A model generated the notes under the pieces. That model was not told where the DNA came from. It saw only the letters and a list, made by a program, of their open reading frames with translations, and searched no databases. Positions 1 through 64,000 of a DNA stretch of 64,000 nucleotides are shown here, piece after piece. The stretch is taken from positions 124,001-188,000 of the forward strand of contig JANBVI010000074.1 in NCBI GenBank assembly GCA_024239075.1, written 5' to 3'. The stretch's first letter is position 1. Each line of letters begins with the position of its first letter. The DNA is from Fischerella sp. CENA71. Its GTDB lineage: Bacteria > Cyanobacteriota > Cyanobacteriia > Cyanobacteriales > Nostocaceae. Both the position numbers and the translations under genes were made by a program.

Positions 1-232
1 ATTAATTATTCTCCTGCAATTGGTTGGTTTGGTGGGTCTAGAGGATTTGTGTTTAGGTTCACTTTAGTTGGGGTCAGCAGTGACCGCTTTATAGAACGTC
101 ACCGATGGTGGTGCTCGCTCTATTGCAAAAAAGTTTGGAATGTTGAGCATATTTGTTGTTGGTAAATTTTTGGTTCTCATTAGTCATTGCTTATTAGCAA
201 AGGACAAATGACTAATGACCATTGACAATTGA
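1..232. repeat. Spacer downstream of nifU with short direct repeats
   Basis: No open frame of note. The last 60 bases carry alternating gacaaatgac / gaccattgac / gacaattgac words. This family of short repeats recurs in many spacers of the window, for example before the gene at 8986 and between nrtB and nrtC. No hairpin with a T tract is visible, so no terminator for nifU is assigned. Confidence 0.5.
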
Positions 233-1126
233 CTAAACTGCTTCAACTACAAGGTCTTTGCTGACGCGATCGCGTAGTCTAGATTCGATCGCAATCTTTA
301 ATGTGGCTGTGCTGCTAGAACAGGAACCGCAAGCACCTTGCAATATGACTTTGACGCGATCCCCTTCCACATCAAACAGTTCTACATCTCCCCCGTCGGC
401 GATCAACACGGGTCTAACTTCTTCATCTAATACTCTTTGAATGAGTGCGATTTTTTGCACTGGCGTCAGTGGTTTTACGGCTGACTTACCATTAGTCTGA
501 CTAAGGGAATTACTTACAGCAGTGGCAGATGCCTTTTCTTTTTGCACAGATACAATGATGTCATCAATATTTGCTAGACAAGATCCGCATCCACCACCAG
601 CTTTGACGTAATTTGTCACTTCTTCGGCGGTAGTAAGGTTATTTTCAACAATCACCCGTCGGATTTTGACATCACTAATCCCAAAGCAAGTGCAAACTAA
701 AGCTCCTTCGTCATCATCTTCATGAGTGTTTAAGGGGATACCTCGGTAATTATAAATAGCCGCTTCTAGCGCTTCTTGTCCCATTACCGAACAGTGCATT
801 TTTGCTTCTGGTAAACCACCTAAGTAATTAGCAATTTCTTTATTAGTAACCTTGAGGGCTTCATCTAAAGTTTTACCCTTGATTAGTTCTACCAGAGCTT
901 CAGATGAAGCGATCGCACTGGTACAACCAAAAGTTTGAAAACGAGCCTCAAGGATTTTCTCTGTATCTTCCTCAACTTTCAGGTGCAGTCTCAGAGCATC
1001 TCCGCAAGCAATGCTACCTACATCACCAACAGCAACTTTAATTCCTGCTTCACCATTGTCTTCTATTGCTCCCTGATGTTGGGGATTGTAGAACAGTTCC
1101 AATACTTTATCTGTATAGTCCCACAT
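233..1126 (-). CDS. nifU: NifU, Fe-S cluster assembly scaffold
   Basis: NifU assembles Fe-S clusters and passes them to nitrogenase proteins, using sulfur from NifS. All three classical modules are visible in 297 residues. The N-terminal IscU-like scaffold has Cys41, Cys68 and Cys112. The central permanent [2Fe-2S] domain has Cys145, Cys147, Cys180 and Cys183 (CTC, then GGGCGSC). The C-terminal Nfu domain has Cys266-x-x-Cys269 in GACGSC. Length and the start MWDYTDKVLELFY agree with cyanobacterial NifU. It is the last visible gene of a leftward nifB-fdxN-nifS-nifU run. A repeat-filled spacer of about 150 bp separates it from nifS. Whether nifH follows lies outside the window. Confidence 0.97.
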   Translation of the reverse strand: MWDYTDKVLELFYNPQHQGAIEDNGEAGIKVAVGDVGSIACGDALRLHLKVEEDTEKILEARFQTFGCTSAIASSEALVELIKGKTLDEALKVTNKEIANYLGGLPEAKMHCSVMGQEALEAAIYNYRGIPLNTHEDDDEGALVCTCFGISDVKIRRVIVENNLTTAEEVTNYVKAGGGCGSCLANIDDIIVSVQKEKASATAVSNSLSQTNGKSAVKPLTPVQKIALIQRVLDEEVRPVLIADGGDVELFDVEGDRVKVILQGACGSCSSSTATLKIAIESRLRDRVSKDLVVEAV

Positions 1127-1277
1127 AGCCGATTTTGGATTTTAGATTTTAGATTTTGGATTAGGGATTGGGTAAGACGCGGTGAGCTTGGGACACGGTG
1201 ACGTAGGGAGATTGTATTGAAAAATTTCTCCTCATCTTTTCGTATCTCCGCGTCTGGTGTATCTCCGTGTCTTCTTT
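1127..1277. repeat. nifS-nifU spacer with interspersed repeats
   Basis: The spacer contains gattttggattttagatttt runs near 1133-1160. It also has pieces of the 'gacacggtgacg ... tctccgcgtctgg ... tctccgtgtcttc' family (1190-1275). The same repeat family appears inside the coding sequence of two histidine kinases in this window (22165-22260 and 26922-27167). No gene is seen. Confidence 0.5.
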
Positions 1278-2492
1278 CTAGCCTCTAGCCCCAATGACTG
1301 CTTTCTCTTGTTCTTGCAGCCAACTTGCTTCGTCGTTCTTGAAGGGTGAGAGGGCGCGTAGGTGTTCAATAATACCAGGCATTACTGCTAGCACAGCATC
1401 AATTTCGGTGTCTGTGGTATAACGACAAAGACTGAAGCGAATCGAACCGTGCAGAATGGTGTAGGGTAATCCCATTGCTCGCAAAACGTGGGAAGGTTCT
1501 AAAGAGCCAGAACTGCAAGCAGAACCAGATGATGCACAAATACCGTGTTTGTTCAGGTGGAGGAGAATTGCTTCACCTTCGATGTACTTAAAGCCAATAT
1601 TCGTGGTGTTGGGCAATCTCTGCGTAGAATCACCGTTAACTTGGCAATCGGGAATAGTTGCAATAATAGTTTGTTCTAAGCGATCGCGCAGTTTTCTTTC
1701 TCTGGCGGTTGCTGTTTCTAAGTGTAATAATTCTAATTCGGCGGCTTTACCAAGGGCTACAACTCCTGGAACATTTTCTGTTCCCGCCCTTCTACCGCGT
1801 TGTTGTCCACCGCCGATGAGCATCGGCCGAAATCTCACACCACGCCGCACATATAAAGCACCGATTCCTTTGGGTGCATGAATTTTGTGACCGGACATGG
1901 TTAACATATCAATGGTGCTAGTCTTCATGTTCATCGGAATTTTACCGACTGCTTGCACCGCGTCCACATGGAAGAGAGCGCCGCTTTCTTTAACTCTCAA
2001 ACCAATCTGCTCAATCGGAAAAACTACGCCAGTTTCGTTGTTAGCATACATAATGCTGACTAAGGCGGTGTTACCAGTAAGCGCTGCTTCTAGTTCATTT
2101 AAGTCTATCTGCCCTGCGTGATTTACTGACAAATAGGTAACATTATAACCTTGCTTTTCCAACTGTTTACAGAGAGTTAGGACTGCTGGGTGTTCTACCT
2201 GGGTAGTGATAATGTGTCGTTTATCTGGTTGCGCTAACAGTGCGGCTCGAATGGCGGCGTTATCTCCTTCTGTACCACCACTAGTAAAAATAATTTCTGA
2301 TTCGTCAGCACCAAGCAGAGCAGCAACTTGTTCATGAGCCTTGTTAACTGCTTTTTTTACTTGTCCACCAAAGGTGTGCATACTAGAAGGATTACCATAA
2401 TAATCCGTCAAGTAAGGTAGCATCGCCTCTACAACTTCAGGATCTACTTTGGTGGTGGCATTATTATCCAAATAAATACAATTTTTCTGCAT
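1278..2492 (-). CDS. nifS: NifS cysteine desulfurase
   Basis: A PLP-dependent enzyme that releases sulfur from cysteine and delivers it to NifU for nitrogenase cluster assembly. Visible signatures are the N-terminal IYLDNNATTKVDPEV, the PLP-lysine motif SGHKIHAPKG and the active-site cysteine loop CASSGSACSSGSLEPSHV. The longest frame opens at a TTG at 2501. The ATG at 2492 (MQKNCIYLDNNATT) fits family N-termini better and follows a GGAAG, so it is preferred; the protein is then about 404 residues, the usual length. It lies between fdxN and nifU in the leftward nif run and is probably cotranscribed with them. Confidence 0.95.
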   Translation of the reverse strand: MQKNCIYLDNNATTKVDPEVVEAMLPYLTDYYGNPSSMHTFGGQVKKAVNKAHEQVAALLGADESEIIFTSGGTEGDNAAIRAALLAQPDKRHIITTQVEHPAVLTLCKQLEKQGYNVTYLSVNHAGQIDLNELEAALTGNTALVSIMYANNETGVVFPIEQIGLRVKESGALFHVDAVQAVGKIPMNMKTSTIDMLTMSGHKIHAPKGIGALYVRRGVRFRPMLIGGGQQRGRRAGTENVPGVVALGKAAELELLHLETATARERKLRDRLEQTIIATIPDCQVNGDSTQRLPNTTNIGFKYIEGEAILLHLNKHGICASSGSACSSGSLEPSHVLRAMGLPYTILHGSIRFSLCRYTTDTEIDAVLAVMPGIIEHLRALSPFKNDEASWLQEQEKAVIGARG

Positions 2493-2570
2493 TGCTTCCA
2501 ATTTTGTTTAAAATTTGTTTGTTGGTTGTGCGTTGGTTGCAACTAACAACCAACAACCATCTATCAACAA

Positions 2571-2912
2571 TTAGGCAACTTGGTGCTGACGTTTCTGTAA
2601 CTGCTCAGAAAATCTTTGGGAATAGAAGTTAAACCAGGTTTCCCAATAATCTTGTTTTTTTGTTAATTTTGCGACCAATGGGTAATAAGTGTTAAACCAG
2701 CTTTCCCAGTAATCGTTAGGAACTTTTATGCAACCATTGCTTGTAGGACAACCAGCTTTGCACTGAGGTACGGTGTGAATACTGCCAACACAGTTGTTAC
2801 AAAGTTCAGGATCAATCCAGGGGCGATCGCCATCTATTTTGATTGCACCAGTTGGACATACAGATTGACAAAGATTACAGGAAATGCACTCGCTGGTTAT
2901 TTGGTAAGCCAT
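2571..2912 (-). CDS. fdxN: FdxN, nif-associated 2[4Fe-4S] ferredoxin
   Basis: A small bacterial-type ferredoxin found between nifB and nifS in cyanobacteria, thought to supply electrons or clusters during cofactor synthesis. Two cysteine motifs are visible: CISCNLCQSVCP and, with the enlarged second loop typical of nif ferredoxins, CNNCVGSIHTVPQCKAGCP. The longest frame starts at 2924, but its own first codons (ATGGAGGAT) contain the GGAGG that serves the ATG at 2912. MAYQITSECISC (113 residues) is therefore the likely start. In several heterocystous strains fdxN is split by an excisable element; here it is intact. Confidence 0.95.
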   Translation of the reverse strand: MAYQITSECISCNLCQSVCPTGAIKIDGDRPWIDPELCNNCVGSIHTVPQCKAGCPTSNGCIKVPNDYWESWFNTYYPLVAKLTKKQDYWETWFNFYSQRFSEQLQKRQHQVA

Positions 2913-2940
2913 ACTATCCTCCATTAAAGAGAGTAGATTT

Positions 2941-3056
2941 GAGGATTGGGTTCTGGGTAATGAGTGCTGGGTAATGAATTTGTTGGTTAGTAGTTAGTGG
3001 ATAGTGGTTAGTGATTACCTACCAACTACTAACTAATAACTACTAACTCTTAATTA
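2941..3056. repeat. nifB-fdxN spacer with complementary short repeats
   Basis: Words such as ggttagtagttagtgg are followed by their complements (ccaactactaactaataac), so the spacer can fold back on itself. This is the short-repeat type common in Nostocales intergenic DNA. It lies inside the presumed nif transcript. Confidence 0.45.
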
Positions 3057-4505
3057 CTAAACTTTTTCCTGGATGTATTGCTGATAAAACTCTAAAGCAG
3101 CCTTGTCAATTGTGTCGTAAGTTTCAACGGTTTGGATGCCTGCGGCTTGTAATTTTTCTTTGGGACAATCACCGATTTTGGCAACAAATACCGCTTTGCA
3201 ATCTGCGATCGCTTCGATGATATTTTCCAGAGTGGCTGTTTCGCCATAACCACCTTGGCAATAGTGGTCTATTTTACGATGACCGATAAAGCGGACTTCG
3301 CTACCATCGATTTCGTACACCTGGAATTCTTTGGCATGACCGAAATGTTGGTTAACTAAGCCACCACCTTTAGTTGCGACTGCAACTAGAATTTTCGGCG
3401 CGTTTTGTACAGACGTGCCATGGCGCGTCTCTACAGATTGTTTAGCAGCTTTGAGTTCTTCTCTAAATTTCTCAATACCTGCGTGAACTTCTTGGCGTTG
3501 AGCAAGGTCATATTCTGGAGCCATGGCCATGAATTTATCTTTAGTAAATTCCTGGCTGCGGTCTTCTCCCAATAATCCTACTGCATCGGCACGGCATTGA
3601 CGACAGTGGCGCATCATCTTCATGTTACCAGCACAGCTGTCTTGCACTGCCTTTAATTCTTTGGGAGTGGGACCACGCTGTCCAGTCAAACCGAAGTGAG
3701 TGCCATGTTCTGGTGCTGAAATCAATGGCATGATGTTGTGCAGAAATGCACCGTGGGAGCGAATGACTTTATTAACTTCTACCAAGTGTTCGTCGTTAAT
3801 TCCCGGAATCATCACGGAGTTGACTTTGCAGAGAATATCGGCTTCTTTGAGAGCTTGCAATCCTTCCATCTGTTTTTCGTGGAGGATTTTTACGCCTTCG
3901 ATACCTCTGTAACGTTTGCGTTTGTAGTGAACCCAAGGATAAATTTTGGCACCGATTTCTGGGTCCACCATGTTAATGGTGATAGTAACGTGATCTATAT
4001 TTAATTGTTTAATGCGATCGATATATTCGGGAAGCATTAAACCGTTGGTTGATAAACAAAGTTTGATATCAGGTGCTTTCTCTGCTATCAACTCAAAGGT
4101 GCGAAAAGTTCTTTCTGGATTTGCCAGAGGATCACCAGGGCCTGCAATTCCTAAAACGGTGAGTTGGGGAATTTTGCCAGCAATCACTAAAGCTTTGTGT
4201 GCTGCTTCTTCTGGTGTCAACAATTCGCTAACTACGCCGGGACGACTTTCGTTAGCACAGTCGTATTTGCGATTACAGTAGTTGCACTGAATATTACAAG
4301 CAGGAGCAACTGCAACATGCAACCTAGCATAGTGATGGTGAGCTTCTTCGCTATAGCAGGGATGGTTGGCAATGCGCTGTTGAAGTTTTTCATCCATTTC
4401 CCCGGTGGCGCTGCTGCTGCATCCGCTACCGCAACCACTGGATTTCGATGCGATTGTAGTTTCCGTAATTGGGGAAGTGACGAGTCCTGTAGACGGTGGA
4501 GTCAT
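3057..4505 (-). CDS. nifB: NifB, FeMo-cofactor biosynthesis radical SAM protein
   Basis: NifB converts Fe-S clusters plus a methyl carbon from SAM into NifB-co (the L-cluster precursor), the core of FeMo-co. The radical SAM motif [14 protein letters not shown] lies near residue 70, after a Cys-containing N-terminal stretch ([16 protein letters not shown]). Further on are the [12 protein letters not shown] region and conserved [15 protein letters not shown]-terminal NifX/NafY-like domain ([28 protein letters not shown]) is fused. The longest frame opens at TTG 4517; ATG 4505 (MTPPSTGLV) fits family starts and gives 482 residues. It is the first gene of the leftward nifB-fdxN-nifS-nifU run, so its promoter should lie in the long spacer to the right. 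Confidence 0.96.
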
Positions 4506-4560
4506 TGAATTTCGCAAGATGTCGATGGACTGGCAGCCACTGTGGGAGATGGAACACTAG

Positions 4561-4636
4561 CCAGTTGTCAGTTATCAGTTATCAGTTATCAGGTTATTCT
4601 GAATTTGATAACTGTTCACTGTTCACTGTTCACTGA
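4561..4636. repeat. Short tandem repeats (cagttat and gttcact units)
   Basis: About four copies of a cagttat heptamer are followed, after a spacer, by three copies of gttcact. This matches the heptanucleotide STRR class known from heterocystous cyanobacteria. It lies about 55 bp upstream of the nifB start. Confidence 0.6.
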
Positions 4637-4646
4637 TTTTTAGGAA

Positions 4647-4774
4647 TGGAAGTCGCGTCTGTTTATAGCGCTGCCCACCGGGGTTCGGGGTAGGCTATTA
4701 ACCCTATTTTTCTCGGCTGGTGTGTGTCATGCACAAGATACGGGTGGAATTTGCGCTGACAGCCGCGACTTCTG
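4647..4774. other. Long-range inverted repeat upstream of nifB
   Basis: aagtcgcg (4650-4657) pairs with cgcgactt (4764-4771), and flanking bases extend the match imperfectly (tctgt/acagc, agcgc/gcgct). The loop of about 105 bp is GC-richer than its surroundings. It could be a small mobile repeat or a folded RNA; nothing in it matches a known riboswitch that I recognise. Confidence 0.3.
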
Positions 4775-4886
4775 TTCACAGGGGCATGGTGCTATCTCAT
4801 CCCTCCACTCACTCATCGCTCCTTGATTGGTGCGTCAAGTGATTGGCGATATATGTTTTATATCAGCCGTTAGAGAAGGAGACTGA

Positions 4887-5087
4887 ATGGGAACTTGGAT
4901 AAGATTTATTAAATTTATTAAGTTTGTACTCAAATTTTCAAACTTCGATTATGAGGGCATGACAAAAGATAAGAAAATTTTTTTGGGTAGGGGTACTAGT
5001 ATTTTGAGGTGGAAGTACAAGTATTTATGGAGGAGGGGACAAGTCTTTTTGTACTCACCTCAAACCCAACCATCACAAGGGTTTTAA
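4887..5087 (+). CDS. Possible small basic protein, 66 residues
   Basis: The ATG follows gagaaggagactga, a well-spaced AAGGAG, which is the only reason to list it. The predicted peptide starts with a hydrophobic-basic stretch (WIRFIKFIKFVLKF), is rich in Lys, Arg and aromatic residues, and matches no family I recognise. It is read opposite to nifB, about 380 bp away. It may equally be a chance frame in AT-rich spacer DNA. Confidence 0.2.
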   Translation: MGTWIRFIKFIKFVLKFSNFDYEGMTKDKKIFLGRGTSILRWKYKYLWRRGQVFLYSPQTQPSQGF

Positions 5088-5717
5088 ATAAAATTAAGTT
5101 TTTTTGAGCTTGTTTTTAAGTTGTACTCACAGCCTCCTTACAATGGACCCAGAGGCTTATTATTAATGCGTTTTTGGAGTTTGGAAATCTGGAGCAGATT
5201 ACGGACAACTACTCCAGAAATATGCGAAATTCAATTCTGTATCCAACATATCACTTTTTTTTTGATAATAAATGCGATTTAAAATTTTTTAATTATTGGG
5301 AGAAAATCAAGACGTAAGTATTGCAAAAGCCTGACTGAGAGCGACTTAGAGACACTTCCAAGGCTGCAAAATGAGAATTAATTGCAAAAACTCACAGCTA
5401 AAGTTACTGCTGAACTTTAATCGTCATCAAAAGTTGTTTTCTCAGTTGCTCAGAATTGCTAAGTAGATCGAGATACTGAAACTAGTGGTGGGGGTTGTCA
5501 TTTGTCATTCGTCATTTGTCATTCATGATGGGTAAGGGTTTGAAGGATATTTACGTTTTGTAATTTGCGTTCTGTTTGTTTTCGCTGATTTAACTTATTT
5601 GTTTAATGGTTGGCAATACCAACCATATACCAACTATTCTACATTACTCTCAAAGCGATCGCATTATTTGTTGATGAGTGCGATCGCAACTGGTGTTGCA
5701 GAAACTATAAAAAGCTT

Positions 5718-5743
5718 GTAGTGAGCGCTAAAGCGCTCACTAC
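5718..5743 (-). terminator. Terminator hairpin after the pirin gene
   Basis: A perfect 12-bp inverted repeat (gtagtgagcgct) with a 2-base loop begins 11 bp past the pirin stop codon. On the minus strand it is followed by aagcTTTTTatag, so it looks like a rho-independent terminator. A related gtagtgagcgg hairpin sits at 9445-9472, so the stem may derive from a dispersed repeat. Confidence 0.6.
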
Positions 5744-5753
5744 GAACTGTTAC

Positions 5754-6470
5754 CTAACCTAAATCAAACAACAAGATTTCCGCACCAACATCGGTGCTAA
5801 TTTCTAGTTGTTCTTCGCCATTCATTTGCACACCATCGCCTTCTCGGAGTTCTTCACCATTGAGTTTGGCGACACCTTTAGCGATTTGCAACCAACCATA
5901 ACGCTCAGGTAAAAGATGATAATTCACAGCATCACCTGCTTCTAAAACAGATGTGTATAAATCAACATCTTGGAAAATTTTCACAGCACCATCACGTCCA
6001 TCTTTTGCAGCAATTAATTTTAATTTGCCCTTTCTTTCTTCGATAGGAAAAGCCTTTTGGTCATATCTCGGTTGTAGGTTTTGCTGATTGGGAATAATCC
6101 AAATTTGCAATAAGTGGGTTGGTTCTGTTTCGGAAGGATTAAATTCGCTGTGTAAAATTCCAGTTCCAGCACTCATAATTTGTGCTTCCCCTGGACGAAT
6201 AATTGAACCATTACCCAAACTATCTTTATGCTCAATTGCACCTTCTATGACATAGGTGAGAATTTCCATGTCTTTATGACCGTGGGTAGGAAAACCTGCA
6301 CCAGGAACTATCCGGTCATCGTTAATTACACGCAAAGAACGAAATGCTATGCGATTAGGATCATAAAAGTTACCAAAGGAAAATGTGTGGTAACTATCGA
6401 GCCATCCTGTTTGGGTACGACCACGTGCATTTCTATCATGAATTAGATGGGTTTTAGTGTTGGAAGCCAT
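5754..6470 (-). CDS. Pirin family protein (bicupin)
   Basis: Pirins are metal-binding bicupins; the bacterial YhhW type has quercetin 2,3-dioxygenase activity, but the physiological substrate is usually unknown. The 238-residue protein has the family start (HLIHDRNARGRTQTGWLDSYHTFSFGNFYDP), the N-terminal metal site HGHKDMEI with a later HSEFNPSE, and a C-terminal cupin lobe ending in EILLFDLG. The short C-terminal lobe is typical of the YhhW subgroup. It is a single cytoplasmic gene with its own terminator, and a 350-bp upstream spacer separates it from the Dps transcript. Confidence 0.85.
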   Translation of the reverse strand: MASNTKTHLIHDRNARGRTQTGWLDSYHTFSFGNFYDPNRIAFRSLRVINDDRIVPGAGFPTHGHKDMEILTYVIEGAIEHKDSLGNGSIIRPGEAQIMSAGTGILHSEFNPSETEPTHLLQIWIIPNQQNLQPRYDQKAFPIEERKGKLKLIAAKDGRDGAVKIFQDVDLYTSVLEAGDAVNYHLLPERYGWLQIAKGVAKLNGEELREGDGVQMNGEEQLEISTDVGAEILLFDLG

Positions 6471-6821
6471 AATTTACTCCGTTTATGTTGTTGAATGGAT
6501 TTGTTTAGCTGTCTTGAAAATGGGTGTGAGGATTTAAGGGTGTAGTATGAATCACTGACACTTTACAGACCGCTATATTGCTAAAAACTATTTTTTACAT
6601 ATACTCGACCAGAGCTTAAATTACGATTAACCAAATATCAATAACGTAACAGGACTTGCTGATTGATTTATTTTTACCCTGGTTTTTACCTATTTCAATA
6701 TTAAAGTATATGTCTTTAAAATGAAAAGTAGATACTTAAAAGTAAGATAGTTACCAAAAAGTTACTATTCTTTGTATCTGACTTACATGGAATTAAAATT
6801 AACAGATAAATAATAAAAAAT
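6471..6821. other. AT-rich spacer upstream of the pirin gene
   Basis: About 350 bp without an open frame. It should hold the leftward pirin promoter, but no element could be assigned with confidence. Confidence 0.4.
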
Positions 6822-6848
6822 GGTACGTTGGATTTAGCATAACGTACC
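6822..6848 (-). terminator. Terminator hairpin downstream of the Dps gene
   Basis: ggtacgtt and aacgtacc form a perfect 8-bp stem around an 11-base loop. Read on the minus strand the stem is followed by ATTTTTTATT, as expected for a rho-independent terminator of the leftward Dps gene about 105 bp upstream. Confidence 0.55.
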
Positions 6849-6907
6849 TAAAAATTTATTGTTGAGGACGTAATTTTTGTGTCCTCGTTAGCTATTGATT
6901 AATATAT

Positions 6908-6928
6908 GGGCGCACAGTTGTGCGTCCC
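6908..6928. repeat. Small palindrome (gggcgcacagttgtgcgtccc)
   Basis: A near-perfect palindrome with one mismatch, 25 bp after the Dps stop codon. It lacks a T tract. It is either a processing hairpin in the Dps 3' UTR or a dispersed palindrome. Confidence 0.4.
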
Positions 6929-6952
6929 TATCTAATAACTAAACAGTCTTAA

Positions 6953-7516
6953 CTATTTAACAGCAACTTTTTCTTTAGTTTTAGCAGTTGTAGCACTATT
7001 TTCTGATTTTACTTCTGCTGCTTGCAGATGAGCTTCTAAGAACCACAGCCGTTTGTCAATGGTGCGAGATACTTCGGTGTAAAGATCGGCTGTATCTGCA
7101 TCGCCTAAGTCATTGGTTGTGTCGATCGCTTGTCTGATGTGTTTAGCATAAGGTGCAAAACGGTCTGCCAAGGCGGTAACATGTTGTATACCATCCAAAA
7201 TATCAACTGGATATTCTGGCAAGATAGAATTAGCTGCTGCCATCCGGGCTGTACCACAAGCATAACCACCTAAAGCGGTGATTCTTTCCGCAAACATGTC
7301 AACGTACTCTTCTAACTCACCTGCAATTTCATCAAACAATTCATGCAGTTGGTAGAAATCGGTTCCCTTGACGTTCCAATGCGCTTGTTTTGTCTGAGTT
7401 TTTAAGTCTGTTGTTGCGGCTAAAGTTTGGTTGAGGAGTTCAACTATTTTGACACGTGCATCAGCAGGAAGATCAATACGACTAGGATAAAGACGTGATG
7501 AAAGCTTATCAGCCAT
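6953..7516 (-). CDS. dps: Dps-family ferritin-like DNA-binding protein
   Basis: Dps proteins form dodecameric cages that oxidise Fe(II) with peroxide, store iron and can bind DNA, protecting against oxidative stress. The 187-residue protein shows the family ferroxidase motif AHWNVKGTDFYQLHELFDEIAGELEEYVDMFAERI, with His, Asp and Glu ligands of the inter-subunit site, and the later LGGYACGTARMAA and LWFLEAHLQ helices. It has a lysine-containing C-terminal tail (KTKEKVAVK) that could contact DNA. Start MADKLSSRLYPSRI follows an 'agagagtt' in the leader. It appears monocistronic. Confidence 0.9.
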   Translation of the reverse strand: MADKLSSRLYPSRIDLPADARVKIVELLNQTLAATTDLKTQTKQAHWNVKGTDFYQLHELFDEIAGELEEYVDMFAERITALGGYACGTARMAAANSILPEYPVDILDGIQHVTALADRFAPYAKHIRQAIDTTNDLGDADTADLYTEVSRTIDKRLWFLEAHLQAAEVKSENSATTAKTKEKVAVK

Positions 7517-7668
7517 AGTCCTAACTCTCTTTTTTTAGTTCTGTTGTTTTGGATCGACAAGACAAGTCTACAGATTCTACGCTGCTGTAGGAAACTCTCT
7601 GGCGGTAGATGGTATTTTTATCTTGTCGCTATAAAATAATTGCATTCTAGTAGACGCTCCTACTAACA

Positions 7669-8721
7669 TCAAGAATGATGATTGTCTATCAAGTTAAATG
7701 TGCCACCGAAGAGGCGATCGCGTATCACATCATTCTGCAAAAAGTCATGGGGAAAACCAAGTTCAACTTGACTAATTTCATTGAGACGTTGCAGATGTTC
7801 TGCTGACAGATTAATGTCAACACAAGCTAAATTATCTTGAATCTGCGATACTTTTCGCGCCCCAATAATAGGAATAATTACACCAGATTGAGCGCGTAAC
7901 CAAGCCAGTGCAACTTGCGAGGGTGTGCGTCCAATTTCTTGGGCGACTTGGGTAACAACTTCCGCGATCGCTAAACCACGTTCGGAAATATTTCCACCAG
8001 CAGTAGTGGCAAGTCGCCCTTGTTCGTTACCATTACCCTGGCTCTTGTTGTATTTACCTGTTAATACGCCACCACCCAGAGGAGACCAAGGTAATACAGC
8101 TAAGTCAAAAGCTTTTGCCATTGGTAGTAAGTCTCGCTCTGGAGTGCGCTGCAACAAATTATACTCTATTTGGAGAGCTACAAAAGGAGTCCAGCCCTGG
8201 AATTGTGCCAAAGTATTAGCTTGAGCAACTATCCAAGCAGGAGCATCAGAAATCCCGATGTATAATACTTTTCCTTGACGCACAAGGTCGTCAAAAGCAC
8301 GCATGATTTCTTCAACAGGAGTCATAAAATCCCAAGCGTGCAACCAAAATAAATCTATATAGTCAGTGTTCAGGCGTTTTAAACTGCCTTCCAGCGACTC
8401 GATCATGCTTTTGCGATGATTCCCACTACCATTCGGGTTGCTTTTGTGGTTATTCATCTGCACAGGAAACGAATACTTTGTCGCAACTACAAAGCGTTCC
8501 CGTTCCGAGGCGATGAATTCACCGATAATCTTTTCACTAGATCCATCGGTGTAACCATTAGCGGTATCAATAAAATTACCACCAGCATCGACAAAAGCAT
8601 CAAAGACTTTGCGGCTTTCATCTTGAGACGCACCCCAGCCCCAGTCTTCACCAAAAGTCATGGTTCCTAAGCAGAGTTCAGAGACTCGTAACCCACTTTT
8701 ACCCAAGAGTTTATATCTCAT
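7669..8721 (-). CDS. Aldo/keto reductase
   Basis: A cytoplasmic NADPH-dependent oxidoreductase with a TIM-barrel AKR fold; the physiological substrate is not evident. Catalytic tetrad motifs are visible: FIDTANGYTDGSSEKIIG (Asp and Tyr), VVATKYSF (Lys) and LFWLHAWD (His). Cofactor-loop motifs follow, such as PLGGGVLTGKY and GRTPSQVALAWLRAQ, then IPIIGARKVSQIQDNL. GTG 8724 and ATG 8721 are both possible starts; GAGGG is better spaced for the ATG, giving 350 residues (MRYKLLGKSGLRVSELCLG). It is a single gene. Confidence 0.9.
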   Translation of the reverse strand: MRYKLLGKSGLRVSELCLGTMTFGEDWGWGASQDESRKVFDAFVDAGGNFIDTANGYTDGSSEKIIGEFIASERERFVVATKYSFPVQMNNHKSNPNGSGNHRKSMIESLEGSLKRLNTDYIDLFWLHAWDFMTPVEEIMRAFDDLVRQGKVLYIGISDAPAWIVAQANTLAQFQGWTPFVALQIEYNLLQRTPERDLLPMAKAFDLAVLPWSPLGGGVLTGKYNKSQGNGNEQGRLATTAGGNISERGLAIAEVVTQVAQEIGRTPSQVALAWLRAQSGVIIPIIGARKVSQIQDNLACVDINLSAEHLQRLNEISQVELGFPHDFLQNDVIRDRLFGGTFNLIDNHHS

Positions 8722-8724
8722 CAC

Positions 8725-8979
8725 TACCCTCTTATACGATTTTGGATTTTAGACTTCGTCGTGACACTTCGACAAGCTCAGTGCGGAGACGCTCAGTCGA
8801 ACGATTTTGGATTTTGGATTGTGAAACATTTATTTCGATAAGCGTTTGCGATTACTTGCCAAAATAGAGTTTAGCGAATACCCGTATGCTTGTCTTGTCT
8901 GTTCTTGCTAAAAATGTCAATATCTTACTTTTGGTGGATAGTAGTTAGTGGTTAGTGTTTTATTAGTGACAAATGACCA
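8725..8979. repeat. Intergenic repeats between divergent genes
   Basis: Contains gattttggattttgg runs, a 'cttcgacaagctcagtgcggagacgctcagtcgaac' fold-back near 8765-8805 and, at 8938-8985, the ggttagtg / gacaaatgac short-repeat family. The start codon of the next gene lies inside this last repeat. Confidence 0.4.
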
Positions 8980-8985
8980 ATGACT

Positions 8986-9390
8986 ATGAACTACAACATA
9001 ATCTACGACGGAAATTGTAATCTTTGCGTTACCTGGGTACAACTATTGGAAAATCTAGACAAAGGCAACCTGTTTCGCTACATTCCGATGCAAGATCAGC
9101 AAACACTCCAAGAATTCGGAATTACACCTCAAGATTGTGAATTGGGTGTGATTTTGATTAATGCTAATGCGCCGGAACAACGCTGGCAAGGTAGCGCTGC
9201 TGCTGAAGAAATTGGGCGTATATTACCGTTTGGTAGTGTGTTTGTAGATGCGTATCGCGCTTTACCTGGGGTGAAATGGACAGGCGATCGCATTTACGAA
9301 CAAGTCCGCGACAATCGTTATACTCTGTTTGGCAAGCGTTCTAGTACTTATCATTCAGTATATTGTGCTGAAAATAATTGCAAATTTTGA
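8986..9390 (+). CDS. DUF393 family protein (DxxCxxC, thiol-disulfide oxidoreductase-like)
   Basis: The protein starts NYNIIYDGNCNLCVTWVQ, the DUF393 signature: a YDGxCxxC motif on a thioredoxin-like fold predicted to act on thiols. A C-terminal signature with paired cysteines (YCAENNCKF) is also present. Two in-frame ATGs exist, at 8980 and 8986. The first is created by an intergenic repeat word (atgacca-atgact), so 8986 is preferred, giving 134 residues. Function in the cell is not established. Confidence 0.8.
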   Translation: MNYNIIYDGNCNLCVTWVQLLENLDKGNLFRYIPMQDQQTLQEFGITPQDCELGVILINANAPEQRWQGSAAAEEIGRILPFGSVFVDAYRALPGVKWTGDRIYEQVRDNRYTLFGKRSSTYHSVYCAENNCKF

Positions 9391-9444
9391 AGTGAGTTAT
9401 TTTTCACGACAAAATATGCGAACCACACTAACTTTAATACGTTC

Positions 9445-9472
9445 GTAGTGAGCGGTTTGAGCCGCTCATTAC
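9445..9472. terminator. Hairpin between convergent genes
   Basis: gtagtgagcgg and ccgctcattac form an 11-bp stem with one G:T pair, located 54 bp after the DUF393 gene and 10 bp after the stop of the leftward gene at 9483. T tracts are weak on both sides. The stem resembles that at 5718-5743. Confidence 0.4.
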
Positions 9473-9482
9473 AAACTTCCTT

Positions 9483-9944
9483 TTAACGTTTAGAACGCTG
9501 TTGTTGATAATAGCCAACAACTTTTTGTACATAAGCAGCAGTAAAACCACTGTTACAGCCTGTATAATTACCAGTCATCCACCAACAAGCAGCCCCACGT
9601 ACAGCACCAATTTCATTATTTTTGGTCGCTGTATACTGAGTATTCAACTCACGCCGCATAATACATGAAATAACTTGACGTGCTAATTCTGGATTATTTT
9701 CAAATTGTGTTGGTGTAACTTCTTTTTTCAAACAATTTCTTGACCAACCCTTGAGGGTTTCTGGTTTGACTTGCCAATCACTATAATAGCCATCATTAGC
9801 TTTACCTGTATTGGGTGCAGCTAGTCGTAATGCTTCCACCATCGCCGCTACTTGGGTATCAGATACCTGTTTTTGTGCCTGTGCTAGAGCTGGCAATGGT
9901 AAAATTCCTAAGCTAGCAATGACTCCCCACAGTAAAAATCGCAT
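9483..9944 (-). CDS. Secreted protein of unknown function
   Basis: I do not recognise a family. An N-terminal signal peptide is clear (MRFLLWGVIASLGILPLPALA, cleavage after ALA). The mature part of about 130 residues has four cysteines plus a WWMTGNYTGC stretch, so disulfides are possible in the periplasm. The longest frame starts with TTG at 9959, but its second to fourth codons (ATGAGGAGA) form the AGGAG that serves the ATG at 9944; this gives a proper signal peptide and 153 residues. Confidence 0.7.
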   Translation of the reverse strand: MRFLLWGVIASLGILPLPALAQAQKQVSDTQVAAMVEALRLAAPNTGKANDGYYSDWQVKPETLKGWSRNCLKKEVTPTQFENNPELARQVISCIMRRELNTQYTATKNNEIGAVRGAACWWMTGNYTGCNSGFTAAYVQKVVGYYQQQRSKR

Positions 9945-10023
9945 GTTTCTCCTCATCAATTCATCTGCTTTTGCAATTTAACAAATTCTGATTTATTTAT
10001 AGTGACGAGTTCCCTGTTCCCTC

Positions 10024-10506
10024 TTAACGACCTTTTAGTTTATTGAGATCATCACCGCTAATAAAATAAGCTGCACCAAAACCAATTACAAAGCGTCCTT
10101 CTTTGGGAGTCAGCTTGAACATGCGAAAATCTTGTAAACCGCTCAACACTTCCATGATTTCACCAAAACGAGCGTGAAAACTATTCATGATTTCATGCCA
10201 AGTATCAGAGTCACGCTCGATCAAAGTTGCTGTACACTCAAAAGTTAACCGACGACGGGCAAAAATTTGCTCTGTTTTATCTTCGTCCTCGATCAACATC
10301 ACACTAGCATGAGGATTAACAACTAAGTTCTGGGTGTGAGTTGACAGACCACTAATATATATATAGATGTTCTTAAACTCATCAACTACAAACGGAGCAT
10401 AGCTAGCATTCGGTATTCCTTGTCCGTTCGCTGTGGCAATGATAGCACTTTGGAATTTTTGAATCAAAGCTTCGTATTCTATTTGGGCTTGTTCTAGATT
10501 GTTCAT
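10024..10506 (-). CDS. HugZ/HutZ-like FMN-binding split-barrel protein
   Basis: This belongs to the pyridoxamine-5'-phosphate-oxidase-like split-barrel superfamily. The start (ALIQKFQSAIIATANGQGIPNASYAPFV), the middle strand motif NLVVNPHASVMLIEDE and especially the C-terminal GRFVIGFGAAYFI match the HugZ/HutZ subgroup. Members bind or degrade heme, or are annotated as heme-utilisation or general-stress FMN proteins. At 160 residues it is the usual short form. No heme-transport genes are adjacent, so the substrate is uncertain. Confidence 0.75.
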   Translation of the reverse strand: MNNLEQAQIEYEALIQKFQSAIIATANGQGIPNASYAPFVVDEFKNIYIYISGLSTHTQNLVVNPHASVMLIEDEDKTEQIFARRRLTFECTATLIERDSDTWHEIMNSFHARFGEIMEVLSGLQDFRMFKLTPKEGRFVIGFGAAYFISGDDLNKLKGR

Positions 10507-10569
10507 AAAACAACAAGGGACAAACTAATTAACTTCCCCCTCATGTTGCCATTTCCTTTGCTTCCACTT

Positions 10570-10613
10570 CAATTGATTTTGACTGATAACTGATAACTGA
10601 TAACTGATAACTG
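10570..10613. repeat. Short tandem repeat, four copies of ctgataa
   Basis: ctgataactgataactgata-type heptamer repeats directly upstream of the HugZ-like gene and next to the stop codon of the DUF3574 gene. Same STRR class as at 4561-4636. Confidence 0.55.
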
Positions 10614-11060
10614 TTAGAAAGATACTTTTACACTGCTAGTTACACGTAAAACAGATTCTTGTTGAAATGTCTTTTTATAGCTTGCTATTATCTGTTCAAT
10701 CTTCTGATTTTTAGTCTGACTATTTTCATAAATCAGAATAACTAGCTTTGTTTTTTCCCTGGTTAATTTGCCAGAACTGTCTAAATACTGTCCATAGACA
10801 TCCATCACAGTTAGTCCATCCGGGAGGCGAGGTGTAATTACATGGTTCAAAAATAATTGCCATTCAGCCTCAGATACTGTCTTTCCTCCTGGTTTAGATA
10901 AACCAAAATACAACTCATCTTTCGTGAGAATTTTTACACTTGCGTGAGAAGTAGAGATTTGAGAGGATTGGGCGCGAACAACAGTGTTTGTATAGATAGG
11001 ACTGATAAAAAGTAAACCTGTAATAATTAAACTGTTTAAACTTTTTTGCAAACTACTCAT
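10614..11060 (-). CDS. DUF3574 secreted protein
   Basis: An N-terminal signal sequence (SLIITGLLFISPIYTNTVVRA) is followed by the DUF3574 domain. Its markers are ELYFGLSKPGG, VSEAEWQLFLNHVITPRLPDGLTVMDVYGQYLDSSGKLTREKTKLVILIYE. The family is widespread in bacteria and has no established activity. The 148-residue product is probably periplasmic. It is followed by repeats and then the HugZ-like gene, 107 bp away, so an operon is possible but not clear. Confidence 0.75.
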   Translation of the reverse strand: MSSLQKSLNSLIITGLLFISPIYTNTVVRAQSSQISTSHASVKILTKDELYFGLSKPGGKTVSEAEWQLFLNHVITPRLPDGLTVMDVYGQYLDSSGKLTREKTKLVILIYENSQTKNQKIEQIIASYKKTFQQESVLRVTSSVKVSF

Positions 11061-11134
11061 AATTTGGTATTGAAATAACTAAGCTATAGCTTCACATTTT
11101 GATAGTCATGTTCCGATTTCTTTGAAAGATAAAA

Positions 11135-11163
11135 ATCCCCGACTTTTCTAAAAAGCTGGGGAT
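11135..11163 (-). terminator. Terminator of the nrtABCD transcript
   Basis: atccccgactttt pairs with aaaaagctggggat around a 2-base loop. Read on the minus strand it is followed by TTTTATCTTTC, 77 bp after the nrtD stop codon. A related but longer GATCCCCGACTTCTT palindrome occurs at 12431-12463 between nrtC and nrtD, so the stem sequence is a dispersed element. Confidence 0.65.
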
Positions 11164-11239
11164 CTGTATAGTTCACGCTACTCTTTACGTCCTATGTAAT
11201 TTGGTTAATTTATGGCGGAAGTCAAAATTAACCAATCAC

Positions 11240-12109
11240 TTAACCAACATCATCATGGGCGTAGCGGTTAAAGAGGAAATCTAGCGCATAGTTACGCAAT
11301 TTGTAGTACTGCGGATCTTCCATAATTCGGGATCTGTCACGGGGACGGGGGAAAGGAATTTCCATGACTTCGCCGATTTTAGCGCGGGGGCCATTGGTCA
11401 TCATTACCAACTTATCTGCTAAAAATAGGGCTTCATCGATGTCATGGGTAATCATCAACACGGTGCAACGGTTTTCATTCCAAATTTTCAGCAATTCTTC
11501 CTGTAACTCTTCTTTGGTAATCGCATCCAACGCCCCGAAAGGTTCATCTAAAATCAAGACTTTAGGACGAATTGCCAAAGCACGAGCGATGGAAACCCGT
11601 TGTCTCATACCACCGGACATTTGCGGTGGTTTTTTCTCCATTGCGTCACCTAGTCCCACCATAGCCAGGTGTTCCCTAACAATTGCTGATTTTTCTGCTT
11701 CTGGCTTGTTAGGATAAACTGCATTCACTGCGAGATAAATATTTTCAAAAGCAGTCCGCCAAGGTAATAGGGCATAGTTTTGAAACACCACCATTCTATC
11801 TGGGCCGGGTTTGGTGATGGGTTTTCCTTCTAGCAAAACTTGTCCGTCGGTGGGATTGTTAAAACCCGATACCATATTGAGGAGAGTAGATTTACCACAG
11901 CCAGAGTGACCGATAACGCAAATAAATTCTCCTTCACCAACATTGAGGTTTACTCCATCCAATACGGTAAAAGGGCCGTTTTTTGTGGGATAAACTTTGC
12001 TAACGTCTTTAATTTCTAAGTAAGGTTTACGATTAGAAATTCCAGTTGCTAGTGGTGTTCCCAACATATTTGTAGTGGTGTCGGTAATTGTAAAGTTACG
12101 GTTTTGCAT
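11240..12109 (-). CDS. nrtD: NrtD, nitrate ABC transporter ATPase
   Basis: One of two ATPases driving the NrtABCD nitrate/nitrite importer at the plasma membrane. The ABC motifs are complete: Walker A GHSGCGKST, Q-loop VFQNYALLPW, signature MSGGMRQRVSIARAL, Walker B VLILDEPFGALD and switch His in MITHDIDEA. The longest frame begins at 12169 but its first 20 codons are intergenic repeat DNA; ATG 12109 (MQNRNFTITDTTTNMLG) is preferred, giving 289 residues. It is the last gene of the leftward nrtA-B-C-D run and is followed by a terminator. Confidence 0.93.
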   Translation of the reverse strand: MQNRNFTITDTTTNMLGTPLATGISNRKPYLEIKDVSKVYPTKNGPFTVLDGVNLNVGEGEFICVIGHSGCGKSTLLNMVSGFNNPTDGQVLLEGKPITKPGPDRMVVFQNYALLPWRTAFENIYLAVNAVYPNKPEAEKSAIVREHLAMVGLGDAMEKKPPQMSGGMRQRVSIARALAIRPKVLILDEPFGALDAITKEELQEELLKIWNENRCTVLMITHDIDEALFLADKLVMMTNGPRAKIGEVMEIPFPRPRDRSRIMEDPQYYKLRNYALDFLFNRYAHDDVG

Positions 12110-12155
12110 GGTGATTTTATAGTTGTTTATTTTCAGCAGAAGGCTGATGGTTGAA

Positions 12156-12407
12156 GTTCTGAGGCTCAACGATGAGGTTCTAAGTGAGAAATTTGTTGTT
12201 TCAAGAGAGAAAGTTGTTGTTCTAAGTGAGAAAGTTGTTGTTTCAAGAGAGAAAGTTGTTGTTCTAAGTGAGAATATTGTTGTTTCAAGTGAGAATTTTC
12301 TGGTTCCAACTGAGAATGTTGTTGATCCAAGCTAGAATTTTCTGGTTTCAACTGAGAATTTTGTTGTTTTAAGTGAGAATGTTGCTGTTTCAGGCTAGAA
12401 CATTGTT
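12156..12407. repeat. 21-bp tandem repeat array between nrtC and nrtD
   Basis: About twelve degenerate 21-bp units of the form gtttcaagtgagaaagttgtt, with alternating gttctaag / gtttcaag beginnings. Because the unit is exactly seven codons, the minus strand contains a 61-codon frame (12166-12351) with an LEQQLSLLKQQ heptad pattern. Its only start is TTG and no ribosome-binding site is evident. It is therefore treated as a repeat, not a gene. Confidence 0.8.
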
Positions 12408-12430
12408 GTTTTGATGAGTTGCGGGTGTTG

Positions 12431-12463
12431 AGATCCCCGACTTCTTCAAGAAGTCGGGGATCT
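12431..12463. repeat. Perfect 16-bp palindrome between nrtC and nrtD
   Basis: agatccccgacttctt, a single c, then the exact complement. It lies 35 bp after the nrtC stop codon. No T tract follows on the minus strand, so it may slow decay or processing rather than end transcription. Its sequence is related to the nrtD terminator stem. Confidence 0.65.
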
Positions 12464-12498
12464 ATAGCCTCTTTTTGTTTGTCTCCCTTGTCCCAAAA

Positions 12499-14502
12499 TC
12501 AGGCTACTCTCCGAACTGGAGTATCGAGAATTACTTCAGCAACTGAGAAATCGCGTTTAATTTTGAGGTTGTTAAGATAGGCGATGGGGTCATCGGCGTT
12601 AAAGTTCGTGCCATCGAATAGCTTAACTGGCTGACGGGTGTAATTGATGTCCATACCCAATTCGCGGGCGGCGGTACTAAACACACCGACTCGACATATC
12701 CGTTCCACAATTTCTACCCAATTTCGAGGGAAAGGTACTTCACCCCAACGCGCCAATTGCGTCATAATCCATATTTGTTCTGTGCGACTGGGGCGGTTAA
12801 TGGCAGATTCTCCGTAAAATTGGTGGTGGGCATATTCCCGCATGGGATGGTCTAGGTCACAGGTGGCGTTATTGGGATCTTCGATTTGGATATACTCCAT
12901 ATCGGTGCTGACATATTCCCGTCGCGCTAAGATTTGGCGAATTTCTTCGGCGTTTTCGGGACGCGAACAGTAGTAGCAAGCTTCCAGTAGGGCTTTAGTT
13001 AAAGCAATATTAGTGTTGGGATATGCAGTCGCCCAATCTTCCCGTACACCCAAAACTTTACCTGGGTGTCCTAACCAAACTTCTAAATCGGTGGCGATGG
13101 TAAAGCCACTACCTTCAGAAGCAGCACGGTAGTTCCAGGGTTCGCCTACACAATAACCGTCAATACTTCCGGCTTGTAAGTCGGCTACCATCTGGGCTGG
13201 GGGAATGGTTTTAATATCGACATCGGCGTCGGGGTCAACACCTCCAGCTGCTAGCCAGTAACGCAACAGTAAACTGTGCATTGAGGAAGGATGTACCACT
13301 CCCATGATGTGCCGTTGGGTACGGGTACTCTTCAAGTATTGTTTAAATTCAGCAACGGTTTGTATGCCTTGGTCGTAAAAGCGTTTTGCTAAGGTGATGG
13401 CGTTACCGTTGCGTGTCATGGTGAGGGAAGTAACCACTGGGAGGGGTTGATTGTCATTTCCTCCCAGGGTTAACCACATCGGCATCCCAGAGGGCATTTG
13501 GGCTGCATCTAAATATCCGCCATTAATGCCATCGACGATACCACGCCAACTGGTTTCGCGGACTAAGTTTACATCATCTAAGCCGTGTTTGGTAAAAAAG
13601 CCTTTTTCCTTGGCTACTGCTAAGGGGGCGCAAGCTGTTAGAGGTACAAAGCCGATTTCGAGATTGACTTTTTCTAAACCGTGCTTGGAGACAATTGTGG
13701 ATTTGCGCGCTCGAATTTTTTTGATGCGTTTTTGTTGGTTGAGGAAGTAAATCATTTCACTGCGTAAACTGTAGTAGCTGGGATGTTCAACTACTTCCAT
13801 CCGTTTACGAGGTCTGGGGATGTCTACTTCTAGGATGTTACCAATTTTTGATTCTGGCCCATTGGTGAGCATGACTATTCTGTCAGAAAGCAGCACTGCT
13901 TCGTCTACATCGTGTGTCACCATGACGGCGGTGACTTCGTTTTCTTCGCAGATTTGCATTAATTGTTCTTGCAAGTTACCCCGTGTGAGGGCATCCAACG
14001 CACCAAAGGGTTCATCTAATAATAGAAGTTTAGGGCGAATGGCTAAAGCGCGAGCGATCGCAACTCGTTGTTTTTGTCCTCCTGATAACATTGTTGGAGG
14101 TTTGTCAGCATGAGGACGCAAACCCACCATATCAATATGTTTTTCCACAATCGCCCGACGTTCTCCCGCAGGCAAATGGCTCATCACAGAATCTACTGCC
14201 AAAGCGATATTTTCTCTGACTGTTCGCCAAGGTAATAGAGAATAGTTTTGAAACACCACCATTCTATCTGGGCCTGGTTTGGTGATGCGTTTCCCTTCTA
14301 AGGTGACTAAACCTTCTGTTGGTAAATCCAGACCCGCAATCATATTTAATAAGGTGGATTTACCGCAACCAGAGTGACCAATTAAGGAAACAAATTCGCC
14401 TTTTTTTATTTGGAGGTCAATACCTTTGAGGGCAATATATTGTCCACCGCCTGTGAGATTAAAAACCTTATCAATTTGGTCAACAGCAACGAATACACTC
14501 AT
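12499..14502 (-). CDS. nrtC: NrtC, nitrate transporter ATPase fused to NrtA-like regulatory domain
   Basis: A 667-residue fusion typical of cyanobacterial nitrate (NrtC) and bicarbonate (CmpC) transporters. Residues 1 to about 265 form an ABC ATPase (GHSGCGKST, VFQNYSLLPW, LSGGQKQRVAIARAL, LLLLDEPFGALD). Residues from about 280 on resemble the substrate-binding NrtA ([57 protein letters not shown]). In the Synechococcus protein this domain mediates inhibition by ammonium. Adjacent nrtB and nrtA favour nitrate over bicarbonate. Start MSVFVAVDQIDKVFNL. The order is nrtA-B-C-D as in other strains. Confidence 0.95.
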   Translation of the reverse strand: MSVFVAVDQIDKVFNLTGGGQYIALKGIDLQIKKGEFVSLIGHSGCGKSTLLNMIAGLDLPTEGLVTLEGKRITKPGPDRMVVFQNYSLLPWRTVRENIALAVDSVMSHLPAGERRAIVEKHIDMVGLRPHADKPPTMLSGGQKQRVAIARALAIRPKLLLLDEPFGALDALTRGNLQEQLMQICEENEVTAVMVTHDVDEAVLLSDRIVMLTNGPESKIGNILEVDIPRPRKRMEVVEHPSYYSLRSEMIYFLNQQKRIKKIRARKSTIVSKHGLEKVNLEIGFVPLTACAPLAVAKEKGFFTKHGLDDVNLVRETSWRGIVDGINGGYLDAAQMPSGMPMWLTLGGNDNQPLPVVTSLTMTRNGNAITLAKRFYDQGIQTVAEFKQYLKSTRTQRHIMGVVHPSSMHSLLLRYWLAAGGVDPDADVDIKTIPPAQMVADLQAGSIDGYCVGEPWNYRAASEGSGFTIATDLEVWLGHPGKVLGVREDWATAYPNTNIALTKALLEACYYCSRPENAEEIRQILARREYVSTDMEYIQIEDPNNATCDLDHPMREYAHHQFYGESAINRPSRTEQIWIMTQLARWGEVPFPRNWVEIVERICRVGVFSTAARELGMDINYTRQPVKLFDGTNFNADDPIAYLNNLKIKRDFSVAEVILDTPVRRVA

Positions 14503-14609
14503 TTGTTCTTAGTCCTTAGTCATTTGTCATTTGTCATTTGTTGTTAGTCATTTGTCATTCGTCATGTTTTCTTACTAATGACAAATGACCAATGACCATT
14601 GACAATTAA
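14503..14609. repeat. nrtB-nrtC spacer of gtcatttgtcatt repeats
   Basis: Repeated gtcatttgtcattt / cgtcatg words are followed by the complementary gacaaatgaccaatgacc, so the spacer can fold into a long hairpin within the operon mRNA. The same words recur at 172-232, 5496-5525 and 8965-8985. Confidence 0.55.
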
Positions 14610-15449
14610 TTATTTTTGTTCTGCTGGTAAAATTAGTGTTTGCAGCCAAGCCATGAGTTTATCTAGCAACAAACCGACTATACCGATGTAAAACAAGGCT
14701 AATATGACTTCGCTGACGTTGTTGTTTTGATAAGCATCCCAGATGAAAAAGCCAATTCCCACAATCCCGGACATCACGATTTCCGCAGCAATAATTGCTA
14801 ACCAAGCAAGACCGATCGCAATTCTCAAACCTGTAAAAATGTAGGGTAAAGCCGCAGGAATGAGAATATTGAAAAAGTAATCTTTTTTATTGAGTTGCAG
14901 AACTTTCGCAACGTTGTTGTAGTCTTGGGGAATTTGAGTGACACCTACATAGGTGTTAATTAAAATTGGCCAAATAGCGGTGATAAAAATCACGAACAAT
15001 GCAGCAGGTTCGTTTTGTCTTAAAGCTGCCAAAGAAATTGGAACCCAAGCTAAAGGTGGTACGGTTCTTAATAGCTGAAACAGGGGGTCTAAAGCTTTGT
15101 GCATTGTTTTATTAATCCCGATGACAATGCCCACTGCAATACCAACAATTGCGGCTAAGGTGTAGCTAATTGCAACTCGTTGGAGACTTGCCCAAATTTG
15201 CCAAAATAAACCCTTATCAATACCACCCTTATCATAAAAGGGATACATAATTAGTATCCAGGTGTCTTGAATCACCTGTACTGGTCCTGGTAGGGTTGCT
15301 CCAGGAAGCAAACAAAATAATTGCCAGATAGCAAGAAAGACAATAATGGCAATAACAGGAGGTATAAGATCAGGAAATTGTTTTTGGAGACGAGATATTA
15401 AGCCATTATCCAAACTTGGATTATTACGTCTTCTGCTGGCTATTGTCAT
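14610..15449 (-). CDS. nrtB: NrtB, nitrate ABC transporter permease
   Basis: Membrane-spanning subunit of the nitrate importer, of the binding-protein-dependent permease family. Several hydrophobic helices are visible (VIAIIVFLAIWQLFCLL, IVGIAVGIVIGI, ALFVIFITAIWPILI, WLAIIAAEIVMSG). The EAA-type loop for the ATPase lies near LQLNKKDYFFNILIPAALPYIFTGLRIAIGLAW. The longest frame starts at 15551 but its first 34 codons are repeat DNA; ATG 15449 (MTIASRRRNNPS) has an AAAGGAAC upstream, giving 279 residues. Confidence 0.94.
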   Translation of the reverse strand: MTIASRRRNNPSLDNGLISRLQKQFPDLIPPVIAIIVFLAIWQLFCLLPGATLPGPVQVIQDTWILIMYPFYDKGGIDKGLFWQIWASLQRVAISYTLAAIVGIAVGIVIGINKTMHKALDPLFQLLRTVPPLAWVPISLAALRQNEPAALFVIFITAIWPILINTYVGVTQIPQDYNNVAKVLQLNKKDYFFNILIPAALPYIFTGLRIAIGLAWLAIIAAEIVMSGIVGIGFFIWDAYQNNNVSEVILALFYIGIVGLLLDKLMAWLQTLILPAEQK

Positions 15450-15577
15450 TGCTTTGTTCCTTTCTTTGTTGATGCTTGGAGGATAGTAATTGGTGGTTTC
15501 TGGTTGATAGTTGGTGCTTAGTAATTCATTTTCTCTACTAACAACTAACAACTACAACTAACAAGTAACAACTAAAC

Positions 15578-16942
15578 TTAAACACTGACTTTTTTAAGCT
15601 TCAAACTCTTCAAATATTCTTCTGGTTTGGCTGGATCAAATTTGACGCCATCAAAGAATTCTTCTACGCCACGTGATGTACTTGTGGGGATGTCGGCGGC
15701 TGGTATTCCTGCTTCTTTTGCTGCTTCTTTCCAAATATCTTCGCGGTTGACTTTATCAATTAATGCTTGAGCTTTTCCTAAATAATCTTTTGGTAAGAAA
15801 CCCCAACGAATGTTCTCTACAAGAAACCACAAATCATGACTCTTGTAAGGATAAGAAACACTTCCTTTTCCATCTTTCCAATAGAATGCCGCCATTGATT
15901 TATCATCTATTTTGCGACCGTCTCCCATGTCATATTTGCCTTGGAATGGTTCTGCAAGGATGTCTGCGGGAAGGTTAAAATAGTTACGTGCAGACAGAAT
16001 TGTAGCTGCTTCTTTGCGGTTGTCAAAGTTATCCAACCACTGCTGTGCTTCCATGATACCTTTGAGTATTGCTTTGGTGGCTTTGGGATTTTTATCAACC
16101 CAATCTGCCCGCATGGCAAAGTATTCTTCGGGGTGATTCTTCCAAATTTCTGCTGTCAATGCAGCCATGAAGCCAATTTTATCTTTAACAAGTCGATAGG
16201 GCCAGGGGTCGCCTGTACTGAAAGCGTCCATTGTACCTGTCTTCATGTTGGCTACTGTTTGGGCTGCTGGTACTGTCAACAGTTTGACATCTGCATCCGG
16301 ATCGATACCACCAGCAGCTAACCAGTAACGAATCCACAAATCTTGATTGACGTGGGGGAAAGTAAAAGCGGCGGTGAAGGGAGTTGATGATTTCAGTTGA
16401 GTAAACAGAGATTTCGCACTAGCGAGTTGTAAACTTATACCTTTCCCGAGATGCTTGTTGGCGATCGCAATTCCATTTCCATGTGTAATTAACTGACACA
16501 ACACATACATGGGAATTTTTTGATTGCCTTTGGTGATTAAACCTTCTGTAATTAAATGTGGCATAGGCATCTGCCATTGTCCACCATCAATCCCACCACC
16601 AGCCGAGCCAATTTCGACGTTATCTCGTGCTGAACCCCAAGAAGCTTGTTTGGAAAGTTCAACATCAGTCATGCCATATTTAGCAAAAAAGCCTTTTTCT
16701 TTAGCAATAATTAAAGGTGCTGATTCGACGATGGGAATATATCCCAGTTTAACTGTCTTTGTTTCCGGTGCTAATTCAGGGCTAATATTAGCAACTGGCT
16801 GTGCTGCTGACTGGGTTTGAGCATTACCTCCACCTGGTTCCGGTGGATTTCCTAAACAACCTTTGAGAAATACAGCACCCGCAGAAGCTGTAGCTGTAAC
16901 TATAAACTTGCGACGAGAGATTTGATTCAAAAAGTCTGACAC
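15578..16942 (-). CDS. nrtA: NrtA, nitrate-binding lipoprotein
   Basis: The high-affinity substrate-binding subunit, lipid-anchored on the periplasmic face. The N-terminus has a twin-arginine motif ([15 protein letters not shown]) followed by a lipobox ending in Cys (VFLKGC). The mature protein shows the NrtA/SsuA-type fold ([53 protein letters not shown]). It is 454 residues, the usual length. The start is GTG at 16942, chosen because AGGAG lies 5 bases upstream and it gives the full Tat signal. First gene of the leftward nrtABCD run; no nirA precedes it in this window. Confidence 0.95.
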
Positions 16943-17612
16943 AGTATCTCCTGTTAGTGAATTGTATTTTTTATGTATGCAAAATTGGTACAGGAAACAG
17001 TTGATGTTTCTTGTACAAGAAAAACCTGTTTAAAACTATGCATGATGATCTACATCAGCCCTTATCGTTCAAAGAAAGGTGATGGAAACCCCTTGTAAAA
17101 AGTTTGTGTTTGCAAATACAGCCGTGTGTATTTTATTGAAACAATCATTAAACAATAATTAAGTCTGATGAAAATAGCTTACAGCTTTTCGAGCCAAAAT
17201 AGTTAGTTGTGAAAGCATTTTATTAAATAAATATTGGATTATTAAGATAAGTAAAAGTTTATATATGCAGTCAAAACATAATTTGTGACATCTTAGATAT
17301 TTTAAAACTTATGACATTTATAAATGAAAATCTATGTATAGTTCAACAATACAGTAAGCTAACTAGTGGTCTATCGCATTAATTCTCGTTGAGTCGGGGA
17401 TCGCAATGTTCAGGGATGATTTAGGAATACATATCATAGAAAATTATGAATGGAATGTTTTACTTTTGTCTATGTCTACCTAAGATATTACAAATTATTA
17501 AAATGATTAGTTATTGTGGAGATTCTTTGCATATTGAATTGAGAAAAACCTTGAGCAGTATTGAGTCGTGAAGAGTTACAGTAGTCTCCCAGAGTACAAC
17601 TTTAATATAGTG
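16943..17612. other. nrtA upstream region, AT-rich, no gene
   Basis: About 670 bp without a convincing frame. It should carry the nitrogen-regulated nrtA promoter. One NtcA-like half-conserved palindrome is seen at 17002-17017; the rest is AT-rich with no other recognisable element. Confidence 0.5.
17002..17017 (-). promoter_or_regulatory. Candidate NtcA site upstream of nrtA
   Basis: tgat-N8-taca (minus strand TGTA-N8-ATCA) fits the NtcA consensus GTA-N8-TAC with two mismatches in one half-site. It lies about 60 bp upstream of the nrtA start codon. NtcA activates nitrate-assimilation operons in cyanobacteria, so a site is expected here. No clean -10 box at the usual 22-base spacing was found, so this is tentative. 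Confidence 0.3.
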
Positions 17613-17690
17613 ATGGAAACAGAAAAATCAACTTTAGTACCTTTAGAAGAGATTACTTTTGCTGATTTTTTGAAAGTAGATATTCGAGTT
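17613..17690 (+). pseudogene. csaA 5' fragment (tRNA-binding domain protein)
   Basis: The first 26 residues (METEKSTLVPLEEITFADFL, then KVDIRV) match the start of CsaA-type proteins, which carry an oligonucleotide-binding domain related to the EMAP/MetRS C-terminal domain. Homology stops at DIRV, exactly where a GC-rich palindromic repeat begins. The expected next motif (G-T-I ... F-P-E-A-R-K) is absent in all frames downstream. The frame runs on through the repeat to 17786 and ends. It is read as a gene truncated by repeat insertion or deletion. Confidence 0.6.
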
Positions 17691-17790
17691 TGGCTTCTGT
17701 TCCCACCAAAGGGTTCTCGTTCCCTCGTTGCGTTAGCTTCCCGCAGGGTAGAGTGTTCCGTTGGCGTAGCCGCCCGAAAGGGCTAGGTAG
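17691..17790. repeat. GC-rich dispersed palindromic repeat in csaA remnant
   Basis: Contains cgttgcgttagcttcccgca, gttggcgtagccgcccgaaa and related words that can fold on themselves. Similar words occur at 36254-36432 and in the mobile repeat at 23528-23736, so this belongs to the REP-like family of this genome. Confidence 0.5.
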
Positions 17791-17928
17791 AGTAAGTAGC
17801 CCCAGAAGCGTCTACAGAATGACAATTCATATCTTGATTCAGCAACGCCAAATAGGGAAGTTAATTTGATGCTTTCTGAGCATGAGTATTAAGCCGAAAT
17901 CAACGTAAAAACCAGTCCTAAAAACTCT

Positions 17929-17971
17929 AGGGCTGCATTAGTATATAGAATACATATTCTAATGCAGCCCT
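17929..17971. terminator. Hairpin terminator after the alpha/beta hydrolase
   Basis: agggctgcattag and ctaatgcagccct form a perfect 13-bp stem, 15 bp past the hydrolase stop codon. On the minus strand it is followed by agagTTTTTagg. On the plus strand TACTTTTAGCTCTTTTT follows, so it may work in both directions. Confidence 0.7.
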
Positions 17972-17986
17972 TACTTTTAGCTCTTT

Positions 17987-18922
17987 TTAAATTTGTTTGC
18001 CAATAATATAAATTGCTTTGACCACTTCTAGTGGCTGGCTTTGGGGGATGGCATGACCTGTGTTGGATACAATAATTAGTTGGGAGTGGGAAAGGCGATC
18101 GCGCAATCGGTAAGAATTTTCTTTTGCAGAGACAAAGTTATCTGCATCACCTACAACAATCACAACCGGGATGTTAATTTCGCTGTAGCGTTTTTTCATT
18201 TCGTCTAAGGCTGATTGCAGGTTTTTACTGTCTTCTAGGGAAGCTTGAATTTGAATTGGTCTTGTCCACAATGCTTGTGCTGCTTTTAAATAATTGATGT
18301 TTGAAGATTTTGGTAAAAATGTTTTCTTTAAGTACGTAAATAGAATATACCCTACCAAGACGGGTGGAATAAATTTGAGCAGGGTTTCCAATAATGATGA
18401 CTGGGCAAATTTTGCGAATGGCAAAAGTGAGTGATCAACTTTATAGGCAATCGCAGAAAACAAAACAATACCCGCAACTTCGTCAGGATAACGCAGTGCA
18501 TAGGCAAGAGCGATCGCACTACTTGCAGAATAACCAACTAATATGGGTCTGTCGATCCCAAGTTTTTGCAAGGCGCTACGCAGTAATTGTGCTTGTAGCT
18601 GTGGTGTGACTATATCTGGGCGATCGCTGTAACCATATCCAGGTAGATCAAAAGCGTAAACACTATATTTTTGAGCAATGCGATCAATAGTTTCGGGTGG
18701 ATAATCTTGCAAAAAACCAGGATTACCATGCAATAAAATTACCGCTTGACCCGAACCTTTGCAAATATAGTGTAATCTCACTCCAGCTACTTTTACATAT
18801 TTTCCCTGGGGAGGAAAATATGCTTCCGCTTCTCGAATTGCTTGGTTAGTGTACCACTGGCAAGCGATCGCAACTACTATCAAAGTCCCCAACAGGGGTA
18901 TCATAAGTATGAGCCAGAGCAT
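17987..18922 (-). CDS. Alpha/beta hydrolase, membrane-anchored
   Basis: A 311-residue alpha/beta-fold hydrolase with an N-terminal hydrophobic helix (LILMIPLLGTLIVVAIACQW) that probably anchors it. Visible are the oxyanion region ILLHGNPGF, the nucleophile elbow VGYSASSAIALA (Ser), the acid VVVGDADNFV (Asp) and the catalytic His in VSNTGHAIPQSQP. The sequence resembles the haloalkane dehalogenase / epoxide hydrolase-like group, but the substrate cannot be told. It is divergent from the PAS-receiver gene at 19169 and ends in its own terminator. Confidence 0.85.
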   Translation of the reverse strand: MLWLILMIPLLGTLIVVAIACQWYTNQAIREAEAYFPPQGKYVKVAGVRLHYICKGSGQAVILLHGNPGFLQDYPPETIDRIAQKYSVYAFDLPGYGYSDRPDIVTPQLQAQLLRSALQKLGIDRPILVGYSASSAIALAYALRYPDEVAGIVLFSAIAYKVDHSLLPFAKFAQSSLLETLLKFIPPVLVGYILFTYLKKTFLPKSSNINYLKAAQALWTRPIQIQASLEDSKNLQSALDEMKKRYSEINIPVVIVVGDADNFVSAKENSYRLRDRLSHSQLIIVSNTGHAIPQSQPLEVVKAIYIIGKQI

Positions 18923-19168
18923 TGATTTACCTTTGCAAATTTTCTGCTTTCAGCTACAGTCTACTGCTTCAGAAAAGTATCTGACAGTAATGCAACTACA
19001 GATCAAAAATAAGTAACAATTTTTTTGTATGTCCAAAAAATAGGGGAATGGGGGACAACGGAGTGGGGGAGCGTGAGAAGACAAGGGAAAATAATTTAAC
19101 AAGTCTGTTCCCCATGCTCTATCCTCGTTCCCCATTCCCTTATTTTGTAATCAAGAGGCGGGCTAGTT

Positions 19169-20230
19169 GTGAACGAAGATGAATTTAGTGAGCATATCCA
19201 AATAATCCATCAGCAGATAGAGGCGCTGCACAGATATATTATGTCAAAGCCAACACAGCAGCAACTCTTAACTGAAGCAATAGAGGAACTCGCTGTTTCT
19301 TTCGAGAACCTCCAGTTACTTGAAGAACAAAGGCAGGCTAACTTAGAACTAATGCAGGTGATTCAAGAAGAATTGCTCCAGCAGAACGAGCGTCTGGCAG
19401 TAGAACGTCAGGATTATTATGAACTGTTTAATTTTGCTCCTGATGCCTATTTGCTAACAAATGCTAAAGGAATTATTCTGAAAGCTAACCGTGCGGCGGC
19501 GACATTATTCAACGTATTACAGGACTTTCTCATTGGCAAACCATTAGCAAATTTTGTTCCTGAAGCAGAGCGTTCGGTCTTCCGTACCAAACTTAATCAG
19601 TTGTTAGAGCTAGACGCTGTGCAAGAGTGGGAAATGCCTATGTGTTCCCGTAGCACTCAACTTTTTGACGCAATGCTTATGGTAGCACCGATGCGCGACT
19701 TTTCCGGAACGCTGGTTTCGCTACAGATTAGTATACGTAATATCACTAAGTACAAACAAACAAATTTACAAAAATTGGAATACTCTACAACTCAGCTGCT
19801 GCCAGAGGCAGCAGCTTTAGAGACTCCTCGCTCGCTTGATGGCTTGCGAGTACTGTTTGTAGATGACGAAGCTGATACCCGTGAATTTATCACCCTCGTC
19901 TTAGAGCAACATGGAATTTCAGTGATCGCAGTTGCTTCAGTGGCTGAGGCACTTTCTGAGTTGGAGCGATCGCGCCCCGATGTCATAATCAGTGATATCA
20001 GGATGCCCGATGAAGATGGCTATGCTTTGATTAGGAAAGTTAAAGCACTAGAAGCAGAAAAAGGATGGCAAATTCCTACTGCTGCCTTGACTGCTTATCT
20101 TGCAGAAGATCGAGCAAAGGCAATCAAAGCAGGTTTTCAATCGCACTTGCATAAATTAGCAGAACCAGGAGAGTTAGTAGCAATGGTTACACAACTTGCT
20201 GGACTAAGCAAGAAAAGACACGATGGATAA
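19169..20230 (+). CDS. PAS-domain response regulator without an output domain
   Basis: The 353-residue protein has an N-terminal coiled-coil region (residues 1-85, rich in Glu, Gln and Leu), a PAS domain (about 88-205, YELFNFAPDAYLLTNAKGIILKANRAA) and a C-terminal receiver (about 227-345). The receiver has acidic VDDEAD, the phospho-acceptor in DVIISDIRMPDEDGY and the conserved Thr/Ala region AALTAY. Its final Lys lies in HKLAEP rather than the usual K-P. There is no DNA-binding or enzymatic output. It is the first gene of a rightward signalling run and probably exchanges phosphoryl groups with the kinase that follows. Start is GTG at 19169, preceded by an AAGAGG. Confidence 0.85.
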   Translation: MNEDEFSEHIQIIHQQIEALHRYIMSKPTQQQLLTEAIEELAVSFENLQLLEEQRQANLELMQVIQEELLQQNERLAVERQDYYELFNFAPDAYLLTNAKGIILKANRAAATLFNVLQDFLIGKPLANFVPEAERSVFRTKLNQLLELDAVQEWEMPMCSRSTQLFDAMLMVAPMRDFSGTLVSLQISIRNITKYKQTNLQKLEYSTTQLLPEAAALETPRSLDGLRVLFVDDEADTREFITLVLEQHGISVIAVASVAEALSELERSRPDVIISDIRMPDEDGYALIRKVKALEAEKGWQIPTAALTAYLAEDRAKAIKAGFQSHLHKLAEPGELVAMVTQLAGLSKKRHDG

Positions 20231-20312
20231 TTTAACTAAAAGCAACAAAGACTCTCTCGCTTTAGATGTGTTTACCGAAGGTGGCGAGATGGGTTTGGTC
20301 AGTTTAAGGTAG
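20223..20312 (+). pseudogene. 29-codon remnant of a hybrid-kinase N-terminus
   Basis: The ATG overlaps the preceding stop (ATGGATAA) and the frame ends at TAG 20312. The peptide ends in VFTEGGEMGLVSLR. The next gene begins with the same block (HGGGEMGKLIRSKDW), where EGGEMG-x-L-x-R normally leads straight into DWSKTPLG. It looks like a truncated duplicate 5' end, left by recombination between related kinase genes. Confidence 0.4.
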
Positions 20313-20322
20313 GAGAAATTGT

Positions 20323-23300
20323 ATGAGCGGGAACGAGACAACCGTAACCGCAGAGTGGCTTCATGGCGGTGGTGAAATGGGCAAACTCATTCGTTCTAAG
20401 GACTGGTCAAAGACGCCGCTGGGTTCAATTGAATCTTGGCCACAAAGTTTGCGAACGACGGTCAGCCTCTGTCTTGCCTCTAACTTCCCGATTAACATCA
20501 TTTGGGGACCTGGGCGGGTTCAGATTTATAACGATGGCTATTGGTCCATCTGTGGCGACAAGCACCCTCACGCGATGGGGCAAGACTACAAAGAATGCTG
20601 GCTCTCTGCCTGGGATGCAGTTGGGGAACCCTTTGAGCGTGCCACTACCGGAGAAACTGCCTTCCTAGAAAATCGACGGATGTTCCTCGATCGCAACGGC
20701 TACCTGGAAGAAACCTTCTTGACGTTCTCCCTCAGCCCCATCCGCGATGAAACGGGTGGTGTGGGTGGATTGTTTCACCCGGTTACAGAGATGACCCAGC
20801 AAATCCTGACAGAACGGCGGCTGCAAGTGCTGCGTGACCTGGCGGATCGCACCGTCAATGCTAAAACCATCAAAGAGACTTGTCGCTTGAGTGCCGAAGC
20901 CCTTGCGGCTCATGAACTCGATCTGCCCTTTACGCTGTTCTATCGGTTTGATACGGACAACAAACAGGCAAATTTAATGAGTATGACTGGACTGGAGCTA
21001 GGAAGTGCGGCTTGCCCAATGATTGTAGATTTAGAGGCATCACCAGAAATTTGGACACTTGCGGAAATGGCGCAATCGTCTCCAGCTTTTCAGGGATCAT
21101 CCGGTCAAGCCCGACAGATAGATGAGTTGGAACAACGGTTTGGTGCATTCAAGTGCAGCCCTTACCCAGAAACCCCCAAGTCTGCCATTGCTTTTGCTAT
21201 CACCCTGCCAGGATTAGCGCATCCGTGGGGCGTGTTTGTTGCCGGGGTTAGTCCCCGGCGGGCTTTGGATGAGGCTTACCAAACGTTTTACACGTTGCTT
21301 GGTAAGTCAGTGATAATTGCGATCTCCAATGCTCACACCTATGAAGAAGAATGCAAACGTGCGGAGGCTTTAGCAGAATTAGACCGGGCAAAGACTGCTT
21401 TTTTTAGCAACGTCAGCCACGAATTTCGCACACCTCTAACGTTGCTGATCAATCCACTGGAACAAGTAATCGCCCAGACACAGAATTTACTCGACTCAGA
21501 ACAACGCGAACTACTTGATATTGTCCACCGCAACGGCTTGCGCCTGCTGAAATTGGTCAATACTTTACTTGACTTCTCCCGAATTGAAGCAGGCAGAACA
21601 CAAGCTGTTTATAAACCAACTGATTTAGCTATATTTACAACCGAGCTAGCATCAGTATTTCGTTCGGCGATTGAAACAGCCGGATTGCAATTGATCGTGG
21701 ATTGTCCACCCCTAAGCAACCTCGTGTATGTAGACCGCGAAATGTGGGAGACAATAGTTCTTAACTTAATCTCCAATGCGTTTAAGTTCACATTAGCCGG
21801 AGAGATTGCTGTTTCATTATGCCCAATTGGTGACAAAGTAGAGCTAAAAATACGAGATACAGGCACAGGCATTTCCGTTGAAGAGTTACCGAGAATTTTT
21901 GAGCGTTTTCACCAAGTACGAGGTGTGCAAGCGAGAAGCCATGAAGGGTCGGGCATTGGGCTAGCTTTAGTCCAAGAACTTGTGCGGCTACATGGCGGCA
22001 CTATAAAGGTGGAGAGTGTCTTGGGTAAGGGAACAACATTTACAGTAACTCTGCCCACAGGCTCATTTCACTTGCCAAGCGAGCAAATTAGTACCGAACG
22101 CACACTAGCATCAACTTCAATAGGTACTGCTTCCTACGTCCAAGAAATGTGGGGGTGGCTACCGGAAGAGGACAGGGGGACACGGGGACGCGGGGACGCG
22201 AGAAATCAAGGTGACACGGGGACACGGGGACGCGGGGACACGGGGAATATTTTTGATAATTTCTCCGCGTCACCGCGTCTGGCTGTCTCCGTGTCTTCCT
22301 TTGCCCATATTCTCCTTGTTGATGATAATGCTGATATGCGCGATTATCTTAAGCGTCTGCTCTCGAAACGATGGCAGGTAACAGCTGTTGCTAATGGAGC
22401 AGCTGCACTAAATGCGATCGCCCAGCAATTACCAGATTTGGTACTCACCGATGTGATGATGCCAGAAGTAGACGGTTTTCAATTATTGAGTGCATTACGG
22501 ACTGATCCAAAAACGAAAGGCATACCCATTATCCTGCTGTCGGCTCGTGCAGGAGAAGAAGCGGCAATTGAAGGTTTGCAAGCAGGTGCTGACGACTACC
22601 TGATCAAGCCCTTTTCTGCCCAGGAATTGGTCGCTCGCATAGATTCTCACTTACAAATGGTGCGTCTACGTCAAGAATTATCCTCAAATCGCCTGAAGGA
22701 TGAGTTTTTAGCAACAGTTACACACGAACTTCATGCTCCTTTAGTTGTAATTATTGGCTGGATTCGCTTACTACGTTTAAAGGCGCTGGATGAGGCTACT
22801 GTTTTACGTGCTTTAGATACAATTGAGCGCAATGCGAAGAATCAGGCAAAGCTAATTGAGGATTTGCTGGATATCTCAACTATTCTTTCTGGTAAAGTTG
22901 ACTTGCAACGTCAGCAAATCAAGGTCACGGACATCATTGATCAAGTTATTAATACAAGTTTAAAAAATGCTCAGGCGAAGGGGATTAATATTGTTCAAAG
23001 ACATCTCACCTCACAGCAAAAGAATATTTATGTGTTAGGTGACAACTTGCGCTTGCAGCAAATTGTCAAAGAATTGCTGGACAATGCTATTAAATTTACC
23101 CCTAAGGGGGGAGTTATAGAAGTGCGGCTTGATGTTATCGATTCTCAAGCTAGGCTACAAATCAGAGATACAGGTATGGGAATTAGTGCTGATTTTCTCA
23201 CCCGTGTTTTCGATCGCTTTACTCAGGCGGAGGTTCCCAGCAGACACTCACCAGGGGGTTTGGGGTTGGGACTGGCGATCGCTCGTCAACTTGTAGAATT

Positions 23301-23379
23301 ACAAGGAGGTACAATTGAGGCAGCAAGTGAGGGAGATGGGCGAGGGGCAACGTTTACAGTCAAATTGCCTTTAATTTGA
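20323..23379 (+). CDS. Hybrid sensor histidine kinase with two kinase cores
   Basis: 1018 residues. The order is PAS-like N-terminus (GGEMGKLIRSKDWSKTPLG..., 1-150), a GAF-like region (165-340) and a first HisKA with SHEFRTPLT near 365. A HATPase follows (NLISNAFKFT, DTGTGIS, about 470-595), then a repeat-derived linker (615-648) and a receiver (HILLVDDNADMRDYL at 661; LTDVMMPEVDGF). Last come a second HisKA (THELHAPL near 800) and HATPase (to 1018). The HATPase-REC-HisKA-HATPase layout suggests an internal phosphorelay. No transmembrane helix is visible, so it is cytoplasmic. An AGGAG 7 bases upstream supports the ATG. Confidence 0.9.
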   Translation: MSGNETTVTAEWLHGGGEMGKLIRSKDWSKTPLGSIESWPQSLRTTVSLCLASNFPINIIWGPGRVQIYNDGYWSICGDKHPHAMGQDYKECWLSAWDAVGEPFERATTGETAFLENRRMFLDRNGYLEETFLTFSLSPIRDETGGVGGLFHPVTEMTQQILTERRLQVLRDLADRTVNAKTIKETCRLSAEALAAHELDLPFTLFYRFDTDNKQANLMSMTGLELGSAACPMIVDLEASPEIWTLAEMAQSSPAFQGSSGQARQIDELEQRFGAFKCSPYPETPKSAIAFAITLPGLAHPWGVFVAGVSPRRALDEAYQTFYTLLGKSVIIAISNAHTYEEECKRAEALAELDRAKTAFFSNVSHEFRTPLTLLINPLEQVIAQTQNLLDSEQRELLDIVHRNGLRLLKLVNTLLDFSRIEAGRTQAVYKPTDLAIFTTELASVFRSAIETAGLQLIVDCPPLSNLVYVDREMWETIVLNLISNAFKFTLAGEIAVSLCPIGDKVELKIRDTGTGISVEELPRIFERFHQVRGVQARSHEGSGIGLALVQELVRLHGGTIKVESVLGKGTTFTVTLPTGSFHLPSEQISTERTLASTSIGTASYVQEMWGWLPEEDRGTRGRGDARNQGDTGTRGRGDTGNIFDNFSASPRLAVSVSSFAHILLVDDNADMRDYLKRLLSKRWQVTAVANGAAALNAIAQQLPDLVLTDVMMPEVDGFQLLSALRTDPKTKGIPIILLSARAGEEAAIEGLQAGADDYLIKPFSAQELVARIDSHLQMVRLRQELSSNRLKDEFLATVTHELHAPLVVIIGWIRLLRLKALDEATVLRALDTIERNAKNQAKLIEDLLDISTILSGKVDLQRQQIKVTDIIDQVINTSLKNAQAKGINIVQRHLTSQQKNIYVLGDNLRLQQIVKELLDNAIKFTPKGGVIEVRLDVIDSQARLQIRDTGMGISADFLTRVFDRFTQAEVPSRHSPGGLGLGLAIARQLVELQGGTIEAASEGDGRGATFTVKLPLI
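22165..22263 (+). repeat. Interspersed GC-rich repeat inside kinase linker
   Basis: gggacacggggacgcgg units, then ttttgataatttctccgcgtcacc, i.e. an imperfect inverted element read through in frame (peptide with TRGRGD and GDTGTRGRG units). The same element is expanded in the neighbouring kinase at 26922-27167 and occurs non-coding at 1190-1275. Confidence 0.65.
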
Positions 23380-23527
23380 CAGCGCAATATGGCTAAAGAC
23401 ATTTTTCACGATACTGTTAAGCTTCAGAAGATCCAAACCGCATTCTTTATCTGGCAGTTCTTAAAGACGTATATCAAACTTTTTTGCGCTTCGAGCCAGC
23501 CAAAACTGCAATCAAGCGCTAGGGAGC

Positions 23528-23736
23528 ATCCCAAATGTTTGAGTTTATTTTTAAACGCAGAGGAACGCAAAGGTAAACGCAGAGAGAAGTTTGTAGGCGC
23601 GATTGCGACTTCCCGTAAGGGTGCGGAGGTTTCCTCCGTTAGCGTAGCTCCTCGCGCCAGCGAGGCTCAAAGCTTCGGTGGGATCGCAGAGCGTTAAGCA
23701 CAGCTACTTCGTTTTGTGTTTTGAAAAAATTGGGAT
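23528..23736. mobile_element. MITE-like element, copy 1 (inverted termini atcccaa/ttgggat)
   Basis: A 209-bp segment bounded by atcccaa and ttgggat. It contains a GC-rich palindromic core (cttcccgtaagggtgcggag ... gctcaaagcttcggtgg). An inverted second copy lies at 31476-31647. No transposase is encoded. The 102-codon frame across it (23389-23697) starts outside the element and is not considered a gene. Confidence 0.65.
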
Positions 23737-23780
23737 ATTTACGAATTTTTTGATGCCCAACTGCCGAACCCTTTAGTGCA

Positions 23781-26700
23781 ATGCAACAACCTCAAACAGA
23801 AACAATCACGCTAGAAGATATTGTCATTACCGAGGAATTGTCTCATCGAAATCCTCGTACTGCAAACTTAGTACAAGAAAATCAGGCATTGCACGCGTTG
23901 GCGCGGCAGTTGGTGAATACGCCGGAAACGATGCTTCAGAGCCTAGTTGACATGGCACTAGAATTGTGCGTAGCCGGAAGCACAGGCGTGAGCTTGCTGG
24001 AAACAACGACCGATGGTGAAGAAGTTTTTCGCTGGAATGTATTAGCAGGAGCATTTGAGCAGTACGTTGGCGGCACTACACCCCGCAACTTTAGCCCCTG
24101 TGGTACCTGTCTTGATCGCGGTACTCCTCAGCTTTATTCTCATCCCGAACGTTATTTTACTTATTTACAGGCAGCAAACACTCCCATTGTTGAAGGGTTA
24201 GTGCTACCACTGATTGCGGATAACTATGCCCTCGGCACGATCTGGATTATGTCGCACGATGAGCAATGGCAATTTGACAGTGAAGATGTGCGGGTGATGA
24301 CGAGTTTGGCAGATTTTACTGCTGCTGCACTGCTACTGAATCAGCGCCAAACTCACCAATTGCTGACAGCAAATGTCCGACTAGAAGCTGAGGTTAAAGA
24401 ACGTCAACTTGCCGAAGAATCAGCGCGGGATAATGAGGCATACTTCCGAGCGATCGCTGATTTGATTCCCGATTTGCTCTGGCGTAATGATTTAAATGGC
24501 AAAGCGAACTGGTACAATCAACGCTGGCTAGACTATACTGGGCAAACCCTAGAAGAAGCACAAGGGGATGGCTGGTTAGAAGTGATTCATCCGAGCGATC
24601 GCGCCCAGTCCTCTATCAACTTTCATAATGCTGTCAAGGAGCGCCGTCCCCTGCGACAGGAACACCGCATCAAAGGCACAGATGGCAAATATCGCTGGTT
24701 TTTGGTGCAGGCAGATCCTGTAATTGAGGCGGACGGACACATCATTTGGTTTGGAGCCGCCACTGACATTCATGAACAGCGGACTGCACTTGAACAATTG
24801 CGCTCTTCGGAAAAACTATTGCAGGCGATGATTGAGAATCTGCCAGGTGGTGCGGCGTTTGTTGTTGACCACAATCTGCGCTATTTGCTAGCCGAAGGTG
24901 AAGCACTTCATACCGCAGGATTCAAATCCGCAGATTTAGTTGGCAAAACTATTTTTGAGGCGCTTCCAATGGAATTAGCGGCATCTTACGAGGTGATGTA
25001 TCGCAGAGCGCTTGCTGGTGAAACCTTTGAGCATGAGCATAATGTACATGATCACTGGTACATCTCACGCGGAACGCCGCTGCGTTCTGCAAACGGCGAA
25101 GTGTATGCCGTGCTTGCTGTTTCCTATGATATTACTGATCGCAAGGGTGCTGAAGCAGCCTTGCGTGAATCTGAAGAAAAATATCGATCGCTGTTCACGG
25201 CAATGGATCAAGGCTTCTGCATCATCGAAAAGGTCGAAACCGCTGCTGGTCAACCGAGCGACTTCCGATACCTGACGGTGAACCCGGCATTTGAGCGTCA
25301 CACGGGGATGAACGATGTCGTTGGCAAGACGATCCGCGAGTTCGTACCCGATCTTGAGCAAAGGATAATGGATCTCTACGACAAAGTGGTCCGAACAGGA
25401 CAGCATCAGCAGTTCGAGGATTATGTCTCAGCACTCGACCTGTGGATAGAAGCGGAGCTCTTCCCGGCTCAAACGCCAGGTCAGATTGCCGTCCTGTTCA
25501 GCAATATCTCAGAGCGTAAACGCGCTGAAGAACAATTACGTCGCGCTGCTGAAATGGATGCCTTCCGAGTCAAGCTATCGGATGTATTGCGATCGCTCGC
25601 TGACCCAGTGCAAATTCCGGTAGAAGCGTGTCGTCTGCTGGGCGAGCATTTGAGCGTTGACCGCGCTTACTACGTCGAAGTCAACGAGGCAGAGAGTTAT
25701 GCCCGCGTCAATCACGATTATTTGCGCGGCGACGTGCCTTCCCTCGTCGGCGTTTTTCGGTTAGCGGATTTTGGCTGGACTGTGCCGTTGCTTCAAAGAG
25801 GCGAAACCATTATCGTCACAGATGCTGAAACCACAGACATCATTCCCGCAAATGATCGCGAGGCGATGGCGGCTGTCAGGATTGCCGCGCATATCTCCAT
25901 ACCGCTGATCAAAGCGGGCGCGTTGGTGGGCGCGCTCTGCGTTACCGAATCTGCGCCACGCGAGTGGTCAGAAACAGAAATCGAACTCGTGCGCGAAACC
26001 GCCGAACGCATCTGGGCGGCGATCGAACGCGCTCGTGCCGAAGTAGCCTTGCGTGAATCGGAAATTCAACGGATTCGAGAACAAGCCGCCCGTGAGGAAG
26101 AACGCCAAAGAGTCGAGGCTTTGGCAGAACTTGATCGCGCCAAAACGCTATTTTTCAGCAACGTCAGCCACGAATTCCGCACACCGCTGACACTGTTACT
26201 CGCTCCCCTGCAAGATGCCTTGAGCGATCGCGTCGATCCTCTTTCTCCATCTCAACGGAAACGGCTAGAACTGGTGCATCACAATAGCTTGCGCCTGCTG
26301 AAACTAGTTAATACCCTGCTCGACTTCTCCCGCATTGAAGCTAATCGAATGCAAGCCGTTTACGAACCGATCGATTTGGCAATGTTTACGGTCGAGTTAG
26401 CCTCAGTGTTTCGTTCCGCCATTGAGCGGGCAGGACTACGGCTAATAGTCGATTGTCCACCAATGAGAGAGCCTGTATACATAGACCGGGAAATGTGGGA
26501 GAAAATTGTCCTCAATCTCCTCTCTAATGCCTTCAAGTTCACCTTTGAGGGCGAAATCATCGTCAGGCTGTATCTTAGTGATGACACTCATGTGACGCTA
26601 CAGGTAAAAGATACAGGTACGGGGATTCCATCCGAGGAACTGCCCCATCTGTTTGAGCGATTTTACCACATGCCAAGGACACAGGCGCGGACTCATGAAG

Positions 26701-28433
26701 GATCTGGTATTGGTTTAGCTTTGGTGCAGGAGTTAATTCAACTACATGGTGGAACCGTAGAAGTCAGCAGCGTCGTAGGACAGGGAACCTGCTTTACCGT
26801 CACAATTCCTCTTGGGACAGCACACCTGCCAAGTGAGCGCATCCAAGCCGCACGTACCCTAGCATCAACAGTATTTGGTGCAGTCCCTTATGTTGAGGAG
26901 GCAGAGCGCTGGCTACCAGAAGAAGACACGGGGACGCGGAGACGCGGAGACGCAGGAAATCAAGAGGACACGGGGACGTGGGGACGCGGAGACGCAGGAA
27001 ATCAAGAGGACACGGGGACGCGGGGACGCGGAGACGCAGGAAATCAAGAGGACACGGGGACGCGGGGACGCGGAGACGCAGGAAATCAAGAAGACACGGG
27101 GACGCGGGGACGCGGAGACGCAGGAAATCAAGAGGACACGGGGACGTGGGGACGCGGAGACACGGGGACTATTTTTGATAATTTCTCCGTATCACCGCAT
27201 CTCAATGTCTCCGCGTCTTTGCAAGCGTCACCGCGTCTCCCAACGCCAGGTGCTACAACGGGACGCCAGTCGCTACAACGGAGGGAACCTCCGCAACGCG
27301 CTGGCTCGGAAACCCCCGCAACGCACTGGCTCCTCTCCGCGTCTGCCCATGTCCTCCTTGTCGATGACAACGCCGACATGCGCGATTACCTGAAGCGGAT
27401 ATTAAGCAAACACGTTACAGTAGAAGCTGTTGCGGATGGAGCAGCTGCACTGGCTGCTGTTCAAGAACGAGTGCCAGATTTGGTTCTTTCTGATGTGATG
27501 ATGCCAGGGTTAAATGGCTTTGAGTTATTAAAAGCATTGCGTGCCGACGCGCGGACAAAAGAAATACCAATTATTCTGCTTTCTGCTCGTGCTGGAGAAG
27601 AGTTTGTGATTGAAGGACTTGAAGCTGGGGCTGATGACTATTTGATTAAACCCTTTTCTGCCCAAGAACTTGTCACCCGTGTAAATGCCCATCTGCAAAT
27701 GGCACACCTACGCTCTGAAGCACTCCGCCAAGAAAGAACAATTAGCCGCAGGAAGGATGAGTTACTATCAACAGTTTCCCACGAACTTAATACTCCTCTG
27801 GTTGCCATTCTCGGTTGGACGCGGTTACTGCGTGGCAGCCCGTCTAATCAATCCATCCTCATGAAAGCTTTGGAGACAATCGAACGTAATGCTACTTTGC
27901 AAGCCAAACTTATTCAAGATTTACTGGATATCTCGCGGATCACTGCGGGCAAAATCAGTCTGAATCTTGAGCCAGTTGAACTGCAAGGAGTGATTGAAAC
28001 TGCGATCGCCACAGTGCGTCAATCTCTGGAAACCAAAGATATTCGCCTCAATTGTATATTTAATCCTTTATCAATAATAGTTGAAGGCGATCCTGATCGT
28101 TTACAGCAAATTATGCTGAATTTACTTACCAACGCTGTCAAATTTACTGCTCAGGGAGGAAGCATTGAAGTTGGTGTTGACATATGTGAAAATCAAGCCC
28201 AGATTGTGGTGAGTGATAATGGCATTGGTATCAGCACCGAGTTGCTACCCTATATTTTTGATACTTTTCGTCAGTCTGAGAGCGCACAATCAAAAGGCGG
28301 ATTAGGACTGGGACTGGCGATCGCTCGTCATTTGATAGAACTCCACAGTGGGACTATTAATGCTGCAAGTCCTGGAGTTGGGCAGGGTACAACTTTTATT
28401 GTTAAGTTGCCATTAATAAGGGTTAATCTTTAA
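23781..28433 (+). CDS. Large hybrid histidine kinase (GAF-PAS3-GAF-HK-REC-HK)
   Basis: 1550 residues. The order is GAF (35-200, with SPCGTCLDRGTPQLYSHPER), three PAS/PAC modules (about 217-575), a second GAF (580-745) and HisKA with SHEFRTPLT near 796. HATPase (NLLSNAFKFT, DTGTGIPSEELP, about 895-1015) and a repeat linker (1048-1129) come next, then a receiver (HVLLVDDNADMRDYL near 1190; LSDVMMPGLNGF). The protein ends with HisKA (SHELNTPLVAILGW near 1333) and HATPase to the end. It shares the C-terminal layout with the kinase at 20323 and its N-terminal GAF with the kinase at 36606. No membrane helices are seen; ligands are unknown. Confidence 0.9.
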   Translation: MQQPQTETITLEDIVITEELSHRNPRTANLVQENQALHALARQLVNTPETMLQSLVDMALELCVAGSTGVSLLETTTDGEEVFRWNVLAGAFEQYVGGTTPRNFSPCGTCLDRGTPQLYSHPERYFTYLQAANTPIVEGLVLPLIADNYALGTIWIMSHDEQWQFDSEDVRVMTSLADFTAAALLLNQRQTHQLLTANVRLEAEVKERQLAEESARDNEAYFRAIADLIPDLLWRNDLNGKANWYNQRWLDYTGQTLEEAQGDGWLEVIHPSDRAQSSINFHNAVKERRPLRQEHRIKGTDGKYRWFLVQADPVIEADGHIIWFGAATDIHEQRTALEQLRSSEKLLQAMIENLPGGAAFVVDHNLRYLLAEGEALHTAGFKSADLVGKTIFEALPMELAASYEVMYRRALAGETFEHEHNVHDHWYISRGTPLRSANGEVYAVLAVSYDITDRKGAEAALRESEEKYRSLFTAMDQGFCIIEKVETAAGQPSDFRYLTVNPAFERHTGMNDVVGKTIREFVPDLEQRIMDLYDKVVRTGQHQQFEDYVSALDLWIEAELFPAQTPGQIAVLFSNISERKRAEEQLRRAAEMDAFRVKLSDVLRSLADPVQIPVEACRLLGEHLSVDRAYYVEVNEAESYARVNHDYLRGDVPSLVGVFRLADFGWTVPLLQRGETIIVTDAETTDIIPANDREAMAAVRIAAHISIPLIKAGALVGALCVTESAPREWSETEIELVRETAERIWAAIERARAEVALRESEIQRIREQAAREEERQRVEALAELDRAKTLFFSNVSHEFRTPLTLLLAPLQDALSDRVDPLSPSQRKRLELVHHNSLRLLKLVNTLLDFSRIEANRMQAVYEPIDLAMFTVELASVFRSAIERAGLRLIVDCPPMREPVYIDREMWEKIVLNLLSNAFKFTFEGEIIVRLYLSDDTHVTLQVKDTGTGIPSEELPHLFERFYHMPRTQARTHEGSGIGLALVQELIQLHGGTVEVSSVVGQGTCFTVTIPLGTAHLPSERIQAARTLASTVFGAVPYVEEAERWLPEEDTGTRRRGDAGNQEDTGTWGRGDAGNQEDTGTRGRGDAGNQEDTGTRGRGDAGNQEDTGTRGRGDAGNQEDTGTWGRGDTGTIFDNFSVSPHLNVSASLQASPRLPTPGATTGRQSLQRREPPQRAGSETPATHWLLSASAHVLLVDDNADMRDYLKRILSKHVTVEAVADGAAALAAVQERVPDLVLSDVMMPGLNGFELLKALRADARTKEIPIILLSARAGEEFVIEGLEAGADDYLIKPFSAQELVTRVNAHLQMAHLRSEALRQERTISRRKDELLSTVSHELNTPLVAILGWTRLLRGSPSNQSILMKALETIERNATLQAKLIQDLLDISRITAGKISLNLEPVELQGVIETAIATVRQSLETKDIRLNCIFNPLSIIVEGDPDRLQQIMLNLLTNAVKFTAQGGSIEVGVDICENQAQIVVSDNGIGISTELLPYIFDTFRQSESAQSKGGLGLGLAIARHLIELHSGTINAASPGVGQGTTFIVKLPLIRVNL
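26922..27167 (+). repeat. 42-bp tandem repeat array encoding a 14-residue unit
   Basis: Five full copies and one partial copy of a 14-residue unit, EDTGTRGRGDAGNQ, in the kinase linker between HATPase and receiver. Copies differ by Arg/Trp or Arg/Gly changes only, so expansion is recent. The DNA unit is built from the gacacggggacgcgg element seen elsewhere in the window. Confidence 0.9.
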
Positions 28434-28554
28434 ATAGAATAAAAACAAATTTTAAGTTTTATTTATATTGACACTCACCTTGGTAAAGCCACTGGGTTTC
28501 CAAACTCCTGCGAGATTTTTTATGAAGAGCTACCTGCTTAAAGTCCCTACTCTT

Positions 28555-28667
28555 ATACCAATTTAATATAGAAGATGCATACAAATATCCCACACGCGCT
28601 CACGCGCACCCTCCCCGATGCCTTGGGGAGGGGTAAAATTCTATATAGCTTCACGAAGAATTGGTAT
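28555..28667. mobile_element. MITE-like element A (ataccaatt ... aattggtat)
   Basis: 113 bp with 9-bp perfect inverted termini and a GC-rich middle (cacgcgctcacgcgcaccct, gccttggggaggggt). It lies upstream of the cheR-like gene. A copy in opposite orientation lies just downstream of that gene (30154-30275). Confidence 0.75.
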
Positions 28668-28755
28668 TAATCATATTTCCCTTGAATTTCCTAACTACAC
28701 AGCTTTGTCTAAAAGTGGTCTTTCGTAAAAATTAATTAACAAAGAGTCATGTAAC

Positions 28756-30051
28756 ATGAATACATCAGATTACAATCCAGATTTTGAAGCTTTGTTGGAC
28801 TACCTTAAGCAAAACTGTGGTTGCGATCTGACTGTTTACAAACGTGCTACTTTAATGCGTCGGTTCCAACACCGGATGCAGCAGTTAAAAATTGACAACT
28901 ATCCGAACTACTTGCAATATCTACAGGGACATCCCGAAGAGTATACTTCCCTGCTTAATACCGTATTGATCAACTTCTCTGGCTTTTTTCGCGATCGCGA
29001 TTCCTGGGATTATTTAGCTAACAACATCATTCCCCAAATCATTACCAGCAAGCAGGCGCAAGAAAAAATTCGAGTTTGGAGTGCGGGCTGTGCTTCTGGA
29101 CAAGAAGTTTATACACTGGCGATATTACTGGCTGAGAACTTGGGTATTGAGCAATATTTGCAGCGAGTGCAAATTTTTGCCACAGATGTGGATAAAGATG
29201 CGCTGATGCAAGCACGACAAGCTAGTTATAGTGAAAACGAGGTAATAGGGATTCCAAGTGAAGCTCTGTCTAAATACTTTAAGAAAGTCGAGCAGCGCTA
29301 TGTTTTTCGCTCCAAGCTGCGCTCCACCATTATTTTTGGTTGCCACAATCTCGCTACTGATGCACCCATGTCCAAAATAGACCTGCTTGTGTGTCGCAAT
29401 GTCCTGATTTATTTACACTTCCAAACCCAAGCAAGTGTTTTAGTTCGCTTTCATTTTGCTTTGGCAGAGAAAGGCTTTCTCTTTCTGGGTAGCGCAGAAA
29501 GCTTTAGCAACACCAAACATCTGTTTATTCCTGTCAGTTTGAAACATCATGTTTTTGCTAAAGGAGAGAATCTGACTTTGGAAGATCACTTGCTGCTCCA
29601 ATCCAAGACTGGCAAGAAAAAAGCTGTTAATCCTTTAAACGCTCAGATTCGCATCTGGCAAACTGCCTTTGAATTTAGTCCATTTCCTCAGCTAGTAGTG
29701 GATCACAGGGGCCGTTTATTTATGGCTAATCAACAGGGTTACACTTTGTTTGGTTTGAAGAACAACAATTTAGGTGCGCGAGTGCAAGATTTAGAAATCG
29801 GGCAAATTGTAAATTCATTCGCTTTAATGAGACAGCTTCATTGCGATCGCTGCCCGATCAATCTGAAGAATGTAGAATGGACAAGCGAGCGCGGCACAAT
29901 TTATCTAGACATCTACATTACACCAATATCAGATCCAAATGGTAGCCTGATTGGCGCAAACTTCACTTATGTTGACGTGACTCATTATACAGAATCTCAG
30001 AATGAAATATTCATACACACTCAAAAATGCCAAGGTTTAATCAGGAAATAA
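28756..30051 (+). CDS. CheR-type methyltransferase with C-terminal PAS domain
   Basis: 431 residues. Residues 1-75 are the CheR N-terminal all-helical domain (YKRATLMRRFQHRMQQL). Residues 80-275 are the SAM-binding methyltransferase (WSAGCASGQEVYTLAILLAE, IFATDVDKDAL, LLVCRNVLIYL). About 300-425 is a PAS-like domain (FEFSPFPQLVVDHRGRLFMANQQG). CheR methylates glutamates of chemoreceptors; here no receptor, CheB or CheW gene is near, and it follows two hybrid kinases, so it may modify a signalling protein other than a chemoreceptor. It is bracketed by two inverted MITE copies. Confidence 0.88.
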   Translation: MNTSDYNPDFEALLDYLKQNCGCDLTVYKRATLMRRFQHRMQQLKIDNYPNYLQYLQGHPEEYTSLLNTVLINFSGFFRDRDSWDYLANNIIPQIITSKQAQEKIRVWSAGCASGQEVYTLAILLAENLGIEQYLQRVQIFATDVDKDALMQARQASYSENEVIGIPSEALSKYFKKVEQRYVFRSKLRSTIIFGCHNLATDAPMSKIDLLVCRNVLIYLHFQTQASVLVRFHFALAEKGFLFLGSAESFSNTKHLFIPVSLKHHVFAKGENLTLEDHLLLQSKTGKKKAVNPLNAQIRIWQTAFEFSPFPQLVVDHRGRLFMANQQGYTLFGLKNNNLGARVQDLEIGQIVNSFALMRQLHCDRCPINLKNVEWTSERGTIYLDIYITPISDPNGSLIGANFTYVDVTHYTESQNEIFIHTQKCQGLIRK

Positions 30052-30153
30052 TTTTTTTGGGGATTGGGGATCGGATACAAGGAGACGCTCAGTACACTTC
30101 CTGTTCCTTATTTCCTATTCCCTGACCTCCACGAATGAATTTAATTTTGCCTA

Positions 30154-30275
30154 ATACCAATTCTTCGTGAAGCTGCATAGAATTTTACCCCTCCCCAACC
30201 CTCCCCAAGGCATCGAGGAGGGTGCGCGTTAGCGCGGGTGGGGTCTTTGTATGCGTCTTCAGATTAAATTGGTAT
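30154..30275. mobile_element. MITE-like element B, inverted relative to A
   Basis: 122 bp with ataccaatt and aattggtat termini; internal sequence is the reverse complement of the 28555-28667 copy (cctccccaaggcatcgagga, gcgcgttagcgcggg). Two closely spaced inverted copies could recombine and invert the cheR-like gene. Confidence 0.75.
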
Positions 30276-30355
30276 AACTACTTATATGTATACAACGTAT
30301 TCGTCTTATGATGATCATCATAGAAACATCATAGAAAAATCTCTTTGTTAGCAAA

Positions 30356-31312
30356 ATGTCAGAGCGTAGTTACGCCATTCTAGGAACTGGTGCATTAGGT
30401 GGCTTTTATGGTGCCAAACTGCAAAAAGCTGGTTTAGATGTCCACTTTTTGCTGAAGAGTGATTATGAATATGTCAGTAAATCTGGTTTGGTTATTGAGT
30501 CGAAAGATGGTGATTTCACCCTTCCTCAAGTCAATGCCTACAATGATGTAGAAAAAATGCCACAATGCGATGTGGTGGTGATAGCACTAAAGACGACACA
30601 AAACCATTTATTGCCGCAGATGTTACCGCCTGTCATCAGGGATGATGGGGTAGTGTTGGTATTGCAAAATGGACTGGCGATGGAAGAAGAAGTTGCCAAA
30701 ATAGTTAGCAATGTCAGTATTATTGGTGGGTTGTGTTTTCTCTGTTCCAATAAAGTCGGACCAGGACATATCCACCACCTCGACTATGGACAAATTACTC
30801 TAGGAGAATATGCTTCTGGCTATGATCCTACTGGGATTACAGATAAGATGCGGCAAATTGCCGATGACTTGGAGAATGCTAGTATCTCAATAGAATTAAC
30901 TGAAGACTTATTACTAGGGCGATGGAAAAAATTGGTGTGGAATATTCCCTATAATGGACTGTCTGTAATTCTCAACGCCAGAACAGATGAATTAATGTCC
31001 TATGTTCACACCCGCAAATTAGTTGAACAGTTGATGTGTGAAGTTGCAGCAGGAGCCAAAAGTTGCGGACGCATCATTGATGATAGCTTCATTCAAACAA
31101 TGCTGGATTACACCCTGAAAATGAAGCCTTATCGTACCAGCATGAAAATTGACTACGACGAAAGGCGGCCTTTGGAAGTAGAAGCAATTTTTGGGAACCC
31201 ATTACGGAAAGCGCATTCTAGGGGTGTGGATTTACCGCAGATTAACTGTATATACCAGCAGTTAAAGTTTTTGGATGAGAAAATAAGAGTGGAAGATCGG
31301 GAAAATGCTTAA
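30356..31312 (+). CDS. Ketopantoate reductase family protein (ApbA/PanE-like)
   Basis: 318 residues with an N-terminal Rossmann NADPH site (YAILGTGALGGFYGAKLQKAG) and ALKTTQN, followed by VLVLQNGLAMEEEV. The C-terminal helical ApbA domain has the catalytic Lys region WKKLVWNIPYNGLSVILN and EVEAIFGNPLRKA. Members reduce 2-dehydropantoate in coenzyme A synthesis, but paralogs with other or unknown substrates are common in cyanobacteria. No pan genes are near, so I give no symbol. It is probably a single gene. Confidence 0.85.
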   Translation: MSERSYAILGTGALGGFYGAKLQKAGLDVHFLLKSDYEYVSKSGLVIESKDGDFTLPQVNAYNDVEKMPQCDVVVIALKTTQNHLLPQMLPPVIRDDGVVLVLQNGLAMEEEVAKIVSNVSIIGGLCFLCSNKVGPGHIHHLDYGQITLGEYASGYDPTGITDKMRQIADDLENASISIELTEDLLLGRWKKLVWNIPYNGLSVILNARTDELMSYVHTRKLVEQLMCEVAAGAKSCGRIIDDSFIQTMLDYTLKMKPYRTSMKIDYDERRPLEVEAIFGNPLRKAHSRGVDLPQINCIYQQLKFLDEKIRVEDRENA

Positions 31313-31316
31313 TTCC

Positions 31317-31469
31317 TTACATCAAATTTCCAAAAGTTTTTCTAGCAAATTCTTCTAACTCCGATGCAGTAAGCTGTTGATTTTTGACAACAATCACACC
31401 GTGTTCCCATAGAGATTGTTTTAATTGATGTCTTTGTAAATCTGTGAGATGAAGTAAGTTACATCCTTG
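31317..31469 (-). pseudogene. TauD/TfdA-type dioxygenase N-terminal remnant
   Basis: About 50 in-frame codons read leftward: GCNLLHLTDLQ, then LKQSLWEHGVIVVKNQQLT and ASELEEFARKTFGNLM before a TAA. This is the pattern of the N-terminus of Fe(II)/2-oxoglutarate dioxygenases of the TauD family (hLtd..r..l...l.ehGvvv.r.Q.Lt..el..fa..fG). The catalytic HxD region is absent. The right end abuts a MITE-like element and the left end abuts the 3' end of the ketopantoate-reductase-like gene, so it is a fragment. Confidence 0.55.
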
Positions 31470-31475
31470 GGGAGC

Positions 31476-31647
31476 ATCCCAATTCTTTCAAAACACAAAA
31501 TGAAGTAGCTGTGCTTAACGCTCTGCGCTCCCACCGAAGCTTTGAGCCTCGCTGGCGCGAGGAGCTACGCTAACGGAGGAAACCTCCGCACCCTTACAGG
31601 AAGTCGCGATCGCGCCTACAAACTTCTCTCTGCGTTTAAACATAAAT
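31476..31647. mobile_element. MITE-like element, copy 2 (inverted)
   Basis: Reverse-complement copy of 23528-23736, starting with atcccaattctttcaaaaca and running through the same core to about 31647. The far inverted terminus is missing and an internal stretch is shorter, so this copy is truncated. The 64-codon frame at 31542-31736 arises from it and is not a gene. Confidence 0.65.
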
Positions 31648-31749
31648 CTTCAAGCGGACATAATATTTGTTTTTGCAAAAAATTTGGAAACTGGCAATTT
31701 TCTTTTGTAGCTGAATATCGTAGCATCTATACTTAAAAGTATAATCACC

Positions 31750-33762
31750 ATGACTCGTAATATCTACGCCTTACTAGTTGGCATTGACGAGTATATCAGT
31801 CCCGTCCCTCCACTCAAGGGCTGTGTGAATGACATCATGGCTGTCAAAGAGTATTTGCAACAGCGTGTAAGTGAAGATGGATATCAGCTACATTTACGCA
31901 CAATATTAAATCAGAATGCTACCCGTCAGGCAATTATTGATGGTTTCCGTCAGCATCTATGCCAAGCTAATAGTGAAGATGTGACATTTTTTTACTTTGC
32001 AGGGCATGGTAGTCAAGAAGAAGCCCCACAAGAGTTTTGGAGTTTGGAACCAGACAGGCTAAATGAAACTTTGGTTTGTTACGACAGCCGTAGTCCGGGG
32101 GGTTGGGACTTGGCAGATAAAGAATTGGCAAAACTAATAGCAGAAGTAGCTGTAAACAATCCCCATATTGCCATGATTATGGACTGTTGCCACTCTGGTT
32201 CTGGGACTCGTGGTGATTTAGAAGCAGAAACAGCAGTTCGTAAAGCGCCTATCGACAGACGCAAGCGGCCTTTAAACAGCTTTATTTTTTCCCTAGCAGA
32301 AGCTAGTCAACTTTCTGCTTCCCGCAGTTTAGAAGCAAATCCCACTGGCTGGAATTTTCCTAGAGGAAAACATATTTTCCTAGCAGCGTGTCTGGATAGT
32401 GAGTTAGCTAAAGAGTATAACGGAGATGGGCAACCAAGAGGCGTGTTTTCTTACTTTTTGCTGGATACATTAAAGAAAGCCAATGGTAGTTTGACTTATC
32501 GAGACTTATTTAAACGCACTCATGCCCTGGTTCGTAGTAAAGTTACAGATCAATCTCCGCAAATAGAAGCAACTATTTTAAGTGAATTAGATCAACCATT
32601 TTTAGGAGGAGCGATCGCTCAACATAATCCCTACTTTACTGTATATTATCATCCACAGTACGACTGGGTAATTGACGGTGGTGCTATACACGGGCTTCCT
32701 CAACCTGCTGGGAATGAGACAACCTTGTTAGCCTTGTTTCCTTTTGACACTCCTAATGAGCAACTAAGACAATTATCAGCAGCTATCGGTGAAGCTCAAG
32801 TATTAGAAATCATGCCGCAACTCAGTAAAGTTCAAATTAGCGGTATTGACAACTTAACACCAGAAATAACTTTTAAAGCAGTAGTCATCAGTTTACCTCT
32901 ACCACCCAAAGGTGTATTAATGTCAGGAGAAGCAGCAGGATTAGAACTTGTTCGCACTAAATTGCTGAGTGCAAGTTCCGCAAACCAACCTTCTTTATAT
33001 ATTCGTGAAGTTGCTACACCAGAAACTGCTGAGTTTAAGTTACTTGCCCATGACGGTAAATATTTAATCACCCGCCCAGCCGATGATCGTCCCTTAGTGG
33101 CTTCTATCCAAGGTTACACAGATGCTACAGCCTTGCAGGTGATTCAACGCTTAGAACATATTACCCGTTGGACAAATATTGTTGAACTCTCCAGCCCCGC
33201 TACCAGTCGTATTCAACCGGATGCGGTGCAAATGTTCATTTATCAAGAGGGACAACAACTGCAAGATACTCAAATTCGGCTTGAGTACCGACAAGAAAAT
33301 GGCAAATGGAAAAGTCCCACTTTTAAAGTCAAACTCAAAAATACAAGTCAAGAACCTCTGTACTGCGCCCTGTTGGATTTGACAGAACGCTACGCAGTCA
33401 GTGCAGGTTTATTTGATGGCGGAGGCGTTTGGTTACAGCCACAACAAGAAGCTTGGGCATTAGGCGGTAGAGAAATCTATGCCACAGTACCAGAAAAACT
33501 GTGGAGACAGGGAATGACACAGATGAAAGATGTTCTTAAACTAATTGTCAGCACCGCCGAATTTGATGCTACTTTACTTGAACAAGAAGAACTGGATTTG
33601 CCTTCTCGTTTAGTTAAACAAGCAAGCCGAGGTAAAGGAACTCTTAACCGTTTAATGAACCGAGTTCTATCTCGCAATCTTGTAGCCATGCCAGAAGAAG
33701 AAGAACTTTATGATGATTGGATTGCAAGTCAAATTGTGATTACAACTGTGCGTCCACAATAG
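31750..33762 (+). CDS. Orthocaspase (caspase-fold peptidase, C14 family)
   Basis: 670 residues. The caspase p20-like domain occupies about 1-285: NIYALLVGIDEY start, catalytic His86 in FYFAGHGSQ and catalytic Cys147 in IMDCCHSGS. Orthocaspases are Arg/Lys-specific cysteine peptidases of bacteria, linked in cyanobacteria to stress and cell-death-like responses. The basic IDRRKRPL segment after the Cys could be a processing site. The C-terminal 380 residues are beta-rich, without a domain I can name with confidence. No signal peptide; likely cytoplasmic. Confidence 0.88.
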   Translation: MTRNIYALLVGIDEYISPVPPLKGCVNDIMAVKEYLQQRVSEDGYQLHLRTILNQNATRQAIIDGFRQHLCQANSEDVTFFYFAGHGSQEEAPQEFWSLEPDRLNETLVCYDSRSPGGWDLADKELAKLIAEVAVNNPHIAMIMDCCHSGSGTRGDLEAETAVRKAPIDRRKRPLNSFIFSLAEASQLSASRSLEANPTGWNFPRGKHIFLAACLDSELAKEYNGDGQPRGVFSYFLLDTLKKANGSLTYRDLFKRTHALVRSKVTDQSPQIEATILSELDQPFLGGAIAQHNPYFTVYYHPQYDWVIDGGAIHGLPQPAGNETTLLALFPFDTPNEQLRQLSAAIGEAQVLEIMPQLSKVQISGIDNLTPEITFKAVVISLPLPPKGVLMSGEAAGLELVRTKLLSASSANQPSLYIREVATPETAEFKLLAHDGKYLITRPADDRPLVASIQGYTDATALQVIQRLEHITRWTNIVELSSPATSRIQPDAVQMFIYQEGQQLQDTQIRLEYRQENGKWKSPTFKVKLKNTSQEPLYCALLDLTERYAVSAGLFDGGGVWLQPQQEAWALGGREIYATVPEKLWRQGMTQMKDVLKLIVSTAEFDATLLEQEELDLPSRLVKQASRGKGTLNRLMNRVLSRNLVAMPEEEELYDDWIASQIVITTVRPQ

Positions 33763-34035
33763 ACTTCAAAACCTCATAAGAACAGCCTCTCCTCAGTAAG
33801 GAGAGTGGGTTCGATTACCAACCTCACAAAAAACACTGTCACTGGCGATGAAAATCCAATGGCTGGTGTATATGTTGTTTTGATGAACTTTAAGCTTGAC
33901 AAAAAATAGCGGTAATGATTCCAATGGAAATCAATTACTGCTACTGTGATCGCTCTTTCGGGAAACATTCGGAGCGATCGCTTACAAAAATCAAACAATG
34001 CGCTTTTGAAAACAGGCGATCGTTGTTTACATTCC
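33763..34035. other. Spacer after the orthocaspase gene
   Basis: A ctctcct/aggagag stem (33787-33805) lies 24 bp after the stop codon but lacks a T tract. Beyond it is unremarkable AT-rich sequence with a few gcgatcg octamers, up to the 63-bp repeat array. Open frames that cross the array on either strand are not considered genes. Confidence 0.4.
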
Positions 34036-34242
34036 CTGTAGCAGCTTCTGCCTTCTTTGCAGGAACTTCCGCCCTCACGTTTGCGTGTTTCGCGCAGTCT
34101 GTAGCAACTTCCGTCTTCTTTGCAGGAACTTCCGCCTTCACGTTTGCGTGTTTCGCGCAGCCTGTAGCAACTTCCGTCTTCCTTGCAGGAACTTCCGCCT
34201 TCACGTTTGCGTGTTTCGCGCAGCCTGTAGCAGCTTCTGCCT
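34036..34242. repeat. 63-bp tandem repeat array 1
   Basis: Three full units beginning at 34036, 34099 and 34162 and a partial fourth from 34225. The unit starts ctgtagcaacttccgtcttc and ends tgtttcgcgcagc. Because 63 is a multiple of three, open frames run through on both strands; they are repeat artefacts. The same unit with small changes forms array 2 at 55282-55475. Confidence 0.85.
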
Positions 34243-34348
34243 TGACGAGAAATAGACTTGTGAGGGATAACAGGTAGATTATGTATAAGGCTGGGCAATT
34301 TTGTCTAATTGTTTTTGAACCCCTACATGACGTAGGTGGCTCTTAATT

Positions 34349-35470
34349 TTATGGAGCCGGAACCGCGACTCGATTGCCGGGAACAATCTGTGGCTGATAT
34401 GAAAACACCTCTCGACTACGGGGATCGACACTTACCTTGATCCACTGTACATCGTTGGTGCCGTTGCCCTGATTATCGCCAAATGTCTCAACACGAGTGA
34501 AGTTTTCAAGTCGTCTGCCTTGAGCATCTAGAAATGGCTTGTCAATGCGGAAGTAGTGCGAGTCGCCATGTACATAAGCAATCGGTTTACCGAAAGCGAT
34601 TACCTGATCGCGCAACGCCAATAAAAAGTCCTTGAAGCCATCAGGCTGCCCATCAGTTTGCACGAGCGTCTTCGCATCACGCAAAGGCGCTCTGGTTGAG
34701 TCGCTCTGATCCCACCCTGGATTAGCTTGGGAGATCAACATCACCGCCGCCGAGTTGCGTTCCTTTGCTACTTTAAAGGTCTCCTTCATCCATGCAATAT
34801 TGGCTGCGTTCCGCGCCGCGTACTCCTTTGGGTCAGGCGCAGTGTCGCATAGGTTATTGCACGAACCCTGGATGTTGAGTGTCGCATAGGTAACTCTGCC
34901 AACTGTCCAGCGACGATTCTCGACACAGGGTACTGCACCGTTAACACCGAGGCACAGGGGTGACGTCTGCACTTCCTGAGTTAGCCGACGCTGCCCCAGA
35001 GTAAAATTCGTGCTGAAGAATAGTTGACGCTCGTAGTCGAGGCGTTCGAGTGATTTGAATCCACCATTTGAAGGGCGATCGCAGTCAGTCCAATCGTTGT
35101 CACCCGGCGTGAAGGCTGCTGGTGCTTCTAGGGTGTTAAAGTAGCCGAGTGCTTTGGCGTACAGTTCGTTGTTGCAAAGGCTATTAGAACCAGCCTTGAG
35201 ATCGCCATCATGGACGGTGAAAGAAAGTTTTTGCGAATTCATATCATCGATTAGTTTTGTTACGCCAACCTCCTGCGCGTCCGAGTAGGGTAAATCACCC
35301 CAAAGTCCGATCTCGTAAGGTGAGTTCGCGTTTTCCTCTGTGGCAAACACCAGACTGGTCATGGTGGAGAGAAGGAACGGTAAACTCACGGACACTGAAC
35401 ACATTTTACGCAGCAAATGTGCAGTATTGACGCATCGAAACACCGAGTACCCAAGCTTTTTCACCATCAT
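34349..35470 (-). CDS. Secreted metallophosphoesterase-like protein
   Basis: 373 residues with an N-terminal signal-like region (MCSVSVSLPFLLSTMTSLVFA after a positively charged leader). Calcineurin-like metal-site motifs are visible: GLWGDLPY, FTVHDGDLKAG, FTPGDNDWTDCDR and YVHGDSHYF. Cys residues in the 110-220 region may form disulfides in the periplasm. The substrate is unknown. The true start may be Met2 or the internal Met before CSVSV. Its codon use looks more GC-rich than that of its neighbours, which could mean acquisition by transfer. It is transcribed leftward, towards repeat array 1. Confidence 0.75.
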   Translation of the reverse strand: MMVKKLGYSVFRCVNTAHLLRKMCSVSVSLPFLLSTMTSLVFATEENANSPYEIGLWGDLPYSDAQEVGVTKLIDDMNSQKLSFTVHDGDLKAGSNSLCNNELYAKALGYFNTLEAPAAFTPGDNDWTDCDRPSNGGFKSLERLDYERQLFFSTNFTLGQRRLTQEVQTSPLCLGVNGAVPCVENRRWTVGRVTYATLNIQGSCNNLCDTAPDPKEYAARNAANIAWMKETFKVAKERNSAAVMLISQANPGWDQSDSTRAPLRDAKTLVQTDGQPDGFKDFLLALRDQVIAFGKPIAYVHGDSHYFRIDKPFLDAQGRRLENFTRVETFGDNQGNGTNDVQWIKVSVDPRSREVFSYQPQIVPGNRVAVPAP

Positions 35471-35886
35471 ATCCTCGATTATTTTTCAAATCGTGAGTGC
35501 ATTTTGGACAAGTAGCTTTTGCTCACGCTATTGGAGCCAGTAATTTAGACTACCGGATGTTGATGAAAGATTAGTTATGAATAGGTTATGAGTGGATAGC
35601 TCTATTAAGGTGTTTTGATGAGAGATTGTAGATGAGGCTCAGTTTAGAACATGATCTGCTGAACATTTATGGTCGCAATTCATACGACGTCATTGAAGCG
35701 CTAAATCATTAGACCTCTTGCATGAATCCTAAAAACCCCCCGTGAACGCAGGGCTGTTTCATTCCAGTTTTAATCAGAAAATTCTCAAATGTGATTTTCA
35801 TAAAAATCAACAATTTCACGTATGACAAATTTTTCAAAAATTGTCCACTATAGAGTTATCAGTAATTGGAAAAAAAAGTATTAATT
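35471..35886. other. Spacer, no gene seen
   Basis: About 415 bp between the divergent phosphoesterase and the small gene at 35887. AT-rich, with no repeat array or clear promoter element. Confidence 0.4.
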
Positions 35887-36246
35887 ATGGCAAGACAAAA
35901 ACGCAGTTCACGTACTCTTGGCAAAGCTGAAGTACGTCTAGCCAGCATTAAATCTATCAGTCCGACTCTCGATGTCGGAGAAGGGTTAACAGTCGAAAAT
36001 TATACTGAAAAAATTCAAAGTCTCAGACAATCTCTAGAAGCATACAATACCACCCTCTCCACTATTGATGTCTTACTAACTCAGATCATCAAAAATGAAC
36101 AAGATTTGGCAGAATATTCTGAAAAAATTTTACGTGGCATTGCTTATAAATTTGGTAGTAATAGCTATGAGTATCAGATGGCTGGAGGTACTCGCAAAAG
36201 CGATCGCAAACGTACTGTAAGTAAAAGCGTAGTTTTGTCGAATTAA
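35887..36246 (+). CDS. Small conserved-looking protein of unknown function
   Basis: 119 residues: a basic N-terminus (ARQKRSSRTLGKAE), a central helical segment with heptad spacing (about residues 40-95, ENYTEKIQSLRQSLEAYNTTL and following) and a basic tail (KSDRKRTVSKS). A coiled-coil, possibly nucleic-acid-associated protein is plausible, but I recognise no family. The longest frame opens at a TTG at 35866; ATG 35887 is the likelier start. It stands alone, followed by REP-like repeats. Confidence 0.6.
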   Translation: MARQKRSSRTLGKAEVRLASIKSISPTLDVGEGLTVENYTEKIQSLRQSLEAYNTTLSTIDVLLTQIIKNEQDLAEYSEKILRGIAYKFGSNSYEYQMAGGTRKSDRKRTVSKSVVLSN

Positions 36247-36253
36247 GTAGGCG

Positions 36254-36432
36254 CGATTTAACTGTAGACGCGCAGCGGTGAGACAGCGCGGTCTTGGGGG
36301 TTTCCCCCATGTAGACGCCCGTGAGGGCGACTTCCCGCAGGGTGCGACTGCGTTCGCGTAGACGCGGAGCGGCTTCCGCAGGTAGCGTCCCGGAGGGAAC
36401 TACCCGAAGGGCTTCTCGGAGAGTAGTATGTA
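36254..36432. repeat. GC-rich REP-like palindromic repeats
   Basis: A run of palindromic words (gtagacgcgcagcggtgaga, gggggtttcccccat, gtagacgcggagcggcttcc, gcaggtagcgtcccggaggg), strongly GC-rich against the AT-rich surroundings. The type is common in Nostocales intergenic DNA. Related words occur at 17691-17790 and at 62230-62262. Confidence 0.6.
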
Positions 36433-36605
36433 AATTTATGTAGGGGTAAAGGTTTTCTCTTTTACCCTTGTTAAAATACTGCGATCGCAGTGATTCAGCA
36501 CGCCTATTAAATCCATGTTCCTAATGCGTTTGGAAAACTTAAAAGGTAAGTAATGCTACGTAACTCTTTTGCTCAGAACTAGCTCAACAAACCGTTATGG
36601 CTTGA

Positions 36606-39600
36606 TCAATTGAGCTTTTGAGTTAAACTCACGATCGCTTGTACAAGTGTCTCTGCCTCGATTGGTTTAGAAATATGCTTTTGAAATCCGGCTGATAGTG
36701 CCAGAGAGCGATCAATCTCTCCAGCATAGGCAGTAAGGGCAACTGCCGGAATTTGCTTACCTTGTTCTATTGCCCGAATTTGGCGCATGAGCATATAACC
36801 ATCCACTTCTGGCATTCCAATGTCACTAACTAGCACATCGAATTTTGACTGGGTGATAACTGACAATGCAGCCAGAGCCGATGGCACAGAAGTGACGATC
36901 GCTCCAGCTTGCTCTAGAGCAAAGACGACGAACTCACGAGTGTCTATTTCATCGTCAACGACAAGCACCCTCACATTTAATAGCGGTAAGGTAACAGATA
37001 TCAACGATACATGAGTCTGTTCATCAGCAGTCCCATATTCTTTACTTTTGAGCAACGGCAATTTAATAATAAATGTTGCCCCCTGTTCCTCACCTGGACT
37101 TGAAGCAGCAATCGTGCCGCCGTGCAGTTCAACAATTTGCTGTGCGATCGCCAGCCCCAACCCCAATCCGCCAAATTTACGAGTTGTTGCTCCATCTTCT
37201 TGCCGGAAATGTTCAAAAATATGGGGTAGAAAGTCAGGATTAATGCCTTTCCCACTGTCGCTTACTTCTATTTGGGCAAGATTTTCAGCTATTGTTAATG
37301 AAACTGTAATCTGACCTCCAGTAGGCGTAAACTTGACTGCATTCGATAAAATATTACACAGCACCTGCTGCAAGCGTCCTTGATCTCCGCTAACTGTGGC
37401 AACCTTTGGTAAAAGTGTCGTCTGAATTTGCAGTGACTTGGCTTGTGCTGCTAATTGAACGTTTTCTAAGGCAGCTTTGATCACTCCATTCAGATCGACG
37501 GGCATGAGATTCAAACTCAGTTTGCCGCTTAGAATGCGAGAAACATCAAGCAAATCCTCAATTAATTGCACCTGTAGCTTGGTATTGCGCTCAATGCTTT
37601 CTAGTGCATGAGCAGTTTTGACAGCATCCAATCTGCCCTTGCGAAGTAAGCTTGTCCAACCCAAGATAGGATTAAGGGGCGATCGCAACTCATGGGATAG
37701 CACTGCCAAGAACTCGTCTTTCATTCGGTTGGCGCTTTCAGCTTCAGTACGTGCAATTTGTTCTCGTTGTAGCAGCCGTTCGCGTTCGGATTCAGCAAGC
37801 TTTTGCTTGGTGATGTCCCTTGAGATGACAACCAGTTGAACAACGTGTCCTGACTCATCTCGAATCGGTGAAATCACGCTATCCCACCATTTTGCCTTAC
37901 CCTTCATAGTGGGGAAGTAGCCTTGAAATTGTCCCATACTGCCCGCTTTGGCAGCCGCGATCGCGGCTAATGCATTCTCATAGTCTTCTCCTTGCCAAAA
38001 ATTCACCCAATTTACGTTCAGAATAGACGTTAAATCGTCAATTTCCAAAAGAAATCGCCCTCCTTCACTGACGTAAAGGATTTCGCCGTTGAGCGCTAAA
38101 ACTTTGATGCAGTCTTGACTGCTCTCTAAGATGCGTTGCTTTAACTCCTCGCTCTCTCGTAGGGCTTGTTCTGCTTGTTTCCGTTCGATTAGTGCTGCGG
38201 CTTGCCGAGCGTACAAATCGAGGAGGCGTAATTCGTGTTCAGAAGAACGATGCGGTTGGCAAAAATGTGTGGAAAGTACCCCAAGTGGTTCCCCCCGCTG
38301 CCCGAATAGAGGTGTTGACTGCACTGCCCGATATCCTGCTGTTTTGGCAATCGAGCGCAGCGATTCAAAGCGTGGATCGGTTTCCATATCCTCAACAATG
38401 ACTCGCTGACGTTCCCGGATAGAAGTGCCGCAAGGTGCCTGTCCAACCATTTCCGTGTGGAAAAAGTCGATAAATTCTTGGTTCAAGCCAGATTGAGCAA
38501 CAAACTTCAGCGTTTGAGTTTGGGGGTCATAGATTTGCAGGTTGCCCATATCTGCGTGTAGCAGCGCCATCGCTGCTTCCAAAATCTCTTGCAGCAATGG
38601 CTCCAATTCCCGATCTGCTAATAGCTGAGTGCTGACCTCATGCAGTCGTGTCATATCAGCGAGGTCATGGGCCAGTTGCTCTCTTAAAGCGGCTAATTCG
38701 GCTTCTCTGTGCTTTTGCTCGGTAATATCTCGTGAGATTGACAACAGTTGTCCGATCTGTCCTGATGCGTCTCGAATTGGCGTAATAAGAACATCCCACC
38801 ATTTCGGCGTACCCTTTGCTGTAGGACAATAGCCTTGAAATCGACCGACATCACCGACTTTAGCTGCGTTAATCGCTGCTTTTGCGTTCTCCTGGTCTTT
38901 TCCCACCCAGAAACTCAACCACTCGGCGTTTAGTAAAGACGTTGGATCATCGACTTCAAAAAGATAGTTTCCGCCTGTATTCATGAACAAGAGTCGCCCG
39001 TCTAGCGTTAGAACTTTTATGCAGTCGTTGCTGCTCTCTAGAATGCGTTGCTTGAGTTCTTCACTTTCTCGCAGAACAAGAATTGAGCGATCGCGCTCAA
39101 ACACGATACTGGCGATATGCGTACCGAACTCGGCTAGTTGGTATTCCCAATCAGTTGGCATCCGTGCTTCGTCGAAGCAAAGCATCAAAGATCCCAGAGG
39201 CAGACCGTCCACACCTAGCACTGGTACAGAATGGCACGCCAGAATTCCATGTGCTACACATAAATTTCGCCATCCAATAGACCAGTGATCGTCGTTGGCA
39301 ATGTCTGGGCAGGTGACGGGCTGACCGCAATACACGGCTGTGCCGCAGGTACCAATGGCAAGCTCATTAATGGGAGCGCCTTTGAGTCCTTCTCCAAACG
39401 ATGGTTCAAAGTCTGGGGTAATCGAACTCTTAAATGCTGATCGTTGATCATTGGGCAGCAATACGCAGGCGCGAACACGAGGATTAAGCCTGGAAATCGA
39501 GGCACACAGGGAAGAGAGGCATTCATCGAGTGGGTGTCCTGATGCTGTGAACTCCAACACTTTCTTCTGCTCAAACAGTAGGAGTTCCGCCTGTTTGCGT

Positions 39601-40568
39601 TGAGTGATATCAATTAGCAATCCATCCCAGACTGCTCCATCGGCTGTTTGTACCGCACTCGACCTGCCCTGAATCCACTTAAGTTGCCCGGATGGGGTGG
39701 TAATTCTGCCTTCCCAGTTCCACGGCAGAAAGTTCTCAACGGCTGCCGCAACCGATGCTTGAAACGAAAAGCGATCATCGGGGTGAATCTGGCTTAAAAT
39801 TGAGCCTGCGTCCTGTAATATTTCTTCTGGCTCAACTTCAAATAGGTCACGGCAACCCGAATTCACAAGAGTAAAGCGATCGCCACCATCAGCACAGGGG
39901 CTATAGCGATACACCATCCCTGGCATATTTGTAATCAATGCCTGCATTTGTGCTTGGCTCTGGTGTAGTGTCTGTTGCGTCGATTGAGCCGCTTGACAAA
40001 GACGACTACTTTGTAAAGCCGCAGCGGTAAAGTCTGCGAGGCTTGTCAAAATCCGCACATCTTCGCCATCAAACTGCCGTTGCTCGTTATGTGATGCAAT
40101 CCAAATTGTGCCTAGTGCTTGCCCTTCTAACAGGAGCGGCACTACTAGCCCCTCAACAATAGGAGGGTCTGCTTGCTGTAAGCTGGAAAAATAGCGTTCT
40201 GGGTAATGATACAATTGCGGACAACCTCGGCTCAAACAGATTCCACAGGGACTGTGTTTCCGATCCGTAGTGCAGCCCTCATAGGGTTCATAAACCCCTG
40301 CTAGAGCAACCCAACGGAATACTTCTTCTCCACTCGGCAGGGTTTCTATTAAACTGACCCCGGCTGTTTCGGCTTGACACAAATTAACGGCTGCTTCCAC
40401 AAGGTACTTGAGAATTGTTTGTGGAGGGCGGGTTAGCTGTTGCCCTAATGCCCTGAAAATTTGAACTTCGGCTTCCAGGTTGATCGGTCTGCTAGGGCGC
40501 TGATACAGTTCATTAGTAATCAAAATAGCAGATTCAGAAAGACTCCCAACAGATGTGTTTTTGCTCAT
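36606..40568 (-). CDS. Hybrid histidine kinase with multiple GAF/PAS sensors
   Basis: About 1320 residues from Met at 40568 (MSKNTSVGSLSESAIL; the longest frame starts 31 codons earlier). The order is GAF (35-195, with SPCGICLSRGCPQLYHYPER), PAS, GAF, PAS, GAF and PAS. HisKA follows (SHELRSPLNPILGW near 957), then HATPase (NILSNAVKFTPTGG, DSGKGINPDF) and a C-terminal receiver (VLVVDDEIDTREF; phospho-acceptor in VLVSDIGMPEVDGY near 1250). The two PAS modules (ILESSNDCIKVL and ILESSQDCIKVL) are duplicates. It shares the first GAF with the kinase at 23781. Cytoplasmic; signal unknown. Confidence 0.9.
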   Translation of the reverse strand: MSKNTSVGSLSESAILITNELYQRPSRPINLEAEVQIFRALGQQLTRPPQTILKYLVEAAVNLCQAETAGVSLIETLPSGEEVFRWVALAGVYEPYEGCTTDRKHSPCGICLSRGCPQLYHYPERYFSSLQQADPPIVEGLVVPLLLEGQALGTIWIASHNEQRQFDGEDVRILTSLADFTAAALQSSRLCQAAQSTQQTLHQSQAQMQALITNMPGMVYRYSPCADGGDRFTLVNSGCRDLFEVEPEEILQDAGSILSQIHPDDRFSFQASVAAAVENFLPWNWEGRITTPSGQLKWIQGRSSAVQTADGAVWDGLLIDITQRKQAELLLFEQKKVLEFTASGHPLDECLSSLCASISRLNPRVRACVLLPNDQRSAFKSSITPDFEPSFGEGLKGAPINELAIGTCGTAVYCGQPVTCPDIANDDHWSIGWRNLCVAHGILACHSVPVLGVDGLPLGSLMLCFDEARMPTDWEYQLAEFGTHIASIVFERDRSILVLRESEELKQRILESSNDCIKVLTLDGRLLFMNTGGNYLFEVDDPTSLLNAEWLSFWVGKDQENAKAAINAAKVGDVGRFQGYCPTAKGTPKWWDVLITPIRDASGQIGQLLSISRDITEQKHREAELAALREQLAHDLADMTRLHEVSTQLLADRELEPLLQEILEAAMALLHADMGNLQIYDPQTQTLKFVAQSGLNQEFIDFFHTEMVGQAPCGTSIRERQRVIVEDMETDPRFESLRSIAKTAGYRAVQSTPLFGQRGEPLGVLSTHFCQPHRSSEHELRLLDLYARQAAALIERKQAEQALRESEELKQRILESSQDCIKVLALNGEILYVSEGGRFLLEIDDLTSILNVNWVNFWQGEDYENALAAIAAAKAGSMGQFQGYFPTMKGKAKWWDSVISPIRDESGHVVQLVVISRDITKQKLAESERERLLQREQIARTEAESANRMKDEFLAVLSHELRSPLNPILGWTSLLRKGRLDAVKTAHALESIERNTKLQVQLIEDLLDVSRILSGKLSLNLMPVDLNGVIKAALENVQLAAQAKSLQIQTTLLPKVATVSGDQGRLQQVLCNILSNAVKFTPTGGQITVSLTIAENLAQIEVSDSGKGINPDFLPHIFEHFRQEDGATTRKFGGLGLGLAIAQQIVELHGGTIAASSPGEEQGATFIIKLPLLKSKEYGTADEQTHVSLISVTLPLLNVRVLVVDDEIDTREFVVFALEQAGAIVTSVPSALAALSVITQSKFDVLVSDIGMPEVDGYMLMRQIRAIEQGKQIPAVALTAYAGEIDRSLALSAGFQKHISKPIEAETLVQAIVSLTQKLN

Positions 40569-41203
40569 AGGAAACCGTTTCTTAAAGTAAGGGGGCGTTA
40601 CCGTAGTAGCAGTGAGGTGCTTTTCGTTAGAAACAGTGTCATCTACATGGCATTTGAACAAGAGTTAGGAAAATTCTTTTTATTGGCTAGCAGCACCGAA
40701 GCGCAGAGCAGCAAAGGTCAAGAAATTTTTCTTTTGAGATTTTATCAAATTATTATTTTGACACCGTTTCTCTTAATTGTAGAGTCAAGGACAATTCGCT
40801 CATCTTGACTGTTTACAAATCGTGCATACTTAGTATGAACTGTAACTACTACTTCTCTCAATATACAAGGGATGAACTCATCATCGCGTTTACTCTTTGG
40901 GTAACAGATATTTCCGCGATCGCCAACTCAAAACTATTGGTATAAAAGTGCGATCGCATTCCTCAGTTTATCTTTAGTTAAAAATTTGTGCGATCGCTCA
41001 TATTCTACATGATTGACTAAAACTTTCTCGATACAATTAAAAAAAATTTTTGTCAAATAGTCGAGAGCGATCGCTATTAATCCCTTCGATAAAACTGCAT
41101 AAGTTGCGCCTGGTTTCACCCATTTATAAAATAAGTAGACTTGTAAAAATAGATTGAACTTGACTTACTGAACACTTTGTGTATACAAAGGAGCCAGGGT
41201 GCT
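40569..41203. other. Divergent promoter region, no gene
   Basis: 635 bp between the leftward kinase and the rightward caspase gene. Several GCGATCGC-type octamers (around 40918, 40952, 40993, 41069) and AT-rich DNA. It must hold two divergent promoters, which I cannot place. The 61-codon leftward frame at 40934-41119 has no support. Confidence 0.45.
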
Positions 41204-44200
41204 ATGTCTGAGTTCTCGCGCAATATGGCATTTGTGATTGGGATTAACAACTACGGTAACGGCATTTCTTCTCTGCAAACAGCTGTCAATGATGCCAAAA
41301 AACTCATAGAAATTCTACGTACAAAGCATAGTTATCAAGTATGGGTATGCTTGGATGAAGTAGCCATCCTCAGCAATCTAAAAAAATTCCTCGAACAAAC
41401 TTTACCACAACAAGTTAAACCAGATGACCGCTTGTTATTTTACTTTGCCGGACACGGAGTCGCCCTCAATGGTGACGATGGTCCACAAGGTTATTTAATT
41501 CCCCAAGATGCCAAATTAGGAGATAGCAAAACCTATCTACCAATGACCTATTTGCAGGAGTACTTGAGTAATTTACCCTGTCGTCATTTTTTGGGAATCT
41601 TTGATTGCTGCTTTGCTGGTGCTTTTCGTTGGTCGAGTACCAGAGATTTATTAGCTGCACCAGAAGTGATTCACAAAGAACGTTATGACCGTTTTATTAC
41701 TGACCCAGCTTGGCAGATCATAACTAGTGCTGCCTATGACCAAAAAGCCTTAGATGCTTTTAATTTAAATACAGAACGTGGTCAAATTGGCAACCATTCG
41801 CCCTTTGCTGCGGCTTTACTAGAAGCGTTGGAAGGTGGAGCAGATATATATCCTCCAGCGACACACGGAAATCCTCAAGGAGATGGGGTAATAACGGCTA
41901 CTGAATTATACTTATATTTACGGGATGCAGTTGAACCAGCAACTCAAGAAAATCGCCGACGTCAAACCCCTGGTATTTGGCCTCTGAAAAAACACGACAA
42001 AGGCGAGTATATTTTTCTGACACCAGGGCATCTACTAAATTTACCACCAGCGCCACCTCTAGATGAATCTCAAAATCCCTATCGCGGTTTAGAATCTTTT
42101 AACGAAGAACACAGTCAGTTGTTTTTTGGCAGACAAGCATTAACCGAACAGTTATTTACACAAATTTCTCAGCAACCGTTGACCATAGTTTTAGGGGCTT
42201 CAGGTACGGGAAAATCAAGCTTGGTGAAGGCGGGATTAATTGCTTACATAAAAAAGTTAGACCCAACTCACCAACAGTGGCATATTCTAGCGCCAATGCG
42301 TCCGGGTGAGTCTCCATTACGAGCTTTAAATCATACATTAACATCAGAGAATTCTTTGCTCTCTGCAATTACCAGTCTGCCTATTAGTGATAAAGTAGAA
42401 AATCTTTTCGCCAAATTGACAACTTGGATGGAGTCAAATCCTCAGTTAAAATTATTACTTGTAATTGATCAGTTTGAAGAACTGATCACTCTCTGCAAAG
42501 ACGAACAAGAGCGAAAACTATTTCTCAATTTTTTAGCGAAAACAGTAAAAAATTATCCCCAACAATTGCGGTTGGTACTGACGCTACGTTTGGATTTTGA
42601 ATCTCAATTTAGAGATAGTGCATTAAAGCAATATTGGATAGGTGCGCGATTTATTGTGCCACCAATGACGCGGACAGATTTGCGCCAAGCAATAGAAGAA
42701 CCTGCATCTGCCAAGGTGATGTATTTTAAATCGGATGATCCCAATTATCCTTTGATCGATCGCCTGATTGATGAGGTTGTCAATATGCCCGGTGCGCTGC
42801 CTCTGTTATCTTTTACACTGAGTGAGCTTTATCTTAAATATCTCAAACGGCAGAGAATTGCTCAACAACGGGGTGAAACTATTGATCGAGCCATCACTGA
42901 GACAGATTATCAAGAACTGGGTGGAGTGATACCAAGTCTCACCCAAAGAGCCGACAGTGAATATGACGAGTTAGTCAAACAAGATGAAGCCTATGAGCAG
43001 ACAATCCCCAATGTCATGTTGCGAATGGTAGCAGTTGATGGTGAATTGGCACGCAGACGAGTAGCATTATCTGAATTGGACTACCCAGAACCAGAAAACG
43101 CCAGAGTGATGGAGGTAATTAGGCGATTTTCGGTAGCGCGCCTACTTGTACAAGGACAAGATATAGAAGGACAACCCTATGTTGAACCTGCTCATGATGC
43201 TTTAGTGCAGGAATGGCAAAAACTGGCGATGTGGAAACATAATGCAGAGGACAATTTAATTTTGCAACGACGGCTGACTCCAGCAGCACAAGAGTGGAAA
43301 AATATTAAAAGCAACGAACAATCATCAAAAGCGATCGCCAAGCTTGAACCTGTTCTAGATTGGCTTGATCGTGGTTTTGACTTTGTTGAAAACTTGTTTA
43401 ATAAAATAAATCATCAATTTGTGCGATCGCAGCAACAAACATCAGATAATCAAGAGCGATCGCGTGATCAACCACAACAGTTTCTTTGGAATGCAAATCC
43501 CTATCTGGAAGTACTGCATGAAAAACTCAACTCTCCAGACAACTGGTTTAACCAATTAGAAGCTGAATTTGTGCAGCAAAGCTTTAGACAAAAACAAAGA
43601 AACATTCATCTACGCTGGAGCATTGCGATTGGGGTAATCTTGGGTTTAAGCGGGTTTGCTACTATCGCTTTAATTGGTCAGAGAGGTCAGCTAATTGGTC
43701 AGATCGGTGCTTTGAGACAAGCTGCTGAACTCAACTTGGATCAGAATCAAACTTTAGATGGAACGATCCAGAGTTTACAGGCAGGAAACATTTTTAAGCA
43801 ACCACTTTTGCAGCTATTTCCTCCAGATTCTCAACTCAAAGAACAAGTGAGAGGAACGCTACAAAAAGCAGTTTATACAGTTAAAGAAACCAACCGCTTA
43901 GTCGAGTATGAACGCCCAATCAGAAGTGTCAGTTTTAGCCCCGATGGTGAGCGATTAGCTACTGGTGGAGATAACGGTATTGTTCATGTGCGGAACTTGC
44001 AAGATCAACTATTAACAAAATTGCAGGGACACCAAGGTTCAATTAGAAGTGTTAGTTTTAGCCCTGATAATCAGCTACTGGCTAGCGCTGGAGATGACGG
44101 TACTATTCGGATATGGAACTTGTTGGGTCAGTTGTTAGCAAAATTGCAAGGTCATCAAGGTTCAGTTAGAAGTGTTAGTTTTAGCCCTGATAATCAGTTA

Positions 44201-45715
44201 CTGGCTAGCGGCGGAGATGACGGTATTATTCGTGTGTGGGACATGCGGGGTCAGTTGTTAGTAAAATTGCAGGGACACCAAGGTTCAATTAAAAGTGTTA
44301 GTTTTAGTCCCAATGGTCAGCTACTAGCTAGCGGCGGAGATGACAAAATTGTCCGCGTGTGGAATTTGCAGAATCAGCAAGCAACAGAATTGAAAGGACA
44401 CCAAACCTCAATCACTGGTGTCAGTTTTAGCCCAAATGGTCAGTTAATAGCCAGCACTGATGAGGGTGATACTGCTCGCTTGTGGAACTTACAAGGTCAG
44501 CAGTTGCAAAAATGGGAAACGCGACAAATTAAGCCTTGGGATGTAGCGTTTAGCCCAGATGGTCAGCAATTGGCTACCGCCGGAGGTGATGGTACTCTCC
44601 GTTTCTGGGACTTAAAAGGTAACGAATTGGAGAGATTTGTCGGTCATCAAGGCCCAATCAGAAGCCTGAGTTTTAGACGGGATGGTCAGCTAATAGCTAG
44701 CGCTGGAGATGACCTCACCGTTAGACTTTGGAATTTGCGAGGTCAACAATTGGCAGAATCAACAGACCATCAACAGTCTGTTAACGGTGTCAGTTTGAGC
44801 AAGGATGGTCGCCGAATTGTCAGTGCTGGCAATGATGGTACTTTTTTGTGGAACTTACAAGGTCAGCAGTTAACAGGTTCAAGAATAGATCAAAGCTCGT
44901 TTAATAGTGTTAGTTTTAGTCCCGATGGTCAGCGATGGGCTGCTGCTGGTCAAGATGGTGTAATTCGCATCTGGAATTTACAGGGTCAGTTGGTAGCAGA
45001 ATTGAAAGGACATATAGGCTTAATCAACAGTGTCAATTTTAGTCCAGATGGTCAAAAGTTGGTTAGTGCAGGAAATGACGATACTATCCGCTTATGGAAT
45101 CTGCAAAATCAGCCTGATTCCCAACAACAGCCTTTAGTTTGGCAAGCACAGCAACAAGGAGTTAACAGTGTCAGTTTTAGTGGGGATGGAAAATTAATTG
45201 TGAGTGCTGGCAAAAATAGTACTGTTCGCGTTTGGAACTTACAGGGTAATCTGCAAAATAATTTTCCTGGTCATTTAGGGGCTGTTTATAGCTCAGTATT
45301 TAGCCCAGATGGCAAACAGGTGGCTAGTGGTGGAGATGATGGTACTATTCGCTTTTGGAACTTGCAGGGTGAACCGATTGGGGGATTATTTCAACTATAT
45401 GGGCCGCAAGTGATGTCATTGGTATTCAGCCGTGATGGCAAAAGAATTATCAGTGGTAATAGTTTGGGCAGAGTACAGTTGTGGGATGTGCTCACGAAAG
45501 CTCCGTTGCCTTTAGCAGCGTGGAATACTGAGCAATCATCGGTAAACAGTGTTGCTTTGAATCAGGATGATAAGTTACTAGCTACCGCCGGAAAAGACGG
45601 TAGTGTTAAGGTGTGGCAGATTGAATCTTTTGACGAGTTGATGAATCGAGCTTGCTCGCGCCTAGATGATTATCTGAAAAATCATCCAAGCGATCGCCAT
45701 CTTTGTGATAATTAG
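41204..45715 (+). CDS. Caspase - nSTAND NTPase - WD40 protein
   Basis: 1503 residues from the ATG at 41204, which has AAAGGAG upstream (the longest frame starts 9 codons earlier). A caspase domain (1-270) carries His84 in FYFAGHGVAL and Cys136 in IFDCCFAGAF. A linker leads to the nSTAND1 NTPase (NPYRGLESFNEEHSQLFFGRQ near 290; Walker A GASGTGKSS with Lys337; LLLVIDQFEEL). A hydrophobic helix (IAIGVILGLSGFATIALIG, about 805-825) separates it from about fourteen WD40 repeats (900-1480, VSFSPDGQ...DGTIRIWNL). The layout is that of NLR/apoptosome-like sensors: the propeller senses, the NTPase oligomerises, the caspase executes. coaR follows after 3 bp. Confidence 0.93.
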   Translation: MSEFSRNMAFVIGINNYGNGISSLQTAVNDAKKLIEILRTKHSYQVWVCLDEVAILSNLKKFLEQTLPQQVKPDDRLLFYFAGHGVALNGDDGPQGYLIPQDAKLGDSKTYLPMTYLQEYLSNLPCRHFLGIFDCCFAGAFRWSSTRDLLAAPEVIHKERYDRFITDPAWQIITSAAYDQKALDAFNLNTERGQIGNHSPFAAALLEALEGGADIYPPATHGNPQGDGVITATELYLYLRDAVEPATQENRRRQTPGIWPLKKHDKGEYIFLTPGHLLNLPPAPPLDESQNPYRGLESFNEEHSQLFFGRQALTEQLFTQISQQPLTIVLGASGTGKSSLVKAGLIAYIKKLDPTHQQWHILAPMRPGESPLRALNHTLTSENSLLSAITSLPISDKVENLFAKLTTWMESNPQLKLLLVIDQFEELITLCKDEQERKLFLNFLAKTVKNYPQQLRLVLTLRLDFESQFRDSALKQYWIGARFIVPPMTRTDLRQAIEEPASAKVMYFKSDDPNYPLIDRLIDEVVNMPGALPLLSFTLSELYLKYLKRQRIAQQRGETIDRAITETDYQELGGVIPSLTQRADSEYDELVKQDEAYEQTIPNVMLRMVAVDGELARRRVALSELDYPEPENARVMEVIRRFSVARLLVQGQDIEGQPYVEPAHDALVQEWQKLAMWKHNAEDNLILQRRLTPAAQEWKNIKSNEQSSKAIAKLEPVLDWLDRGFDFVENLFNKINHQFVRSQQQTSDNQERSRDQPQQFLWNANPYLEVLHEKLNSPDNWFNQLEAEFVQQSFRQKQRNIHLRWSIAIGVILGLSGFATIALIGQRGQLIGQIGALRQAAELNLDQNQTLDGTIQSLQAGNIFKQPLLQLFPPDSQLKEQVRGTLQKAVYTVKETNRLVEYERPIRSVSFSPDGERLATGGDNGIVHVRNLQDQLLTKLQGHQGSIRSVSFSPDNQLLASAGDDGTIRIWNLLGQLLAKLQGHQGSVRSVSFSPDNQLLASGGDDGIIRVWDMRGQLLVKLQGHQGSIKSVSFSPNGQLLASGGDDKIVRVWNLQNQQATELKGHQTSITGVSFSPNGQLIASTDEGDTARLWNLQGQQLQKWETRQIKPWDVAFSPDGQQLATAGGDGTLRFWDLKGNELERFVGHQGPIRSLSFRRDGQLIASAGDDLTVRLWNLRGQQLAESTDHQQSVNGVSLSKDGRRIVSAGNDGTFLWNLQGQQLTGSRIDQSSFNSVSFSPDGQRWAAAGQDGVIRIWNLQGQLVAELKGHIGLINSVNFSPDGQKLVSAGNDDTIRLWNLQNQPDSQQQPLVWQAQQQGVNSVSFSGDGKLIVSAGKNSTVRVWNLQGNLQNNFPGHLGAVYSSVFSPDGKQVASGGDDGTIRFWNLQGEPIGGLFQLYGPQVMSLVFSRDGKRIISGNSLGRVQLWDVLTKAPLPLAAWNTEQSSVNSVALNQDDKLLATAGKDGSVKVWQIESFDELMNRACSRLDDYLKNHPSDRHLCDN

Positions 45716-45718
45716 CTT

Positions 45719-46828
45719 ATGAAAGCTAATGGTTTGACGATCAAAGAACTAACTGAGGTAGTAGGTGGTGGAATCACGCCCCGAATGGTACGACATTACC
45801 ATCAGTTAGGATTATTACCCCAACCGATGCGATCGCACAGCAATTATCGTCTCTACACAGATACAGATGTCATTCGCTTGCAGCGAATTGTGGCATTAAA
45901 ACAACAGGGTTTTCAACTTAACCATATTCGCCAAATTCTGGAAGTCGAACCACCAAACAATCCTGATGCAAATTTGATGCTGCAACTACAACAGCAATAT
46001 CGAACTGTCATGCAGCAAATTTCCCAATTGCGACAAACTGCGTCTGCATTAGAGGGTTTGTTAGGACGCGATCGCGATTGTCAAATTATACAGGCTGAAG
46101 TTCTTGCCCAACTCAAGTTAATCGAAGTAGAAACAAAAGTCGGATTAGGGGAGTTAGAAAAACTCTGGAGTGGTTTAGATGCTGAAATTCATGCTCACCC
46201 AGAAGATTTTCACGAATCTTTACAACATTTATTACCTGATTTATCGGCACGTTCTGAGATTGAACAACACCTGATTTCTCAATTAGTCTTAGCTTGCGGA
46301 GATGTGAGTTTAGTCTCGTTTGTCAAATTGAGTCAGGGAGCGATCGCCAAAAGTCGAGAAGCTCTGAAGTTAGGATGTGAAGTGATTGCAGATATTCCCA
46401 CGGTTGCAGCAGCTATTGATCAAACGCGACTAGCTCATTTGGGATGTCGTCTCGAAACTTTGATTGACAATCCTCACGTTACTACAGCTATTGAAGCAGA
46501 ACAAGCTTTTTGGCAGCATCAACAATGGCGAGATAAATTAAAACAAGTAACAAAAGGTTGCATTTTAGTAGTAGGTTATGCACCTTCAGTCTTATTATCA
46601 ATCTGCCAAGCGATCGAACAACAACAAATTCAACCAGCATTAGTCATTGGTATGCCGATTGGCTTTAGCCATGCACCCGCCGCTAAACGACACCTGATGC
46701 AAACAAACACTGCCTGGATTGTGGTGGAAGGAACTGTCGGAGGTGGTTTGTTAGCAGCTACTGCACTCAATGCTTTGGTTGAGTCAATGATTGAGAAGCC
46801 CGATTGTCATTGTTATCTGAATCATTGA
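45719..46828 (+). CDS. coaR: CoaR-like cobalt-responsive MerR regulator fused to a CbiC-like domain
   Basis: 369 residues. The N-terminal 75 are a MerR helix-turn-helix (TPRMVRHYHQLGLLPQPMRSHSNYRLYT), then a coiled-coil. From about 140 to 355 is a precorrin-8X methylmutase-like domain (HLISQLVLACGDVSLVSFV, VVGYAPSVLLSICQAIEQ, ALVIGMPIGFSHA, VVEGTVGGGLLAATALNAL). The C-terminus has Cys363-His364-Cys365 in PDCHCYLNH. This combination defines CoaR of Synechocystis, which senses cobalt and activates the CoaT efflux ATPase. It starts 3 bp after the caspase-WD40 gene and has no good ribosome-binding site of its own. No CoaT gene is in the window. Confidence 0.88.
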   Translation: MKANGLTIKELTEVVGGGITPRMVRHYHQLGLLPQPMRSHSNYRLYTDTDVIRLQRIVALKQQGFQLNHIRQILEVEPPNNPDANLMLQLQQQYRTVMQQISQLRQTASALEGLLGRDRDCQIIQAEVLAQLKLIEVETKVGLGELEKLWSGLDAEIHAHPEDFHESLQHLLPDLSARSEIEQHLISQLVLACGDVSLVSFVKLSQGAIAKSREALKLGCEVIADIPTVAAAIDQTRLAHLGCRLETLIDNPHVTTAIEAEQAFWQHQQWRDKLKQVTKGCILVVGYAPSVLLSICQAIEQQQIQPALVIGMPIGFSHAPAAKRHLMQTNTAWIVVEGTVGGGLLAATALNALVESMIEKPDCHCYLNH

Positions 46829-47083
46829 GGGTGTAGGGGTGTAGGAGTATAAAGGTATAGGGGTATAGGGGGATTTTGGCATAAAGTTGACAAAGTATGA
46901 TTTTTAGCCAAGAATCTGTTTTAACATGCCAGTTATAAATTATTGCAGTAAAAATTTATCTTTATAGGAGAACATCTCAACTAAAATACTATCCAAAAAT
47001 TATGTTAAACAACATGTGATTAAAACCGACTTTTTTGTCGTTTACTCTACTTAATTTCCTCTAACTTGTTGATCAGAGGGCAT
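46829..47083. repeat. Spacer with ggtgtaggggtata tandem words
   Basis: 46829-46872 carries repeated gggtgtagg / ggtataggg words, an STRR-like tract. The rest is AT-rich leader for the next gene; no terminator hairpin is obvious. Confidence 0.45.
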
Positions 47084-50000
47084 ATGTGGCAAAAAGAAAA
47101 AAAAGATAACTCAATAGTCAGTTTGGCGTTGTTATTAGCATTAGCAACAACGCCCATGGCAGTTTCTATTGTGGTGTCAGACTTTGCACTGGCGCAATCT
47201 ACCAATGTTCCGTCTTTTCCGTTACTCAAAGAAGTGCCAAGTGGGACTAGTGTGCGGATTGATGGTTCAAATAGCATGAACATGATTAATCAAACCATGA
47301 AAACACGGTTTGAAAATCAGTTTCCTGGTGTGAAGGTGGAAGTTGCTACTAATGGTGCAGATAAGGCGCTGCAAGCTTTGCAAGCAGGAGAAATAGATAT
47401 AGCCGCGATTAGTCGTGGTTTAACGCCAGAAGAAAAAAACCAAGGTTTAGAACAGTTCCGCCTACGTCGAGAAAAGATTGCGATCATAGTTGGTAAAGAT
47501 AATCCTTTCAAAGGAAACCTGACTAACCAAGAATTTGCGAAAATTTTTCGAGGAGAAATTACAGATTGGTCAGAAGTTGGAGGAGCTAAGGGTAAAATCC
47601 GGGTTATTGATCGTCCAGCTAATAGCGATGTCCGTCAGGCTTTTCGCAGTTACCCAGCTTTCGAGAAAGCCAAATTTACAACTGGTGCAACTGCAACTCA
47701 GCTAAACGAAGATAGTACAGTTGAAGTCGTCAAACAGTTGGGTAAAAACGGTATTAGCTATGTTTTGGCTAATCAGGTATCGAAACTTGAAGGTGTGCGA
47801 TCGCTCAAGGTTGATCGAACTTTACCCAGCAATTCTAGATATCCTTTTTCACAGCCTTTAGTATACGTCTATAAGAAAAATCCCAGTCTCAATGTCGCTT
47901 CTTTTCTTGGCTTCGTCACAAATACCCCAGGTGAAGATGCAGTAGAAGCAGCCAGAAAAATCGAAGCAGACGCGATCGCAGCTATAGTATCTGCTGACTC
48001 CCAAACAGCAACTACAACCACTAGCGCCACCACTCCACCTAGCACAGATACTACATCTGCTGCTAATGTCTCACCAACAACAGTTGAAAACAATATCACC
48101 ACAGTTCAAGCAGATACTACAAATAGTTCTACGTTAACTTCTCCTGTCGAGAGCAATCAAACAAACCCAGAACAACAAGTTTTATTTTGGTCACTTTTGG
48201 CACTCCTACTTGGAGCTAGTGCCGGATTTTTACTGTGGTTTTTACGAAGAGGACGCCCAGCCGTTGCAGATGCCAAAGTACAAACAGCAGACGTGACTAT
48301 TGACTCTACTCCTCCTGCTTCCTCTTCAGATGTCACCACGATGTTATCACAGACGACAAATGTCAACTCTGCGACTCAGACAACATCTGGTGATGTGACA
48401 CAAGATGCAAATAGCATCCCATCTGAGCAAAATACAGCCAAGGATTTAACTCCTACTGTTGCTGCTAGCATTGCTGGTGCTACTGCAATTGGAACAGGAA
48501 GCACATTAGTATCAAAATGGTCTGAGAAAAATGCAGAAATCACTGTCAAAGATCAGGATGTTGCTAATGATCAAGATGTGCAAACAGTAGTTACAGACAT
48601 CAATCATTCATCTTCTTCTGTACAAATACCAGCAGCTGATAATTCGGGATTAGACTTAGAAGCGCCTGTGACTGTTGTCAATTCCTCCTATCCTCAAGTG
48701 TCGCCAAATGGTCAGATTCCATCTGAGCCACAACCAACATTAGTACAAGACAATACTCAGATACTATCTGCTCAACACTCAGATGTTACAGAGCAAATGC
48801 TATCAAATGGTGATGACACTGAAGTAAAAGTACCGACACAAGCACCATCGGTAAATATTTATTCTCCCTTACCAGATGTTTGGGAAGATGCAACCATAAT
48901 ACAAACACCATTACCATCACCATCTCAGGTAACAGAAGTTACATCTACGCAAGAAACGCCGACTGTTCCTCAGCAGTCGGAATTAGAGTTGCTAGATGTC
49001 ACAGACGTTACATCTACGCAGGATACGCCAACTGTTCTTCAACAGCCGGAATTAGAGTTGCTAGATGTCACAGAAGCTACATCTATGCAGGAAACGCCGA
49101 CTGTTCTTCAGCAGCCGGAATTAGAGTTGCCAGATGTCACAGAAGCTACATCTACGCAGGAAACGCCAACTGTTCTTCAGCAGCCGGAACTAGACTTGCC
49201 AGATGTCACAGAAGCTACATCTACGCAGGAAACCCCGACGCTTCTGCAACAGCCTGACACAAATCAGCAACCTTTAGATTTGCAAACGCCATCAATAGTT
49301 ATTAATACCGAACTTCCTCATTTACCTGATGTTTGGGAAAGTACATCTATTCCACAAGATAGTACTGTTGACTCAGAGATAGAAACTGCTCCACAGCAAC
49401 CAGGAGTATCCAAGGATTTATTAGATAAAGTCGCAGATACAGCCGAACCAAGCGTTAATGTCACAGAAGCAGTAGCCCAAACTACCCCAACACCAGATCC
49501 CTCTGCAACTACCTCTCATCCCACAGAGGAAGTCTCATCGACAGTTGTAGGAATTGGTTCTTGGGCTAGTATTTATGGGATTAGCAACAATCAAAACCAG
49601 AATCCTAACTCAGCACAAACTCAGATTGGGGATAACACTAATCCAGTAACCACAGCATCGGCTACACCCGAAAATGTAGAATCAGAAAATATTATTGTCC
49701 TCACATCACGTACTCCGAAATGGGCTTACGTTTCTTGGCAAGTATCTGATGAAGCCAAACAAGCACTGCGATCGCAAGGTGGTTCTCAGCTTACACTACG
49801 CCTATATGATGTCACTGATATTGACCTGAGTTATCAAAATCCTGTGTTGGTGCAGCAGTACGAATGTGAAGAGACTACAGAAGATCGCTATGTAGCTATC
49901 CCGACAGGCGATCGCAATTATATGGCTGAAATTGGTTATACCACAGCAGATAATAACTGGTTATCACTTGCACGTTCCGCACCTGCTCGTGTTTTTAGTC

Positions 50001-50242
50001 GCCCAGAAAAAGATTTCTGGTTTATTGCTGATGCAGAGTTAATTATTCACGGAGCTACTGAACCGGGTTCAAGTGTTGCTGTTGCTGGTCATACCATTAA
50101 ACTGAAACCAGATGGTACTTTCCACCTGCGTATTCCCTTTACAGACAGTTTAATTGATTATGTTATGACCGCAACAAATGCTAATGGTGAGCGAGCTAAA
50201 ACCATTCGTATGCACTTTTCTCAGGAAAATCCCGAAGAATAG
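47084..50242 (+). CDS. PstS-like binding domain fused through a membrane helix to DUF4912
   Basis: About 1052 residues. After a signal-like helix (LALLLALATTPMAVSIVVSDFALA) comes a phosphate-binding-protein-type domain, about 45-305 (VRIDGSNSMNMINQTMKTRFE, FRGEITDWSEVGG, ANSDVRQAF). A Thr/Ser-rich linker and a transmembrane helix follow (LFWSLLALLLGASAGFLLWF, about 367-387), then a Thr/Gln/Pro-rich stretch of about 480 residues with 23-residue repeats and a C-terminal DUF4912 domain (868-1045, ITPKWAYVSWQ-type motif, GDRNYMAEIG). The first TTG (47066) is less likely than the ATG at 47084, which follows AGAGGG. The topology puts binding domain and DUF4912 on opposite sides of a membrane. No pst transport genes adjoin. 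Confidence 0.8.
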   Translation: MWQKEKKDNSIVSLALLLALATTPMAVSIVVSDFALAQSTNVPSFPLLKEVPSGTSVRIDGSNSMNMINQTMKTRFENQFPGVKVEVATNGADKALQALQAGEIDIAAISRGLTPEEKNQGLEQFRLRREKIAIIVGKDNPFKGNLTNQEFAKIFRGEITDWSEVGGAKGKIRVIDRPANSDVRQAFRSYPAFEKAKFTTGATATQLNEDSTVEVVKQLGKNGISYVLANQVSKLEGVRSLKVDRTLPSNSRYPFSQPLVYVYKKNPSLNVASFLGFVTNTPGEDAVEAARKIEADAIAAIVSADSQTATTTTSATTPPSTDTTSAANVSPTTVENNITTVQADTTNSSTLTSPVESNQTNPEQQVLFWSLLALLLGASAGFLLWFLRRGRPAVADAKVQTADVTIDSTPPASSSDVTTMLSQTTNVNSATQTTSGDVTQDANSIPSEQNTAKDLTPTVAASIAGATAIGTGSTLVSKWSEKNAEITVKDQDVANDQDVQTVVTDINHSSSSVQIPAADNSGLDLEAPVTVVNSSYPQVSPNGQIPSEPQPTLVQDNTQILSAQHSDVTEQMLSNGDDTEVKVPTQAPSVNIYSPLPDVWEDATIIQTPLPSPSQVTEVTSTQETPTVPQQSELELLDVTDVTSTQDTPTVLQQPELELLDVTEATSMQETPTVLQQPELELPDVTEATSTQETPTVLQQPELDLPDVTEATSTQETPTLLQQPDTNQQPLDLQTPSIVINTELPHLPDVWESTSIPQDSTVDSEIETAPQQPGVSKDLLDKVADTAEPSVNVTEAVAQTTPTPDPSATTSHPTEEVSSTVVGIGSWASIYGISNNQNQNPNSAQTQIGDNTNPVTTASATPENVESENIIVLTSRTPKWAYVSWQVSDEAKQALRSQGGSQLTLRLYDVTDIDLSYQNPVLVQQYECEETTEDRYVAIPTGDRNYMAEIGYTTADNNWLSLARSAPARVFSRPEKDFWFIADAELIIHGATEPGSSVAVAGHTIKLKPDGTFHLRIPFTDSLIDYVMTATNANGERAKTIRMHFSQENPEE
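48929..49253 (+). repeat. 69-bp in-frame tandem repeats
   Basis: Four full and one partial copies of a 23-residue unit (VTEATSTQETPTVLQQPELE plus LPD) in the low-complexity part of the PstS-DUF4912 protein. Copies differ at a few positions only (Val/Ala, Leu/Pro, Gln/Met). A cytoplasmic linker of variable length is likely. Confidence 0.85.
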
Positions 50243-50341
50243 GGAACAGGGATTGGGGATCGGGGATTGGAGATTGGGAATTGGGAACTAGAATAGATTC
50301 TTAACTAATACCTTCAATCCCTGCTCCCTGCTCCCTGCTCC
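50243..50341. repeat. Complementary ggattgggga / tccctgctcc repeats
   Basis: A run of gggattggggatcgggga words followed by three tccctgc units. It sits between the convergent ends of the PstS-DUF4912 gene and the ABC ATPase gene and could serve as a weak bidirectional terminator. Confidence 0.4.
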
Positions 50342-51238
50342 CTATTCTCTGTTCCCGGTTAATTCCAGATAAATATGTTCCAATCTAATTGGTTGCCGTG
50401 AGATAGAGTCAATATTAATACCATCAAAACGCGTGATAATATCCTTTAACTCTAAATGCTCCGGCAACCAAAATGCTAAATCGCTACCATAACGCCGGGG
50501 TGTAAAACCACATGTAATACCCCGTGCGATCGCTTTTTCTGCTTCTGGAGTTTGTACTACTAAAATTTCTGTAGCTGGAATAAAGGTACGTAATTGTTCT
50601 AAACTACCTTCAGCTAAAATCTGTCCATTTTTTAAAATACCAATTTTATTACACAGACGCTCTGCTTCATCTAATAAATGAGTAGTTAATAAAATAGTAA
50701 TTCCTTGATTTTTTAATTGTTTAATTAATTCCCAAATCTCATATCGGGCTTCAATATCTAAACCTGTAGTTGGTTCATCTAAAATAACTAACTTCGGCTG
50801 ATGTACCAAAGCTACAGCAATATTTAAGCGTCGCTGCATTCCGCCACTGAGGGTTTCTACCGGACTTTTAGCTCTATCTAATAAATTTACAGCTTGTAAG
50901 GTTGCTTGAATTTGTTTCTGTCTTTGGGTTTTATCTAAACCATAAATTTTGGCAAAAAATTGGATGTTTTCTTCACAAGAAAGACCTCTATATAATAAAT
51001 TTTCTTGGGGAGCAATCCCAATGAGTTTTTTAGTTGCTTCTGAAACGAACTGATGATTAACTTTGACTACACCGCTATCCGCTTTTAATAAATTACAGAT
51101 AATATTAATTGTAGTAGTTTTTCCTGCTCCATTTGCACCTAGTAAACCATATATTTCTCCAGGAGCTACATAGAATGTTAAATCCTGAAGAACTTGCCTG
51201 TTTTTAAAAGACTTATTGAGCTTTTCTATATGAAGCAT
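50342..51238 (-). CDS. ABC transporter ATPase (ABC-2 exporter type)
   Basis: 298 residues from MLHIEKLNKSFKNRQ (ATG 51238; the longest frame starts 7 codons earlier). Motifs: Walker A GANGAGKTT, Q-loop GIAPQENLLYRGLS, signature LSGGMQRRLNIAVAL, Walker B LVILDEPTTGLD and switch LLTTHLLDEAE. The single C-terminal regulatory stretch (EILVVQTPEAEKA) is typical of CcmA/DrrA-type ATPases. It pairs with the ABC-2 permease gene 121 bp upstream and forms an exporter of unknown substrate. Confidence 0.88.
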   Translation of the reverse strand: MLHIEKLNKSFKNRQVLQDLTFYVAPGEIYGLLGANGAGKTTTINIICNLLKADSGVVKVNHQFVSEATKKLIGIAPQENLLYRGLSCEENIQFFAKIYGLDKTQRQKQIQATLQAVNLLDRAKSPVETLSGGMQRRLNIAVALVHQPKLVILDEPTTGLDIEARYEIWELIKQLKNQGITILLTTHLLDEAERLCNKIGILKNGQILAEGSLEQLRTFIPATEILVVQTPEAEKAIARGITCGFTPRRYGSDLAFWLPEHLELKDIITRFDGINIDSISRQPIRLEHIYLELTGNRE

Positions 51239-51359
51239 ATTTAATAAATAGATACGCACAAATTAAAGATAATTAGTTAGGGTCGTGATTTGTTATTTTT
51301 AATTACCAATTACCCATTACCAATTACCAAATTCCTCGCTCACAAAGAGATGAGGAATT

Positions 51360-52133
51360 TTAAAGTCTTCTTTCTAGCATTACCATTCTGCGATAAGAGA
51401 ACCATCCACCCAAAATCATGATCAAAGTAAACCCTGATAAGAACTGGAAGTTAGACGCAATATCTTCTATATTGTTCCCCTGTGTTGAGACTGCTAAAAG
51501 AGCTTGATTCATGTGATAAATAGGGTTGATTTTGGCAAGATCAAGTAATGCTTTTGGTAAAAAACGAATTGGAAAAAAAGCTCCACCCAAAATCAATAAA
51601 GGAACACCAAAAGCAGCTACCAGGGAGTTTACATCTTCAGTACGACGCGCTAATTGAGTACCCAAAATAAAGCCTAAGCCAACATAAGCCACAATACTCA
51701 TAAATATAATAATTGCACCCAGAAAGACGGAACCTTTAAACGTAGCACCCCAAAAAGCAGCAATAGTATAAATAATTAATGTTTGCCCAAAACCAATACA
51801 ACTATGAGCTAAAAAAATCCCCACAAAATAGGATGTTCCACTCAAAGGTGAAATAAATAAACGTTTGAGTGTTTGCTGTTCTCTTTCTGAGACGACAGTT
51901 GCGACACTACCACCCAAACAGCTAAAAAATAGTGCTGCTCCCACCAAAGTTGAAGGTGCAGCATATTCAAAACCTTGCTCTGTTGATAGTTTCATGCTTT
52001 CTGCTAACACAAATCCGTTGATCAGCAGAATAGAAATAGGAAAAATAATCCAAAAAATCAGGCTACGTCTTCGCCGTAATAGTTCAATTAAAATACGCTG
52101 AGTTACAGCGATCGCTTCACACCATAATTTCAT
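51360..52133 (-). CDS. ABC-2 type transporter permease
   Basis: 257 residues with about six hydrophobic segments (SLIFWIIFPISILLINGFVLA, AALFFSCLGGSVATVVSE, IFLAHSCIGFGQTLIIYTIAAFW, VFLGAIIIFMSIVAYVGLGFILG, AFGVPLLILGGAFFPIRFL, LSGFTLIMILGGWFSYRRM). The LGGAFFPIRFLP stretch before the last helices is usual for ABC-2 exporters. The membrane partner of the ATPase at 50342, both leftward. Substrate (lipid, drug or polysaccharide) cannot be told. Confidence 0.85.
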   Translation of the reverse strand: MKLWCEAIAVTQRILIELLRRRRSLIFWIIFPISILLINGFVLAESMKLSTEQGFEYAAPSTLVGAALFFSCLGGSVATVVSEREQQTLKRLFISPLSGTSYFVGIFLAHSCIGFGQTLIIYTIAAFWGATFKGSVFLGAIIIFMSIVAYVGLGFILGTQLARRTEDVNSLVAAFGVPLLILGGAFFPIRFLPKALLDLAKINPIYHMNQALLAVSTQGNNIEDIASNFQFLSGFTLIMILGGWFSYRRMVMLERRL

Positions 52134-52280
52134 TTTGTTAATTTATTTACAACTTTAAGTGTAAGTATTGTGAACAATACGACTAAGTAATCTGGCTTTG
52201 GTAAGCCAAAGATACCTTAAAGTTAGCACAAATGTTAAGTAATGTTGCGGAGAAACGGCGTAAAGCTGTACGTTAATAAA

Positions 52281-52310
52281 AAGCCCGATCGCATGGAAGT
52301 GATCGGGCTT
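52281..52310 (-). terminator. Terminator between hypothetical gene and ABC-2 genes
   Basis: aagcccgatc and gatcgggctt form a perfect 10-bp stem with a 10-base loop, 45 bp after the stop codon of the gene at 52356. On the minus strand it is followed by TTTTTATT, and on the plus strand by CTTTTC. It separates the small membrane-protein gene from the ABC-2 exporter genes. Confidence 0.75.
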
Positions 52311-52355
52311 CTTTTCTCAGACCAAAAAAGTAAATAATCCTAAAATGAATTAGAT

Positions 52356-52730
52356 TCACTTTAAAGTATCTAAATCAAGAGATTGCATTCCTTGTCGTTG
52401 TACAAAAGCCATCATACTTCCCAACTGTAACCAAACTAAAAGCGAAGTCAAAATAGTTACAGGTACACCGACTGCATAAGCAAGCAAAGGTGGAAAACCA
52501 AATATTTCAAAACCAGAACACATAAATAATATGACACCGCCAGTTATTCCTAGAAATGGCACAGATAGTTGTTTAATCGACAACTGAGAATTGGATTTTT
52601 CTGCTCCATCACTCCGCCATTTGTTCACAATGATCTTTAGTGTTCCAGCTAATGCTACACCAGAGGTTAATGCAGCAAACAGACCAATAATTAATAGTAA
52701 ATATGGCGGATGTGAAGGGTAGTAGTACAT
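52356..52730 (-). CDS. Small membrane protein of unknown function
   Basis: 124 residues with three predicted membrane segments (LLLIIGLFAALTSGVALAG, VPFLGITGGVILFMCSGFEIF and PPLLAYAVGVPVTILTSLLVWLQLG). A hydrophilic segment with KWRSDGAEKSNS separates the first two. I recognise no family. A good AGGAG is visible 4-8 bases before the ATG (minus strand caggagttttc). It is followed by a clear terminator and is probably monocistronic. Confidence 0.6.
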   Translation of the reverse strand: MYYYPSHPPYLLLIIGLFAALTSGVALAGTLKIIVNKWRSDGAEKSNSQLSIKQLSVPFLGITGGVILFMCSGFEIFGFPPLLAYAVGVPVTILTSLLVWLQLGSMMAFVQRQGMQSLDLDTLK

Positions 52731-52925
52731 GAAAACTCCTGATTGGTATGAATTTTGAAAAATGATTTTCCGATGTGTAGAAAGGTTGCATTACAACGTC
52801 TCTACAATTATTTCGCTGCGAAAATTATCTTAACATCAAGTGTATTAATCATTCTTTGAAGTATGTTGAAACCGACTTCAGTTCTGAGCCTGAAACTTTA
52901 GTTCCAGGCTTACTGTATCAAGGTT

Positions 52926-54638
52926 TCAAGGCTTCATACCAAAATTGGCGATCGCAGTTACCGAAGGTAATATTGCTGCAACTCTCTGTTTAGATAAGTC
53001 GCTCAAAACTCCGATTGCGACATCGAACAATCGATTTGGTTGTAAATCATCCTTGACTAAGTTCCACAAACGTTGGACTTCTTCGGTATGCAGGCGATCA
53101 TCTTCAGTGAGAGCTAATACCAACTGTCGCCAGAGATATTTACCTTCATCAGATAGAAGATATTCTAGTCCGAGTTTGGCTGTCGGTAAAACATCAAAAT
53201 TATCATCACTACGAGCGATCGCAATCAAATTCTCTAACCGTTGCCATTGGAATTTACCATCTTTGAATAGCACTTCTAATAACCGTCGGCGCAATTGTGG
53301 AGATTCGCCGGTTAATAGACGTCTTGCTACGTAGGGATAAGCGACTTCCACAATTTTAAAGTTGGGGTTGAGGCTCAGAGCAATACCTTCTTGAGTCACC
53401 AAGGAACGAATAATTAAAGCAAACTTGGCGGGGACTCGGAAGGGATAATCATACATCAGTTGTGAGAACTGATCAGTGATGGTTTTGAAGTTAAAATCCC
53501 CAACGTTTTTGTTAATTGCATCGCCTAATGTTGCTTCTAGGGCAGGTACAATCGGACAAATATCTGTATCTGGGGTTAAAAATCCCAGCTTAACAAAGTC
53601 TGCGGCTAAGTCGTTGTAATCTTTGTTAACTAGATGTACCAGTGCATCTACTAGAGTTTCCTTAGTAGTTTCATTTAGCTGATCCATCATCCCAAAGTCA
53701 ATGTAACCCATTTTACCATCGGGCATGGCAAATAAATTCCCAGGATGGGGGTCAGCATGGAAGAAACCATATTCTAATAGCTGTTGTAGACCTGAAGTCA
53801 CGCCGATTTCGATGATTGCTTCCGGATCTAAACCCACTTCCTTGACTTTTTTGGTGTCGGTGAGCTTAAATCCATTCAGCCATTCTAAAGTTAAAACCCG
53901 TGTGGAAGTATAGCGCCAATAAATAGCTGGAACTTTCACACATGGATCATTACGGAAGTTTGTAGCAAATTTTTCGGCGTTGCGACCCTCATTGAGGTAA
54001 TCTATTTCCTCAAATAATTTGGTTCCGAACTCATCTACAATCAAACTCAGATCGTGACCTAGATTTAGAGGTAGCCAAGGAGCTAGCCAACCCGCAGCCC
54101 ATCGCATTAAATAAAGATCGAGGGTAATCACTGGGCGGAGATTTGGGCGTTGTACTTTGACTGCGACTTCTTCGCCACTGTGCAAACGACCGCGGTATAC
54201 TTGACCCAAGCTAGCAGCAGCAACGGGACTAGGTGATAGTTCGCTGTAGATTTCCTCGACGGAACGACCTAGTTCGGTTTCAATGAGTCGGTAGGCGATC
54301 GCATTATCGAAGGGTGGTAACTGGTCTTGCAATTTTACCAGTTCTTCTAAGAAATCTTTACGTATTAAATCCGGTCGCGTTGATAAAGCTTGACCTACTT
54401 TAATAAAAGTCGGCCCCAAACGTGTTAATAACTCCCGTAGTTGAGCAGCTCGTTTGAGTTTGTTTTGCTCGACTTGATTTTGCCACTCATCCCACTTCAA
54501 ACTCAAGATAAATGTGGCAAAAGACCAAATAATCCTTAGCGCCCGTCTCCAAGCAAGCCAAGGACGATAGCGGTAAAACTTTGCGATCTCATCAGGATCG
54601 TAGCGTCGATTATTTTGTTTAGGGGTTTGCAGGCTCAC
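52926..54638 (-). CDS. ABC1/AarF/UbiB family atypical kinase
   Basis: 570 residues with UbiB-family motifs: the KxGQ signature TFIKVGQALSTRPDLI, the Ala-rich nucleotide loop AAASLGQVYRG, the VAIK-like EVAVKVQRPN, the catalytic loop HADPHPGNLF and DFG-like YIDFGMMDQ. Cyanobacterial and plastid members (ABC1K) act in prenylquinone metabolism and stress responses of the photosynthetic membrane. The C-terminal part (SPQLRRRLLEVLFKDGKFQWQRLENL, ATAKLGLEYLLSDEGKYLW-type) matches plastoglobule/cyanobacterial homologs. It is a single leftward gene with no quinone genes near. Confidence 0.9.
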   Translation of the reverse strand: MSLQTPKQNNRRYDPDEIAKFYRYRPWLAWRRALRIIWSFATFILSLKWDEWQNQVEQNKLKRAAQLRELLTRLGPTFIKVGQALSTRPDLIRKDFLEELVKLQDQLPPFDNAIAYRLIETELGRSVEEIYSELSPSPVAAASLGQVYRGRLHSGEEVAVKVQRPNLRPVITLDLYLMRWAAGWLAPWLPLNLGHDLSLIVDEFGTKLFEEIDYLNEGRNAEKFATNFRNDPCVKVPAIYWRYTSTRVLTLEWLNGFKLTDTKKVKEVGLDPEAIIEIGVTSGLQQLLEYGFFHADPHPGNLFAMPDGKMGYIDFGMMDQLNETTKETLVDALVHLVNKDYNDLAADFVKLGFLTPDTDICPIVPALEATLGDAINKNVGDFNFKTITDQFSQLMYDYPFRVPAKFALIIRSLVTQEGIALSLNPNFKIVEVAYPYVARRLLTGESPQLRRRLLEVLFKDGKFQWQRLENLIAIARSDDNFDVLPTAKLGLEYLLSDEGKYLWRQLVLALTEDDRLHTEEVQRLWNLVKDDLQPNRLFDVAIGVLSDLSKQRVAAILPSVTAIANFGMKP

Positions 54639-55281
54639 TCCCTTATTTACCTCTTCATTTAAAATAAGAATTTGCTTTCTGTAAACCGGATATGGTTTCC
54701 TTCCAGCTCAACAAATACTTACCTGACTATTTCTCTGTAGCTTTGTAGAATTTAGTCAAGCTTTACTAAAAGTTACTTTGTTATCTTTTATTTTATATTA
54801 ATACATAAAAGTATATATACTTATGACCAGAGAGATAATTTTTTGATGTTAGCCATCTCAACTATCTATCCAGTATTAATTTTATCGTGTAGTTCAGTCT
54901 GTCGTCATGAGAAAAACGCTTCAGTTTGCTTAGTTTTAGATTAAAATCTTTATCAAAGGGTTGAGTATAATTTAAAACTTTATAATAATCAAGTGAGTAC
55001 TTGCACTTATGTATTAGGAAGATAAAACAAATTGAGATTTCCTGATCCCTGAATTTAGGGGCTTAAGGGATCAAAGTTAAACTTATCGCTCTCAAATTAA
55101 TCTAACTAGCTATTTGATGAGAATTCCAGCGTTTTTAAAACACGGGCGATCGCTTGTATCTTAGCTACGAGCATCACAATAGATTTACGAAGTTAAATCA
55201 TATTTTTAAAGTTTTATTTAGAAAGATTATGAATTGCAAAATAAGTAGATTTTGTTTAGTAATTGTGATGTTTATTTAGAC
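54639..55281. other. AT-rich spacer upstream of the ABC1 kinase gene
   Basis: About 640 bp with no gene. Contains at 55036-55072 a weak inverted repeat (cctgatccctgaatttagggg ... aagggatcaa). It should hold the leftward promoter of the ABC1-kinase gene. Confidence 0.4.
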
Positions 55282-55475
55282 TCCTTGCAGCAACATCCGC
55301 CTCCACGTTTGGATGTTTCGCGCAGCCTGTAGCAACATCCACCTTCCTTGCAGCAACATCCGCCTTCACGTTTAGGTGTTTCGCGCAGCCTGTAGCAACA
55401 TCCGCCTTCCTTGCAGCAACATCCGCCTTCACGTTTAGGTGTTTCGCGCAGCCTGTAGCAACATCCGCCTTCACG
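55282..55475. repeat. 63-bp tandem repeat array 2
   Basis: Partial unit 55282-55326, full units from 55327 and 55390, partial unit from 55453. Unit ctgtagcaacatccgccttc ... gtttcgcgcagc, clearly the same family as array 1 at 34036-34242 (aacttcc replaced by aacatcc). It lies about 290 bp beyond the DGR template repeat. Frames through it (e.g. 72 codons on the minus strand) are repeat artefacts. Confidence 0.85.
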
Positions 55476-55764
55476 TTATGTGTAAATTAAATTACAATAA
55501 GGTAGGTTGAAAACCCTTAACCTAAAGGCATGTCCATCCACCACACTGGCTCACCTATCAAAATCAATTTGGTGAACTACTACTATTGCCAGGAGCCTGC
55601 AATTTTGTTTGTAGAGTTGAGCAACTGTTCGGCTTACACCTACCAAGCTACCCAACTCAGGTTTATTTTCGGATACTGTTACCAGTATCACAGGAATAGG
55701 TCTGGACTCTTCTTCGGCACGCTCGACGCATTCCCATACGCCGACTCTGGCACAGAAGAGCGCT

Positions 55765-55890
55765 CGCAGCGGAAACAACAACCCGAAACCCGATGTTGTT
55801 GTTCCTATTGTCCGGATTGTCGTTGTTGTTACGACACGCAGAACGGCAATTCCTTGGATTGTTGTTCCAGGAACCACCGCGCAGCATCCG
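55765..55890 (-). repeat. DGR template repeat (TR)
   Basis: A 126-bp sequence matching the 3' end of the target gene (57487-57612) along its whole length. The TR begins CGGATGCTGCGCGGTGG and ends GTTTCCGCTGCG. In its core all 19 differences from the VR lie at TR adenines; 30 adenines occur in the core (AAC/AAT-rich codons). The last 30 bases, beginning at ATCGGG, are identical in TR and VR, as expected for the homing-initiation end. It starts 19 bp after the reverse-transcriptase stop codon and is expected to be transcribed as the template RNA. Confidence 0.95.
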
Positions 55891-55908
55891 GAAGTGCCTA
55901 CCCCTTCT

Positions 55909-56967
55909 TCACCCTCTCGTAAATACAAGAGATGCGAATATCTTTTGACGTAGCTGCCAACTATCTCCATGAGCAAGGTGAGCTTGCCAACTTTGAATTG
56001 AGCAATCCACGTCTTGAAATTCGATTTTACCTTGAGCATAGTCCCTTTGGAGCTGCTGTAATCTCCGCCGTCCCCTTCGCAAGTTCTCAGAACGTACTCG
56101 GATTGTATTTGGCAGAATACGAAATCCTAGAAAACTTGCCCCGTGTCGGGTTTCAAATAATTGGCTTTTCACTGGATGAAGCTTTAGCCTGAGATTAACC
56201 AAGTATTCTTCTATTGCTACTCGTGCTTCACTGAGAAATCCATAATCATCTGCAAACAAAGCAAAATCATCAACGTAGCGGACATATTTTTTTGCTTTGA
56301 GTTGCTCTTTAATAAAGTGGTCTAAACTATTGAGGTAGACATTCGCGAAGAATTGACTACTAAGGTTGCCTATTGGTAATCCTTTTCGGCGTTGTAAAGG
56401 TGATAATAAATTATCGCCAAGAAAATGTTCCATCACAGATTCTTGAGGATTACTCCTATTGATAATCGTATCTATTAACCACAAAGTATCGTCACATTTG
56501 ATTTTGCGACGCAAAAGGGATTTGAGAATTTCATGGTCAATACTGGGAAAATATTTCTTAATATCGCACTGCAAAATATAGCGACTAGAACGAGCAAAGC
56601 TAGTAAAGCGACGCAAAGCTTTGTGAGTACCAAAACCTAAACGATTAGCATAGGAATCAGCAATAAAAGTTCTCTCGAAAATTGGAACTATGATATTGCA
56701 CAAAGCATGATGTACTACTCTGTCTCGGTACGGTGCAGCAGAAATCAGGCGAGGTTTGGGTTCACAAATTTCAAAAGTTTTATAGCGTCCTGGGTGGTAA
56801 GTTTTTGATTCTAATTCACTCTTGATTTTTGCTAGTTTTGCTTCCCGGTTATAATTAAATTTCAAAATCTTCTCGCGAAATCGTTTCCCTCTTTGCGCCT
56901 GATGTGCTGCTAACACTAAATTGGCAAAATCTGTAATTTGTGGGTAAAGATTTCCGTATCGTTTCAT
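55909..56967 (-). CDS. DGR reverse transcriptase
   Basis: 352 residues with the retroelement RT motifs: [38 protein letters not shown] (motif A aspartate), [18 protein letters not shown] (the xxxSQ form usual in DGR enzymes) and [14 protein letters not shown] (catalytic YVDD near residue 230). There is no maturase, endonuclease or RNase H domain, which fits a DGR enzyme and excludes a group II intron ORF. The start overlaps the avd stop by 4 bp (ATGA), so the two are translationally coupled. It copies the TR RNA with errors at adenines into cDNA that replaces the VR. Confidence 0.95.
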
Positions 56968-57311
56968 CTGTTACCCTTTTGGCGTTGTTGTCTCATCCAA
57001 CCACCCAGTTCATTACCAATTTCATTGATCAGTTGACCAGCATATTCATATCGTCGCTCATCGAATTGTTGGAAATCAAATAATAATCTGGTTTGATGAC
57101 GCAAGGTGTCTAACTTAGCGTTTAACAATTCGAGTTGAGGCAACTTTTCTTGAGTGTATCGTGCTAAAATCAAGCCTTCCAGCAGGTCATAAAGTCCCGC
57201 TATCATTCTGTCCCCTAAAGTAAATTTATGTTTTCTGGGCAGACGATTTAAAATCGGCACATACCATTTAATCAGGTCATAGGTCTTTTGAATAATCGGT
57301 AAATCTTGCAT
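56964..57311 (-). CDS. avd: Avd, DGR accessory variability protein
   Basis: 115 residues, all helical: [32 protein letters not shown], then [10 protein letters not shown] and an amphipathic C-terminal pair of helices with basic tail ([11 protein letters not shown]). This is the pattern of Avd proteins, which form a pentameric barrel that binds RT and template RNA and is needed for adenine-directed mutagenesis. It lies between the target and RT genes and overlaps the RT start by 4 bp. The size is that of known Avd proteins. Confidence 0.9.
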
Positions 57312-57410
57312 TTTGTCAAAAACAAATTTTTAGTCTGTATAATTGTCTTGACAAAATTTACCACTTCTTAGATACTATTGATAGTCGTGCAAAAATTAAA
57401 AAATTATCGA

Positions 57411-57423
57411 CCGCCTTCGGCGG
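57411..57423 (-). terminator. Small hairpin between target gene and avd
   Basis: ccgcc-ttc-ggcgg; on the minus strand it is followed by tcgataaTTTTTTaaTTTTTG. It begins about 55 bp past the target stop codon and 100 bp before avd. It may partly terminate transcription and so set the RT level relative to the target. In some DGRs a hairpin just past the VR helps homing; this one is farther away. Confidence 0.4.
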
Positions 57424-57477
57424 AGGGTAAGAGTAAAAGAAAAAGGGTAGAGAGCTAAAGGGCAAAAGTGTAAAGAA

Positions 57478-59034
57478 TTATGTCCCCGCAGCGGAAACAA
57501 CAACCCGAAACCCGATGAGGCCGTCCCCACCGTCCGGATAGCCGTTGAAGTAACGACACGCAGAACGGCAATACCCCGGATTGAAGCTCCAGGAACCACC
57601 GCGCAGCATCCGTGCATAATTATGCCTATCATTAGTATTAATATCTATCCAAGCACTACCATCTTTTGGGGCGTACTCGTAACTGCTGTGCCAATGGTCA
57701 GCACACCATTCCCAGACTAACCCGTGCATATCAAACAAACCAAAGGTATTCGCTACTTTAAAGCTGCCTACTGATGTTGTCTGATTCCTGGACTTACCTT
57801 TAGGACTATCACCGTAGGTTACTTCAGCATTGTAATTTGCTAAATTAGATGTGATAGTTCCCCCAAAGTGAAACGGAGTTGTCGTGCCTGCTCTACAAGC
57901 GTACTCCCACTCAGCTTCACTAGGAAGTCGGTAGTGTTTTCCCGTATGTTTGGATAGTCTATCACAAAACTCCACCGCTTCATACCAAGAAATTTGTTCT
58001 ACTGGTAAATTATCGCCTTTAAAGTGTGATGGGTCGGGGTCAAGTTCTCGGTTGATTTGCTCTAGAGCAGCCACAACCTGCCATTGTGCCTGGGTTATGG
58101 GATATTTACCCATAAAAAAAGATGGAACAGTCACTTCATGCTGGGGACTTTCGTTATGGTAACGTTCCGCTTCAGTTTCCGGTGAACCCATCATAAATGT
58201 ACCACCTGGGATGGACACCATTTCTAAAGTGATATTATTACCAAGGTTTTCGGTGAAGTATTTTGCTTGTTTAGTCTCGCGTTTAGTTATTTTTCCTTTG
58301 GCGTTAACAGTGACAACCTCAAATGTAAAAGTTTGAGCAGGAATAAAAGAAAAAGTCACCTCAGCAATCGTCGGCGAATTTCCTAGTTGATGACGTAGCT
58401 TGTTCAGTTGTGCTTTTGCGCCTGAGTAATCACCACGAGCTGATTGTCCCATGCTTTGAGCTAAGGTTAATAAAGGCTCAAAGCCCGCATTTTCTAAAGG
58501 TTTTTCTAAAGTTTCCACCAAAAATGCTATTTGTGGCCAGTCATCTTGGTGTCGCTGCTGGAGCATTTTGGCTAATTTTTCGGTAATTTGTTTAGCTGCT
58601 TGGGTTGGTTCAACATAAGATAAAGCAGTCCATTTTTGAGCTTGAATTAGATTGTGATCTCCATGATTAATTTGTAGTTCAATATAATTCAGCAAAAAAT
58701 TGGATAGTTGTTTTAAACGCTCGGAAGCGAGATGACTTAACAGCACTTGTCGCACTGTAATATCTATTTCATAAAGCTCTTGACCCACCTCATAGCAAAA
58801 ACCAGACAAAAGCAAATCCGTTACCGCTACCCAAGGAACTTGCAGCTTCAATTCAGTAATTAAATAATCGCGTAAACGATACAGTAAATCAGGAGTCAAA
58901 GCCAAAGGAAAAGCCGCATGACGAGCAAATTCTAGGTGTGCAGGGGTAACGTGTCTACTCTGACTCCAAGCATCGATACGTTCTTTTGCTGCTTGAATTT
59001 TCGGGTCTGGTTCTAGTGAGGTTGAGTGAATCAT
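57478..59034 (-). CDS. DGR target protein with FGE/C-type-lectin-fold domain
   Basis: 518 residues. About 1-260 is a helical region (YLITELKLQVPWVAVTDLLL, QAAKQITEKLAKMLQQRH) of unknown fold. From about 265 to the end is a formylglycine-generating-enzyme-type domain (MVSIPGGTFMMGSPETEAER, ISWYEAVEFCDRLSKHTGK, YRLPSEAEWEYACRAGT, FGLFDMHGLVWEWCADHW). This fold is the known scaffold of DGR-diversified proteins. The last 43 residues, from RMLRGGSW to the end, are the VR. The start overlaps the vWA stop by 4 bp. The molecule is presumably the ligand-binding or effector component of the MoxR-vWA system; its ligand is unknown. Confidence 0.93.
   Translation of the reverse strand: MIHSTSLEPDPKIQAAKERIDAWSQSRHVTPAHLEFARHAAFPLALTPDLLYRLRDYLITELKLQVPWVAVTDLLLSGFCYEVGQELYEIDITVRQVLLSHLASERLKQLSNFLLNYIELQINHGDHNLIQAQKWTALSYVEPTQAAKQITEKLAKMLQQRHQDDWPQIAFLVETLEKPLENAGFEPLLTLAQSMGQSARGDYSGAKAQLNKLRHQLGNSPTIAEVTFSFIPAQTFTFEVVTVNAKGKITKRETKQAKYFTENLGNNITLEMVSIPGGTFMMGSPETEAERYHNESPQHEVTVPSFFMGKYPITQAQWQVVAALEQINRELDPDPSHFKGDNLPVEQISWYEAVEFCDRLSKHTGKHYRLPSEAEWEYACRAGTTTPFHFGGTITSNLANYNAEVTYGDSPKGKSRNQTTSVGSFKVANTFGLFDMHGLVWEWCADHWHSSYEYAPKDGSAWIDINTNDRHNYARMLRGGSWSFNPGYCRSACRYFNGYPDGGDGLIGFRVVVSAAGT
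57487..57612 (-). repeat. DGR variable repeat (VR) in the target gene
   Basis: 126 bp at the 3' end of the target gene. Compared with the TR it has 19 changes, all at TR adenines: 10 to G, 8 to T, 1 to C. They alter 14 codons and 13 amino acids; Asn, Arg and Asp codons of the TR become Ser, Phe, Gly, Tyr, Asp and Leu. All TR bases that are not adenine are unchanged. Confidence 0.95.
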
Positions 59035-60170
59035 CGTAATACTCTCAGAGCATTTTCAAACCCAGATAAATCAGCAGGAAACATTTGAATTATATTGGCA
59101 ATAGCTTCAGAAGTTGTATTTTGCCAATAAATTTTTGGCAGGGGATTTATCCAAACTAAAGCTTTACATCGCTGTCGTAAATTTTGCAATAATTCTTGCG
59201 TTTTATCAATTCTTTTCATCATGAAATTACCACGGGCTGCTCCCCCATCACTAAAAATTAAGATAATTGTGCGATGAGGATGAAAATCTTGAATTACCTG
59301 ATTCACAGGTATTTCAGTTTCAAATTGGGGGTCACAATAAAACATACGCCTGGGATAATTATTGAAGTAATAACAATTGTTTGTGTCTACACACCCAATT
59401 TCCCTAGCGGTTTCGACTAATAAACCTGATAAAACATGAAAAGGCTGCATAGAGCCTTTTTGATCAATTAATAAGACAAGTTTACCGGATTTGAGTAAAC
59501 GAGGTCTTTGTACGGGATGAAAAAATTTCCCGTGCTTTTTAATTTGCTCTATAGTAGCAGCCACATCTAACTCTCGCCTCAGTCCTTGTCGCGTCAGACG
59601 ATGTAAACTATCCCAACCTTGCTGCATTTGTTGTTTGGTTACAGGTAAATACTCTTTAAGTAAACCAGAAGGTTTGAAAGTAGATAATTCTTGGGCTTTT
59701 CCGATTCGTACTGCTTGAACAATTTTCTCAGCATCACCAGTATTTGTATCTATACTTGTATCTATAGGAGGAGGAAAGAAGAAGTATTCAGGTTCATTGT
59801 CAGAATATTGAGGTGGTTTATCAGGTGGTTTATTGTTAATTGGTTCTGGAAGTAAATTATCTGGTTTTTTGAAAATAGGTTCGGGTTTCTCTTTGACTAA
59901 TGTTTTTCTAGTAAAAACATCATCAAAAATATCATCAAAAATGACTGAAAACTCCAGTCGTTGACTAGCAGATTTCACCCATAAAAGTTTACATAATTGT
60001 TTGAGACTGTCTCGACTAGGAACTCCTAAACTAAAAACTGATGCTTCGGAACTGTCATAATCATGTAATAATACCTGTAACAATAAATTATAATCATCCA
60101 CACCAATCGGAAATTTTGCCTCCCGCAATCGGATGAATAATTTATAGAGAGGTAAGTTACATTCATTCAT
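59031..60170 (-). CDS. vWA-domain protein of MoxR-vWA type
   Basis: 379 residues. An N-terminal helical region (LYKLFIRLREAKFPIGVDDYNLLLQVLL) is followed by a Pro-rich, acidic linker (95-150) and a C-terminal von Willebrand A domain. The domain has KLVLLIDQKGSM near 232, the Mg-site-like FSDGGAARGN and VWINPLPK. The DxSxS metal motif reads DxKGS, a change seen in some vWA proteins that may alter or abolish metal binding. In MoxR-vWA systems this subunit links the AAA+ ATPase to its client. It overlaps the MoxR remnant by 8 bp and the target gene by 4 bp. Confidence 0.82.
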   Translation of the reverse strand: MNECNLPLYKLFIRLREAKFPIGVDDYNLLLQVLLHDYDSSEASVFSLGVPSRDSLKQLCKLLWVKSASQRLEFSVIFDDIFDDVFTRKTLVKEKPEPIFKKPDNLLPEPINNKPPDKPPQYSDNEPEYFFFPPPIDTSIDTNTGDAEKIVQAVRIGKAQELSTFKPSGLLKEYLPVTKQQMQQGWDSLHRLTRQGLRRELDVAATIEQIKKHGKFFHPVQRPRLLKSGKLVLLIDQKGSMQPFHVLSGLLVETAREIGCVDTNNCYYFNNYPRRMFYCDPQFETEIPVNQVIQDFHPHRTIILIFSDGGAARGNFMMKRIDKTQELLQNLRQRCKALVWINPLPKIYWQNTTSEAIANIIQMFPADLSGFENALRVLR

Positions 60171-60633
60171 GACCTAATTCCCCAGCAAACTCACAGTCAT
60201 CTCGACTTTTAAACAATGTATTGGGGTAAGGTATTTGTTCTTGCAAAAGCAAAGTTTCTAAATCTTTAGCATTATTTGAATTTAATTCCAGTGCATTTAA
60301 CCAATCTATAAATTCACTCGTACTAACTTTTTTCCCAAACTCCCCTTTATATTCCTCCATTTTTTGACGAACATCACAAAACCTGCTAACAGATGTCTCT
60401 ATGATTTGTTTTGTCCATTTTCTTCTGTTACCAAAACGTGCTGTAACAATTTCTTGTAATTTATCTGGCTTCGGAAACTCTATATAGCAATAAATACACC
60501 GCCTCAAAAAAGCATCTGATAATTTTCTTTGACCATTACTAGTAATAAAAATAATTGGTTGATAATCTGGATTAACTCTAATTTCTTCTCCAGTTTCTTT
60601 AACAAAAAACCGTTTTTCTTCCAGTTCTAAGAG
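60163..60633 (-). pseudogene. MoxR AAA+ ATPase, C-terminal half only
   Basis: About 155 MoxR-like residues remain: LLELEEKRFFVKETGEEIRVN, then IIFITSNGQRKLSDAFLRRCIYCYIEFP (sensor 1 and arginine finger region) and the helical C-terminal lid. Walker A and Walker B, which should lie just upstream, are missing. The homology stops at 60633, where an IS-like terminus (gggtgtttgaaaagttttga) begins. The frame continues to a TTG at 60660 through IS sequence. Without Walker motifs this cannot hydrolyse ATP. It was the first gene of the operon with the vWA and DGR target genes. Confidence 0.8.
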
Positions 60634-60770
60634 GGTGTTTGAAAAGTTTTGATGGGTCAAAATTTATGCTAATCGCCTCAGCATGATGCGAATCATGGCA
60701 AGGTAGATAAACGTCTCTGATGTTTCGGGTAATAACTCATAGTCTCTAATCTTCCAAATAAATGCGCTTA
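60634..60770 (-). mobile_element. IS5-type transposase 3' end fragment
   Basis: Read leftward this encodes RVSAFIWKIRDYELLPETSE then TFIYLAMIRIMLRRLA and TAA, the typical C-terminus of IS5-family transposases of Nostocales, followed by a terminus ending at the moxR breakpoint. Only the last 30 or so codons are left. It is the likely cause of the moxR truncation. A second IS5-type piece (62102-62227), upstream in the same gene order, may come from the same copy. Confidence 0.7.
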
Positions 60771-60819
60771 CGCGTTAGAGCGCAATGAAATTAATACCTT
60801 AACAGGGCGAGTCCGCAGC

Positions 60820-61020
60820 ATGAAGAATACTTTAGTTTTACCTAAGTGGTTAGACTATACTACTTGGGATAGTCCGCGTTGGAAAACAGCGATCGCCCGT
60901 AAGTCCATGTCGATGCCAATGCGAATGGCACGCGAAGCCTCTGTGATTACAACAGCCACCTCCGTCTTAGATATGGGCTGTGGTCGCGGCAACGATGTCG
61001 ATTTCTTGAGACAACAAAAG
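60820..61020 (+). pseudogene. Methyltransferase N-terminal stub
   Basis: The first 65 or so codons of a longer frame (60820-61467). TAIARKSMSMPMRMAREAS and SVLDMGCGRGNDVDFL match the start of the putative SAM methyltransferases found with DNA phosphorothioation genes (pattern aRhktAi.R..lS.Pvr...e...l.....vlDyGCGrG.Dv..L). Motif I is complete but the rest of the fold is missing. The frame then fuses to Tn3 transposase sequence. It is a broken gene. Confidence 0.5.
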
Positions 61021-62035
61021 ATCCAAAAAGGCTACCGCAGCCATCAACGTCAAGTGCAAATTCTCTTGGGGTATCGCCGTGCATCACCTTTGGATCTTCT
61101 AGCCTTAGAGCAATGGCTGTTAGAGCGGGCCCTAGAACATGATAAGCCAATGCTGCTTTTTGAAATGACTTGCCAGCATCTCCAGCACAATAAAATTGTT
61201 CGCATTGGAACCACGCGAATCGCTAAAATGGTTTCGACGGCTCGGCAGCAAGCTCAAGAATTCATTTATCAGACACTCAGTCCCTTGCTTAGTCAAGAGC
61301 TATGCAATATTTTGGATAAGTTACTTGAGGTGGACGATACCTTGAAGCGAACTCGCTTGTCCTGGTTGCAGCGAACACCTAATTTGATCTGCTGGGACTG
61401 CAATTCTCGCCCCGGATTCGCGACCTGCCAGACCAACAGCTTTATCGCACAAGCCAGATTCAGTTAGATAATTACCCAAAACTCAAAAGTTATTTCCAAG
61501 AAGTCATTAATTTTGAGCGTATCCTGACGCACTGGGATGAAATGCTTCGATTAGCTGGCTCATTAAAAATGGGATGGGTTACTGCTTCACTTATAGTGCA
61601 AAAGCTTCAAGCTTATCCACGACAACATCCACTCACTCGCGCACTTATTGAATATGGCAGGCTAATTAAAACTATTCACATTTTACGTTGGTATGCCTCG
61701 GAAGTAAATCGACGCAGAATCAATCGGCAACTCAATAAAGGGGAAGCTTTGCATAGCTTACGCTCTCATCTGTGCTATGCCAACTCTGGCGAAATTCGGG
61801 GACAATCTGATGAGCAACTCCGATTGGCAGGTAGGCTGCTTAAACCTCGTTACCAATGCGATCATCATTTGGAACACAGTCTACATTGAGAGAGTCATGC
61901 AGCAGCTTCAACAAGAGGGATGGATTCTTAACAACGAAGACTTAATGCACATTTGGCCAACCCGTCATGCTCATATCAATGTTTATGGGAAATATCATTT
62001 TGAGCTTGAGTATGTTGGAAAGAAACGTCCTTTCA
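61021..62035 (+). pseudogene. Tn3-family transposase, internally deleted and frameshifted
   Basis: Three frames carry successive parts of one transposase. The N-terminal DUF4158 part (QILLGYRRASPLDLLALEQWLLERALEHDKP, KIVRIGTTRIAKMV) runs to about 61390. The next frame has a middle part (LRLAGSLKMGWVTASLIVQKLQ, RIN-R-Q-L-N-K-GE-ALHSLR). The last has the catalytic C-terminal end (NAIIIWNTVYIERVMQQLQQEG, THAHINVYGKYHFEL-type). Most of the DDE region between middle and end is missing, since the full protein is about 1000 residues. It cannot be active. Confidence 0.75.
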
Positions 62036-62101
62036 GAACCCTGTCCCAGTCTGCTTTCTAGGCTTAGCGACCAAAATTTCTCCATTGCTATACAAAGGCG
62101 T

Positions 62102-62227
62102 TAATCGACGCGACAACGTGGAGTGATCTGGAACTTGTAGCTCAATCCCCATGAGCATGAATAGCGACTCCAAAAACCCCTCGGCTTGCCGCCCAGGTAA
62201 ATGAAACACCCCTTGGATTGTCCCCAT
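62102..62227 (-). mobile_element. IS5-type transposase internal fragment
   Basis: MGTIQGVFHLPGRQAEGFLE and LFMLMGIELQVPDHSTLSRR match the internal N-terminal half of IS5-type transposases (family form atmgtIq.vFhLPgRqaegFl.SL). About 42 codons remain, with a REP-like repeat at the 5' edge (62228-62262). Same family and direction as 60634-60770. Confidence 0.65.
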
Positions 62228-62262
62228 TGTCGCGTAGACGCTCTTAGCGGCTTGTCGTCAGA

Positions 62263-63236
62263 CATCGCCACATCAGAGTAATAATTTAAATCTTCTGCAC
62301 GCATTAATTCTAAGTGTGTAAAAGCTCGAATTGCGCTAAAAAAATGAGTTTTTATTGCTTCAGTCGTTCTGACCATAAATTGACCAATACCACATAGTTG
62401 TTTAATAGCTCTGTGGTAACACTCAATTCCCCAATGAATAGAATGTAGTTCCTTAAATTCTGTTCTTGAAATTGACTTTAGTGTATCTTTTTCAGGAGTA
62501 TACATGATGTAATATCTGGAAGTTTCGTTTTTGAAACTTCTCTGAAATACCCTTACTTGACCAAAATTTTTCAGATACACTATTAAACCATCTTCGGGAA
62601 TTTCTAAATTTTGGACTTGGGTAAAATTTTTACCATCAACCGAACACGAGCGATTTCTAGCACACCAGTTAAAAACCCTAATTGCTTGTTTTTCAGTAAC
62701 TTCAGGTTTTCTTGGCTGGAATACCAAGCATCAGTAGTGACTGTTTTCGGCTTTAAACCCCACTCCAAAACTTCATTAATCATCTCTCGTAAATAGTCAT
62801 TTTTTGTTTTCCCCTCCTGTTTGTTATAAATGCGATAATTTACAGGTACAGATTTACCTGACGAATCCGTGTAGTACAAGGTGATTAACTGAATTCCTTT
62901 GACGGCACGGTGATGTCTACCTGAATGATAGTAACCAATTAATTCTGTGATTTTTGGATCACTATGAGGCTTATCAATTACCGTATCATCTCCGCTTAAA
63001 GTACCTCCAATTAAATTGATATTTGGCTTAATTTCTTCAAATAAGTCCTTAGGTTCGTATCGCTCACGCAGTAAAAATCTGTTGACGCTATCATGAGATA
63101 TATCTTCCATTATCTCGGCCAGACGTGTGCAACCTTGATACTTTGATTCTGCCAGTAGAAACAGAGTATAAGTGTTCAAGTCACATTTAGCGGTTGATGG
63201 TTTAGTAATTGCTCTGATTGTCCGAACCCTAAACAT
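62263..63236 (-). mobile_element. IS701-like transposase, frameshifted
   Basis: The N-terminal part (FRVRTIRAITKPSTAKCDLN, FLLAESKYQGCTRLAEIM, GGTLSGDDTVIDKPHS with a DDE aspartate, TVTTDAWYSSQENL with the second aspartate) runs to about 62650. There the frame shifts by one base and continues in another frame (RNRSCSVDGKNFTQVQNLEI, IHWGIECYHRAIKQLCGIGQ with the catalytic Glu). Homology ends at HLELMRAEDLNYYSDV, next to a REP-like repeat. Disrupted and truncated; inactive unless programmed frameshifting occurs. Confidence 0.7.
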
Positions 63237-63242
63237 AGTCAA

Positions 63243-63597
63243 GTAAATTATCTGTTTTTCACGCCTCTGGTAACTGGCGAACGCTGGTTTTTTTCTGCAT
63301 TTTTCTTATACACTTTTTGTCTTGCTTGTCAATGCGTAATATCACCGCTGCGCGTCTACAATAAGTTAAGCTTTTTGGCGATTTTTGCATAAGTCCTGAA
63401 TGAAGAGTTTCAGCAACTCTTGCATTGAATGAGTTAAAGTACTCATCCGAACCGTATTGCATCTACCTAAACCTTTCAGATGATGAAATTAAGCAAATAA
63501 TAATTCCTTCTTAAACTTCTAGTGAGATTTATGGAGTCAGGAAAAAGCAATGTTGCGTAAGTAACTTAAATTGACTTCTACTGATCCTGGAGGCTTA
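63243..63597. other. Spacer beyond the IS701-like element, no gene
   Basis: 355 bp with a 67-codon frame on the minus strand that has no support. Contains a gccgctgcgcgtctaca REP-like word near 63347. The last bases carry the GGAGG for the next gene. Confidence 0.4.
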
Positions 63598-64000
63598 ATG
63601 GCTAATTTGTTCTTCTCAGAATATATAGAAGGAAGCAGTAATAATAAAGCACTAGAAATTTATAACGGTACTGGTGCTGCCATTGACTTGAGTTTAGAAG
63701 GCTACGTGATCCAAATGTATTTTAACGGTAGCACTTCTGCTGGTTTGACAATTAATCTAACTGGTACAGTCGCAGATAACGATGTCTTCGTGCTTGCTCA
63801 AAGTAGCGCCAGTGCAGTAATTCTTGGTCAAGCAGATCAAACCAATGGCGCAGGATGGTTCAATGGTGATGATGCGATCGTCCTGCGTCAAGGTGGTGTT
63901 AATGGCGCAATCATTGATTCTATTGGTCAAATTGGTTTTGACCCAGGTACTGAGTGGGGAAGTGGACTAACTAGTACAGCAGATAATACCCTGCGTCGCA
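63598..64000 (+). CDS. Lamin-tail-domain protein, partial at window end
   Basis: The frame starts at ATG 63598, preceded by ctggaggctta (GGAGG, 5-base spacing), and runs open to the last base (134 codons seen). The N-terminus ([72 protein letters not shown]) matches the bacterial lamin-tail-type beta-sandwich of large secreted proteins such as ExeM/NucH-type nucleases and adhesins. No signal peptide is visible at this start, as in cyanobacterial proteins exported by type I secretion. The function depends on the missing C-terminus. Confidence 0.75.

Follow-up and report, generated by a model that had tools for sequence, protein, structure and literature searches.

A cyanobacterial diversity-generating retroelement in Fischerella sp. 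CENA71 with a covarying RNA next to its template repeat and a pyrimidine tract after its variable repeat

Organization of the locus

We analyzed a 64,000-nt stretch of the filamentous cyanobacterium Fischerella sp. CENA71, hereafter the window. It contains a diversity-generating retroelement (DGR) with a reverse transcriptase (RT), Avd, a template repeat (TR) and a target gene ending in a variable repeat (VR), next to part of a conflict operon and mobile-element debris (Table 1). An earlier note had described a complete DGR with all of these parts on the minus strand, and each was found to be present, intact and so oriented. A structured RNA 3′ of the TR, a pyrimidine tract 3′ of the VR and a conflict operon broken in moxR were observed in addition to what that note had recorded.

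Table 1. Features of the DGR and its surroundings (window positions)
Feature	Position	Strand	Basis
Structured RNA, RT-14 (RF02921) / model R1	55609-55764	minus	Rfam, R1, fold, covariation
Helices of the RNA	55763-55704, 55751-55717, 55744-55723, 55691-55671, 55658-55614, 55640-55631		
TR, 126 nt, 31 A	55765-55890	minus	repeat search and base-level comparison
Purine-rich motif GAAGAAGGGGTAGGCA, 5′ of TR, alike in most relatives	55895-55910	minus	read by eye
DGR RT, 352 aa, YVDD	55909-56967	minus	RVT_1 match, alignment
Avd, 115 aa	56964-57311	minus	bAvd and NCBIfam NF033474 matches
GC hairpin CCGCC-GAA-GGCGG past the tract, then T-rich DNA (cruciform or terminator)	57411-57423	minus	
Pyrimidine tract immediately 3′ of the stop codon of the target, candidate cis element on the target side	57424-57477	minus	flank comparison
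Target gene of 518 aa whose C-terminal domain (271-512) is FGE/C-type-lectin	57478-59034	minus	family match
VR, 3′ end of target gene	57487-57612	minus	base-level comparison
vWA (CoxE-like) protein of ternary conflict system	59031-60170	minus	family match
C-terminal half of MoxR AAA+ ATPase	60163-60660	minus	homology to intact relative stops at 60633
Mobile-element debris beside moxR break, whole span	60820-63242		
Tn3 TnpA piece fused to dnd-methyltransferase piece, by moxR break	60820-61467	plus	
IS701 transposase in two ORFs, by moxR break	62101-63242	minus	

The RT matched RVT_1 at 3.5e-22 and holds IGNLSSQ and YVDD, the former conforming to [I/V/L]GxxxSQ, the RT motif of DGRs. Residues I, G, N, L, S and Q and Y, V, D and D were invariant across 16 aligned RTs, and the 15 relatives among them were 62-97% identical to the window's RT. 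Avd scored 141 bits against NF033474 (cut-off 80) and also matched bAvd. The note had seen the RT motifs and Avd as agreeing with DGRs. Judged from RT identity to cyanobacterial RTs, the element falls among the ordinary members of the DGR clade found in cyanobacteria. Both proteins are under purifying selection, with dN/dS of 0.096 for the RT and 0.10 for Avd.

Template repeat, variable repeat and target

TR and VR aligned over 126 nt without a gap and differed at 19 positions, all of them TR adenines (A>G 10, A>T 8, A>C 1), and the 95 non-A positions were identical; the base-level comparison reproduced to the base what the note had claimed for this pair. The same pair was recovered by a repeat search blind to adenines. 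Identity reached 2 nt beyond the core, where one extra A>G occurred. The VR ends in frame 9 nt before the end of the target gene, stop included, and the TR, read in the frame of the target, holds 18 variable codons, none of which can become a stop.

Across the window and its relatives, 483 of 495 mismatches in 32 TR/VR pairs fell on TR adenines under uniform alignment scores, a count with 11 gap columns and with the last 8 nt of each TR omitted. These pairs had first been located with a finder favouring A mismatches and were then rescored uniformly, superseding an earlier count from that finder (455/469 in 29 pairs).

The target matched FGE-sulfatase at 7.8e-55. It also aligned with Treponema TvpA, the VR landing on the RVLRGGSW...GFR region of that protein; by sequence, the VR lies inside a C-type-lectin/FGE target, as in DGRs. 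The target is a probable immune-sensor protein whose binding tip the DGR would rewrite.

A structured RNA 3′ of the template repeat

The roughly 150 nt 3′ of the TR correspond to the Rfam family RT-14, at a marginal 49.4 bits against a gathering score of 48.1, and have a fold z of -3.9. Our own model, R1, scored the window at 169.5 bits, the window being one of the 24 sequences from which R1 was built. R1 found the RNA in 30 of 31 closer DGR-RT loci and in 18 of 49 remoter ones, the other 31 remoter loci giving no match at the threshold of 0.02. The RT-14 scores in 14 relative loci included one of 63.4 and five of 42-47.

In an alignment of 24 of 25 sequences (L039, with an insertion in one hairpin, was omitted), 26 of 38 pairs had changed on both sides, with 144 double-change cells against 42.1 ± 6.1 in shuffled data. 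In 40 further sequences, whose alignment was fitted to the model, 37 of 38 pairs had changed on both sides, with 384 cells against 94.4; these came from the 48 loci with an R1 match at 0.02, L141, L143, L144, L146, L149, L163, L168 and L179 standing outside. This strongly covarying RNA seems to belong to the DGR, and R1, the model built in this analysis, suggests the same for the wider set of loci. A literature search made mostly at title level found no link between RT-14 and DGRs. The element would give RT-14, an RNA family known by number alone, a genomic setting and a probable function.

A pyrimidine tract and hairpin after the variable repeat

The tract that follows the VR comprises 50-60 nt of pyrimidines with a period of 7-8 nt, and a GC hairpin is often present. 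It occurred in 39 of 41 VR flanks, which come from related species and hence are not independent, and at 10 of 730 other ORF ends, as scored with a measure (40-mer, 90 nt, 0.80) picked after the flanks had been seen. The 730 control ORFs were taken mechanically, with FGE-like ORFs removed, and replaced an earlier control (n=289) that contained DGR targets. Nine of ten RT-less cassettes entered the count, L114, whose VR end was not exactly placed, being omitted; one further set of VR flanks stood outside the 41. No such tract followed any TR measured. A search of titles, abstract openings and terms revealed no description of it among the matches listed.

A hairpin also follows the VR in the DGR of Bordetella phage BPP-1 (PMC3240598). 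To our knowledge, how targets are selected is poorly understood beyond the model of the Bordetella phage, and the tract is a specific DNA element that can be tested as a target-selection signal. The purine-rich motif 5′ of the TR was considered as a pairing partner of the tract and rejected, its pairing being no better than that with shuffled tracts (mean z 0.36, 32 pairs).

Congeners and the conflict operon

The VRs of three congeners differ, those of G004 and G001 being unlike that of this strain. In G004, VR and TR differ only at adenines (15/15). The TRs of this strain and G004 differ at four positions, at all of which each VR agrees with its own TR, a concordance that could partly be VR-to-TR conversion. 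Three observations, as read from the assembly, indicate that retrohoming was recent: the VRs vary between congeners, changes specific to a lineage appear in both TR and VR, and RT and Avd are under purifying selection. The note had suggested recent or continuing retrohoming and had proposed comparing VRs between sister strains, a comparison that the inference of recent retrohoming withstood.

The ortholog locus of G004 contains TIR, iSTAND, full MoxR, vWA, target, Avd, RT and TR, with MoxR, vWA and iSTAND together and intact. In the draft assembly of this strain (95 contigs), moxR is broken and the system is divided between contigs C74 and C4, TIR, iSTAND and MoxR residues 1-194 lying at the end of C4. 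An event involving mobile DNA probably split moxR in this strain, which would leave the intact sensor and diversifier cut off from the effector half.

Interpretation and alternatives

Within the proposed mechanism, the TR would be transcribed together with its 3′ RT-14 RNA, which by analogy with the spacer of the Bordetella phage DGR probably recruits RT-Avd and primes cDNA synthesis. The confinement of changes to adenines and the co-evolution of TR and VR show that copying is error-prone at template adenines and that the cDNA replaces the VR with which the target gene ends, by a presumed chemistry. Eighteen codons of the C-type-lectin domain can be rewritten, presumably on its ligand face. 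Just past the VR, the tract and hairpin probably serve as the homing mark of the target. From published proposals, the target is most likely the variable antigen sensor of the TIR/iSTAND/MoxR/vWA ternary conflict system. Taken as a whole, a DGR of the cyanobacterial clade working by these steps beside a split conflict operon is very probably the best explanation of the locus.

These genomes commonly carry FGE paralogs, and the likeness of TR and VR might reflect ordinary gene duplication with a chance A bias. This is refuted by the mismatch pattern: with 31 of the 126 TR bases being A, 19 random mismatch positions would all fall on A with p = 9e-15, and no non-A position has changed. We consider it unlikely that the DGR was silenced recently and persists as a relic, its VR frozen since the moxR break ended use of the operon. 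The split moxR, with its effector half elsewhere, would fit such a history, as would sister G001: its RT is truncated, its target end is disrupted, a TR was not recovered from its locus, and its VR differs from the G004 TR at 23 positions, five of them non-A, as expected of a frozen copy. In this strain, however, RT, Avd, TR, RNA and target are all intact, the VR has no non-A mismatch, and RT and Avd are under selection as noted above.

The tract and hairpin could also be merely the transcription terminator of the target gene, with no homing signal, and in many loci the hairpin is indeed followed by a T run. We regard this as rather improbable. Six of the seven other FGE genes of this genome lack the tract, the seventh being an old DGR target. 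In three genomes, compared with a panel of 35 TRs (four FGE hits out of 34 lacked a locus), the tract followed all 15 FGE genes whose VR matched a TR but 4 of the 15 others, each of these four a fragment or a probable old or other target. We also know of no terminator feature with a 7-8 nt period.

Comparison with known systems

Cyanobacterial DGRs (Vallota-Eastman et al. 2020, PMC7517822) have the same kind of RT, Avd, a C-terminal CLec/FGE target and MoxR-vWA neighbours; Nostoc punctiforme Npun_F4889-F4892 is an example (PMC12691664). The window differs in its moxR, split beside mobile DNA. Neither the RT-14 link nor the tract is mentioned in the consulted passages of the two accounts. The element is one more member of this described clade, and its value is comparative.

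Ternary iSTAND conflict systems (Kaur et al. 2020, PMC7159879) combine TIR, iSTAND, MoxR, CoxE-type vWA and an FGE target, which cluster in G004, whereas the window keeps only vWA, the FGE target and half of MoxR together. For clade 5E, Dore et al. (2024, PMC10907252) describe DGR-diversified sensors, and the sensor role is a proposal in the consulted passages of these papers. RF02921 is alike in fold and length and adjoins an RT; its Rfam model, however, reaches the gathering score in 1 of 20 relative loci, and here the RNA is placed in the 3′ portion of the template RNA of the DGR. The BPP-1 DGR has TR, VR, Avd and RT in common with the window and likewise a structured spacer 3′ of the TR, which lies between TR and RT there (PMC12875486), whereas in the window TR and RNA follow the RT.

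RT-less loci and an orphan target

Anchoring on the RNA brought out, among relatives, TR-VR-RNA cassettes that lack an RT as well as "solo" VR-RNA loci, TR/VR pairs again being located with the A-favouring finder. The RNA thus offers a route to DGR templates and targets without a nearby RT. Tentatively, and with somewhat more doubt than confidence, we read these loci jointly as a two-part code in the DGR clade together with non-autonomous cassettes and solo scars. On the RNA side, a portable, structured RT-14 might allow RT-Avd to read any TR in trans; on the DNA side, the 7-8 nt repeat tract and hairpin might make any VR a target. If so, RT-less cassettes would behave as non-autonomous elements that rely on an RT elsewhere, and recombination between VR and TR would leave solo scars comparable to the solo LTRs of retrotransposons.

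The idea that RT-less cassettes stay clean only if the genome has an intact RT elsewhere was dropped. The test without L114 gave 34/34 versus 74/87 mismatches at A (Fisher p 0.019), and the difference vanished with L114, from a genome with an intact RT (17 mismatches at A, 10 not), at 51/61 versus 74/86 under uniform scores.

The FGE family search of this genome gave nine hits: the target, the TR itself and seven other FGE genes, among which only C63:91195-91932 resembles the TR. It was rejected as a second VR of the window's DGR for its many non-A changes, 33 of 95 non-A positions ungapped and 16 in 109 nt with gaps. Against the TR of congener G003 it showed 7 non-A changes in 121 nt with gaps, and these alignments suggest an orphan target that belongs to another DGR.

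The DGR locus and its coding capacity

The diversity-generating retroelement (DGR) of the window is of an already described kind (see the table for positions and gene order). The earlier note had claimed an ungapped 126-nt match between template repeat (TR) and variable repeat (VR), with TR, RT, Avd and the VR-bearing target all on the minus strand; base-level comparison bore out the match, and the strand was likewise as described. The adenine-only signature also held on base-level realignment: all 19 mismatches fell at TR adenines, no non-adenine mismatch appeared, and TR and VR were the same at 95 of 95 non-A positions. When the TR was translated in the target frame, 18 codons were variable and none was capable of becoming a stop, giving a coding diversity of about 2e17 proteins.

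Coordinates of features in the window and in other loci (L-numbers, extracted loci; L058 comes from CENA71 itself, G000)
Feature	Position	Strand	Remark
Minus-strand block	55609-60660	-	Transcription order: MoxR ATPase C-terminal half, vWA protein, target (518 aa), Avd, RT, TR, structured RNA
TR	55765-55890	-	126-nt alignment with VR
VR	57487-57612	-	126-nt alignment with TR
Tandem copies	55282-55472		Three, 63-nt spacing, just beyond the DGR RNA
Coding minisatellite	26875-27393		Within large ORF 23781-28433 (histidine-kinase-like, by eye)
Coding minisatellite	48880-49257		Within large ORF 47066-50242
Fused ORF	60820-61467		Start of dnd-related methyltransferase joined to Tn3 transposase piece
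Orphan DGR target	L058:7169-8530 = G000 C63:91195-91932	-	TIR-FGE fusion; VR-like end and tract
RRXRR-domain gene	L037:9535-10272	-	Congener G004, between vWA and DGR target
Repeat of ~296 nt	L116:7000-7403 = G323:C1:3866999-3867402	-	Between RT and truncated TR
REP-like palindromic stretch	L039:11610-11784		Inserted in hairpin loop of DGR RNA (by eye)

TR and VR among relatives

An RT match at 1e-20 was present in 23 of 60 genomes (its own and those of the genus, family and order), with a single match in CENA71. TR/VR pairs were located de novo in 25 of 28 loci, the window counted; no pair was found in L054, L055 and L056, in all of which the RT is cut short. Across 32 pairs under uniform scoring, 483 mismatches lay at TR adenines versus 12 elsewhere, with 11 gap columns.

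The orthologous locus is present in congener G004, with an RT 97% identical. The two TRs differ at four sites, and each VR carries the base of its own TR at 4/4, so sequence has passed between TR and VR since the two genomes split. Since the VR of congener G001 and the TR of G024 side with G004 at two of these sites, CENA71 is the changed one. In G001, the RT is cut at residue 140, the target frame is disrupted and no TR was found; its VR shows 23 differences from the G004 TR, 5 of them non-A. Between CENA71 and G004, dN/dS was 0.096 for RT and 0.10 for Avd, similar to the neighbouring ABC1-type kinase gene (0.078), while the target (0.356) and vWA (0.32) were both above RT and Avd. A study of N. 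punctiforme describes low adenine-specific variation in both VRs in culture (PMC12691664). L151, L161 and L168, from records titled Thiomargarita, Acidobacteria and Chloroflexaceae, also hold RTs that share 62-68% identity with the window's family, reflecting either transfer or mis-binned contigs.

A structured RNA 3' of the TR

The Rfam family RT-14 (RF02921), and thus an RNA family already known, adjoins the TR directly on its 3' side. One of 20 relative loci passed the Rfam cut-off (48.1), and five more of 14 searched scored 42-47. An alignment of 24 RNA sequences contained 38 pairs in 6 helices, with 96.8% of cells paired; 26 of the 38 pairs showed double-sided change, and 144 double-change cells were counted; shuffled controls gave 42.1, and slid controls no more than 34. 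R1, a model of this RNA built from 24 sequences, found one copy in CENA71, the window's RNA being part of the model's own alignment.

R1 was then applied to 80 RT loci of named genomes. It matched 30 of the 31 loci L139-L169 (RT identity 61-74%; the exception is L145) and, at E <= 0.02, 18 of 49 others, from records titled Nitrospirae, Verrucomicrobia, Deltaproteobacteria, Phycisphaerae, Desantisbacteria, Cyanobium and others. The remaining 31 of these remoter loci gave no R1 match at 0.02, and the RNA was not found with R1 in L202 (one of the 49; Hydrocoleum, RT 67%, partial). In 11 of the 18 remoter matches the RNA lies 128-158 nt past the RT, the spot expected for TR plus RNA, and in seven it lies at other positions. 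In 40 R1 matches, with sequences aligned to the model itself, double-sided change was seen in 37 of 38 pairs, and double-change cells numbered 384 versus 94.4 when shuffled. In the Bordetella phage DGR, the spacer RNA reportedly recruits RT-Avd and primes cDNA (PMC12875486); by analogy, we infer that the RT-14 RNA may serve the same two roles. Among the open-access papers listed, a set that leaves out key papers, no description of an RT-14/DGR link was found.

A pyrimidine tract after the VR

In most of 32 VR 3' flanks, GAGGAC-like DNA comes first and is followed by a pyrimidine-rich coding strand; a perfect GC stem of at least 5 bp follows this tract in 18, and in the other flanks the stem is interrupted or made of A+T, or no stem was found. 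Measured as the top pyrimidine share among 40-mers in 90 nt, VR flanks averaged 0.87, whereas TR flanks averaged 0.52 with a maximum of 0.575. The threshold of 0.80 was reached by 39 of 41 VR flanks versus 10 of 730 other ORF ends. Purine interruptions were periodic, at lags 7-8 (z 7.2, 11.5) and 15-16 (z 6.7, 6.6).

Among seven other CENA71 genes with the C-type-lectin-like FGE domain, the tract occurred in one, the TIR-FGE gene on contig C63, whose VR resembles the TR of G003, a congener, more closely than it does the window's TR. Of 34 FGE matches in three genomes, 30 were read and compared with 35 TRs: the tract was present in 15/15 genes that agreed with a TR at a fraction of 0.87 or more of the non-A positions and in 4/15 remaining ones, namely L242 (part of a DGR with truncated TR), L247 (resembling the C63 gene), L248 (a 98-aa fragment) and L239 (with an internal stop). 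A TR/VR pair was found in 16 loci outside L139-L169, and in 8 of these the share was at least 0.78. All eight belong to the eleven loci whose RNA lies at the usual place, the other three being L177 (0.68), L183 (0.65) and L173, which lacks a TR/VR pair. We take the tract for a candidate target-side homing element, by analogy a counterpart of IMH plus hairpin; the main rival reading is that it is a terminator. Among the open-access matches listed, whose coverage omits key papers, no description of the tract was found.

RT-less cassettes and solo loci

Across 292 genomes of the phylum, R1 gave 43 matches in 27 genomes, and the RT was detected at 1e-40 in 40 genomes, 22 of which belong to classes other than that of CENA71 (RT identity 33-41%). 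Sorted by reading the loci, 18 of the 43 matches have an intact RT alongside, 4 a broken RT or Avd (G290:C1:4261165 judged by position only), 10 TR, VR and RNA without RT or Avd, 7 a target VR with the RNA immediately after it (solo), 3 a TR remnant, and 1 is weak, with the target only.

The ten RT-less cassettes (L095, L096, L098, L100, L101, L103, L105, L111, L114 and L120) are joined to FGE targets, with a caspase domain in L100 and a kinase-like N-terminus in L103 (by eye). An intact RT exists elsewhere in G034, G284, G323 and G094; G147 and G036 have no RT at 1e-6, G270 has a distant RT only, and G290, G317 and G009 carry DGR-RT fragments plus distant RTs. The cassettes of G270, G147 and G284 share one TR identical over 121 nt, from which each VR differs at adenines only and at its own sites (8, 14 and 12, respectively). 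Since G147 and G270 are now without a DGR RT, this suggests recent RT loss or service by another enzyme. With L114 included, a clean adenine pattern in the RT-less cassettes did not correlate with RT presence.

In the seven solo loci (L097, L102, L108, L109, L110, L113 and L126), a VR-like FGE gene end passes directly into RT-14-like RNA, with target coding flank on one side and RNA on the other, a layout such as VR x TR recombination would leave. The gene end of L113 looks like the TR itself, unmutated and Asn-rich. Seen from this window, the RNA, the tract and the RT-less cassettes are clade-wide features. The ~296-nt repeat of L116 has at least 40 near-identical copies. An earlier report took the DGR1 ncRNA element, with its 70 copies, as a sign of DGR activity (PMC3610870); the L116 repeat may instead be a MITE-like insertion.

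The conflict operon and the moxR break

The G004 operon reads TIR, iSTAND, MoxR (345 aa), vWA, the inserted RRXRR gene (presumably IscB), target, Avd, RT, TR. Among effector domains of iSTAND systems, the FGS domain, which we take to be the FGE fold, has been described as the most frequent, at 22% (Kaur et al., PMC7159879), DGR targets have been proposed as antigen sensors (Dore et al., PMC10907252), and N. punctiforme co-expresses MoxR, VWA and one target (PMC12691664).

Homology of CENA71 to the G004 locus ends at 60633, within moxR, with Tn3 and IS701 debris alongside, and contig C74 extends ~33 kb beyond this break. TIR, iSTAND and MoxR 1-194 are located at the end of contig C4. With the moxR halves on C74 and C4, the putative sensor and its diversifier are split from the effector half in CENA71, if the assembly is right. 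On the G004 sequence the two moxR pieces overlap by 5 bp, like a target-site duplication.
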